From Chthonomonadaceae bacterium (lineage in GTDB: Bacteria; Armatimonadota; Chthonomonadetes; Chthonomonadales; Chthonomonadaceae), in contig DAIDHN010000034.1 in NCBI GenBank assembly GCA_027459665.1, forward strand, positions 1 through 41,864: 41,864 nucleotides of DNA, written 5' to 3'. This document shows positions 1 through 41,864 of this stretch, in pieces (within the stretch, counting starts at the first letter, position 1; every line of letters starts with the position of its first letter). The notes under the pieces are model-generated. The model ran no database searches. It was not told where the DNA came from and worked only from the letters and a program-made list of their open reading frames with translations. The translations under genes and the position numbers were made by a program.

Positions 1-210
1 AGCGCTGAGGCGCTCAGATGCGCAGTCAGGCTCATAAGTAGTGCCTACAATCGAAGGCAGCTGCTGAAACACCAAAAACACATTAAACATGTACCAGCAC
101 TGTGTGACTGCCTGTACCCACTTAGTTAGGCACTCCCTTTTTTTGTTGGGGGGCATCTGTATGTATAAGGTGTTCCATGCGGTGAGCAGCAAGAAGCAAG
201 GCAGCATCAC
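1..210 (-). CDS. Possible membrane protein fragment, cut by left edge
   Basis: An open frame without stops runs off the left edge. I do not recognise it. The first usable starts are GTG at 210 and ATG at 207; the frame stays open upstream of them towards the end of the glyoxalase-fold gene, but I see no Shine-Dalgarno motif. The product would begin with a hydrophobic stretch (MLPCFLLLTAW), then a basic NKKRE patch, then a second apolar stretch (CWYMFNVFLVF), so it could be a two-helix membrane segment. It would be the last visible gene of the minus-strand run. It could also be a chance frame, because overlapping plus-strand frames exist here. Confidence 0.3.
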   Translation of the reverse strand, partial: MMLPCFLLLTAWNTLYIQMPPNKKRECLTKWVQAVTQCWYMFNVFLVFQQLPSIVGTTYEPDCASERLSA

Positions 211-283
211 ACAGGCCAGTGCAGCCAGGTGTGCCAGCTTGTACGAATCAAATTTGCAGGTCAGACTATTGCAATGCCGCGGC

Positions 284-619
284 TTACAGCCAGCGCGAAC
301 CTTCCATGCAGATCATTTCCACCCATTGGCCGCCAGGGCCTTCCAGGTAAAAGCTGCGCGTATTGTCGCGATGAACTTTTATCTCTTTTCCATACTGTGC
401 CGCCAGCTTCTCCAGTTCATGGCTGCTTACCCGCCATGCCAGGTGCTGAGGATGCTGATCCTGCTTTACAAAAGCCAGTTTGGCACCGCAGGCTTCTACA
501 AAAGCCCAGCTTTCATCCTGGTACAGCGCTTTTGCCCCAGGCAGCAGTTTCAGATAAAAATCAACTGCCTCTTCAATGTTTTCCACCACCATGGCGGCGT
601 GATCAAAAATGTATTCCAT
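284..619 (-). CDS. Glyoxalase/VOC-superfamily protein
   Basis: A 111-residue single-domain protein of the vicinal oxygen chelate (glyoxalase/bleomycin resistance) superfamily. The opening MEYIFDHAAMVVENIEEAVD is the typical first beta strand carrying the metal-ligand His, followed by the helix with the VDFYLKLL pattern. The end (FYLEGPGGQWVEMI) is the usual last strand with a Glu ligand. I chose the ATG at 619 because AAGGGAG lies about seven bases upstream; a GTG at 637 would overlap the previous stop and use the SD itself as coding sequence. The gene starts 14 bases after the protease-PDZ stop, so it is probably cotranscribed. The family holds isomerases, dioxygenases and resistance proteins, and the substrate cannot be told from sequence. 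Confidence 0.8.
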   Translation of the reverse strand: MEYIFDHAAMVVENIEEAVDFYLKLLPGAKALYQDESWAFVEACGAKLAFVKQDQHPQHLAWRVSSHELEKLAAQYGKEIKVHRDNTRSFYLEGPGGQWVEMICMEGSRWL

Positions 620-633
620 TCTGCAGTCTCCCT

Positions 634-1428
634 TCACATTCCCCTGCTGGGGGTGATTTGCAGCACCAGTTTTTTGCCTGCGCGTTCTACTTTCACAGGC
701 ACGGTTTTGCCGGGCTGCACCATTTCAGCGGCTCTGTAGCAGTCTTCCAGAGTGTCTGTCCATCTGCCGTCTATCGAAAGCAGCACATCGTCTGGCAAAA
801 TTCCCCCCTGGGCGGCACGGCTGCCCGAATATACCCGGGCAATGCGCACCCCTCTGCCGCCTTTTTTGCGCGCATGCACCACCATCCCCCATTCCCCTGC
901 GGGTTTTAGCATGCGCACTCCCTGCACAGAAAAGCGTGCCAGTACGCTGTTTACAATATTGGGCGGGCTGTAGCTGCCCTGCCGAAGCAGCAGCGTGCCG
1001 CTGGCATAGTTGAGGGTAAGGTGAAAATGCCCCCAGAAAGAGAGGCCCACAATTCCATCTATTGGGCCTTCCACCTGATTGAGTATAGATACCACCGGAT
1101 GATTCATCACAACCACATTCAGGTTGTTGAGAGCAGCATTGCCCAGGGCAAAGGTTTTCACCTTGAGAAATGCAGCAGGAAACAGGGAGGGGGCGGCAGA
1201 CTGGCTGCCGGCCTGCAGACCCGCCAGGGCTGCCACCCTGGTATCTACCAGGGTGATAGGCGAACCGGTATCCAAAATCAATCGGTAGGGGCCATGCCCG
1301 TTGATGTACGCTTCCACTGCAATGTGTCCGCTTGGCAGCACCTGCAGTGGCACGGCGGCACTGGTTTGTGCAGAAGCAGAGAGACGTGCGAAGCAAATCA
1401 GCATAAGAAAGCAAATCAGTCTGCGCAT
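634..1428 (-). CDS. Exported retropepsin-like aspartyl protease with PDZ domain (copy 2)
   Basis: A 264-residue protein. A signal peptide (MRRLICFLMLICFARLSASA) predicts export. Residues about 25-150 form a single retropepsin-like aspartyl protease domain with the catalytic DTGSP motif in the context GPYRLILDTGSPITLVD, so it should act as a homodimer, as retropepsins do. The C-terminal third is a PDZ domain (RIARVYSGSRAAQGGILPDD, then a VKVERAGKKLVL strand) that probably binds substrate C-termini. The start ATG at 1428 is preceded by GGGAGGG and lies one base after the stop of the previous, paralogous gene, so the pair is translationally coupled. Proteins of this build are known in several phyla but their substrates are mostly unknown. 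Confidence 0.85.
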   Translation of the reverse strand: MRRLICFLMLICFARLSASAQTSAAVPLQVLPSGHIAVEAYINGHGPYRLILDTGSPITLVDTRVAALAGLQAGSQSAAPSLFPAAFLKVKTFALGNAALNNLNVVVMNHPVVSILNQVEGPIDGIVGLSFWGHFHLTLNYASGTLLLRQGSYSPPNIVNSVLARFSVQGVRMLKPAGEWGMVVHARKKGGRGVRIARVYSGSRAAQGGILPDDVLLSIDGRWTDTLEDCYRAAEMVQPGKTVPVKVERAGKKLVLQITPSRGM

Positions 1429-1429
1429 T

Positions 1430-2311
1430 TTACATCCCTCCCGTTTGCGGCGTCAGGGTGGTTTTTATCCGTTTTGCGCCCCGCATAAATACCAGTACCA
1501 CCCCTGCGCTGCTGGCTGCGCTGTTCAGGTCTTTCAGCGCCTGCGGCAGGCTGTGTACGTTGGTGAAGCGTCTGCCCGGCATTACCAGGCGAATCAGGCG
1601 GTCGCCCGGCTCTATTCCACACAGGCTGGCTGGCCCGCCGGAGAGCACTCTTTTCACCACCACGGTTTTGCCCTCGCCTGCCAGCAAAAAACCATACAGC
1701 GGTCGGCGGGCTGCAGGCTGGCTTTTGCCCCCGCCAAGCATGGAAACCGCCATTTTGATCATGCCTCGCATCTGCTTCTGGGTTTGGTCTTCCTGTTTCT
1801 GCAGCATCAGTTCACGCCCTGTGCCGCCGGGTATCTGAAGCATTGGGTGGTACTGCACCTGTTTCCACAGCATATGCCTGTGGCTCAAATCGAGGGTTAT
1901 CTGAAACTGTGAAAGCAAAGTAAAGCCCATCACCCCATCGAGGTGCTCACCGCTCAGGTTCAGGTTGTTCATACCGGCAAGCTGTGCCAGAGAAACCACT
2001 CTTGCCATCTGGTTTTGCAGTGTTGGCCCATTCTCAAGGTGAACGCGCTGCACCACGGCCATATGTTGGGCATTGGCGGTGACCTCTGCCTTTTTGGCAG
2101 CTTCAGGCGAAAGAAACAGGGTGGGCGCGCCGGTATCCATAATGAAGGTAAACGGCCCTGCTCCATTGACCCTTGCTCGTATCAGCACATGACCAACATC
2201 GCTCAGGCTGAAAGGAATAGACCACTCAGGCGTATTCGCCTGCGCCGACTTGCAAAACATGCAAAGCAGCAGAAGGCATGCTGCAAACGGGCTTCTCCTC
2301 AGTCTCTTCAT
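1430..2311 (-). CDS. Exported retropepsin-like aspartyl protease with PDZ domain (copy 1)
   Basis: A 293-residue paralogue of the next gene with the same order: signal peptide (MKRLRRSPFAACLLLLCMFC), aspartyl protease domain with GPFTFIMDTGAPTLFLSPEA, a lysine/glutamine-rich middle (LMLQKQEDQTQKQMRG) absent from the other copy, then a PDZ domain (VKRVLSGGPASLCGIEPGDR). I chose ATG 2311 because it puts a basic n-region directly before the hydrophobic core. Upstream in-frame ATGs at 2326 and 2332 overlap the end of rhaB and would add an acidic MDNDC or MEMDNDC. No start has a clear SD, so coupling to rhaB translation is likely. Peptide bond hydrolysis is inferred from the DTG motif only. Confidence 0.83.
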   Translation of the reverse strand: MKRLRRSPFAACLLLLCMFCKSAQANTPEWSIPFSLSDVGHVLIRARVNGAGPFTFIMDTGAPTLFLSPEAAKKAEVTANAQHMAVVQRVHLENGPTLQNQMARVVSLAQLAGMNNLNLSGEHLDGVMGFTLLSQFQITLDLSHRHMLWKQVQYHPMLQIPGGTGRELMLQKQEDQTQKQMRGMIKMAVSMLGGGKSQPAARRPLYGFLLAGEGKTVVVKRVLSGGPASLCGIEPGDRLIRLVMPGRRFTNVHSLPQALKDLNSAASSAGVVLVFMRGAKRIKTTLTPQTGGM

Positions 2312-2318
2312 ACAATCG

Positions 2319-3797
2319 TTATCCATTTCCATAAATTTGTGCTTCCGCCTCCGCCCATCTCTCTTGTGAACCAGAGGGAGCAAAGATTTCGAGGGTAGCA
2401 GAGGCTGCCGCAATCTGCCTTGCCTGCGCCAGTGTATCCACTTTACCCGCGCCCATGGTTTGCAGCAGAATGCTGCCCAGGGCGGTTGCCTCCACCGGTC
2501 CGGCCACCACCCGCAGGCCGGTAGCATCTGCTGCAAGCTGGCACAGCAGGCGGTTTTGCGAGCCTCCCCCTACAATGTGCAGGGTATGCAAAGGCTTTTG
2601 GGTAAGGCTCTGCAGTTTGCGTGCAGTCCAGCGGTATTTCAGCGCCAGGCTTTCCAAACAGCTGCGCACGGTTTCGCCCACCCCCTGCGGTGCCTTGCGC
2701 CCCTTGTTATTGCAATACAGTGCAATGGCTTGTACCATATTGTGTGGCGCCATAAAGCAGGTTTCATCCGGGTCAAACATAGTGCCAAATGCAGGCGCTG
2801 CCTCTGCCATTGCTGTCAGTTGGCTATACGAATAATTGTGTCCTTCGTGAGCGTACCTTCTTCTGCACTCCTGCACCAGCCACAGCCCCATAATGTTTTT
2901 CAGAAAGCGGGTGGTGCCGCACACGCCGCCTTCATTGGTAAAGTCTGCTTCTGCTGCCTCATCAGTTAGTACAGGCGCAGACAGTTCCATGCCCATCAGC
3001 GACCAGGTTCCGCTGCTCAGAAATGCCCAGCCCCCGCCCTGTGCAGGCACTGCAGCCACTGCAGAGGCGGTATCGTGTTCTCCTACAGAGTAAAACGGTG
3101 TGGCAGGGCATCCGGTTTCAGCAGCGACATCTGCACGCAATGCTCCCACCCGCTGCCCCGGCCCAATCACTGCGCCCAGCATTCGGCTGGGCAGCTGCAT
3201 CTGCTGCATCAGTTCATAGTCCCACTGCCGTGTATTTGCATTCAGCATCTGGCTGGTAGAGGCAATGGTATACTCCACGTTTTTTTCGCCCGTAAGCCAG
3301 AACCGAAGCAGGTCGGGCATAAACAGCAGGGTTTCTGCCATATCAAGCAGCGGCGAGTTCTGGTTTTGCATACCCAGCAATTGGTACAGGGTGTTTATTT
3401 GCAGCATTTGCAGGCCAGTGCGGGCAAAAAGCTGTCGGCGGGGCATTCGTTCAAAAGCGCGCTCCACCATGCCGTCGTTGGCATGGTCGCGATAATGACG
3501 GGGGTTGCCCAGCAGCACATCTCCACTCCCCAGCAGCCCAAAATCCACTCCCCAGGTATCTATGCCAATGCCGCAGAGAGGTTCGCCCGGCAGTGCCGCG
3601 GCGCGGGCTATGCCGCTGCAGCATTCGGCATACAGCCGAAGCACATCCCAGTACATAGCATTCAGCACTTGAGTGCCGCCGGTAGCAAAACGATGCGCCT
3701 CCTCCAGTTCAATGCGCTCGCCGTCAAATGTGCCCGCCATCGCCCTGCCGCTCTCCGCCCCCAGATCAAGAGCCAGGTACCTCCATCCTTTTTGCAT
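2319..3797 (-). CDS. rhaB: Rhamnulokinase
   Basis: A 492-residue FGGY-family sugar kinase. It should phosphorylate L-rhamnulose to L-rhamnulose 1-phosphate in the cytoplasm. The N-terminal ATPase fold starts with YLALDLGAESGRAMAG, and GIGIDTWGVDFGLLG followed by RHYRDHAND is characteristic of RhaB rather than glycerol or xylulose kinase. The second half holds FLSSGTWSLMGMEL and the C-terminal signature HIVGGGSQNRLLCQLAADAT. Length is normal for the family. ATG 3797 has an SD (GGGAGGAAG) at good spacing. The rhamnose isomerase and aldolase are not in the window, although the TIM-barrel gene upstream could be a sugar isomerase. The gene lies 75 bases after the deacylase gene and overlaps the possible early starts of the next gene. 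Confidence 0.93.
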   Translation of the reverse strand: MQKGWRYLALDLGAESGRAMAGTFDGERIELEEAHRFATGGTQVLNAMYWDVLRLYAECCSGIARAAALPGEPLCGIGIDTWGVDFGLLGSGDVLLGNPRHYRDHANDGMVERAFERMPRRQLFARTGLQMLQINTLYQLLGMQNQNSPLLDMAETLLFMPDLLRFWLTGEKNVEYTIASTSQMLNANTRQWDYELMQQMQLPSRMLGAVIGPGQRVGALRADVAAETGCPATPFYSVGEHDTASAVAAVPAQGGGWAFLSSGTWSLMGMELSAPVLTDEAAEADFTNEGGVCGTTRFLKNIMGLWLVQECRRRYAHEGHNYSYSQLTAMAEAAPAFGTMFDPDETCFMAPHNMVQAIALYCNNKGRKAPQGVGETVRSCLESLALKYRWTARKLQSLTQKPLHTLHIVGGGSQNRLLCQLAADATGLRVVAGPVEATALGSILLQTMGAGKVDTLAQARQIAAASATLEIFAPSGSQERWAEAEAQIYGNG

Positions 3798-3872
3798 ACT
3801 CTTCCTCCCGCCTCCCTGTGATATTTTGAATGGATTTTTCGTCCACTGTTCAGCAAACGCACTCTCCCCTTC

Positions 3873-5423
3873 TTATGGCCGCAATATTCTGCCGGGCAGT
3901 GCATACAGGGGCATTCCGTCTTTCTTCACCTGTACCCCGTTGCACCATACATGGTGAATGCCTTTCGGAAACAGGTCGGGCTGCTCAAAAGTGGCCTCAT
4001 CGCATACATTCTGCGCCGAGAAGACCACAATATCTGCAAATGCCCCCTGCTTCAGCGTACCCCTGCCGGCAAGCCCCAGCCGGGCAGCAGAAGCCCCTGT
4101 CATTTTATGCACCGCCTCTTCCAGCTCCAGTGTGCCTGTTTCACGCACATACCTGCCCAGCACGCGTGGAAACGTGCCGCATAGTCTGGGGTGCCGCTTA
4201 CCCGCTATATGAAGCCCATCGCTGCCAATCATCGTTCTGTTCCACTGCAGCATGGTGCGCACGTTGTTTTCATGCTGGGCGTGGTGTACAAAACATGCGC
4301 GCAGCTCTTCTGCCTCAAGCGCCCGGCATATCCACTCTCCTATGCCCATGCCTTTCATGCGGGCTGCTGCTGAAAAGGGCATGCCTTCCTGGGGCAGAAA
4401 CCCGGCAGAGCGCGCCCCAGATAAAACATATACGCTCCAGTCACGACCGTCTTCCAGGCTGTCAGCTATTTCACGGCATATCCCCGAGTCGGCCAGTTTC
4501 TCCATCAGGGCATCTGGCCCTCCTTCCAGGTACCGCTCTGGCAGCAGAGCCTGCATCAGGGTAGAGCCTGCCGTGTACGGGTACACATCGCAGCTTACAT
4601 CAATGCCTTCTGCCAGCGCTTCCTCCAGAAGCTCAATCAGTTCGGAGGCGCGATCAGCGTTGCCGGGGCCATTGAGCTGCAAATGTGAAATCTGTACAGG
4701 CACGCCTGCTGCACGTGCAATATCGAGGGTTTCACGGGTCGCTTCAAACAGCTTTTCTCCATAATCACGCTGATGTATGGCAAAAAACCCTGCCGCTTTG
4801 CATAGTGCATCTATTTCCAGCCTGTCTGCCGAACGCATGGGGGAGTACCAGAGACCGGTAGACAGCCCCCAGGCTCCTTCTTCACACGCCTGCTGCATCA
4901 TGCGCACCATGCGGCTTCTTTCATCGGCCAGCGCCGGGCGGTTTTCCATGCCCATGGCAGAGGCGCGCATGGCGCCATGGGGCGCCAGATAGACTACATT
5001 GCAGGCAGCGCCGCTTTTTTCATAGGCGGCCAGCAAATCTGCCGTGGTAAGCCAGTCCCAGCGTACCTTGCTGCTGTCGCCAAAAAGCCCCTGCAGCGCG
5101 CTTTTCTGCAGCGCCAGGCCACTGGCGGTAACAGGGGCGAAACCAAGCCCGCAGTTGGTAAACACCTCGGTAGTTACCCCCTGCATTACTTTGGGCAGAT
5201 GCTGTGGCTCTGCCAGCAGTGCAATATCGGCGTGCGTATGAATATCAATAAAACCGGGCGCTGCCGCCATGCCTGCACAGTCTACTACATGCTCTGCGCA
5301 CACATACTCCGGCAGCGTTTCTACAGCGGCAATTTTATCTCCTGCAATGGCAATATCCGCCTCAAACGCGGGGCTGCCTGTGCCGTCTATTACGGTACAA
5401 CTGCGCAGTATTGTATCAAACAT
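3873..5423 (-). CDS. N-acyl-D-amino-acid deacylase (D-aminoacylase family)
   Basis: A 516-residue amidohydrolase-superfamily enzyme. It should remove the acyl group from N-acyl-D-amino acids, or act on related D-peptides. The opening DTILRSCTVIDGTGSPAFEA is the usual small beta-sandwich. APGFIDIHTHADIALL carries the first metal ligands, and TEVFTNCGLGFAPV, ALSTGLWYSP-like and MIGSDGLHIAGKRHPR motifs match the D-aminoacylase group; the last contains the catalytic Asp of SDG. The end (GTLKQGAFADIVVFSAQNV) closes the sandwich domain. ATG 5423 has GAGGAA seven bases upstream, so the in-frame ATG at 5444 is less likely. Placement ahead of rhaB suggests uptake and use of cell-wall or exogenous material, which is inference. 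Confidence 0.88.
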   Translation of the reverse strand: MFDTILRSCTVIDGTGSPAFEADIAIAGDKIAAVETLPEYVCAEHVVDCAGMAAAPGFIDIHTHADIALLAEPQHLPKVMQGVTTEVFTNCGLGFAPVTASGLALQKSALQGLFGDSSKVRWDWLTTADLLAAYEKSGAACNVVYLAPHGAMRASAMGMENRPALADERSRMVRMMQQACEEGAWGLSTGLWYSPMRSADRLEIDALCKAAGFFAIHQRDYGEKLFEATRETLDIARAAGVPVQISHLQLNGPGNADRASELIELLEEALAEGIDVSCDVYPYTAGSTLMQALLPERYLEGGPDALMEKLADSGICREIADSLEDGRDWSVYVLSGARSAGFLPQEGMPFSAAARMKGMGIGEWICRALEAEELRACFVHHAQHENNVRTMLQWNRTMIGSDGLHIAGKRHPRLCGTFPRVLGRYVRETGTLELEEAVHKMTGASAARLGLAGRGTLKQGAFADIVVFSAQNVCDEATFEQPDLFPKGIHHVWCNGVQVKKDGMPLYALPGRILRP

Positions 5424-5523
5424 ATGCACATTCCTCTTATTCACCGATAATTTGCGGTATACTAACAGAACAGCCTTTCGTTCTAATGTACAGACGAGTG
5501 GGCAGTATTACCGGAGAATTCTG

Positions 5524-5742
5524 ATGAGCAAAACTTCTGTGCGCGTACTGGGCATACTTTGCATTCTTCTCAGCGGTCCGCTGGTGCTGGCCAGCTACAG
5601 TCCCTACTTTATCATGGTAGCTCCCTACCTGCAAAACATTACTATTCTGACCGGTTTTTCATTGTTCCCTATTGGCGGATGGATGCTGCTTACCCCCATT
5701 GAAGAGCCGGATGAGGAAGAAGAAAGCGCTCATACGCACTAA
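5524..5742 (+). CDS. Small two-helix membrane protein, unknown function
   Basis: A 72-residue protein on the strand opposite to its neighbours. The start ATG 5524 has GGAGAATTCTG in front. It has two hydrophobic segments (about residues 7-24 and 32-55; VLGILCILLSGPLVLASY and ILTGFSLFPIGGWMLL) joined by a short loop, then an acidic tail (EEPDEEEES). No family is recognised. It sits between the divergent deacylase gene and the convergent TIM-barrel gene. A TATACT hexamer at 5458-5463 could be its -10 box, though the -35 is weak. The good SD and clean membrane topology argue that it is real. Confidence 0.6.
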   Translation: MSKTSVRVLGILCILLSGPLVLASYSPYFIMVAPYLQNITILTGFSLFPIGGWMLLTPIEEPDEEEESAHTH

Positions 5743-5762
5743 CTGCCTCCTCATTGCTGTTT

Positions 5763-6755
5763 CTAGAGCCTCAACCCGCCCTCAGGAATGTACTGCCGCA
5801 AGTATCTGGCCGATTCGGTAAGTTCCTGCAGCAGAACCTCTTCGGTTTTTGTACTTCCTGGAATAATCTCGGCAACCAGCCACTGCTTTTTGGCAGCAGG
5901 CAGAACAGCAGCCAGAGCAGAGGAAGCGTAGTTTTTGTGGCTCTCGCGCAGTGCCTCCAGCGTTTTTTCTATCGAAACGTGCCCCCGCTGGTTGTACTGC
6001 TGCGTAAACGGCCAGTGGTGCGAGGCATCCGGGGTTGTTTGCTGCAAATGAATCACCTCTGCAGCTGCCCCGTACTGGCGAATCCATTCTGTGTAGTCCA
6101 GGTCTTTTCCGGTCAGCCCGTAATGCTCCCCCGCCTGGTGCCCCACATCCAGCGTAACGGTAACGGGCAGTGCGTCTCCCCGGTTTTTGTTTACCTCAAC
6201 TGCAAACCACTCACATTCTTCCAGCGTCCAGGGTTTTTCGCTTGGGATATACATTTGCTCCTGCATAATGCCGGTTAGCCCGCTGTTTTTAAGCGAATCG
6301 GCGAGTTCCCGAAATGTACCCACCAGTCGCAGCATTGCTTCTTTGGTGGCCTGCGGGTTTTGCAGGGTTTCACACGAAAAAGCATCCCAGTGCCCGCCCA
6401 GCAGTGTGGTTCCCATTTCCACGGCAAGCTGCGCGGATGCTTCTATCCATTCTGCCATTTTTTTTCTGGGGCGCGGATCGCTGTGAGAAAGGCCGTGAAA
6501 GCGATGCGTTGCCATGCCTGTATAAAAGTCACAGATGGTAACGCCGTACTTGCGTGCAGCTTCCCGAGTGGCTGCCGCCTGCTCTTTCTGAAACGAAAGG
6601 TCTCCAGAAAAAAACGGGTCGAGTACGTCTCCGCAAAATGAGTGAACTGTGTATCCGCATTCGCGGGTGAGGCGCATCCAGTTCTCTGGCTGCTCCCATC
6701 TGCGTGTAATAAATGCGCCATTGATGGCAATCTCTACCAGGGGTGTTTCAGACAT
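5763..6755 (-). CDS. Sugar isomerase/epimerase-like TIM-barrel protein
   Basis: A 330-residue xylose-isomerase-like TIM-barrel protein (AP endonuclease 2 family fold). Members isomerise or epimerise free or phosphorylated sugars with one divalent metal. Visible metal-ligand type motifs are MQEQMYIPSE (strand with Glu), TLDVGHQAGEH (Asp and His) and EVIHLQQTTPDASHHW (His), plus MGTTLLGGHWDAFS. The substrate is not evident; a sugar pathway role is suggested by the Gfo/Idh gene upstream and rhaB downstream. It starts 11 bases after the alkyltransferase-like gene, with AAAGGACC in the overlap region as a distant SD, so the genes are probably one operon. Confidence 0.78.
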   Translation of the reverse strand: MSETPLVEIAINGAFITRRWEQPENWMRLTRECGYTVHSFCGDVLDPFFSGDLSFQKEQAAATREAARKYGVTICDFYTGMATHRFHGLSHSDPRPRKKMAEWIEASAQLAVEMGTTLLGGHWDAFSCETLQNPQATKEAMLRLVGTFRELADSLKNSGLTGIMQEQMYIPSEKPWTLEECEWFAVEVNKNRGDALPVTVTLDVGHQAGEHYGLTGKDLDYTEWIRQYGAAAEVIHLQQTTPDASHHWPFTQQYNQRGHVSIEKTLEALRESHKNYASSALAAVLPAAKKQWLVAEIIPGSTKTEEVLLQELTESARYLRQYIPEGGLRL

Positions 6756-6766
6756 GTGCTTTAGTT

Positions 6767-7141
6767 TCAGGTCCTTTCTTCAGTCGCGATTTCTTCATCA
6801 AACAACCCCGGTTCGCCGGGCGGCCAGCCTGCGCGACTCATATCAATGCGTTCGGGGTTTGTTGCTGTAAACGGCGTATTCTCCTGCTGCAGCAGGCGCA
6901 GCTGCTCCAGGCGCATCTCAGGCGAGCGTTTTCCTACCGGCAGCATGCCGCCTGCCCCTATCACGCGGTGCCATGGCACGTCGGAAGGAGCAAAGTACAT
7001 GGCCTGCCCCACCCCGCGTGCAGACAGGCCCGGCAGAGCCAGTATTTCGGCGATATGCCCGTAGGTAATCACCCTGCCTTTCGGTACCTGGCGCACAAGT
7101 GCGTACACCGCCTCAAAATGGGTTTCAACTGGGGTAGCCAT
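6767..7141 (-). CDS. Alkyltransferase-like protein (ATL), MGMT fold without active cysteine
   Basis: A 124-residue protein matching the DNA-binding domain of O6-methylguanine-DNA methyltransferase: VYALVRQVPKGRVITYGHIA is the helix-turn-helix entry, ARGVGQAMYFAP the arginine-finger region, and SDVPWHRVIGAGGMLP the active-site loop. In MGMT this loop reads PCHR; here the cysteine is Trp (PWHR), the hallmark of ATL proteins. ATLs bind O6-alkylguanine and hand it to nucleotide excision repair instead of repairing it themselves. ATG 7141 lies two bases after the stop of the Gfo/Idh gene, so the genes are coupled although their functions look unrelated. Confidence 0.88.
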   Translation of the reverse strand: MATPVETHFEAVYALVRQVPKGRVITYGHIAEILALPGLSARGVGQAMYFAPSDVPWHRVIGAGGMLPVGKRSPEMRLEQLRLLQQENTPFTATNPERIDMSRAGWPPGEPGLFDEEIATEERT

Positions 7142-7143
7142 GG

Positions 7144-8166
7144 TTACAGCTGCACGGTGCGCCCTTCACGTGCTGAAGTGTAGCAGGCTTCCAGCAGCTG
7201 CGTAAGCGCCCAGCCGTCATAGATATTGATGGTGCAGGAGGTATTGTCCTTGATGGCAGATACCCACTGCTTCATGGGCATGGGCAGGGCTTTTGGCAGC
7301 GAAGTAGGCACAATATAGCCTTCCAGATGCCCTGCATTCACCCTGTTGCTAATCAGCTGTATGCGCGGCCCGTTTGGTGCTGCATCTATGCCCAGGTACC
7401 CCTCGGTGCCATAAATTTCCAGCGGGTTGGGGCCGTGTCGATGCACCCAGCCAACATCCAGAATACCCAGTGCACCATTGCGAAACTTTACCGTAGCCAC
7501 CATGTTGTCATCTATGTCGTATACTTCTGTAAGATTTACCTTTTGGGCGCAAACGCTTTCAGGCTCGCCCAGAAACCAGCGCATTACATCTACCCGGTGG
7601 CAGCCCAGGTCGAAAAATGCTCCTCCTCCTGCCTTGCTCTCATCTGCAAACCATGCGCTGCCGCCATGAAACCAGCTGTCTAGCGCGGCCATGTGGGCAA
7701 TGCGTGCACGCATGAGGGTGATCTGCCCCAAAAGCCCCTCGTTTAGAATCTGCTTTGCAAACAACGTTTCAGAGCGCACGCGCGAAGGCAGCGAAATCAT
7801 GAATTTTATGCCGGCATCTTCTACCGCACGCATAATCTCAGTGGCATCTTCTGATGTAATTGCCAGCGCCTTCTCGGTGAATATATGCTTGCCTGCCTGT
7901 GCTGCCTTCACCAGCACCTCGCGGTGCATTGAGGTGGGCGCATCGCAAATAACAGCCTGCACGCTTTTAAGAGCCAGCAGCTCTGCAAGGTCGGCATAAA
8001 ACGGCACGCCGCATTTGGCAGCCGCTTCCTGCCCGCGCTGCACGTCTTCATCCCATATCGCAGTGAGTTCAAGGTCTTCTATCTCACTCATCTGTCTATA
8101 ATAGTCCCAGGCATGCACATGTGCAAAAGAAAGCATTGCTGTTCCTATTCGATTTTCTTCGGGCAT
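7144..8166 (-). CDS. Gfo/Idh/MocA-family NAD(P)-dependent oxidoreductase
   Basis: A 340-residue dehydrogenase of the Gfo/Idh/MocA family, which oxidise or reduce sugars and inositols. The Rossmann domain starts MPEENRIGTAMLSFAHVHA; the usual glycine-rich GxGxxG is altered here, which occurs in several subgroups. The EKALAIT stretch carries the conserved Lys of the EKP-type motif with Ala in place of Pro. FFDLGCHRVDVMRWFLG carries the catalytic-type Asp and His. ATG 8166 has AGGAGA seven bases upstream; earlier in-frame ATGs at 8253 and 8196 lack this. It heads the minus-strand run towards rhaB. Confidence 0.86.
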   Translation of the reverse strand: MPEENRIGTAMLSFAHVHAWDYYRQMSEIEDLELTAIWDEDVQRGQEAAAKCGVPFYADLAELLALKSVQAVICDAPTSMHREVLVKAAQAGKHIFTEKALAITSEDATEIMRAVEDAGIKFMISLPSRVRSETLFAKQILNEGLLGQITLMRARIAHMAALDSWFHGGSAWFADESKAGGGAFFDLGCHRVDVMRWFLGEPESVCAQKVNLTEVYDIDDNMVATVKFRNGALGILDVGWVHRHGPNPLEIYGTEGYLGIDAAPNGPRIQLISNRVNAGHLEGYIVPTSLPKALPMPMKQWVSAIKDNTSCTINIYDGWALTQLLEACYTSAREGRTVQL

Positions 8167-8252
8167 AACAATTCTCCTGTTTTCTATGCTTTTCAGCATT
8201 TTTCTTTTTCTTTCTTCATTTTCCCCTCTAACTCCTGCATTCCTTTCTTTCA

Positions 8253-8261
8253 TGGTATACT
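8253..8261 (+). promoter_or_regulatory. Extended -10 promoter candidate for greA
   Basis: The sequence TGGTATACT is an extended -10 element (TGn then TATACT) in the 228-base gap between the divergent Gfo/Idh gene and greA. No good -35 hexamer is seen, which is common for extended -10 promoters. It would give a leader of about 125 bases before greA. Confidence 0.45.
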
Positions 8262-8394
8262 CATTTCTTCTGCTTCACTGTGCAGGGTGCAGAAACAGCC
8301 AGATCATTCGTATTTGTTTTGAGCAGTGCAGGGGCATGCCCTATCTCTGCCCGCTGCTACTAGCGGTACAACGCAACCTTTCAGGAGAACGAGC

Positions 8395-8874
8395 ATGTCG
8401 GAAGATGTAGAGATTGTGCTCACTACCAGCGGCTATGAGAAACTCAAGCAGCGTCTGGATATGCTGCGCAATGTGCAGCGCCCGCTGGTAGCGGAGCGCC
8501 TGCGTGAATCCAAGCAGTTCGGCGACATCACAGAAAACGCCGAATACGAAGATGCCAAGCAGGAACAGGCTTTGGTGGAGAGCCAGATTCTGGAACTGGA
8601 ACAGATACTGCTGGTTGCACACCCACTAGACCCCAGCAGCATACCTGTGGACCATGTGGGGCTGGGGTCAAAAGTGACTCTGGTCAGCGAGGATGGCAGC
8701 GATGAATGGGAACTTACACTGGTAAGTTCTATAGAAGCAGACCCAAATCAGGACATGATCTCAGATGAATCGCCGGCAGGAGAAGCAGTGCTGGATAAAA
8801 AGGTGAACGACATTGTTGAGATACATGCCCCAGATGGCATACTGAGGTACAGCATAAAAAGCATTGGCAAGTAG
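8395..8874 (+). CDS. greA: Transcription elongation factor GreA
   Basis: A 159-residue GreA/GreB-family factor. It enters the RNA polymerase secondary channel and stimulates cleavage of backtracked RNA. The N-terminal coiled coil is clear: LTTSGYEKLKQRLDMLRNVQ, then FGDITENAEYEDAKQEQALV with the acidic tip residues that act at the polymerase active site. The C-terminal FKBP-like domain begins near VGLGSKVTLVSEDG. Length is normal. ATG 8395 follows AGGAGAACGAGC, so the ATG at 8326 is not needed. lysS follows after 27 bases, a pairing seen in many bacteria. Confidence 0.96.
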   Translation: MSEDVEIVLTTSGYEKLKQRLDMLRNVQRPLVAERLRESKQFGDITENAEYEDAKQEQALVESQILELEQILLVAHPLDPSSIPVDHVGLGSKVTLVSEDGSDEWELTLVSSIEADPNQDMISDESPAGEAVLDKKVNDIVEIHAPDGILRYSIKSIGK

Positions 8875-8901
8875 TTTTATTTCAGGAGGTTTTGAGCCAG
8901 A

Positions 8902-10452
8902 GTGAACGAGCAGAACACAGCAGAACACAGTCTGCCCCTGCCAGAAAATGAACAAAGACAACAGCGCCTGCACAAACTGGAAATACTGCAGGCCGAAGGA
9001 ATAGACCCATTTCGAGAGGAACGCTGTGAGCGCACTCATACTGCCTCACAGCTTACTTCTCCCTCTGCGCCGCACTGGCTGCTCTCAGAAGAAGAACGCG
9101 CCGCCATGCAGTGCGTTGCTGCTGGACGCCTCACGGCACACCGGTCAAAAGGAAAAGTGGTTTTTGCCGATATAACCGACGAAACCGGCCGGGTGCAGGT
9201 GTATGTACGGCGGGATGATGTGGGAGAAGAGAAGTTTGAACAATTTCTGCAGCTTGATCTGGGCGATATACTGTCTGTAAACGGCTACCCGTTTCATACC
9301 CGCACGGGCGAGCCTACCCTGCATGTGCGCACGCATACCCTTATGGCAAAAGCACTGCGATCGGCGCCGATAGGCAAGAAGGATGAAGAAGGAGTGGTGC
9401 ACAGCGGGCTTACCGATAAAGAAAGACGATACCGCTACCGCTACCTTGACATGCTCGCCAATTCAGACTCGCGCGAGGCGCTGGTAAAGCGAAGCCAAAT
9501 GGTTTCTGCCATGCGGCGTTTTCTTGATGAAAAGGGCTTTCTTGAAGTCGAAACCCCCATGCTGCAGCATGTGGCAGGCGGTGCTGCGGCACGACCGTTT
9601 TTAACGCACCACAATGCCTTGAATTTCGATTTCAAGCTGCGCATCAGCCTGGAGCTTTACCTGAAGAAACTGCTGGTAGGCGGCCTGGAAAAGGTATACG
9701 AAATAGGCAGGGTGTTTCGCAACGAAGGTATTTCTACCCGGCACAGCCCCGAATTTACCCTGATGGAACTTTACCAGGCTTACGCAAACCTGGAAGATAT
9801 TATGGCGCTGGTGGAAGAGATGTTTGCAGCCCTCTGCCAGAAACTGAATGGAACAGAGGCGCTGACATGGGGTGAACACACCATAGAATTTGGAAAGCCC
9901 TGGCAGCGTTTGCCCATGCTGGAAGGCATACGCACCTATGCAGGCATTGAACCTGAAGAGCTGGCCAGCCTGGAAAGCGCACATGCAGCCTGCCGCCGCA
10001 TTGGCGTACCCTTTGACATAGAACGGGAAACGCTGCTGGGCGGCCTGATTGAGAAACTGCACGAAATATACACGCAGCCCAACCTGATTCAACCCGTTTT
10101 TATCACAGATTTTCCCATTGAAACGTCTCCGCTGGCAAAAAAACACCCGCACAACCCGGCTCTTACCCGCAGGTTTGAAGCGTACGCTGCCACCCAGGAA
10201 CTGGGCAACGCTTTCTCTGAACTAAACGACCCGCTGGATCAGCGCGCACGGTTTGAAGAACAGATGCGGCAGCGCGCTGCAGGAGATGAGGAAGCCCACC
10301 CCATGGATGAGGATTTTCTGCTGGCGCTTGAGTATGGCATGCCACCCGCCGGCGGGCTGGGCATCGGCCTCGACAGGCTGGCTCTGCTTTTCACAGGTGC
10401 AGAAACCCTGCGCGATGTTATCTTCTTCCCGCTTATGCGCCCCGAACACTAA
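8902..10452 (+). CDS. lysS: Lysyl-tRNA synthetase, class II
   Basis: A 516-residue class II lysyl-tRNA synthetase that charges tRNA-Lys. The N-terminal OB fold for the anticodon is around GRLTAHRSKGKVVFADITDE. The catalytic core has motif 1 (FLEVETPMLQ), motif 2 (KVYEIGRVFRNEGISTRHSP) and motif 3 (GGLGIGLDRLALLFTG), and ends RDVIFFPLMRPE as usual. The start is GTG at 8902 with AGGAGG twelve bases upstream. It is cotranscribed with greA and followed by a clear intrinsic terminator. Confidence 0.96.
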   Translation: MNEQNTAEHSLPLPENEQRQQRLHKLEILQAEGIDPFREERCERTHTASQLTSPSAPHWLLSEEERAAMQCVAAGRLTAHRSKGKVVFADITDETGRVQVYVRRDDVGEEKFEQFLQLDLGDILSVNGYPFHTRTGEPTLHVRTHTLMAKALRSAPIGKKDEEGVVHSGLTDKERRYRYRYLDMLANSDSREALVKRSQMVSAMRRFLDEKGFLEVETPMLQHVAGGAAARPFLTHHNALNFDFKLRISLELYLKKLLVGGLEKVYEIGRVFRNEGISTRHSPEFTLMELYQAYANLEDIMALVEEMFAALCQKLNGTEALTWGEHTIEFGKPWQRLPMLEGIRTYAGIEPEELASLESAHAACRRIGVPFDIERETLLGGLIEKLHEIYTQPNLIQPVFITDFPIETSPLAKKHPHNPALTRRFEAYAATQELGNAFSELNDPLDQRARFEEQMRQRAAGDEEAHPMDEDFLLALEYGMPPAGGLGIGLDRLALLFTGAETLRDVIFFPLMRPEH

Positions 10453-10459
10453 CCCCTCT

Positions 10460-10519
10460 GCCAGAAGCGGCAGGCCCGCCGCCCTGCAGCCGCTGCTTCT
10501 GGCAAATACATTTTTTTTC
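10460..10519 (+). terminator. Intrinsic terminator after lysS
   Basis: GCCAGAAGCGGC pairs with GCCGCTGCTTCTGGC around a GC-rich middle, followed by a run of eight T at 10511-10518. It closes the greA-lysS unit eight bases after the lysS stop. Confidence 0.8.
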
Positions 10520-10673
10520 ACATCACGCGCCGCATCCTGTTTAGCCCCTCATCACTGCCTTCAAATGCTTCTGCACTGTGCTGCATTAAAATGAGTTGAA
10601 TGTATATCAAATTATTTGGCTTAATGCATTTGGCAGGGTACACTGCAACAGATATGAAATGAGGCAGAATGCC

Positions 10674-13622
10674 ATGCAAACAGCGCTAATCACATTTCTT
10701 TTTACAGACATGGAAGGCTCTACCGCCCTTTGGGAAGCATATCCCGATGCTATGCATACTGCACTGCAAAGGCACGATGCCCTCCTGCTCAAATGCATGC
10801 AGGAGGCAGGGGGCCATGTGTTCAAAACTGTAGGAGATGCATTTTGCACTGCTTTTGAACGCACAGAGCAGGCAGTTTGCGCTGCACTTGCCGCACAGAA
10901 GGCGCTGATGCAGGAACCCTGGCCAGAACCGCTGCAGATAAAGGTGCGCATGGCGCTGCACAGCGGAACCGCAGAATACAGAAACAACGACTGGTTTGGC
11001 CCTGTACTCAACCGAACCGCACGTCTGCTCGATATTGCTCATGGAGGGCAAATCATTATCTCGGCAGCTGCACGAGACCTGCTGGCCAGCCTGCCGCAAA
11101 ACACCTTGCTCAAAGAAATGGGGCAGCATGGCCTCAAAGACCTTTCCAGCCCTGAAACCGTATATCAGCTGATACACCCCGACCTGCCTTCCGACTTTCC
11201 TCCTCTGCGCTCACTTCAAATCGAACGCACCAACCTTCCCCAGCAGCTCACCTCTTTTGTAGGCAGGCAGAGCTTATTGCAGCATACGCAAACACTGCTG
11301 AGTCAAACCAGGCTGCTTACCCTCACCGGCAGCGGCGGCTGCGGCAAAACCCGGCTGGCTCTGCAAGCCGCAGCCAGTGCAGCAAATCGATTTGCCGAAG
11401 GAGTGTGGCTGGTAGAACTCGCCCCCCTCAGCGATGCCACATTGATTGCTGGAGAAATAATGCGCGTTTTGAAGCTGCATGAAGAACAGGGCAAACCACC
11501 GATTGACACTTTGTGCCGTTCGCTGAAATCACGCAACATGCTGCTGCTGCTGGATAACTGCGAACACCTGCTGGCAGAATGCTCATTGCTCTGCGACACC
11601 CTGCTGCGCGAATGCAAAAATTTGCAAATTCTGCTTACTTCCCGTTCTCCGCTGCAAATTGCAGGCGAGCATATCTTGACGGTACCCCCCATGCAGCTGC
11701 CCGACAGGCAGGGGAATATGCATCAACTTGAAAACTCTGAATCTGTTGCTCTTTTTCTGGAAAGAGTGCAGGCTGTGCAGCCGTTTTTTGAAATAAATCA
11801 GCAAAACTGTCTGCTCGCTGCAGAAGTATGCCGCCAGCTTGACGGCATTCCATTTGCCATAGAACTGGCAGCTGCGCGAATGCGCTCTATGAGCCTCGAA
11901 CAGGTTGCCCAGCGCCTCAACGACCGTTTTCACCTTCTGCGCAGCAGCAGCCGCACCGCGCAGCCCCGCCAGCAAACTCTGCGCGACATGATAAACTGGA
12001 GCCACGATTTGCTGCAGCCCGAAGAAAAAACGCTTCTGCACAGGCTGAGCGTATTTGCCGGCAGCTTTTCGCTGGAGGCATGCGAGGCAGTATGCACCGA
12101 TGATATTGTGAAGCGCGAAGATGCACTGGATTTACTTGCTTCTCTGGTAGATAAAAGCCTGGTAGCCTTTGAAGGAAACCGCTACAGAATGCTGGAGACC
12201 ATGAGGCAGTACGCAGGGGGCATATTGAAAGAGGAAGGTGAAGACGCCCCGTTTTGCAGAAGACATGCTCTCTGGTGCTGCATGGCCGCACAGATGGCCG
12301 AAGAGGGCCTGAAGGGTGCATTACAGCAGGAAGCGATGAAGAGCATTGAGACAGAACTGGATAATATGCGCGCCGCCCTGGAATACTGCGCAAAAACCGA
12401 ACAGATGGCAGAAGAAGGGTTAAGCCTGTGCAGTATGCTTTACGGATTCTGGCGGGCACATGGCCTGTGGACCGAAGGGCTGGAATACACCAGAAAGGCT
12501 TTGCAGCACCCTGAAGCTGCCCAGGCAGAAGCTGCACGCGCACAGGCGCTGAATGCGGCAGGCAACTTTTACTTAATGCTGGGCAGCTACCTGCAGGCAC
12601 GTGCGCACCTAGAAGAAGGCGCAGCGCTTTTTCGCACTTTGGCCGACACGGCAGGTTTGGCGCGCGCTCTTTCTCATTTGGGAATGTTATGCGAGAAAGA
12701 AGGCGACCTCACGCAGGCAATGGTCTGCTTTGAAGAAAGCCATGCACTTTATCTGCAAACAGCAGATGTGCAGGGCATGGCTTATGTGCTGCGCAACATG
12801 GGCTGGGTAGCAGTGCGGCGGGAAGATTACGAAACAGCCCTGCATCTTTACGAAGAAAGCCTGTCGCATTTGCGAAGCCGCCATGATTTGCTTGGCATAA
12901 GCAGTGTATTGAACCATATGGGATCGATGGCATACGTGCAGCGCCGTTACGCAGAAGCAAAATCGCGTTTTGAAGAAAGCTTGCAAATTATGCTGCAAAT
13001 GGGAGACCGCATAGGCGCGGCAGTAGTGCAGTGCAACCTGGGCAATATTGAAACGGTAGAAGGGTGTTATGATGCAGCGCAGAGCCATTATGAAGAATGC
13101 TTGGCAACTTTTCAGGAACTGGGGCACCAGGAGGGAATAGCAGGCATTTTACTGGCAAAAAGCTTTCTCGCCATGAGAGTGAGCAAACATGAAGAGGCGC
13201 TGGGCTTTGCAGTGCAGAGCGTGCAAATCTACCAGTCGCTTCGTCAGATGAATGGTCTCATTCAGGCTCTGGTCAGCGAAGGGGTGGCGCTGTGCGCCAT
13301 GGAGAGATACCAGGAAGCGCAGAGTGTTCTGAAGCAAACCCTGTCGCTTATACTAAAAACAGACATTCATCGTATGTACCACTATGCAATGCGACTGCTG
13401 GCAGACATTGAAATGGCAGCAGGCAGGGAAGCAAATGCAGTGCTGCTTTACAGCGCCGCATGCCATGCGGAATCAGAGCTTGAACCTGCGGAATATGAGA
13501 TGCTTGAGCAAAGGAAAACGCAGGCAAGGGAAATACTTGGCGCTAAGGTTTTTGAAGCAGCATGGCAAACAGGCATACAGTGGAACTATAAGGAAGCCAT
13601 TGATTTTGCTTTGAACTTATAA
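10674..13622 (+). CDS. Class III nucleotide cyclase - STAND ATPase - TPR protein
   Basis: A 982-residue signalling protein. Residues 1-190 are a class III adenylate/guanylate cyclase domain: LFTDMEGST carries the first metal Asp (D12), VFKTVGDAF carries Lys51 (base-specifying position) and the second metal Asp (D55), and FGPVLNRTARL carries the Asn/Arg pair, so it looks active. From about 205 a STAND/NB-ARC-like ATPase follows, with Walker A GSGGCGKTRLA near 218-226, Walker B LLLLDNCEHLL and LDGIPFAIELAAARM. Residues about 600-960 are TPR repeats (for example YETALHLYEESLSHL, YAEAKSRFEESLQIM). No HTH or membrane segment is seen. ATG 10674 follows GAGG at nine bases; in-frame ATGs at 10596 and 10659 lack an SD. 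Its 220-base upstream gap contains the lysS terminator. STAND proteins usually sense a ligand through the repeats. Confidence 0.88.
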   Translation: MQTALITFLFTDMEGSTALWEAYPDAMHTALQRHDALLLKCMQEAGGHVFKTVGDAFCTAFERTEQAVCAALAAQKALMQEPWPEPLQIKVRMALHSGTAEYRNNDWFGPVLNRTARLLDIAHGGQIIISAAARDLLASLPQNTLLKEMGQHGLKDLSSPETVYQLIHPDLPSDFPPLRSLQIERTNLPQQLTSFVGRQSLLQHTQTLLSQTRLLTLTGSGGCGKTRLALQAAASAANRFAEGVWLVELAPLSDATLIAGEIMRVLKLHEEQGKPPIDTLCRSLKSRNMLLLLDNCEHLLAECSLLCDTLLRECKNLQILLTSRSPLQIAGEHILTVPPMQLPDRQGNMHQLENSESVALFLERVQAVQPFFEINQQNCLLAAEVCRQLDGIPFAIELAAARMRSMSLEQVAQRLNDRFHLLRSSSRTAQPRQQTLRDMINWSHDLLQPEEKTLLHRLSVFAGSFSLEACEAVCTDDIVKREDALDLLASLVDKSLVAFEGNRYRMLETMRQYAGGILKEEGEDAPFCRRHALWCCMAAQMAEEGLKGALQQEAMKSIETELDNMRAALEYCAKTEQMAEEGLSLCSMLYGFWRAHGLWTEGLEYTRKALQHPEAAQAEAARAQALNAAGNFYLMLGSYLQARAHLEEGAALFRTLADTAGLARALSHLGMLCEKEGDLTQAMVCFEESHALYLQTADVQGMAYVLRNMGWVAVRREDYETALHLYEESLSHLRSRHDLLGISSVLNHMGSMAYVQRRYAEAKSRFEESLQIMLQMGDRIGAAVVQCNLGNIETVEGCYDAAQSHYEECLATFQELGHQEGIAGILLAKSFLAMRVSKHEEALGFAVQSVQIYQSLRQMNGLIQALVSEGVALCAMERYQEAQSVLKQTLSLILKTDIHRMYHYAMRLLADIEMAAGREANAVLLYSAACHAESELEPAEYEMLEQRKTQAREILGAKVFEAAWQTGIQWNYKEAIDFALNL

Positions 13623-13670
13623 ATGCAAATACAGGTCTAATGCCTGGTTATATTGGACCGATAATCAAGT

Positions 13671-13694
13671 CGAATGCTTTGCAGAAGGCATTCG
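13671..13694 (+). repeat. Hairpin in leader of small Ala/Ser-rich gene
   Basis: CGAATGC and GCATTCG form a seven-pair stem around a ten-base loop. It lies 14 bases upstream of the AGGAGA ribosome binding site at 13708-13713, so it could shape translation or mRNA stability. There is no T run, so it is not a terminator. Confidence 0.45.
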
Positions 13695-13720
13695 GAACAC
13701 CAATCACAGGAGACGGTTTT

Positions 13721-13942
13721 ATGACTATCAGCTCCACCGGGCTTAGCAGCTTGGCTGCACTTTCGCCCGCGCTTGCTTCACCCTCTGCACCCGCTGCTGC
13801 TTCAACTGGCGCAGCATCCTCCGCTTCACCCGCGGTCTCTGTACATTTTTCACAGGCGGCTCTCTCAAAATCTGCTGAAGAAGCAGGAGAAAGCTCTGCC
13901 AAAGAAGCTTCTGAAGCTGGCACCGAAGGCTCTGGCGGTTAA
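13721..13942 (+). CDS. Small Ala/Ser-rich protein, unknown function
   Basis: A 73-residue protein, not recognised. It starts MTISSTGLSSLAALSPALAS, is dominated by Ala, Ser and Pro, then has a conserved-looking VSVHFSQAALSKSAEEAG helix and an acidic SSAKEASEAGTEGSGG tail. ATG 13721 has AGGAGA seven bases upstream; the longer frame from 13640 has no such site. It lies 98 bases after the cyclase-STAND gene and before a bidirectional terminator, so it may share that transcript. The composition suggests a disordered or secreted/adaptor-like peptide, but that is a guess. Confidence 0.6.
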   Translation: MTISSTGLSSLAALSPALASPSAPAAASTGAASSASPAVSVHFSQAALSKSAEEAGESSAKEASEAGTEGSGG

Positions 13943-13972
13943 TTTTAGTTACAGTTCACGTATATGTAGTAA

Positions 13973-14001
13973 AGGGGTGCACACAGTAGAGTGTGCGCCC
14001 C
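13973..14001. terminator. Bidirectional terminator between small gene and sigma gene
   Basis: GGGGTGCACAC and GTGTGCGCCCC form an eleven-pair stem (one G-U) with loop AGTAGA. It lies between convergent genes. Only short T-rich flanks are present, so it may be a weak terminator in either direction. Confidence 0.6.
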
Positions 14002-14027
14002 TTCATGGTTTCAGATCAGAATGGTTT

Positions 14028-14699
14028 TTATGACTGCATGGCAGGCTGATGAGCAAAACCAAACCGCTCTGAATACTCCTCCTGCTCCAGCATTCTGCGC
14101 AGCTGCGTACGCCCGCGGTGTATGCGCGAACGCACGGTTCCAATAGAACAGCGCATCTGCGCCGCTATCTCTTCATACGACAGCCCTTCAACATCGCAAA
14201 GCAGCACTGCCACCCGAAACGGTTCGGGCAGTTGAGTCAAGGCGTTTTGCAGCCGCCCATCCATTTCATGGCTGAGTACCTTCTGTTCGGGGTCGTTGTT
14301 ATCATCCCGCAACTGCATCAGCAAACTCTCTTCCCCTTCTTCTTCACTCATAGGCTGATCTAGTGAAAGCGGGCGCTGTTTGGGTCGCCTGCGCAACAGA
14401 TCGATGAACAAATTGGAAAGAATGCGCCGAAACCAGTTTTCAAACTTGCGTGTTTTGTCTGCCTTATCCAGCAATGGCGCATTCGCATTGTAGCGGTCTT
14501 GCTGGTAGTGTTCGTCAAAGGTATCAAAAGAGCGGTAGGCCCTCAGATACGCTTCCTGCATCAAATCGCTTGCATCATCCCGGTTACCGGTTTTGCTGTA
14601 GGCAAAGCTGTATGCCATGCGCCAGGTTTTGGCCATCTGCTCTTCAAACTCGCGTTTTTTCCTTTCCGAAAGCGGATGAAATGTTTTATTGTTTGCCAT
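14028..14699 (-). CDS. ECF-type sigma-70 family factor
   Basis: A 223-residue sigma factor with regions 2 and 4 only. Region 2 is seen in TWRMAYSFAYSKTGNRDDAS and DLMQEAYLRAYRSFDTF, with FENWFRRILSNLFIDLLRRR. Region 4 is LPEPFRVAVLLCDVEGLSYE followed by the helix-turn-helix IAAQMRCSIGTVRSRIHRGR. The two are joined by an acidic linker (SEEEGEESL). ATG 14699 has AGGAGG at good spacing. No anti-sigma gene is adjacent. It follows ftsZ after 177 bases with no clear terminator between, so partial readthrough from the division operon is possible. Confidence 0.92.
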   Translation of the reverse strand: MANNKTFHPLSERKKREFEEQMAKTWRMAYSFAYSKTGNRDDASDLMQEAYLRAYRSFDTFDEHYQQDRYNANAPLLDKADKTRKFENWFRRILSNLFIDLLRRRPKQRPLSLDQPMSEEEGEESLLMQLRDDNNDPEQKVLSHEMDGRLQNALTQLPEPFRVAVLLCDVEGLSYEEIAAQMRCSIGTVRSRIHRGRTQLRRMLEQEEYSERFGFAHQPAMQS

Positions 14700-14876
14700 T
14701 TTGTGGCCTCCTGCAGTCTTCGTCAGTGAAACACGGCACCTGTGAAGGATAACAGCCGTATTTCTGAATACTTACATAATGATAGACGCATGAAACCGGA
14801 CAGCGGTGTCACTATTTTTTCAAAATGCGGCAGTATCGTCAGCAGAAGCGCCAAATGCGCGTGAATATAGATACGA

Positions 14877-16010
14877 CTAGTTTTTTGTTTTGCGAAGGAA
14901 GGTAGGCAGTTCATACCCTCCTCCCGAAGAGGCAGCGGCCGATGGCGGCTGAGTTTGTGTAACAGGTACAGCAGGCGGTGGTGCAGCTGCCGCTGTGCCT
15001 GTTGACGCAGGTATGGAAGCGATGTCTTTTATGACATCTGCGGCTCCGGTGTTGAACCCGGTGGCCAGCACTGTAATGCGCACCTCTCCTTCGAGATTGT
15101 TATTCACCACCACCCCATAAATGATATTGGCATCTTGAGCATCGGTGTATTTGATGATCAGGTTGGCAGCCTCCTGCACCTCGCTCAGAGGCAGGTCGGG
15201 TGAGGTGGTGACATTAATCAGCATGCGTGTGGCACCATTGAGGCTGGTATCAAGCAGCGGAGAAGAGATGGCGTTGGTAGCCGCTTCTACTGCGCGGTGG
15301 TCACCGTTTCCCACGCCTATTCCCATCAGGGCAGAGCCGGCACGAGTCATGATGGTGCGCACGTCTGCAAAGTCAACGTTTACCAGCCCCGGAATGGTAA
15401 TGATGTCTGATATGCCCTGCACACCATGGCGCAGCACATCATCTGCCTCTTTGAAAGCATCTACCAGGGTCATTTTTCTATCGTTGAGTTCCAGCAGTTT
15501 ATCATTGGGCACCACGATAATGGTATCTACTTTGCCTCGCAGGGTTTCTACGCCCTGTTCAGCCAGGCGTATGCGGCGCGGACCTTCAAAGTTGAATGGC
15601 TTGGTCACTACTGCCACAGTGAGTATGCCCAGTTCGGCGGTGATTTCTGCAATCACAGGCGCAGCACCCGTACCGGTTCCGCCTCCCATCCCTGCAGTAA
15701 TAAACACCATATTTGAGCCTTCGAGCAGCTTTTTGATTTCTCCTTTGCTTTCTTCGGCGGCGGCGCGTCCCACCGAAGGATCGCCCCCTGCCCCCAGGCC
15801 TCGCGTAGAATCGCGTCCGAGCTGCAGTTTGGTATCTGCACGCGATATATTCAACACCTGCATATCGGTGTTCATGGCCACAAAATCCACCCCTTCAATA
15901 CCGGCCTCAATCATTCGGTTCACAGCGTTGGTACCGCCCCCGCCTACGCCAATCACCTTAATATGGGCGGAGTTGTCGCCCTGCGTCATATTGTTCTGCA
16001 CACTATTCAT
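14877..16010 (-). CDS. ftsZ: Cell division protein FtsZ
   Basis: A 377-residue tubulin-like GTPase that forms the division ring. Key motifs: VIGVGGGGTNAVNRM (nucleotide binding), GGGTGTGAAPVIAEI (tubulin signature), NVDFADVRTIM (T7 loop that completes the GTPase site of the next subunit). A variable Pro/Ala-rich linker (AAPPPAVPVTQTQPPSAAAS) leads to the conserved C-terminal peptide YELPTFLRKTKN, which binds FtsA and other partners. ATG 16010 follows AGAAGGAAGGG. It starts 49 bases after ftsA. Confidence 0.98.
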   Translation of the reverse strand: MNSVQNNMTQGDNSAHIKVIGVGGGGTNAVNRMIEAGIEGVDFVAMNTDMQVLNISRADTKLQLGRDSTRGLGAGGDPSVGRAAAEESKGEIKKLLEGSNMVFITAGMGGGTGTGAAPVIAEITAELGILTVAVVTKPFNFEGPRRIRLAEQGVETLRGKVDTIIVVPNDKLLELNDRKMTLVDAFKEADDVLRHGVQGISDIITIPGLVNVDFADVRTIMTRAGSALMGIGVGNGDHRAVEAATNAISSPLLDTSLNGATRMLINVTTSPDLPLSEVQEAANLIIKYTDAQDANIIYGVVVNNNLEGEVRITVLATGFNTGAADVIKDIASIPASTGTAAAAPPPAVPVTQTQPPSAAASSGGGYELPTFLRKTKN

Positions 16011-16059
16011 AGAGGATGCCCTTCCTTCTTAAGTATAATTCAGATGAGACCGAGTCTTG

Positions 16060-17304
16060 TTAGTGTTCACTGCCTGCGCCAAACAGTTCCCACAGTTTTT
16101 GCACTGCCCTGTCGAGCCAGCTTCGCCCCTGGGCCGTGCGGCTTCTGGTTTCAGAAGCCATAAAAGTTTTTTGTGCGCCATACTGCAGCAGCCCTACCGC
16201 GGTTGCATAGCGCGGGTCGTGCAGTTTGTCTTCCATGCCTTCCATCCGTTCCAGCCTGCACGTGCGCACCGGCAGTTGAAATACCTGCTGCGCTATTTCC
16301 GCGCACCCTGCCAGGCTGCTTCCGCCGCCGCAAATTACAAAACCCGCCGGTATTTGCTCGAGGCAGCCGGCTTTTTCCAGTTCATCGCGCACCAGTTCAA
16401 ACAACTCCTGCATTCTGGGTTCAATAATTTGCGCAAGCGCTCTGCGTCGCAGCAGACGCGGCTCATCTCGCCCCATTTGCTGCACCGGTACGGTTTCATC
16501 TGCCGGCACGGCTTCTGCCAGCGCGCTGCCGCTTTCGGTTTTCAGCCGTTCTGCTTCTTCTCCCGCTACGGTTAGCCCATAGGCCAGATCGCTGGTTACG
16601 TGGCTGCCGCCCACTGGAATAACGCAGGAGAAGAAAATGCTTCCCTCTGCAAAGGCAGCTACATCGGTAGTGCCGCCGCCAATATCTATCAGACACACCC
16701 CCAGCTGTTTTTCGGCCTCTAGCAATGCTGCCTGCGCAGAGGCTATTGGTTCCAGCACCCTTTCGGCTATGGTCAGGCCTGCCTTCTGAACACATTTTTC
16801 AACATTCTGCAAAAATGTTGTTGCGCCATGTACAATATGGGTATGTACTTCCAGACGTGAGCCGTACATTCCTTCTGGATGTTTCACTCCGTTTTGGCCA
16901 TCTATCACAAACCCTCTCGGAATCACATGCAAAATCTGTCTATTGGGCGGCAGCACTATTTCACGCGCTTTGGCAAGCACCATCTGCACATCCTGGCTGG
17001 TAATCTCACGTTCGCTCACAGTCACCCTTCCCTGGCTGTTGAGCGAGCTGATGTGTTCTCCTGTTACGCCCAGGTACACTGGCCCCAGTTCCTGCCCAAG
17101 CTGTCTTTCCACCTGTTCAGCTGCATTCAGCACCGCACCGGTTACTGCATCCATATCTACTACCACCCCTTTTTGTATGCCTGAAGAGGGCAGCATGGCA
17201 AATGCTGTTGCTGTCAGTCTGCCATCAGGGTTCAGTTTGCCAGTGAGAATACAAACTTTGGTAGTTCCAATATCCAGCGCCGCTATATTTTCCGTTCTGG
17301 CCAC
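16060..17304 (-). CDS. ftsA: Cell division protein FtsA
   Basis: A 414-residue actin-like ATPase that anchors FtsZ to the membrane. It begins NIAALDIGTTKVCILTGKLN (phosphate 1), has LIDIGGGTTDVAAFAEGSIF (phosphate 2) and FVICGGGSSLAG (adenosine motif). The 1C subdomain covers about residues 85-165. The C-terminal amphipathic helix (SWLDRAVQKLWELFG) should insert in the membrane. The start is GTG 17304 with GAGG seven bases upstream. A short GGGAA/TTCCC hairpin lies in the 54-base gap to sbp. Confidence 0.97.
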   Translation of the reverse strand: MARTENIAALDIGTTKVCILTGKLNPDGRLTATAFAMLPSSGIQKGVVVDMDAVTGAVLNAAEQVERQLGQELGPVYLGVTGEHISSLNSQGRVTVSEREITSQDVQMVLAKAREIVLPPNRQILHVIPRGFVIDGQNGVKHPEGMYGSRLEVHTHIVHGATTFLQNVEKCVQKAGLTIAERVLEPIASAQAALLEAEKQLGVCLIDIGGGTTDVAAFAEGSIFFSCVIPVGGSHVTSDLAYGLTVAGEEAERLKTESGSALAEAVPADETVPVQQMGRDEPRLLRRRALAQIIEPRMQELFELVRDELEKAGCLEQIPAGFVICGGGSSLAGCAEIAQQVFQLPVRTCRLERMEGMEDKLHDPRYATAVGLLQYGAQKTFMASETRSRTAQGRSWLDRAVQKLWELFGAGSEH

Positions 17305-17358
17305 GCTCCAACCTCATCTTCCGGCGGAGTGCGCGGGAAGTTCCCGTATGTAAAATGG

Positions 17359-17814
17359 TTATATTCCGCTGCCCATCTCTGTCTTCTGTGCCAGAGAGCC
17401 TGTGGTCTGCGCGTTTATCTGCGCCTGTTCTTCCTGCTGTTTCTTTCGCTTCAGAGCCAGTTTGTTGAGGTAGAAGCGCCTCATAAGCGAAAGGTTATTA
17501 AAAATACGCTGCCCCAGCACCAGTACCGCTACCAGCGCCAGGTTGATGCCCATATGATCACCGGCCCAGGCAAGCAGCGCCGCCAGCAGAGTGTTGAGAA
17601 CAAAGCCCGATGCAAAAATATCGTTTTCAAACCTGCCTTCCATGCCTGCCCGTATGCCGCCAAAAACCGTATCCAGCGCTGCCAGGGCTGCCACAGAAAG
17701 GTAGGGGGCGTATTCTGCAGGAATATGCCAGTGAAACTGTGCAAACGCAAGATTGCCCAGTACGCCACCCGCCGTCAAACCCAGCAGCGGGAAAACAGCT
17801 CTTCTTGCCTGCAT
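17359..17814 (-). CDS. sbp: Small basic protein of the division cluster (Sbp, DUF1290)
   Basis: A 151-residue membrane protein with three apolar segments: FPLLGLTAGGVLGNLAF, YLSVAALAALDTVFGGIRAG and VLNTLLAALLAWAGDHMGIN, then RIFNNLSLMRRFYLNKL. The LAALDTVFGGIRA and RIFNNL patterns are typical of Sbp. Sbp genes sit between ftsQ/DUF881 and ftsA in Firmicutes and Actinobacteria; the role is poorly known. ATG 17814 follows GGGGGAAC and lies one base after the DUF881 stop (TAAGATG), so the genes are coupled. The Gln/Glu-rich tail is longer than in most homologues. Confidence 0.88.
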   Translation of the reverse strand: MQARRAVFPLLGLTAGGVLGNLAFAQFHWHIPAEYAPYLSVAALAALDTVFGGIRAGMEGRFENDIFASGFVLNTLLAALLAWAGDHMGINLALVAVLVLGQRIFNNLSLMRRFYLNKLALKRKKQQEEQAQINAQTTGSLAQKTEMGSGI

Positions 17815-17815
17815 C

Positions 17816-18616
17816 TTAGTGTTCCCCCGTAGCCAGAGGGTCATGCTGGGGCGGCACAATGTGGGCATAATGAAATTCGGTAGACCCCGCGTAGGCTGGC
17901 AGCAGCAGCTTCTTTTCTATCACCATTTTGGCCATAGAGGGGTCCCAGTGTCGAATCTGGTCAAGTATGCCGCCTGGCAGGTTCAAACCGCTGTACAGTT
18001 CGCTGGGGCTGCCAATTGCCTGCACTGCATAGGGCGGAGCAGCGGGTACGCCGTTGATTTGAATAACCGGCCCAACGCAGCGTATCGTAGAATTGGAGAC
18101 AATGCGCTGCCCGTTTACTGCTACCGCCTCTGCGCCGGCTATTTTCAGTTCGTTTACTACCTCGGCAATGTCGGTATCATGAATCAGATTGTTAAGAGAG
18201 GTGGGGTTAGAGGTACTCACTGTTTGGTGGGTATCATCGGTGAGTGTGATTTGTACGCCTGGCCCGGCAACCTCGGTCAGACCCGAAAAAGCCTGCGCAT
18301 CTTTCAATTCCTGGTTCAGTGCGCTTGCGGCGCCGGTACGATGCGCCAGCTGGTCGTTTATATCTTGATTCTGCCGTCGCAAATGGCTGTTTTCCTGCTG
18401 AAGAACATGAATCTGCTTATTCAGATCATTGAAGAGTGTGCCGGTACTGCCGGTGTTGCCAAAAAAGAAGCCTTCCCGGTGAGGGCCGTTGCCCGCCCGG
18501 GAAACCTGAAACGCTGTGCGAATATCTGCCGCAAGAATCAACCCCAGCACAAAACAGAGTGCTGTAAGCTGCCAAATATAAGACTTGTGCTGAATTCCTC
18601 TGGAAAATACCGTCAT
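17816..18616 (-). CDS. DUF881 family membrane-anchored protein of the division cluster
   Basis: A protein of 266 residues if the ATG at 18616 is used. One transmembrane helix (WQLTALCFVLGLILAADI) is followed by a coiled coil (LNKQIHVLQQENSHLRRQNQ) and the DUF881 core: VAGPGVQITLTDD, VVNELKIAGAEAVAVNGQRI, and a GGILDQIR segment. The domain faces outside. The frame extends to a TTG at 18691 that overlaps the ftsQ stop; neither start has a strong SD, and I chose ATG because it leaves a normal short cytoplasmic tail. DUF881 proteins neighbour division genes in Gram-positive phyla; function is unknown. Confidence 0.85.
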   Translation of the reverse strand: MTVFSRGIQHKSYIWQLTALCFVLGLILAADIRTAFQVSRAGNGPHREGFFFGNTGSTGTLFNDLNKQIHVLQQENSHLRRQNQDINDQLAHRTGAASALNQELKDAQAFSGLTEVAGPGVQITLTDDTHQTVSTSNPTSLNNLIHDTDIAEVVNELKIAGAEAVAVNGQRIVSNSTIRCVGPVIQINGVPAAPPYAVQAIGSPSELYSGLNLPGGILDQIRHWDPSMAKMVIEKKLLLPAYAGSTEFHYAHIVPPQHDPLATGEH

Positions 18617-18687
18617 ATTTTTACTCGTTTCGGGTGCTGTACCAGGAACCTGCCATGTAATTCTGCAAATAGTGGCTTTCCCTGGCT

Positions 18688-19524
18688 TCAATCGACAGGA
18701 TGCAGAACAGCAGCGGTTTTTGCCACTGCTGCAGTAACAGTTTTACGCAATATGCAGGCAGGCATGGAAGGGCAGGAAAGGTCTACCAGAGCAAGCTGCC
18801 TGGCCACATTGGGAGCCTTGTCATATATTCGCGCAAGAAGCGCCGCTTTTTTTTGAAGCTGTTCTTCCTGTCCCATTTTTACCACCAGTCCATCATACAT
18901 ATTTAAGCATATATTGCTGTTTTGGTCAATAATTATTTTTCTTATACGGCTTTGCAAGCCAACAGGCAAATCCTGCAGCAGGCCCAAGGCGCTGCGCACA
19001 GCAGGATTTCCCGAATACGCCTCCTCGCCGCTTACCCACTGCACCATGGTAAGCGCACTGTTGTCAGCTGCACATGGCCGTATAAAGTTTGCATGAGCAT
19101 CCAGTTCCCAGGCGCTGTTTTTTTGCAGAAGCCGTGCTACAGGTATGCGTGGAGTTAAAAGAATGCGGGCAACGCCGGGCAAAGCCCTTTGCACCTCTGC
19201 ATGTGCCATGCAGGGCAGCGCCAGAATGCTCTGCTGCACCCTGCCTACAGGCGCCAGAAACAGATTGGAACAGCGCAGGGGCGCTGCAGCCTGCTCTACC
19301 TGGGCTACTTCAGAAGGCTGCAGGCCAGCGGTGCCCTGCAGCACCACCCGCTTCAGCTGCAGCCGCGGCGAGGTAAGCAGTGCCGCAGCCGTTTCGAGTA
19401 CAAGAAACAGGCCCATACCCATGAGAAGCATACGCCGGCGCCTGCGTATCCTCACCCAGCGGGTTACGCGATGTCTGATGGGACGCGGCACAGAACGCCC
19501 TCGTGCTCTGGTGGCATCGGTCAT
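18688..19524 (-). CDS. ftsQ: Cell division protein FtsQ/DivIB
   Basis: A 278-residue bitopic membrane protein. An Arg-rich cytoplasmic tail (RVTRWVRIRRRRR) precedes one helix (MLLMGMGLFLVLETAAALL). Then comes the POTRA domain (LQLKRVVLQGTAGLQPSEVA) and the beta domain (VARILLTPRIPVARLLQKNS). FtsQ recruits the FtsB-FtsL complex in the periplasm. The ATG at 19524 overlaps the ddl stop as ATGA, which indicates translational coupling. Assignment rests on architecture, position between ddl and ftsA, and POTRA-like pattern, since FtsQ is weakly conserved. Confidence 0.9.
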   Translation of the reverse strand: MTDATRARGRSVPRPIRHRVTRWVRIRRRRRMLLMGMGLFLVLETAAALLTSPRLQLKRVVLQGTAGLQPSEVAQVEQAAAPLRCSNLFLAPVGRVQQSILALPCMAHAEVQRALPGVARILLTPRIPVARLLQKNSAWELDAHANFIRPCAADNSALTMVQWVSGEEAYSGNPAVRSALGLLQDLPVGLQSRIRKIIIDQNSNICLNMYDGLVVKMGQEEQLQKKAALLARIYDKAPNVARQLALVDLSCPSMPACILRKTVTAAVAKTAAVLHPVD

Positions 19525-20468
19525 GGCTGGCTCTCCGGTGCAAGCGCACTGGCTATAATGCGGTCAAGCAGTTCTGAAAAACCAATTCCTGCATGCGCTG
19601 CGGCCTGTGGAAGCAGGCTGGTGGGGGTCATGCCCGGTATGGTGTTGGTTTCTAGAATGTACAGATTTTCTCCCTGGACCAAAAAGTCTGTGCGCGACAT
19701 GCCCCGGCAGCCCAGCGTGCTGTGGCAGCACACCGCTGCGTTTTCAGCCTGTTTCAAAAGGCTCGCAGGCAGCCGGGCAGGAATGATGTGCGTGCTTCCG
19801 CCCTCTGCATACTTGCTTTCATAATCATAAAAGCCAGAGCGGGGCACAATTTCTATAGAGGGAAGCGCCTGCAATTCTCCCCCTGCATTGCCCAGCACCC
19901 CCACAGTAATTTCTGTTCCCTTGACCCAGGGTTCCACCAGAATCAGCGAATCGTACTGCAGAGCAAGCTGAAGAGCCTGCTCCAGCTGCAATGCACTATC
20001 TGCCCTGCTGCAGCCAAAGGTAGAGCCTTCGGAATTCGGCTTCACAAACACCGGGAACCCTCCCAACTCATTTTCCACTGCCTTGATCAGCAGAGCCGGG
20101 TTAAGCAGAGATGACCGCATAACCGCCAGTTCGGGCAAAACCGGCAGGCCAACGCAGGCAAACAACCGCTTTGCCATCGACTTGTTCATGGCAAGCGCGC
20201 TGGCCAGCACCCCAGAACCGGTGTAAGGCAGGCCCAGGGTTTCCAGCATTCCCTGCACAGTGCCATCTTCACCGCCGGGGCCGTGCAGTGCGATAAACAC
20301 CAGCTCTGGCCGCTGCAGGTCTGGGTTCATCAGGTCAGGCAGGTCTGCAGCACAGGGCGCATACCTGTCCTGATTCAGCGCTCCCAATATCATTTTACCG
20401 GTTGAGAGCGACACATGGCGCTCACTCGATTTACCGCCCATCAGCACCATTACGCGCAGTCGGTTCAC
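19521..20468 (-). CDS. ddl: D-alanine--D-alanine ligase
   Basis: A 315-residue ATP-grasp ligase that makes D-Ala-D-Ala for peptidoglycan. It begins VMVLMGGKSSERHVSLSTG with the Glu/Ser pair of the first D-Ala site, and shows ALHGPGGEDGTVQGMLE, PYTGSGVLASALAMNKSMAK, GFPVFVKPNSEGSTFG and the C-terminal LETNTIPGMTPTSLLP metal and substrate loop. I chose the GTG at 20468, since AGGAGG lies six bases upstream and the codon overlaps the murC stop as GTGA. The frame open to 20615 would bury 50 residues in murC. Confidence 0.96.
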   Translation of the reverse strand: MNRLRVMVLMGGKSSERHVSLSTGKMILGALNQDRYAPCAADLPDLMNPDLQRPELVFIALHGPGGEDGTVQGMLETLGLPYTGSGVLASALAMNKSMAKRLFACVGLPVLPELAVMRSSLLNPALLIKAVENELGGFPVFVKPNSEGSTFGCSRADSALQLEQALQLALQYDSLILVEPWVKGTEITVGVLGNAGGELQALPSIEIVPRSGFYDYESKYAEGGSTHIIPARLPASLLKQAENAAVCCHSTLGCRGMSRTDFLVQGENLYILETNTIPGMTPTSLLPQAAAHAGIGFSELLDRIIASALAPESQP

Positions 20469-21850
20469 AGGCTGCCTCCTGCAGAGAGAAAAGCTTCCGC
20501 CTGGTCGCGAATGTCTCCCGCCCCCAAAAAGGCCACGGCATCTCCGTCCTTTACAAATCCGCGCAGCAGGCAGGGCACGTCTGCTGCATCCGGCAGGTAA
20601 ACCGCAGGTATGCATGGCTGCTGCGATGCCAGCAGGCTGACAATATCAGATGCCCGCACCTCAGGAATGGGCGCTTCACGAGCCGGGTAGATACCCGTCA
20701 CCACAACGGCATCCGCCCTGCCCAGCGACTCGGCAAACTGCGGCAAAAAATCGCGGGTGCGGCTGTAAAGATGCGGTTGAAACACTGCCACCAGGCGGCA
20801 GTGAGGGCAGGCAAGCCGCAGGGCCGCCAAAGTGGCATCTATTTCAGCGGGATGGTGGGCATAGTCATCAATCACTTGCACCTTTCCTCCCTCTACGGCG
20901 GCTTCACCCAGAAACTCCAGCCGCCTCCCCACCCCTTCAAAAGAGTTCACCCCTTGCGCCGCCTCCTTCGCAGCAAGGCCAAGTGCTTCTCCCAGTGTAA
21001 GAACACCCAGGGCATTTTGAATATTGTGCAGCCCCGGAATACGCAGACGCACTTGCTCTCCCCGCCAGACAAAGCTCGGAAACGGGGCTTCGAGCAGTTC
21101 TTCTGCATCCGACAGCCTGTAGGGCAGCAGGCGGCACCTAGACTGGGCGGCCAGCATGGCGGCTTCAGCGTTGTCTGCGCAGTAAACCAGGGTTCCCTGC
21201 TGCTCTGCCAGGTTATGCAAAAATGCCCCAAAAGCTTCGCGCACGCCCTGCATGTTTTTGTAATAGTCCAGATGATCTGCTTCTACGCTGGTAAGCAGAG
21301 CAAAATTGGGGTGCAGCTCAAGAAACGAGCCGTATGCCTCGCAGGCTTCGGCTACAAAAGGCCCCTGCGGGTCACCCAGCAGCAAATTACCACCCAGCTG
21401 CCGTGCCTCGCCGCCTGTCAGCACCGTTGGTGCGGCACTGGCATGCTGTAGCATTACTCCTGCCATTGAGGTGGTGGTGGTTTTGCCATGCGTACCCGCA
21501 ACGGCAACACGCGGGCCGGTATGAGCCTGCATAATTCTCCCCAAAAACCGGGCGCGTGAAAGAATGGGTATGCCCCGCTTTTGCGCCTCTTCGCATTCTG
21601 CATTGTTTTGGGGCACCGCTGCAGAAACCACTACCATGTCTGCCTCAGCGGGCAGATTACCGGCACTGTGCGCGGTATACACTGCAGCGCCCTTTTGCAG
21701 CAGACGGGCAACTGCCGGGTTGTGATGGGGGTTGGCCTGTGGGTCGGCGCCTGTCACAAGGCAGCCCTGCGCCTGCGCAAGCTGTGCCAGAGCGCTCATG
21801 CCAATGCCGGCAATGCCGACAAAATAGATGGAACGGGGAAGAGACTGCAT
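20465..21850 (-). CDS. murC: UDP-N-acetylmuramate--L-alanine ligase
   Basis: A 461-residue Mur ligase that adds L-Ala to UDP-MurNAc in the cytoplasm. Domain 1 has IYFVGIAGIGMSALAQLA. The ATP site is VAVAGTHGKTTTTSMAGVML. The middle domain has LLTSVEADHLDYYKNMQGV, and the C-terminal domain has VIDDYAHHPAEIDATLAALR, typical of MurC. ATG 21850 follows GAGGCAGAGTGT. It lies ten bases after the NIL-domain gene. murB, which often follows murC, is missing here. Confidence 0.97.
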   Translation of the reverse strand: MQSLPRSIYFVGIAGIGMSALAQLAQAQGCLVTGADPQANPHHNPAVARLLQKGAAVYTAHSAGNLPAEADMVVVSAAVPQNNAECEEAQKRGIPILSRARFLGRIMQAHTGPRVAVAGTHGKTTTTSMAGVMLQHASAAPTVLTGGEARQLGGNLLLGDPQGPFVAEACEAYGSFLELHPNFALLTSVEADHLDYYKNMQGVREAFGAFLHNLAEQQGTLVYCADNAEAAMLAAQSRCRLLPYRLSDAEELLEAPFPSFVWRGEQVRLRIPGLHNIQNALGVLTLGEALGLAAKEAAQGVNSFEGVGRRLEFLGEAAVEGGKVQVIDDYAHHPAEIDATLAALRLACPHCRLVAVFQPHLYSRTRDFLPQFAESLGRADAVVVTGIYPAREAPIPEVRASDIVSLLASQQPCIPAVYLPDAADVPCLLRGFVKDGDAVAFLGAGDIRDQAEAFLSAGGSL

Positions 21851-21860
21851 ACACTCTGCC

Positions 21861-22397
21861 TCAAAGATTGCTGTAATCGGTAATGCTGCGCTGGCGCGGG
21901 TCTATGTGCAGGCCGGTAGTATGCAGATATGCAATAGCGCTCTGCACTCTGCCTAGCGGCCCTGAGAGGTTTACAAAAAAGTACCCCCCTGTTTCCCTGT
22001 CAAATTCTGCCTCAAGCAGGTTCACAACAATCTCAAAATCTCTGCCCAGGCGATAGAGTACGGGGAAAGGAGTCTGTTCGGGGCTGACAAAATCGATGCG
22101 TACTGGAATGGAGTATGCCTGCGAGATGTTTTTTTCGGGTTCTTGTACGGGTTCTGCAGAAACAGGCAGATTGAGTGAATCTGCCGAAGGCGTAAGGCCC
22201 AGCCTTTGCAGATAGGCAGATGCCTCTGCAATTTGGCCGGGCGCGCCTTCCAGTTCGAGTGAAACAAAGGCAGTATCCTGGCGTATGCATGCCTGTCTGA
22301 CATGGGGCACCACATAAAACAGCCTCCCCAGTCTCCATAGAACGGGTATCTGCGCATTGGGCGCCACTGCAACCAGACCTATCTCTGCAAGTGCCAT
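21861..22397 (-). CDS. Tandem NIL-domain protein
   Basis: A 178-residue protein made of two similar halves. Both carry the NIL ferredoxin-like fold pattern: residues 5-75 (PVLWRLGRLFYVVPHVRQAC, then AFVSLELEGAPGQIAEASAY) and residues 100-170 (PVLYRLGRDFEIVVNLLEAE, then YFFVNLSGPLGRVQSAIAYL). NIL domains bind methionine in the MetN importer and are fused to ferredoxins in an alternative homocysteine pathway. There is no ferredoxin or transport domain here. ATG 22397 follows AAGGACAGC. It lies 25 bases after the sulfur-carrier gene and 10 before murC. I infer a regulatory or accessory role in methionine synthesis. Confidence 0.8.
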   Translation of the reverse strand: MALAEIGLVAVAPNAQIPVLWRLGRLFYVVPHVRQACIRQDTAFVSLELEGAPGQIAEASAYLQRLGLTPSADSLNLPVSAEPVQEPEKNISQAYSIPVRIDFVSPEQTPFPVLYRLGRDFEIVVNLLEAEFDRETGGYFFVNLSGPLGRVQSAIAYLHTTGLHIDPRQRSITDYSNL

Positions 22398-22422
22398 TTT
22401 GCTGTCCTTGTCTTCAGGTAAG

Positions 22423-22698
22423 TTAGCCTCCGGCTATGGCCGGAACAATAGAAACATTGTCTCCATCCTGAATTGGAGTATCTTTCCCTGCCAGGAATCG
22501 AATATCCTCTTCATTCACATAAATATTGATAAAGCGGCGCAGTTCTCCCTGTTCATCGGTAATGCGTGCGGCTATGCCCGGATACTGATTCTCCAAATCT
22601 GCCACAAGCAGAGCAATGGTGCCTGCAGCAACCTGCACCGTCTCTTTTTCCCCTGTATACTTACGCAATGGCGTAGGTACAAGTACATTTACTGTCAT
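22423..22698 (-). CDS. MoaD/ThiS/CysO-like sulfur carrier protein
   Basis: A 91-residue beta-grasp protein with the ubiquitin-like C-terminus PAIAGG. Motifs NVLVPTPLRKYTG, RRFINIYVNEEDIRFLAGKD and GDNVSIVPAIAGG are closest to CysO, the thiocarboxylate donor for cysteine synthesis in Mycobacterium. Such carriers are adenylated at the last Gly by a MoeB-like enzyme and loaded with sulfide sulfur. ATG 22698 has AGGAGA at good spacing. It is 20 bases after the PLP-enzyme gene and is probably its partner. The activating enzyme and a JAMM protease are not in the window. Confidence 0.9.
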   Translation of the reverse strand: MTVNVLVPTPLRKYTGEKETVQVAAGTIALLVADLENQYPGIAARITDEQGELRRFINIYVNEEDIRFLAGKDTPIQDGDNVSIVPAIAGG

Positions 22699-22718
22699 AA
22701 AATTGTCTCCTGATAAAG

Positions 22719-23969
22719 TTATACGGCCTGTAGCAGCCTGTCGGTTTGAAGCGCATCTGCAAGCGACTGCAAATTGGGCTGAATGGGTACCGTACTGCCC
22801 AGTTTGTCTGCTACTGCCTCCTGGGTTTTCAGGCCGTTGCCGGTAATGGCAATTACCACCACCTCGTCTTCTCCGAAACGGCCCTGCTGTGCCAGTTTGC
22901 GCGCCGCAGAAACAGTAACCCCGCCGGCAGTTTCTGTAAATATGCCTTCTGTGCGGGCCAGCAGCTTGATGCCTTCTATAATTTCCTCATCGGTAACATC
23001 TGCCGCCCATCCTCCCGACTTGCGCACTGTCTCCATGGCCACATAACCGTCGGCAGGGTTGCCAATGGCAATAGAGCGTGCTATGGTGTTGGGCTTTTGG
23101 GGCCGAAACACCTCGGCTTCTGTTTGTATAGCTGTAGTAATGGGAGAGCAGCCTGCAGCCTGTGCTGCATGCATGCGGGTAGGTACGCCGTTTTCCAGCA
23201 GATTGAGGCGGTTCAGTTCGTTTAGCCCCTTGTAAATCTTGCTGATAAGCGATCCGCCTGCACAGGGCACCACCACATGGTCGGGGGCGCGCCAGCCAAG
23301 CTGCTCGGCAATTTCGTATCCAAAGGTTTTAGAGCCGTCGCCGTAAAACGGGCGCAGGGTAATGTTTACAAATGCCCAGCCATATTTACCGCCTGCCTCT
23401 GCGCAAAGGCGATTTACCTCGTCATAATTGCCCTCAACCGCCAGCACATGGGTGCCGTATACCAGGGTTCCCAGCACTTTTCCCTGCTCCAGGTCCCACG
23501 GAATGAATATGTAAGATTTGAACCCGCCTTCTGCTGCGTGGGCAGCCACCGAATTTGCCAGGTTGCCGGTAGAGGCACAGGCCACGGTTTCAAACCCAAA
23601 CTCTCGCGCTTTGGTAAGGGCAGTAGCCACCACCCTATCCTTAAAAGAGAGCGTGGGGTGGTTTACTGCATCATTCTTGATGTATAAATTTTTCAGCCCC
23701 AGTTCCCGCCCCAGCCGCTTGGCGTGCAGCAGAGGAGTCCAGCCCACATGAAAGCCAACTGTCGGAGGGCCTTCTACAGGGATGAGGTCATGGTACCGCC
23801 ACATGGAAGGCGGGCCAGCCTGTATGGATTCCCTCGTAACGCGCGAGGAAATCTCGTCCCAGTTCAGTATCACTTCCAGCGGCCCAAAACAAAGTTCGCA
23901 CACATGTATTGGCCCAAGTGGATATTCTTCACCGCATTCGCGGCAGCGCATTCCCAGTGTTTTCGGCAT
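22719..23969 (-). CDS. thrC: Threonine synthase-like PLP enzyme with zinc ribbon
   Basis: A 416-residue fold-type II PLP enzyme. The N-terminus has a zinc-ribbon with C9-x2-C12 and C24-x2-C27. The cofactor Lys is K110 in HPTLSFKDRVV; ACASTGNLANSVAAHA holds the phosphate-substrate Ser/Asn loop and VVPCAGGSLISKIYKGL the PLP-phosphate glycine loop. By family it converts O-phosphohomoserine to threonine. I chose ATG 23969 (GGGAG upstream); the frame to 24050 runs into the terminator. The Met-type T-box upstream and the sulfur carrier downstream suggest it might instead make homocysteine from O-phosphohomoserine and a thiocarboxylate. The gene symbol follows the family, not a proven activity. Confidence 0.85.
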   Translation of the reverse strand: MPKTLGMRCRECGEEYPLGPIHVCELCFGPLEVILNWDEISSRVTRESIQAGPPSMWRYHDLIPVEGPPTVGFHVGWTPLLHAKRLGRELGLKNLYIKNDAVNHPTLSFKDRVVATALTKAREFGFETVACASTGNLANSVAAHAAEGGFKSYIFIPWDLEQGKVLGTLVYGTHVLAVEGNYDEVNRLCAEAGGKYGWAFVNITLRPFYGDGSKTFGYEIAEQLGWRAPDHVVVPCAGGSLISKIYKGLNELNRLNLLENGVPTRMHAAQAAGCSPITTAIQTEAEVFRPQKPNTIARSIAIGNPADGYVAMETVRKSGGWAADVTDEEIIEGIKLLARTEGIFTETAGGVTVSAARKLAQQGRFGEDEVVVIAITGNGLKTQEAVADKLGSTVPIQPNLQSLADALQTDRLLQAV

Positions 23970-24020
23970 TGTTAGTACACTCCCGAGCAAAGTCATAATA
24001 AAAGGACGCGCATGCAGAAT

Positions 24021-24356
24021 GAAAAAAGCCACTCGTGCCATGCGCCTCAATGAGAGCGCACAGGACGAGAGGCATTTGCCTTCGTGGTTCCACCTGTCTT
24101 TACCGCAGCTTCACAGCGGCGGCCTCGGCGGGTGCTGGCGCGCAGTGCGGCGTACACCCCGACCCTGTAACGGGAGTCCCCCGGTGTTCCTTACTCAAAG
24201 CAGTAAAACTGTTTTTTTCACGAACACGGCTCCGGGGCCATTTCCGCTGGTTCGCTTGTGCCGGCTTCCACCCTCCCGGCTCGCTGATGCTGCGCTGCCC
24301 GCGTACTCCACCCCATCTTCGCCCTGCAGTGCGATACAATATCGCATTATCTTATG
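24021..24356 (-). ncRNA. T-box leader, specifier AUG (methionine)
   Basis: A tRNA-sensing transcription attenuator. The T-box itself (CAGGTGGAACCACG, 24096-24083) matches the consensus AGGGUGGNACCRCG well. Stem I is recognisable: proximal helix GGGG (24314-24311) with CCCC (24237-24234); AGTA (24307-24304) opposite GAA (24244-24242), as in the loop E motif; CGC/GCG above it; distal stem GCCGG/CCGGC with GGGTGG loop; and CCCCGGAG after the specifier. The specifier is then ATG at 24241-24239 followed by G. A terminator hairpin (CTCGT...ACGAG, 24069-24031) ends in six T at 24027-24022. Uncharged tRNA should allow readthrough into the downstream genes. The bulge reads UGGA, which predicts a U73 tRNA and does not fit the usual A73 of tRNA-Met. 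Confidence 0.88.
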
Positions 24357-24363
24357 TTTTTGA

Positions 24364-24392
24364 AGTATACCCGTGTTTCCATATTGTGTCAA
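24364..24392 (-). promoter_or_regulatory. Strong sigma-70 promoter of T-box operon
   Basis: TTGACA (24392-24387) and TATACT (24369-24364) are separated by 17 bases, close to a perfect housekeeping promoter. Transcription should start near 24356, at the 5' end of the T-box leader. Confidence 0.9.
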
Positions 24393-24420
24393 TGCTTTTT
24401 CACTTCAAAATCACCTAAAA

Positions 24421-24530
24421 AACAGGGGGTTGTGCGCCCATGCTGCCCCGAAAGCAGGTTATGCCGCTGCTGCCGTTGATATGGGGTATTATGAACAAAA
24501 CGCTGATGCAGGAAGTTACAAAGAGCGTAG
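24421..24530. other. Gap upstream of glycosyltransferase gene
   Basis: Only 110 bases separate the divergent T-box promoter area and the glycosyltransferase start. TATTAT near 24487 could be a -10 box for the plus strand, but no good -35 hexamer lies at the right distance. Nothing else is seen. Confidence 0.3.
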
Positions 24531-25616
24531 ATGAAAATTTTGCAGGTGGGTAGCTCGCTTTTGCAGGGCGGCGGAATTGCGAAGCACCTGGTTCACCTCA
24601 CACACGGCTTGCAAGAACTGGGGCATGAAGTACATCTCACTGCCCCGGTGAATTCATGGCTGTGGGATTTTGCACAACGGGAAAACATCCCGGTGCATAA
24701 TCTCAAAGTGCTCAACCAGCATGACCTGCGCTCACTTCCTGCATACCGTAGACTAATGCGCAGTGAGCGCTTTGATATTGTACACACCCACTTTTCCCGC
24801 GATTATCTGGTGCCTGCACTTGCCTCGCGCATGGAGGGCAGAGGCGCCAATATCATTACCCGCCACATGCCCCACTGCTGGCCGCACATTCGCCGCTGGA
24901 TGTATGGCTTCAAACTGTACGAGCGAATTATAGGCGTTTCGCAGGCGGTAAGCAATGCCATGGTGCAGGGAGGAATACCGCCTAACAGGGTGATTACAGT
25001 ATACAATGGCGTGGAACAAATGAACACAACTGCCATACCAAATCTGCGGGAAGAATTGAACATCCCGCTGCAATCGGTGCTGATAGGCATTGTATCAAGA
25101 GTAAACCACCAGAAGGGACAGCGTTTTTTACTGGAGGCGCTGCCTTTTGTAGAAGAAAACGCAATTCTGCTCATTGTAGGCGATGGGCCGGATATTCCTC
25201 TGCTTCAGCGCATGGCAAAAAAGAAAAACCTGCAGCAGCGCGTGCGGTTTTTGGGATGGCGAAAAGACAGCGACAGCATTCTGGAGGCGCTGGATGTGGT
25301 CACACAGCCCTCGCTGTGGGAAGAAGCATGCAGCCTGGCCATTCTGGAGGCAATGCCGCATGCACGCCCGCTGGTGGTCACCAACTCTGGCGGCAATGCA
25401 GAACTGGTGGAACATGGAATAAGCGGCCTGGTGGTGGAAAAAAACGATGTGCCTGCACTGGCCAATGCACTCAACCAGCTTATACGCAGCCCGGAACTTC
25501 GCCGGCAGATGGGCCAGGCGGGGCTGCAAAGATATAAAAACCAGTTTACAGTGCAGCACATGGCGCGCAAGGTAGAACGCGTTTATAATGATGTTTGCTG
25601 TACACAGGCAGTATGA
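24531..25616 (+). CDS. GT4-family glycosyltransferase
   Basis: A 361-residue GT-B fold glycosyltransferase that transfers a sugar from a nucleotide donor to an unknown acceptor. The N-terminal half opens with MKILQVGSSLLQGGGIAKHL and has FDIVHTHFSRDY. The C-terminal half has IGIVSRVNHQKGQRFLLEAL, ILLIVGDGPDIPLLQRM and the donor-binding E-x7-E region PSLWEEACSLAILEAMPHAR. The SD is poor (AAAGAG). The stop overlaps the start of the next gene as ATGA, so the two are coupled and probably act in one envelope glycan or glycolipid pathway. Confidence 0.92.
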   Translation: MKILQVGSSLLQGGGIAKHLVHLTHGLQELGHEVHLTAPVNSWLWDFAQRENIPVHNLKVLNQHDLRSLPAYRRLMRSERFDIVHTHFSRDYLVPALASRMEGRGANIITRHMPHCWPHIRRWMYGFKLYERIIGVSQAVSNAMVQGGIPPNRVITVYNGVEQMNTTAIPNLREELNIPLQSVLIGIVSRVNHQKGQRFLLEALPFVEENAILLIVGDGPDIPLLQRMAKKKNLQQRVRFLGWRKDSDSILEALDVVTQPSLWEEACSLAILEAMPHARPLVVTNSGGNAELVEHGISGLVVEKNDVPALANALNQLIRSPELRRQMGQAGLQRYKNQFTVQHMARKVERVYNDVCCTQAV

Positions 25617-27169
25617 ACAACACAAACAGCAGAAGCATTCCCTGGCGCAAACTCACGCTTTGCCTTATGGCTGTCACCACCCTGTTAAGAATGGCGCAAT
25701 TGAGCGGAATGGACCTCATTCCCGATGAAGCGTACTACTGGACCTGGTCGCGGCACATTGCACTGGGTTATTACGACCAGGGGCCGTTTATAGCCTATCT
25801 GATTCATCTTACAACTGCAGTTTTTGGAAACACTGAATTTGGGGTGCGCATTGGGGTGTGCTTACTAAGCGCCGGCGCCATCTGGTGCACTGCCCTGCTG
25901 GCAGAGCGCATTTTCTCGCCGCGCGCAGGCTTTCTCGCCGCCCTGCTTATTGCCTGCACACCCCTGATGGAACTGGGAAGCGTGCTGGCAACCTACGACC
26001 CGCCGCTGGTGTTTTTCTGGACGCTTTCGCTGCTGCTGCTGCATTCCGCACTCTTCCCTGCCGGTGGTAAGCCGGCAGCTGGGCAAAGCCGCAGTTGGAT
26101 GCTGGCAGGTTTGGCGGCAGGCTTCGGCCTGCTCAGCAAACTCACCATGCTGATGATGCTCCCCTCTCTGCTGCTGTTTCTGCTGCTCAGCCCGAAACAC
26201 CGTTTCTGGCTGCGGCGGCCAGAACCCTGGGCTGCCTCACTGCTCATGCTGCTCTGCTTCAGCGGGGTGATTTTCTGGAATGCACACCACCACTGGTGGA
26301 CATTCAGGCACCTGCTCTTTCTGGAACACAAGGCTCACCATACGCCGCTGCGCAGGCTGGGCGACTTCATTGGGTCGCAGGCGCTGCTGCTGGGGCCGGC
26401 GCTTTTTTTGGGGGCGGTTTATGCGCTGCTGCCCAGAAAATCTCTGCCGCTGCAAAAAAAACTGCCCTGCAGGTTTCTTATGCTCATGGCAGCCCCAGAA
26501 CTGCTGTTTTTCTGCCTGCAGGCCCTCAAGGCAAAAGTACAGGGAAACTGGGTGCCATTTGGATGGATATCTGCCCTGGCGCTTTGGGCAGGCATGCTTG
26601 ATTATGCCCTGGGGCAGACGCAAAGGGCGCGTGCCGCAAAAGCGCTCACCATTGCCGCCGCAGCATCCAGCCTCTTTCTCACCCTGGCGCTGACAGCCCC
26701 CCCGCTGCGGCAGGCACTGGGGATACGCCTGCCTCCCTCGGCAGATGTAAGCAACACAGCATACGGCTGGCACGCTCTGGCACGCAGGGTTGAACAGGTG
26801 CGGCTGCAAATGCAGCAGCAGGGCACACCCGTTATAATCACCGGTAACAATTACGAATTCCCATCTGAAATGGCGTTCTACCTGCCCGGTCACCCACAAA
26901 CCTACGACCTGTTTCTGCACTGGAAACTTACCCAGTACGCAGTGCATATAGCAAACCTGAAAAAACACATGGGGCAAAACGCTATTTTTCTGGATGTGTG
27001 GCAGCACAATGATCCAGACCTTCGAAAACTTTTCTCAAAGGTAGAGTGGGATGCTCCTATCCCTATCTGGCGCAAACCGCTCTATAGCAAACCAATTGCA
27101 ACCATTCATCTCGCACGCTGCTACGCACTCAAGCGCTATATCGGGCTTCGCTGGGCGCAGGGAGGCTGA
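25613..27169 (+). CDS. GT39/ArnT-like integral membrane glycosyltransferase
   Basis: A 518-residue polytopic membrane protein of the ArnT/PMT family, which uses lipid-linked sugar donors at the outer face of the membrane. The first periplasmic loop holds LIPDEAYYWTWSRHIALGYY with the acidic DE pair typical of the catalytic site, then YDQGPFIAYLIHL. Several hydrophobic helices follow, and the C-terminal soluble part (about 390-518) has NNYEFPSEMAFYLPGHPQ, as in ArnT-like proteins. ATG 25613 overlaps the previous stop. The donor and acceptor cannot be told. Confidence 0.88.
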   Translation: MNNTNSRSIPWRKLTLCLMAVTTLLRMAQLSGMDLIPDEAYYWTWSRHIALGYYDQGPFIAYLIHLTTAVFGNTEFGVRIGVCLLSAGAIWCTALLAERIFSPRAGFLAALLIACTPLMELGSVLATYDPPLVFFWTLSLLLLHSALFPAGGKPAAGQSRSWMLAGLAAGFGLLSKLTMLMMLPSLLLFLLLSPKHRFWLRRPEPWAASLLMLLCFSGVIFWNAHHHWWTFRHLLFLEHKAHHTPLRRLGDFIGSQALLLGPALFLGAVYALLPRKSLPLQKKLPCRFLMLMAAPELLFFCLQALKAKVQGNWVPFGWISALALWAGMLDYALGQTQRARAAKALTIAAAASSLFLTLALTAPPLRQALGIRLPPSADVSNTAYGWHALARRVEQVRLQMQQQGTPVIITGNNYEFPSEMAFYLPGHPQTYDLFLHWKLTQYAVHIANLKKHMGQNAIFLDVWQHNDPDLRKLFSKVEWDAPIPIWRKPLYSKPIATIHLARCYALKRYIGLRWAQGG

Positions 27170-27171
27170 AA

Positions 27172-27197
27172 GCAGGTGCAGGGAAACCTGCACCTGC
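27172..27197. repeat. Perfect hairpin with GAAA tetraloop after GT39 gene
   Basis: GCAGGTGCAGG and CCTGCACCTGC form an eleven-pair perfect stem with a GAAA loop, two bases after the GT39 stop. No T run follows, so it may stabilise the 3' end of the transcript or separate expression from the next gene. Confidence 0.55.
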
Positions 27198-27245
27198 TGC
27201 ATAAAAGATACAGAGTACGCAACCCGCGGCAAAGAGGAGACTGGC

Positions 27246-28379
27246 ATGACAAAACGCATAGGCATTGGGGTGGCAGGCGCAGGCAGTATCGGCATACGGG
27301 GCGCACTAGAGCACCTGTGCCAGCAAGATGTGCAAGATAGAATACACCTGGCAGCAGTATGCGATCCGGTGCCGGGACGCGCAGAAGCCGCCGCACAGAA
27401 ATATGGGGTAGCCCGCGCATTGCTTACCCTTGATGAACTTCTGAAGCTCGACGAGGTAGACATGGTAGTGCTTGCCTCGCCTATAGGGCTGCACTATGAG
27501 CAGGGGCTGGCGGCAATACGTGCCGGTAAGCATGTGCATTTCAACAAGACCATGACAGTAACCAGTGCAGAAGCCACGCATCTTATTGAAGAGGCCGAGG
27601 CACGGGGGGTGCATCTGGTTGCCTCGCCAGGCCAAATGCTGCGGCATGTAAACCAGAAAATTCGCGAACTGATACAAAACGGCGAACTGGGCAAAATATC
27701 GTGGGCTGCCACCGGGGCCGCTTTTGGCGCATACCATGAGCATGAAGGCGTACGCACCGGCAACGACGTGCTGAGCAACATCAATCCCTCATGGTACTGG
27801 CGCAAACCCGGCGGCGGCCCGCTGTACGATATGACCGTGTACGGGCTGCATACCCTTACAGGCGTACTTGGCCCTGCAAAACGTGTCACGGCTTTTTCGG
27901 GGGCGGCAATTACAGAGCGAGAGTTTAGGGGTGAGAAATATACATGCGATGCCGACGACAATTCCCTGCTTTTGCTCGATTTTGGCAGCAGTCTGTACGC
28001 TTTTGTACACGGCACATTTTCAGGCATGATCACAGAGTTCGGGCAGCCCAGCTTTTTCGGCGAGAAGGGCGTTGTTACAGGAATACAGATGAATGGCTCT
28101 CCCATTGACTTTGAGGGCAGGGCCGAAGGGCTTGCGCCCTGGCAAACCACCCCTCATGTTACCGGCGTACACCGAAAAATGGGAGAAGCCCATGTATTTG
28201 AAGACACCATGCAGCTGGTGCGCTGGATACAGGAGGGCAAGCCGTCGCTCGCCAGCGCAGAGCATGCACGCCATGTTATTGAGATCATAGAGGCGGGGTA
28301 CCGCTCGGCAGAAACCGGGCAGGTGCAGCAGCTTACTACACACTTCGCTCTGCCGCAAAATCTGGCAGAGGCCAGCTGA
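27246..28379 (+). CDS. Gfo/Idh/MocA-family oxidoreductase
   Basis: A 377-residue NAD(P)-dependent dehydrogenase. The Rossmann fold begins IGIGVAGAGSIGIRGALEHL with a clear GxGxxG. VHFNKTMTVTSAEATHLIEE takes the place of the usual EKPxA motif, with Asn-Lys retaining the Lys. The catalytic region is GGGPLYDMTVYGLHTLTGVL with Asp and His in normal positions. ATG 27246 follows AGAGGAGAC. It is not closely similar to the Gfo/Idh enzyme at 7144-8166. It could modify a sugar nucleotide for the glycosyltransferases upstream, but the 76-base gap and hairpin leave that open. Confidence 0.87.
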   Translation: MTKRIGIGVAGAGSIGIRGALEHLCQQDVQDRIHLAAVCDPVPGRAEAAAQKYGVARALLTLDELLKLDEVDMVVLASPIGLHYEQGLAAIRAGKHVHFNKTMTVTSAEATHLIEEAEARGVHLVASPGQMLRHVNQKIRELIQNGELGKISWAATGAAFGAYHEHEGVRTGNDVLSNINPSWYWRKPGGGPLYDMTVYGLHTLTGVLGPAKRVTAFSGAAITEREFRGEKYTCDADDNSLLLLDFGSSLYAFVHGTFSGMITEFGQPSFFGEKGVVTGIQMNGSPIDFEGRAEGLAPWQTTPHVTGVHRKMGEAHVFEDTMQLVRWIQEGKPSLASAEHARHVIEIIEAGYRSAETGQVQQLTTHFALPQNLAEAS

Positions 28380-28390
28380 CGCACAGCATT

Positions 28391-28428
28391 AACAAAGCGT
28401 CCGTACCTGCAGGTGCGGACGCTTTGTT
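28391..28428. terminator. Bidirectional terminator between Gfo/Idh and rpoD genes
   Basis: AACAAAGCGTCCG pairs perfectly with CGGACGCTTTGTT, with a self-complementary ACCTGCAGGT in the middle. It lies between convergent genes, with its own A and T ends giving a short U run in each direction. Confidence 0.85.
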
Positions 28429-28443
28429 CAGGTTTACTGCCTG

Positions 28444-29499
28444 CTAACTGTTGAGAAGCTCATTGATGCGGAAATTGCGTTCCGGTTTGCGCAGCTTTCC
28501 AAGCGCAGATGCCTCAATCTGGCGCACTCTTTCGCGGGTCACATCCAGCGCCTTGCCTACTTCTTCCAGCGTACGCGGTTCCTCGCCATCCAGACCGTAA
28601 CGAAGCAAAATAACATCCTGCTCGCGCGGTGTCAGTTCCTCCATGGCTGCCAGCAGTTCAGACCGCAGTGCGCTTTGCATTACTGCAATGGCCGGGTTGT
28701 GAGTCTCTACTGCAGGGATCAAATCGGCCAGCCTGGTTTCGCCCTCCGGCCCCATGGGAGACTCGAGCGAGAGAGGCTCTATGGCCCCGCGAAGCAGATC
28801 GGTCATTTTTTCTTCTGTCATGTCCATTTCAAAGGCCAGTTCGGCACGCGTAGGGTTGCGCCCCAGGCGGTCACGCATAACATTGCGCGTTTTGTTTACC
28901 CGCCCAAGCGTATCGGTAACGTGAACAGGCAGGCGGATAAGGCGCGACTGGTCTGCAATGGCTCGGCTGATAGACCTGCGAATCCACCAGATAGCGTATG
29001 TGCTGAAGCGATAGCCCTTGCGAAAATTAAAGCGGTCTACCGCACGCATCAGGCCAATGGTGCCTTCCTGCATAAGGTCTTCAATAGGCAGGCCATGCCC
29101 CAGGTAGCGCCGGGCCACCGAGGCAACCAGGCGCAGGTTTGCAAGCACCAGTGTCTCTTTGGCCTGCCGTTCTGCCAGCTCGTCCTCGCGTGCGCGGGCA
29201 TTTTCTATGCGTCTTGCCAGGCTGATTTCTTCGCGATGGCTCAGCAGAGTGACTTTGCCTGCCCGGCGAAGCCATGCCTGCGCGCTTTCTTCCAGGTCTT
29301 CTGTAACCAGTACTTTATCTTCAGGCTCGAAATCTGCAGAAGTTTCTATGTCATCCTCTTCGCTCTCCGCACCCATCATTGCGGTCAGCGGGTCGAGAGA
29401 AGGATATTCTTCTTTCAGCAGCGTATCTTTTTCCTGTTTATTCACTTCAGAGCATTCTATCACTGTAGAACGTTTTCTCTCCGTAACCTGTGCGGGCAT
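28444..29499 (-). CDS. rpoD: Primary-type RNA polymerase sigma factor
   Basis: A 351-residue group 1/2 sigma-70 factor. Region 1.2 appears around VTLLSHREEISLARRIENAR. Region 2 has DLMQEGTIGLMRAVDRFNF and KGYRFSTYAIWWIRRSISRA, the invariant core- and -10-binding signature. Region 3 is LGRNPTRAELAFEMDMTEEK. Region 4 has LTPREQDVILLRYGLDGEEP and the HTH TLEEVGKALDVTRERVRQIE. The N-terminal region 1.1 is short and acidic. ATG 29499 follows GGGAGGGC; the ATG at 29601 lacks an SD. It may be SigA or a close group 2 paralogue. Confidence 0.92.
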   Translation of the reverse strand: MPAQVTERKRSTVIECSEVNKQEKDTLLKEEYPSLDPLTAMMGAESEEDDIETSADFEPEDKVLVTEDLEESAQAWLRRAGKVTLLSHREEISLARRIENARAREDELAERQAKETLVLANLRLVASVARRYLGHGLPIEDLMQEGTIGLMRAVDRFNFRKGYRFSTYAIWWIRRSISRAIADQSRLIRLPVHVTDTLGRVNKTRNVMRDRLGRNPTRAELAFEMDMTEEKMTDLLRGAIEPLSLESPMGPEGETRLADLIPAVETHNPAIAVMQSALRSELLAAMEELTPREQDVILLRYGLDGEEPRTLEEVGKALDVTRERVRQIEASALGKLRKPERNFRINELLNS

Positions 29500-29668
29500 T
29501 GCGCCCTCCCTTCTGAATAACAACCTCATTCTGCCCCCCAGTGGAGACAGATTCCCAAAATATACATCATCGGAGATGCTTCTGCATTTCTGCAGAAACA
29601 CGATTAATCCCCGTATTCACTCATGACAGAGTGTACAACCTGAAAGTTTCGGCCAGTTTTGCTTTTGT

Positions 29669-30355
29669 TCAGGGCTGATTCAAGGCGAACCATGCATCCT
29701 GAGGCTGCTGCCCGCTGGCAAACTGTCCTATTCGCATCCATTTCACATGACCATCTACCATAGCGGCCACCACTCCATCAGAGTGTCTCGGATCAGGTCT
29801 TCCCCAATAATCCGCATCAGGCTGCGAGGGCGGCAGCATATAGGTAGAAAGGTGGTCTGACGGCGCATATCCGTTGATGCCGCGATTGTCTGCAATCATC
29901 ACCGTGTGAGCAGGCGCCGATATTGCGGCCAGCGATACGCCGGGCGCATTGTTGAGCGTATACACATTCTGAACCTGCACACCCTGGTTCAGGTAATATG
30001 CATTCCAGCCATACTGACAAACAGGCTTGCCGTAGATATTGTGCACAGGCAAATTAGCATCCGGGCAGAGCCAAATCTGTTTATTCCTTGTGTACGGAGT
30101 GAGCAGATCATGCCAGTTGAGAAACGTACTCGGATTAGGGGCGGTAGCTGCCAGCGGAACTCGTTCATCGTAGTCCTGTGTATACAGCATAGCGGCCATC
30201 CCCATTTGCCTCTGATTAGAAAGACATTCGGTTTGCCTCGCCTTTTCCCGCGCCTGTGCGAAAACAGGGAAAAGAATTGCAGCTAGTATCGCTATAATCG
30301 CTATCACCACAAGCAATTCTACCAAAGTAAACGCGGCTGCGCCTTTTTTCGGCAT
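29669..30355 (-). CDS. Prepilin-like protein with DUF1559-type C-terminal domain
   Basis: A 228-residue protein with a type IV pilin/pseudopilin N-terminus: [17 protein letters not shown] followed by an [16 protein letters not shown] helix. The cleavage-site region has KKG then AAA before the Phe, unlike the usual G-F junction. The [18 protein letters not shown] stretch and the tail with [20 protein letters not shown] (H-x9-DG-like motif) are typical of the many prepilin-domain proteins of Armatimonadota and Planctomycetes. ATG 30355 follows GAAAGGGCG; the ATG at 30481 lies upstream of the promoter. Function in these phyla is unproven: a surface or secretion pseudopilin. Confidence 0.88.
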
Positions 30356-30394
30356 TTTCGCCCTTTCCCTGCCTGCATCAGACACAAGCCGCAT

Positions 30395-30423
30395 AGTATA
30401 ACACAGTTTTGCCTGGTTTGCAA
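30395..30423 (-). promoter_or_regulatory. Sigma-70 promoter of prepilin-like gene
   Basis: TTGCAA (30423-30418) and TATACT (30400-30395) are 17 bases apart. The start site would be about 33 bases upstream of the ATG at 30355. Confidence 0.8.
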
Positions 30424-30519
30424 GCAGGATTTGCAAAAAAATACTACGTACCTGCTTCTGTATCGGTTCCCCGGCACGCAAAAAAATTTTGATTAATCTT
30501 TTACCAGCATTCTGTTCTC

Positions 30520-30560
30520 AACAAAACAGCCTGCCAGATTTGCTGTTTCTGGCAGGCTGA
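30520..30560 (-). terminator. Intrinsic terminator after exported 134-residue protein gene
   Basis: CAGCCTGCCAGA pairs perfectly with TCTGGCAGGCTG (12 pairs). On the minus strand it is followed by TTTTGTT, a usable U tract. It ends the two-gene unit 30573-31669. Confidence 0.82.
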
Positions 30561-30572
30561 AGCGGAAAATGC

Positions 30573-30977
30573 CTAATTTCCGCTGGGAGGAGTATAGGTA
30601 GGGGTAAGCTCTGGCAGGGTTTTCTTCAAAGAGGCCACCCACATATCCGCCTGCTTCTTCGCCGATACGCCATTGGCCTTGCCATCGGCAGGCGTGCAGG
30701 TTATCAGCAGGTGTTTCCCCACATAGATGGCAATATCGTGCCCATCTTTTTTCTCATGCACCATAGAGGATGTGAGGTGCGGAATAGAAATGATGGGTAT
30801 GAGCCGCTGTTGCACTATCTCAGCACGCTTCTCTACGGTAAGCTTGCCCAGAGGCACATTGATGCGCATAATAAATACGCTCCCCTGCACTACGTCTCCG
30901 GGGTTCGCCAGCGCCGGCACGGCGGAAGCAATAGCTGCCGCTGCCAGAAACGCAGCACACATTTTTCGAATTGACAC
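30573..30977 (-). CDS. Exported protein of unknown function
   Basis: A 134-residue protein with a signal peptide (MSIRKMCAAFLAAAAIASAV, cleavage near ALA-NP). The mature part is about 110 residues, with GSVFIMRINVPLGKLTVEKR, IAIYVGKHLLITCTPADGKA and a Pro/Thr-rich end. It is not recognised with certainty; the repeated short strands suggest a small periplasmic beta domain. The start is GTG 30977 with AGGAGGAG at good spacing. It follows the barrel-like gene after 26 bases and may work with it in the envelope. Confidence 0.75.
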   Translation of the reverse strand: MSIRKMCAAFLAAAAIASAVPALANPGDVVQGSVFIMRINVPLGKLTVEKRAEIVQQRLIPIISIPHLTSSMVHEKKDGHDIAIYVGKHLLITCTPADGKANGVSAKKQADMWVASLKKTLPELTPTYTPPSGN

Positions 30978-31003
30978 GATATCTCCTCCTTTTGTTCTCT
31001 CGG

Positions 31004-31669
31004 CTAAATATGCATGCGGTAAGTCATGTTGAACACTACATCGTTGTCTGCAAAACCCAGCTGAGCGCCAAAATGCCGGTTGTAAGCATAACGCGCCGCC
31101 GCATTAAAGTTCTTGCCGTTGTATTCTCCCAGCACGCTGAAGTGACGAGTAAATGCCAGCTCTGCACCGCCGATTACATTGTTTTTGAAAAGACCGCTCC
31201 CGTAGCCGGCAGTAAGCTGCAGGCTTGCACCCTGTTTATGAAGCGCAGTTGAAAGCGAAATCTCTTTTCCTACCACAGCGTAAAACGTCTGATGTATGGC
31301 ATCAGCAAAGTCTATCAACCCAATACCTATATCGAAACCGTGAAAGTTTCCGGGCACAATATGTACTTTCACATTCCCTATCACTTTCAAATTGCTGTGG
31401 TTCACATCATCAATGCCAGTGCCCACATCTATCCCCGAAGTAAGGCCGTAATTGGCGGTAACACCCTTGAATTCGCGGTTAAGCCCTACCCCAAGCAGAA
31501 GGCGGTTGCGCGGAGCCACCGCAGGGGTGGGCACGGTAATCAGACCTACCGGGCCATAAAGGGTGTTGAAATCTGTTGGCAGGTTAGGGGCAGCGCACAC
31601 TGGGCGCGCCAGAAAACTCCCTACGGCAAGCACGGGTAACAGGGCGTATTTTTTCAGATGTCTCTTCAT
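31004..31669 (-). CDS. Probable outer-membrane beta-barrel protein (YjbH-like)
   Basis: A 221-residue protein with a signal peptide (LPVLAVGSFLARPVCA). The mature N-terminus LYGPVGLITVPTPAVAPRN resembles the opening of YjbH-like outer-membrane proteins. The rest alternates polar and apolar residues in strands (LLLGVGLNREFKGVTANYG, ASLQLTAGYGSGLF, FSVLGEYNGKNFNAAARYAY), as expected of a small barrel of about ten strands, ending VVFNMTYRMHI. Presence of a barrel supports a diderm envelope. ATG 31669 has AAAGGAGAG thirteen bases upstream. Function unknown. Confidence 0.7.
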   Translation of the reverse strand: MKRHLKKYALLPVLAVGSFLARPVCAAPNLPTDFNTLYGPVGLITVPTPAVAPRNRLLLGVGLNREFKGVTANYGLTSGIDVGTGIDDVNHSNLKVIGNVKVHIVPGNFHGFDIGIGLIDFADAIHQTFYAVVGKEISLSTALHKQGASLQLTAGYGSGLFKNNVIGGAELAFTRHFSVLGEYNGKNFNAAARYAYNRHFGAQLGFADNDVVFNMTYRMHI

Positions 31670-32001
31670 TGAACCAATACTCTCCTTTCATTGAGAGGCT
31701 GAGTGTACAAATACAGTGCAGCGCACTCTCTCTCGCGCGAAGGCATGCAAACACTCTATTCATACAAAAACACTCATTCAAAAAAAACGTGACAATCTTT
31801 GTCAATCGGTTCATTTGCTGTCTGTCAGGTAGCATTGTACCAGATAGCGTTGCTGCAAATAAGACAGTTCAGCGCAGACCGCCCGCAAAAAAGCGCCCTG
31901 TTTACAATTTTGTGGAATACTTACCATACCTATTTGCGTAATAGGACAAGTGATTTCTTGACTGCCCGCTTACATGCGGACAGCCAGCAAAGGCTTTCTG
32001 G
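31670..32001. promoter_or_regulatory. Divergent intergenic region with TGACAA-TCT-TTGTCA palindrome
   Basis: The 332 bases separate the barrel gene and the proton-ATPase gene. A perfect inverted repeat TGACAA/TTGTCA with a three-base spacer lies at 31790-31804, and its minus-strand copy reads TTGACA, so an operator overlapping a -35 box is possible. No convincing complete promoter is seen for either strand. No gene is evident. Confidence 0.45.
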
Positions 32002-34425
32002 ATGAATACAGTAGTGCTCCCCTCCCTCGACTTCAAAGAGAAGTCTGCAGATGAAACCTTCACCCTCTTTCAGGCATCAGTCAATGGCCTTACAGCCGCA
32101 CAGACTGCAGAACGCCTGCAGCAGTATGGCTACAATGAGATTAGCGAAAAAAAGAAAAACCCCGTTCTCGATTTTCTTCGCAGGTACTGGGGGCCAATGC
32201 CCTGGCTGCTGGAACTTGCCATGGTGCTTTCTATTCTACTCAACCGCTCGCTGGAGGCGTGGATTATTCTGCTGCTGCTCACTGTAAATGCCTGCATAGG
32301 TTTTTTTCATGCCCGCGGATCGCAAAAAGCGGTGGAACTGCTCAAACAGAGGCTGGCGCTGCATGCCAGAGCCTTGCGCGATGGGCAGTGGGTGCAGATA
32401 GCGGCAAGAGAAGTGGTTCCGGGAGATGTGCTCACCATAAAAATGGGCGACGTTGTGCCGGCAGATGCCAAGATACTGCACAGCAATCTCTCTATCGATG
32501 AGTCGGCGCTCACTGGCGAGTCGCTGCCTGTTGAGAAACAGGAAGGCGACGTCATATTCTCCGGGTCGGTTGCCCGCCGGGGAGAAGTTCGCTGCCTTGT
32601 CATCAACACCGGCGCCAACACCTTTTTTGGCAAAACCGCCGAGCTGGTCAAAGTGGCGCGCCCCAAATCACACCAGGAGGAAATTGCCCTTGCTATTGTA
32701 AAGTACATGATGTACCTGGGCATTTCGGCCTCTCTGGTGGTATCTGCAGATGCAGCGCTGGCAAAACAGCCTCTGCTCACCATACTCACTTTTATTGTGG
32801 TATTTCTGCTTGGCGCAGTGCCGGTGGCGCTGCCTGCCGTGCTTACTATTGTGCAGGCGGCCACCGGCCTGCAGCTCTCGCGTGAGGGAGTGCTGGTAAC
32901 CCGGCTGGAATCTATTGAAGATGCGGCTTCGGTGAGCGTTTTGTGCATGGACAAAACGGGCACCATCACCCTCAATCAGCTTTCGGTAGTAGAAGTGGAG
33001 GCATTTGCCCCCTTTGCTGCAGCAGACGCGGTGCGGGTGGCGGCGCTGGCCTCGCGCGCCGAAGGCATGGACCTGATAGACAGCGCCATACTTGAGTACG
33101 CTGCAGAGCAAAACGTGGATGTGCAGGGCTATAGGCAGGATGAATTCACCCCCTTCAACCCTGCCATACGACGTACAGAGGCGCTTGTTGACTGCCACGG
33201 CGCGCAGTACAGAGTAATCAAAGGGGCAGCGCAGGTAGTGATACCCATGTGCAGCAAGGTAAGCAATGAAACGCTGGCCCTGGCCAACAGGCATGTGGAA
33301 GAGTTTTCGCGCAAAGGCAACCGGGCGCTGGCGCTGGCCATTTCTGAACCAGATAAACCGGATGAACTGCAGCTGGCCGGGCTGCTCGCGCTGGCCGATC
33401 CGCCCCGCCCCGACTCTGCCCCCATGATTGCAGAAATGAAAACCCTGGGCATCAAACCGATTGTGCTTACAGGCGATGCCCTGCCAATTGCCCGCGAAAT
33501 AGCACAGCAGGTTGGCATTGGCAGCCAGATAAGCCGTTTGCAAGACATAGAACACCTTCAGGAATCAGACCGTGTTAAGGCAGTGACCCAAAGCGACGGC
33601 TTCGCCGAGATTTACCCCGAAGACAAGTACCAGCTGGTGAAGCTGCTGCAGGCGGCAGGCTACATGGTCGCCATGACAGGAGACGGAGTGAATGATGCAC
33701 CTGCCCTGAAGCAGGCGGAAATGGGCATAGCAGTGAGCAATGCTACCGACGTGGCAAAAGCTTCTGCAAGCGTTGTGCTTACAGAACCAGGCATACAGGT
33801 AATTGTACGCGCTGTTGAGCTGAGCCGTGAAACCTATCAGCGCATGCTTACCTGGGTAATCAACAAGGTAATGAAAGTGGTTCAGGTAGTTGGGCTGCTT
33901 ACCCTCTGCTATTTCTGGCTGCACCAGATGGTGGTCTCGCTGCTGGGCATATCGCTGCTGATTTTTGCCAACGATTTTGTTACCATGTCGCTTGCTACCG
34001 ACAATGTGAAGCACACTGCCAGCCCCAATAACTGGAATGTGCGCAGCATCATGACGGCGGCTCTCTTCACCGGCTTGCTCACCGTGCTGGAAGGCATGCT
34101 CTGCATAGTATGGGGCAGACTTGTGCTGCATCTGCACATGGAGCAGCTGCGAACTCTTACCCTACTCATGCTGGTTTTCACCAGTCAGCTCAATGTACTC
34201 ATGGTGCGCGAGCGGCGCAGCATGTGGGCTTCACAGCCAGGCAGAGCGCTTTCTGTATCGGCTGCGCTGGTCACTATTGCATACGTGGCTCTGGGCATTT
34301 CCGGCTATCTTGTGCCTGCCCTGCCCCTTGCCGTCATACTTGAAATGCTGGCATTTCTGGCATGCTGCACTGCCCTCATAGATATTCCAAAACGCTTTAT
34401 CTTCGCCCGCAACGGGCTGGCATAA
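32002..34425 (+). CDS. Plasma-membrane H+-ATPase, P-type (P3A)
   Basis: An 807-residue P-type ATPase that should pump protons out of the cell using ATP. The actuator loop has SALTGESLPVEKQ (TGES at 171-174). The fourth membrane helix has PVALPAV (274-280), the P3A form of the ion site. The phosphorylated Asp is D317 in CMDKTGTITLNQ. FNPAIRRTEA and VIKGAAQV are nucleotide-domain motifs, and MVAMTGDGVNDAPALKQAEM is the hinge. There is no long C-terminal autoinhibitory domain as in plants and fungi. ATG 32002 has AAAGG in front. It stands alone, convergent with the TM2 gene. Confidence 0.93.
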   Translation: MNTVVLPSLDFKEKSADETFTLFQASVNGLTAAQTAERLQQYGYNEISEKKKNPVLDFLRRYWGPMPWLLELAMVLSILLNRSLEAWIILLLLTVNACIGFFHARGSQKAVELLKQRLALHARALRDGQWVQIAAREVVPGDVLTIKMGDVVPADAKILHSNLSIDESALTGESLPVEKQEGDVIFSGSVARRGEVRCLVINTGANTFFGKTAELVKVARPKSHQEEIALAIVKYMMYLGISASLVVSADAALAKQPLLTILTFIVVFLLGAVPVALPAVLTIVQAATGLQLSREGVLVTRLESIEDAASVSVLCMDKTGTITLNQLSVVEVEAFAPFAAADAVRVAALASRAEGMDLIDSAILEYAAEQNVDVQGYRQDEFTPFNPAIRRTEALVDCHGAQYRVIKGAAQVVIPMCSKVSNETLALANRHVEEFSRKGNRALALAISEPDKPDELQLAGLLALADPPRPDSAPMIAEMKTLGIKPIVLTGDALPIAREIAQQVGIGSQISRLQDIEHLQESDRVKAVTQSDGFAEIYPEDKYQLVKLLQAAGYMVAMTGDGVNDAPALKQAEMGIAVSNATDVAKASASVVLTEPGIQVIVRAVELSRETYQRMLTWVINKVMKVVQVVGLLTLCYFWLHQMVVSLLGISLLIFANDFVTMSLATDNVKHTASPNNWNVRSIMTAALFTGLLTVLEGMLCIVWGRLVLHLHMEQLRTLTLLMLVFTSQLNVLMVRERRSMWASQPGRALSVSAALVTIAYVALGISGYLVPALPLAVILEMLAFLACCTALIDIPKRFIFARNGLA

Positions 34426-34461
34426 TATTCTGCCCGCAGACGTTACAGCACCGCCCTTAGG

Positions 34462-34917
34462 CTATATCCACTGCTTGCGCACCACATACTTCGTATAAAA
34501 GTCGTAATCGCTGGATGAGAGGTACGCAATGCCCTGTATAATTGCAAACACGCTGCAGAAGGGGGCCAAAATACCGAGGCTCAGCAATGAAACGCAAAGC
34601 AGAGTTATGCCCATGCTGTTATTACCCATATAAAACGCATGGATGCCCAGAGTGCCGAGAAAAATAGCCAGCAGGCCCGCAGCAAGCTTGTTTACTTCTC
34701 TTTGTGCTGTCTGCGGAGGATAGCCGTACATGGGCGGCTGGTATGGCGGCTGAGAAGGCGGCTGGTATGGCGGCTGGGAAGGCGGCTGAAACGTTTGCTG
34801 AGGGGGCGGCTGCATAAAAATGGTAGAAAACTGGTAGGCGCACTGTGGGCACACTGCAACACCTGCAGGGCACATACGGCTGCACTGCGGGCAAATTTTC
34901 ATGTTCTGCTGTGTCAT
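34462..34917 (-). CDS. Zinc-ribbon / proline-rich / TM2-domain membrane protein
   Basis: A 151-residue protein. Residues 1-30 form a zinc ribbon (ICPQCSRMCPAG, then VCPQCAYQF). Residues about 36-70 are Pro/Gln-rich with near-repeats of PPSQPPYQ. Residues about 75-140 are a TM2 domain with two helices (LAAGLLAIFLGTLGIHAFY and the LLCVSLLSLGILAPFCSVF segment) and the conserved GxxGxHxFYxG motif. TM2 proteins are common in bacteria but mostly uncharacterised. The SD (GGGAGAG) is distant from ATG 34917; the inner ATG at Met6 has none better. Gap to the ATPase stop is 36 bases. Confidence 0.85.
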   Translation of the reverse strand: MTQQNMKICPQCSRMCPAGVAVCPQCAYQFSTIFMQPPPQQTFQPPSQPPYQPPSQPPYQPPMYGYPPQTAQREVNKLAAGLLAIFLGTLGIHAFYMGNNSMGITLLCVSLLSLGILAPFCSVFAIIQGIAYLSSSDYDFYTKYVVRKQWI

Positions 34918-35309
34918 GTTGTATCCGTTCTCTCCCTGTCATTAAACTAATATCAGGTTTTACATCTGCGGCAGGTTTTCCTTCTTCAATCACAAAATAC
35001 AATTCAATCTAGTTTTTTAGTCAGCGCTCTTCACACCCAGCCCTCAACCAGACTGCATCCCCGGCGCCAGTATTGTGCAATAGAGGAACTTTGCTATACA
35101 AAGTGCAATAGTTTATATGAGCCAATGTTTTGAACCCAGTCTGCATGCACAGTAAACTGAACATCTCAATGCGTGTAATGCATTCATATGGCAAAACTAT
35201 CTACTGCCCATTCCCGGCGCAGCAATGCCTGGGCAGCACAGTAAGGATACAAACCCTTGAGATTACCTGAAGCAGCAATACCCGAACAATTTTCCAGCAG
35301 GAGCAGACA
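34918..35309. promoter_or_regulatory. Divergent region with direct repeat GTGCAATAG
   Basis: The 392 bases lie between the TM2 gene and the GH116 gene. GTGCAATAG occurs twice in direct orientation (35075-35083 and 35103-35111), 28 bases apart, about 200 bases upstream of the GH116 start. Two overlapping promoter-like arrangements involve these copies: TTGTGC-16-TATACA and TTGCTA-17-TATATG. The repeats could be an operator. No gene or RNA is seen. Confidence 0.45.
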
Positions 35310-38072
35310 ATGAGCCTCTCACGCCGCAAGTTTATCTCCTCCGCCGCCGGCATGAGCGGAGCAGCCCTTGCCTCCTCAAAACTCAATGCCGCCCCCTATC
35401 GGGTAGAAACCGGCGGCAGAACAGAGGGCACAGCCGCCGGCACGCACACAGCAGGCGGCTCTGTTATGATTCCGGCCGCCATGCCCATGATATCAGGCAC
35501 GCCGCTGGGTGGAATCGGAACAGGCTTTGTAGAGGTGCGTGCAGATGGCTGTTTCTACGACTGGGAGATTTTTAATGCAGGTTCATGGGCGCCCGGTGCC
35601 CGCTCCACCAACTCATACAACCCCAGCCTGCACTTTGTGTTGCGCACCAAAACCCTTTCCAGCAATACCCCTCAGGTACGCCGCCTCTATCTTCGGCCAG
35701 AAGAGAATGATCTCTACTCGCTGCCGATGCTGCAAGATGTTGAATCGATCAAGTATTACTCGCAATTCCCAATGACAGGGCTGCAGTATCAAGACAGCAC
35801 ACTGCCGCTGCAGGTTTCTGCACGAATTTTTTCACCCATCATTCCAGGCAGTACCCGCGATTCGGGCACCCCCGGTTTTCATGTAGCATACACTCTAAAA
35901 AATACCGGCAAAGAAACAGTTGAGGCTGCAGTGGCAGGGTTTCTGGATAATCCGCTGGCTTCTGCACTGCCGGAGCGCAGGCTGACAAACACGCTGACGC
36001 ACAAAAACGGTGCGACGCGCATACTAATGAATACCGCCGCGCAAAGCGATTTTCCGTCTGGCATTGGCAGCATGTGCCTGTCGGTAACCAACGGCGAGCA
36101 TTCGTACATCACAGGCACTTACCAGCAATACGCCCGGCCTGCAGCAACTGCCTGGCGCACCCCGCGCGTAAACATGATGATCATCAGCGTGATAGAGCAG
36201 CTGGCAGCGGCAGGAAAACTGCCCAACACCAGCTGCAGCACAGACCCTGCCATTGGCCTTCCGTCAGCAGCAGAAATAGATGCTCTTTCAAATGCCGATG
36301 TACAGCAGCTTATGCACAGGCTTTCTGCAGATGCCCTGCTTGCCCGCATATTTGCCGATGCTCATGCCGCCAATCCGACTGGAGGAGTGCAAGCCGACCG
36401 CGAACTGCTGAAAGAGGTAATCGAAAACATAGGCGGCAGTGCGCAGCACTCGCGCTGGGGTTCTGCAGCGCTTGCATCCACTGTAGTTCTCAAGCCTGGA
36501 CAGAGCATGGATATCCGGTTTACATTCAGCTGGTTCTTCCCAAATCATCTCACCCCCGACGGCCGCTTCATGGGGCATATGTACAGCAACTGGTACAACA
36601 ACGCCGCAGAAGTAAACAGCTTCCTCTGTACAAGCTATCCGCGCCACTTGGCCGAAACCGACAAGTTTGCACAAACTATTGCCCATACATCGCTTGGCGA
36701 CCCCTTGGCGTTCAGCTGGTCAAGCCAGCTCTCCACGCTGGTATTCAATACCTGGTGGACAAAAGACGGCAGCTACGCTATTTGGGAGGGGCTGGGCTGC
36801 TGCGGCCTCTCTACCACCGATGTTGACTATCAGGGCAGCTTCCCAATCATTGCTCTCTTCCCCGAACTGAAACTGGAACAGATGAAACAGATCATCGGCT
36901 ATCAGAGCAATGAAGGCCAGGTGCCGCACAACTACAGTGGCTATGTGCACCAGGTTGACAGCGGATTTATGCGGGTAGATATGAACCCGCAGTTTGTTAT
37001 GATGGTGTGCCGAGACTTTTTGTGGACCGGCGACCGCGAATACCTTGCTGCAATGTGGCCGCACGTAGTTTGGGCAATGGCATTCACCGAATCGCTGGAC
37101 ACCAATGGCGATGCGCTGCCAGACCACGACACCGGGCTGCAAACCTACGACCAGTGGCGTATGCGGGGTACCCCCTCATACATAGCATCGCTGTGGATAG
37201 GCGGATTGAGGGCAGCGGTGCGCCTCGCCGAAGAGATGGGTATGCAGACAGAAACGCAGCACTGGTCTGATCTGCTGCAAAAAGCATCTGCCAGGTTCGA
37301 CTCTATGCTGTTCAACGGGGAATACTACAGCCTTTGGGCCGACGGTGCACTGCGCGACGAACTATGCATGACCGATCAGATTTCGGGTGAATGGTTCTCT
37401 TCTCTCATTGGTCTGCCCCAAACACTTTCGCATCAGCATTTAGGCCGCGCAATAGAGAGCATTGTAAAGTACAACTTCAACCCTGAGTTTGGCCTGCACA
37501 ACGCCACAGCCCCCAAACGAAACGGTCGCGACCTTCTGGCCCTTTCCAATCTGCAGGCTGGCGGAGTGTGGTCTGGCATTGAGTTTGCTTTTGCCTCGCT
37601 GCTTATGGATCATGGCTATTACGCCGACGGCGCGCGAATAGTGGAGGCTGTCTACCGCAGGTATCTTCGCGCCGGCAGGCCATGGAACCATGTAGAGTGC
37701 GGCAACCACTACTCACGCGCCATGAGCAGCTGGGCCACCCTGTTGGCAGCCACGGGCTTTAAGCCAGACGCGCCCCATCAAAGCGTTGCGGTTATTCCCA
37801 CAGTGCCCGGCGACTTTCATGCTCCCTGGGTTACCTCAGCCGCATACGGCATCATAAGGCGCACTGGCCGCACACTCTCGCTTGAATGCTGCAGCGGAAA
37901 GCTTGAACTGAGGCAGATCAAGACACCGCCCAATGCGCACTCTGTATTGCTAAACGACCGAAAAATCGACTCGCATATCACAAGAGAAGGTGAAGAGGCT
38001 GTTGTTCAGTTCGCCTCGCCTGTTCTGCTCACCGAAAACAGCAGGCTCGCTATTGCTCTCAAAAGCGCGTAG
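35310..38072 (+). CDS. Tat-exported GH116 glycosidase (GBA2-like)
   Basis: A 920-residue enzyme of glycoside hydrolase family 116, which includes beta-glucosidases, beta-xylosidases and GBA2 glucosylceramidase. It begins with a Tat signal (SRRKFISSAAGMSGAALAS). The N-terminal beta-sandwich starts at ISGTPLGGIGTGFVEVRADG. The catalytic (alpha/alpha)6 domain has the expected nucleophile Glu493 in AIWEGLGCCGLSTTDV and the acid/base Asp614 in LQTYDQWRMRGTPSYIASLW. LFPELKLEQ and TDQISGEWF are further family motifs. ATG 35310 follows CAGGAGCAGACA. Export folded through Tat implies action in the periplasm or outside, presumably on plant or microbial glycosides; the sugar is not determined by sequence. 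Confidence 0.9.
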   Translation: MSLSRRKFISSAAGMSGAALASSKLNAAPYRVETGGRTEGTAAGTHTAGGSVMIPAAMPMISGTPLGGIGTGFVEVRADGCFYDWEIFNAGSWAPGARSTNSYNPSLHFVLRTKTLSSNTPQVRRLYLRPEENDLYSLPMLQDVESIKYYSQFPMTGLQYQDSTLPLQVSARIFSPIIPGSTRDSGTPGFHVAYTLKNTGKETVEAAVAGFLDNPLASALPERRLTNTLTHKNGATRILMNTAAQSDFPSGIGSMCLSVTNGEHSYITGTYQQYARPAATAWRTPRVNMMIISVIEQLAAAGKLPNTSCSTDPAIGLPSAAEIDALSNADVQQLMHRLSADALLARIFADAHAANPTGGVQADRELLKEVIENIGGSAQHSRWGSAALASTVVLKPGQSMDIRFTFSWFFPNHLTPDGRFMGHMYSNWYNNAAEVNSFLCTSYPRHLAETDKFAQTIAHTSLGDPLAFSWSSQLSTLVFNTWWTKDGSYAIWEGLGCCGLSTTDVDYQGSFPIIALFPELKLEQMKQIIGYQSNEGQVPHNYSGYVHQVDSGFMRVDMNPQFVMMVCRDFLWTGDREYLAAMWPHVVWAMAFTESLDTNGDALPDHDTGLQTYDQWRMRGTPSYIASLWIGGLRAAVRLAEEMGMQTETQHWSDLLQKASARFDSMLFNGEYYSLWADGALRDELCMTDQISGEWFSSLIGLPQTLSHQHLGRAIESIVKYNFNPEFGLHNATAPKRNGRDLLALSNLQAGGVWSGIEFAFASLLMDHGYYADGARIVEAVYRRYLRAGRPWNHVECGNHYSRAMSSWATLLAATGFKPDAPHQSVAVIPTVPGDFHAPWVTSAAYGIIRRTGRTLSLECCSGKLELRQIKTPPNAHSVLLNDRKIDSHITREGEEAVVQFASPVLLTENSRLAIALKSA

Positions 38073-38101
38073 AACAGGAAGCGGAACTGCTTTTTGCAGC
38101 T

Positions 38102-38117
38102 GCAAACGCGTGTTTGC
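38102..38117. repeat. Inverted repeat after GH116 gene
   Basis: GCAAAC and GTTTGC form a perfect six-pair stem around GCGT, 29 bases after the GH116 stop. A T-rich stretch follows a few bases later, so it may be a weak terminator. TATAAC at 38139-38144 with TG upstream resembles an extended -10 box, but it lies too close to the next ATG to explain its leader. Confidence 0.4.
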
Positions 38118-38157
38118 CTGAATTGTATTTTTACCTGGTATAACGAGAGGTGTACTG

Positions 38158-41100
38158 ATGTTGAATCATAAGCGTGGTCAAGTTGCAGCAGTTATAGCCG
38201 CACTCTGTTTTGCCTGCATGATATATGCTTCCCCACTGCTTGCGGCGCCGAAAACTCCTACCCGGGTATCTCAACAGCAGATAAAGCGATATATTGCAGA
38301 ACTTCACTCGCCGCATTTCTATATACGAATAAATGCCGCCTACTTCCTGGGTAAGGCAGGCGCAGCTGCTGCACAGGCAGTACCTGATTTGATTGCGGCC
38401 CTCAACGATGTAAATCCGAGTGTTCGCGGATCAGCCGTCTACGCACTGGGTCACATAGGCGCGCCTGCCGCCTCTGCAGTACACGCCTTATTGCAGACAA
38501 TCAAGACAAATCCACAGCTGCACGATGATATATTCGATAGTATAATTCATATTGGCGCACCTGCAGTCAGAGCCTTGATGCTGGCTAACGTAGACTTGTC
38601 TCCCCTTCATGAAAACACAGATGCAGAAAATATTCTGTCACAGATTTTGATAAACAACCCCGGTGCGGTGCCAGCATTGATACAAGCCCTCAAGGACAAA
38701 GATGCTTCTATGCGTTATACGGCAGCCAGCAGCCTGTGGATGATGGGTGAGTGGAGACATGCTGCGGCCGCTGCGCCTGCTGTTCCTGCCCTGATTGCAG
38801 CACTCCATGACATCCCCTCGGTTAGTAAGGAAGCGGCCCAGGCGCTGGGGGTGATCGGCGGACACAATCCGGCTACCGTCCCGGCGTTGGCCGCCGCTCT
38901 CCAGAATACAGATTTGAATACACGTGAAGCAGCGGCCCAGGCGCTGGGGCAGATCGGTGCGCCCGCCGCACCCGCTGTTCCGGCATTGACTGCAGCTCTC
39001 AATGACATACCATTTGTTAGCGATGCAGCAGCCGATGCACTGGGGCAGATCGGTGCGCCTGCTGCAGCTGCAGTTCCGGCATTGATTCGCCGATCCATAA
39101 AGAGCAACTTCATTGGCAACAACTTCGACACTGCCCTTGGGAAAATAGGCGTGCCCGCAATACCGTTTTTGCTCCGTTCCTTGAAGAGCAAGCGTAGTAT
39201 CACTCGCATGAATGCAGCAGCTGCACTGGCACAGATAGGCAAGTCTGCCGCCTCAATTGTTCCCGCCTTGATTGCAGCACTCAAGGATGCCAATTCCATG
39301 GTTCGCAGTTGGGCTGCCAATGCACTGGAGCAGATAGGCAAGCCTGCCGCACCCGCTGTTCCGGCATTGATTGCAGCACTCAAGGATGCCAGTTTCCTTG
39401 TTCGCAGTTCGGCTGCAGGGGCACTGGGGCAGATAGGCAAGCCTGCCGCACCTGCAGTACCTGTCTTGATTGCAGCGCTCAAGGATAACCATTCCATTGT
39501 TCGCATTTCGGCCACCGAAGCATTAGGGCAAATTGGCAAGCCTGCCGCCCCCGCTGTTCCGGCATTGATTGCAGCGCTCAAGGATAGCAACCATTACGTG
39601 TGGTCAGCAGCTTTCGAGGCACTGGGTCAGATTGGTGCGCCTGCAGCGCCCGCTGTTCCAGCATTGACTGCAGCGCTCAAAGATACCGATTCCAATGTGC
39701 GCAATTTGGCTGCGGAGGCACTGGGGCAGATTGGCGTGCCCGCTGCCCCCGCTGTTCCGGCATTGACTGCAGCACTCAAAGATACCAGCCCCAATGTTCG
39801 CAGTTCGGCTGCAGGGGCACTGGGAGAAATCGGCAAGCCTGCAGTTTCGGCTGTTCCTGCATTGTTTGGCGCCCTCAGTGATGCCAATGCCAATGTTTGT
39901 GGTGCGGCATACGGCGCCATAGTAAAGATTGGCCAGCCTGCCGCATCCACCATGCCTACTCTCCTACTGTATCTCAAGGGTAAAAACGCCCTCGCGCGCA
40001 ATCAGGCGGCCACTGAACTTGGGAATATGGGTAAACCTGCTGTTCCAGCTCTCATCCTTGTCCTGTCGAATAGTGACCCAGGCACTCGTACGGCAGCCAT
40101 CAATGCACTTGGACAAATTGGCACACCCGCAGCCTCTGCAGTACCTGTCTTGATTAATGCACTCAAAGATGTAAACTCAAACGTTCGTACGGCAGCCATC
40201 AAAGCACTCGGACAAATTGGCGCACCCGCAGTATCTGCTATTCCAGCCCTGATACGTACTCTTCGTACTGCTCCACCCGATCTTCGCGGGCCAATCAGCT
40301 TTGCCGAATCCACTGTTCGCAGTAGTATCGAATCTTCCCTGTTCAAGATTGGTATGCCTGCCGCTTCTATGATGCCTGTTCTTATTCACTTTCTCGGTGA
40401 TCAAGACTACAGGCTTCGCTATAACGCCATAAATGAGCTTGTGAAAATAGGCAAACCTGCTGTTTCTGCGCTGACTCAGGCTCTATCAGATATAAACTCT
40501 AATACCCGCACCTATGCCGCAGAAACCTTGGGGCAGATCGGTGCGCCTGCCGCACCTGCTGTTCCAAACTTGATTGCACTCCTCAAGGATGCCAGTCCCA
40601 ATGTTAGCAGGCTGGCAGTCATCGCACTTGACAATATCGGTGTGCCTGCGATTCCTGACTTGATAGCAGCACTCAAAAACGCAAATCCAGCTATTCGTAA
40701 TAGGGCCGCATCTGCACTGGGATATATGAAAGCGCCAGCCGCACCAGCGGTTCCCTCCCTCATTCCACTCCTCAAAGACGCCAGTCCCAAAATTCGCGGG
40801 GCAGTAGCAGAAGCTCTGGGCATGATAGGCGTATCTGCCGCACCTGCTGTTCCAAACTTGATTGCACTCCTCAAGGATGTCAGCCCCAATGTTCGCAGTT
40901 TGGCAGTTTATGCCCTGGGGCAGATTGGCAAGCCTGCCGCGCCCGCTGTTCCAAACTTGATTGCAGCGCTCAGTGATGCCAGCCCCGAGGTTCGCTCCTC
41001 GGCCGCTTCTGCACTGGGGCAAATTGGCAAGCCTGCCGCCCCTGCTGTTCCCGCCTTGATTGCAGTACTCAAGGATGCCAGCCCCAATGTTCGCGCTTCG

Positions 41101-41454
41101 GCCGCATCTGCACTGGGACAAATAGGAGCGCCAGCTGCCCCGGCGGTTCCTGACCTGATTCCGCTTCTCAAAAGCAGTGACGTATTCGTATTCAGGTCAG
41201 CAGCTACCGCTCTGGGACATATTGGCGTGCCTGCTGCCCCGGCGGTTCCTGACCTCATTGCAGCTCTCAAGAATAGTGACCCGTTTGTATCTCAGGCAGC
41301 GGTAACTGCCCTGGGGCAGATTGGCGCACCAGCAGCATCGGCGGTACCTGCCCTGCGTCTGGCCGTCAAAAACAATGCACCGTGGCTTAGTAATGTGGCA
41401 GCTGCTGCTCTGAAGATGATTGAGGCTTCTGTTGCAAAAGAAAAGAGCAAATAA
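38158..41454 (+). CDS. Secreted HEAT-repeat solenoid protein
   Basis: A 1098-residue protein. A signal peptide (GQVAAVIAALCFACMIYASP, cleavage near LAA-PK) is followed by roughly thirty PBS-lyase/HEAT-type helical repeats of about 33 residues, up to the C-terminus. The consensus unit is close to PAAPAVPALIAALKD then xxxVRSxAAxALGQIGK. Some units (near residues 300-340 and 700-760) are longer or irregular. There is no catalytic domain, membrane anchor or sorting signal. HEAT solenoids bind proteins or act as scaffolds. ATG 38158 has AGAGG seven bases upstream. Many units are nearly identical at DNA level, so copy number may vary. It lies 85 bases after the GH116 gene and could share its regulation. 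Confidence 0.9.
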   Translation: MLNHKRGQVAAVIAALCFACMIYASPLLAAPKTPTRVSQQQIKRYIAELHSPHFYIRINAAYFLGKAGAAAAQAVPDLIAALNDVNPSVRGSAVYALGHIGAPAASAVHALLQTIKTNPQLHDDIFDSIIHIGAPAVRALMLANVDLSPLHENTDAENILSQILINNPGAVPALIQALKDKDASMRYTAASSLWMMGEWRHAAAAAPAVPALIAALHDIPSVSKEAAQALGVIGGHNPATVPALAAALQNTDLNTREAAAQALGQIGAPAAPAVPALTAALNDIPFVSDAAADALGQIGAPAAAAVPALIRRSIKSNFIGNNFDTALGKIGVPAIPFLLRSLKSKRSITRMNAAAALAQIGKSAASIVPALIAALKDANSMVRSWAANALEQIGKPAAPAVPALIAALKDASFLVRSSAAGALGQIGKPAAPAVPVLIAALKDNHSIVRISATEALGQIGKPAAPAVPALIAALKDSNHYVWSAAFEALGQIGAPAAPAVPALTAALKDTDSNVRNLAAEALGQIGVPAAPAVPALTAALKDTSPNVRSSAAGALGEIGKPAVSAVPALFGALSDANANVCGAAYGAIVKIGQPAASTMPTLLLYLKGKNALARNQAATELGNMGKPAVPALILVLSNSDPGTRTAAINALGQIGTPAASAVPVLINALKDVNSNVRTAAIKALGQIGAPAVSAIPALIRTLRTAPPDLRGPISFAESTVRSSIESSLFKIGMPAASMMPVLIHFLGDQDYRLRYNAINELVKIGKPAVSALTQALSDINSNTRTYAAETLGQIGAPAAPAVPNLIALLKDASPNVSRLAVIALDNIGVPAIPDLIAALKNANPAIRNRAASALGYMKAPAAPAVPSLIPLLKDASPKIRGAVAEALGMIGVSAAPAVPNLIALLKDVSPNVRSLAVYALGQIGKPAAPAVPNLIAALSDASPEVRSSAASALGQIGKPAAPAVPALIAVLKDASPNVRASAASALGQIGAPAAPAVPDLIPLLKSSDVFVFRSAATALGHIGVPAAPAVPDLIAALKNSDPFVSQAAVTALGQIGAPAASAVPALRLAVKNNAPWLSNVAAAALKMIEASVAKEKSK

Positions 41455-41864
<410 letters not shown>

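Follow-up and report, generated by a model that had tools for sequence, protein, structure and literature searches.

A reading frame of 1,098 codons in the window (the whole stretch of DNA analysed, a single contig of 41,864 bases from a 3.67 Mb genome in 118 contigs) probably encodes an exported HEAT superhelix: a periplasmic or extracellular binding scaffold, contacting its ligand or ligands through one face, with an array grown by 99-bp duplication. We infer export and binding from the predicted protein, and the binding face is proposed by analogy with the designed alphaRep proteins. Variation is concentrated on the six positions randomised in alphaRep, and an exported binding solenoid is therefore suggested. 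In this model a signal peptide would export the superhelix to the periplasm or cell exterior, each unit would contribute two helices, and a conserved core would stack the units on one another. The same six positions of every unit would vary and form an exposed face contacting one or more ligands, while the array would have grown as 99-bp units were duplicated, for the most part in the distant past, and units would since have been exchanged locally from time to time. The coordinates of the features are collected in Table 1.

Table 1. Features of the HEAT gene and its immediate surroundings (window coordinates)
Feature	Position	Strand	Basis or remark
HEAT-repeat solenoid ORF, 1,098 aa, apparently exported	38158..41454	+	ORF translation, Pfam
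Signal-peptide-like N-terminus, residues ~1-31	38158..38250	+	cleavage near LLA/APK, judged by eye
Units 0-9, diverged, irregular length (30-36 aa)	38266..39246	+	
Units 10-16, regular 33-aa array	39247..39939	+	contains the pair most alike in DNA (86%)
Units 17-22, diverged	39940..40548	+	unit 20 of 44 aa, units 18 and 22 of 30 aa
45-bp tract, unit 23	40547..40591	+	exact copy of 40835-40879; possible product of conversion or duplication
Units 23-30, second regular array	40549..41331	+	unit 24 of 30 aa
Second copy of the 45-bp tract, unit 26	40835..40879	+	
Unit 31 and lysine-containing C-terminus	41332..41451	+	
GH116-type (DUF608) glycosidase, upstream neighbour	35310..38072	+	Pfam
Perfect inverted repeat, 18-bp arms, 6-nt loop	41553..41594	.	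between HEAT gene and 16S rRNA gene

The N-terminus of the HEAT protein is made up of basic residues, a hydrophobic stretch (AVIAALCFACMI) and a small-residue end, as judged by eye and from hydropathy (mean of 2.82 over residues 11-22). This arrangement resembles a signal peptide, from which export is predicted. The protein matches the Pfam HEAT_2 profile (PF13646) at 8e-157 and 510.4 bits, above the gathering score of 27.7, together with HEAT (6.9e-112) and HEAT_PBS (1.1e-83). All 19 Pfam families listed are of the helical-repeat (HEAT/ARM) type, with no catalytic or anchor domain among them, and the C-terminus contains lysine with no anchor motif seen by eye. Seven NCBIfam families also match (CpcE, CpcF, NblB, CpeY, PRK13800, PRK09687 and DVU0298_fam), and the protein falls under the cut-off for the first six. 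DVU0298_fam (NF045662) scores 149.5 bits and so formally passes its cut-off of 75, but this is a summed score in which no single stretch reaches 75 alone, and many HEAT units can add up to such a sum. The GC content of the gene (0.547) is close to that of the window (0.542), and composition therefore shows no sign of recent import.

Structure prediction, proposed as a check in a first-pass annotation of this DNA, gave a regular solenoid for part of the protein and a poor model of the whole. The full-length single-sequence model has a pLDDT of 55.7, and two helices per unit are seen by prediction only, in a 330-aa fragment of 10 units (residues 362-691; 39241-40230) for which the AlphaFold model consists of regular helix pairs (pLDDT 87.8, pTM 0.76). 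The signal-like start, the HEAT_2 match and this fragment model support the “secreted solenoid” of the same annotation. When the fragment model was used in a Foldseek search, an alphaRep fusion ranked first among the matches listed, and alphaRep-7 (4zv6) aligned with a TM score of 0.73, 44% identity and an rmsd of 2.9, the lowest among the best 50 listed. Sequence comparison with phmmer also places alphaRep sequences at the top, and four HEAT units match 4zv6 at 3.5e-78. The solenoid looks like a long, otherwise ordinary addition to a well-known family of binding scaffolds.

Positions 38266-41451 split without gaps into 32 HEAT units, in agreement with an earlier estimate of about thirty. Nineteen units are of 33 aa, eleven of 30-36 aa and one of 44 aa, and the last, including the C-terminus, is of 40 aa. 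Tandem Repeats Finder (TRF) detects 99-bp arrays inside 39223-39897 and 40704-41354 (73-82% matches), and on the first of these it also reports a 198-bp period that scores higher than 99 bp. The earlier description of near-identical repeats of about 99 bases thus holds for the period, but near-identity was rejected, the best pair of units being only 86% identical in DNA. This figure comes from a matrix of 17 of the 19 33-aa units (units 0 and 3 are too diverged for alignment), the same 17 being used in the shuffle tests. Across the 136 pairs whole-unit DNA identity runs from 42 to 86%, and seven pairs reach 80% or more (rounded), headed by units 11/15 (86%), 10/11 (83%), and 23/26 and 26/27 (both 81%).

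The common descent of the units is plain: where two units carry the same residue they use the same codon 53% of the time, whereas 500 synonymous-codon shuffles over units averaged 34% and peaked at 38%. Most of the divergence is old. The median dS of the 136 pairs is 1.24, with 82 pairs above 1 and 12 below 0.5, and saturated synonymous divergence, which the first-pass annotation had named, together with a constant number and order of repeats across strains, as evidence against its own proposal, is found in 17. Holding the protein fixed and permuting synonymous codons inside columns (1000 shuffles) leaves two statistics of the 17 units above the null, namely the longest run and the spread of identities (p=0.001 each); the best pair (p=0.19) and adjacent pairs (p=0.17) lie within it, and among ten consensus-like units the longest run alone exceeds the null (p=0.012). 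When codons were shuffled in columns, highest identity, spread, longest run and adjacent similarity of the 17 units were all above chance (p=0.001 each), and the two halves of a unit were correlated beyond chance as well (p=0.007). Restricted to the ten consensus-like units, this shuffle left the longest run (p=0.004), the similarity of neighbours (p=0.003) and the spread (p=0.03) above chance, with the best pair at p=0.06 and uncorrelated halves (p=0.88). The gene contains 12 exact repeats of at least 22 bp, the longest of which is the 45-bp tract common to units 23 and 26; this tract suggests recent local duplication or conversion. A fair reading is that most of the duplications behind the array are old and that this tract alone is a good candidate for a recent local exchange, so that of the earlier proposal the shared descent and a single recent-looking tract survive. 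Assembly collapse of the array seems unlikely, because the longest exact repeat is only 45 bp.

If the protein is a scaffold, where would a ligand sit? In the portion of PMC3754942 available, the randomised positions of alphaRep are 18, 19, 22, 23, 26 and 30, and these become 17, 18, 21, 22, 25 and 29 here, in a register read from alignments through a shared VR anchor. Over 17 units the mean entropy of these six face positions is 2.47 bits, compared with 0.91 bits for the other 27 (p=0.0002), and three positions that do not belong to the set, 7, 15 and 24, vary as well (>2 bits). The search for a conserved face on the solenoid, likewise suggested earlier, yielded one set of six positions that varies and core positions that are conserved. 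Residue preferences match those in the same portion of PMC3754942: proline is commonest at 17, small residues at 22 and glutamine at 29. The source, to the extent available, also has these positions varying generally in natural repeats of alphaRep type; variation of the face is therefore expected and is weak evidence for a ligand. By analogy with alphaRep, the six positions are a putative binding face.

A search of 291 phylum genomes, its own included (E 1e-36, two candidates scored per genome), turned up no full-length relative of the HEAT protein, and in this set its own genus is represented by its own genome alone. Five other genomes gave matches; the longest of these is 33% identical and spans query residues 321-1061. 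In a deeper search of 41 genomes, with as many as 18 candidates scored, every listed match apart from the gene itself starts at query residue 230 or later, and a contig scan with the HEAT protein as query recovered no orthologue. Judged by these searches, the gene is lineage-specific within the genomes covered. Other HEAT stretches in its own genome are 34-45% identical to it, and none is therefore a recent copy. A keyword search for literature on HEAT repeats in Armatimonadetes found none, which is no proof of absence in print.

How unusual the array is was gauged by adjacent-codon identity in 35 rows fetched by likeness to the query, a non-random sample in which L028 is itself part of the window and certain rows cover overlapping parts of one gene. 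Relative to its null the window gene has a z of 12.6 and L051 one of 13.5; values are raised in L048 (6.5), L018 (6.2), L044 (4.4) and L050 (3.4; on one contig with L048) and lie below 2.3 in the remaining rows except L028. Only one ORF among the 35 rows is longer than that of the window. Homogeneity of this kind is uncommon, yet not unique, in the likeness-fetched sample. The L051 array is the same as L072 (G170:C1), an 804-aa HEAT ORF with adjacent-codon identity above that of the window gene; by the hydropathy rule its protein is without an export-like start. By that rule, which is crude, 14 of 27 HEAT ORFs in a non-random set have an export-like N-terminus, two of them from the window's own genome. 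A very long open frame of 3,869 aa with HEAT matches was also seen on G038:C97. In one genus of the family a different HEAT gene can be compared between two related species (G001 versus G011; 789 and 820 aa, 60% identical), and the alignment has gaps of 31 and 62 residues, one and two whole units. This comparison of sequences shows that unit turnover occurs in the family, in a HEAT gene other than the window's. These two genes (L044, 6201-8648, and L045, 5921-8428), whose arrays differ by whole units, are surrounded by ORFs that we take to be RHS-like, and a role as immunity proteins is a candidate.

Downstream of the window gene the contig breaks off within a minus-strand 16S rRNA gene. The intervening inverted repeat probably ends transcription, to judge from its sequence, and it was not listed by the terminator scan. 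Elsewhere in the window, a 1,008-aa protein (10596-13622, +) has guanylate-cyclase, NB-ARC and TPR matches in an NLR-like signalling layout, and a DUF1559 protein (29669-30481, -) carries the prokaryotic N-terminal methylation motif and is pilin-like.

The first-pass annotation had also placed the gene next to an exported glycosidase, and the HEAT protein could be the partner of this upstream neighbour, for example a scaffold holding the glycosidase at its substrate. The two genes share a strand and lie 85 bp apart with no promoter-like match between them in a scan, and both proteins have export-like starts, that of the glycosidase (SRRKFIS) being presumably a twin-arginine-like motif. Four genomes of the family encode GH116 glycosidases of 75-76% identity (in one over the first 305 residues only), and no HEAT gene lies near them in the stretches read, although two of these loci, one beginning within GH116 itself and one with a downstream flank of 1.6 kb, carry little information on the downstream side. 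Over 26 GH116 loci, these four included and with flanks of unequal length, none has a HEAT match, and a glycosidase partner is very improbable. Membership of the bilin-lyase or degradation proteins of the PBS-lyase HEAT group (CpcE, CpcF, NblB) deserves hardly any credence: the protein does match these NCBIfam families, and the phycocyanobilin lyase alpha subunit 5n3u at 2e-9, but all three scores are below the curated cut-offs (CpcE 202.5/330, NblB 191.2/300 and CpcF 139.6/220 bits) and alphaRep sequences give much stronger matches, so that the resemblance is accounted for by the common HEAT consensus.

A stronger form of the scaffold reading would make the gene a fast-evolving recognition array, with ongoing copying or exchange of units, length differences between strains and diversifying selection on the face, as in the fungal HNWD receptors. 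The 45-bp exact tract and the whole-unit differences between G001 and G011 speak for it, and so, initially, did substitution rates. In a first analysis the 12 closest pairs had a dN/dS of 1.93 on the face, three adjacent pairs one of 1.15 and all pairs one of 0.87; a second gave 1.6-2.4 in selected pairs, with 2.21 (interval 1.05-4.48) for four disjoint low-dS pairs. Picking low-dS pairs biases such values upward. When pairs were picked on half of the non-face codons and dS was taken from the other half, the face of the window gene fell to 0.72 (0.33-1.38) and 0.80 (0.34-1.95), with 0.23 and 0.15 for non-face positions; both the disjoint-pair and the held-out tests use a unit finder that keeps 22 of the 32 units, and bootstrap intervals that assume independent positions. 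In the held-out analysis all pairs give 0.79 and adjacent pairs 0.98. Positive selection on the face of the window gene was accordingly given up: the face is nearly free of constraint and the core is conserved. The signal persists in another gene of the phylum, L072 (G170), where held-out pairs give 2.58 (1.32-5.97) and 1.78 (0.90-3.70). For two ORFs of L074 (G247) the values are 1.66-2.09, and of the four intervals one lies just above 1; L010 gives 1.04 (with no second value), L075 0.81 and 2.94 with wide intervals, and L012 and L014 have too few pairs. No excess is seen in L045 (0.99 and 0.71), in L044 (0.37 and 0.59) or in the collinear units of G001 and G011, where dN/dS is 0.28 on the face and 0.24 elsewhere (from ten anchors, one of them, at residue 352, false by eye, and with some units missed). 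With a median dS of 1.24 between units as well, a fast-evolving recognition array is an unlikely description of the window gene. At the other extreme, a structural spacer with no specific ligand, its shared codons a leftover of old expansion, would suit the age of most unit pairs, the near-neutral face and the lack of an orthologue in the genomes searched. Against this, the core is conserved and variation falls largely on a single set of positions, the pattern of a protein whose fold is maintained to make contacts, and a mere spacer is improbable.

An exported binding scaffold is therefore the preferred reading. A broader proposal is that the HEAT arrays of the phylum, many of which begin like exported proteins, are nature's equivalent of an alphaRep library, with unit duplication and exchange, a diversified face and lineage-specific recognition. 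This is doubtful, and its strongest sign comes from a gene other than the window's, L072. Should it be an exported HEAT solenoid and nothing more, the protein would give the alphaRep-type fold a long natural representative, lineage-specific within a phylum that has been little studied. Were unit exchange and face diversification to occur across strains, bacteria would here have a recognition system that evolves by shuffling units, and the search for a ligand could start from the six variable positions.

Among known systems, the designed alphaRep proteins (e.g., PDB 4zv6, 3ltj) share with the window protein the two-helix unit, a similar consensus and variable positions. Unlike them, the window protein is natural, apparently exported, and made up of 32 units of mostly 33 aa. 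Through its matches to the HEAT_2, HEAT and HEAT_PBS profiles it also resembles the HEAT_2 or PBS-lyase-like HEAT proteins of bacteria. The fungal HNWD receptors, as far as the available part of PMC12222747 describes them, likewise have tandem units that share DNA and vary at set positions. For those receptors the same part of the source reports units of >80% to 100% identity, polymorphic array length and diversifying selection, whereas in the window array only 7 of 136 pairs reach 80% and the maximum is 86%. Recently amplified beta-propellers (PMC9218822, in the part available) are similar in that amplification and differentiation of repeats are visible in DNA, but they adopt another fold and their blades are, in the best cases, nearly identical, unlike the units of the window array.
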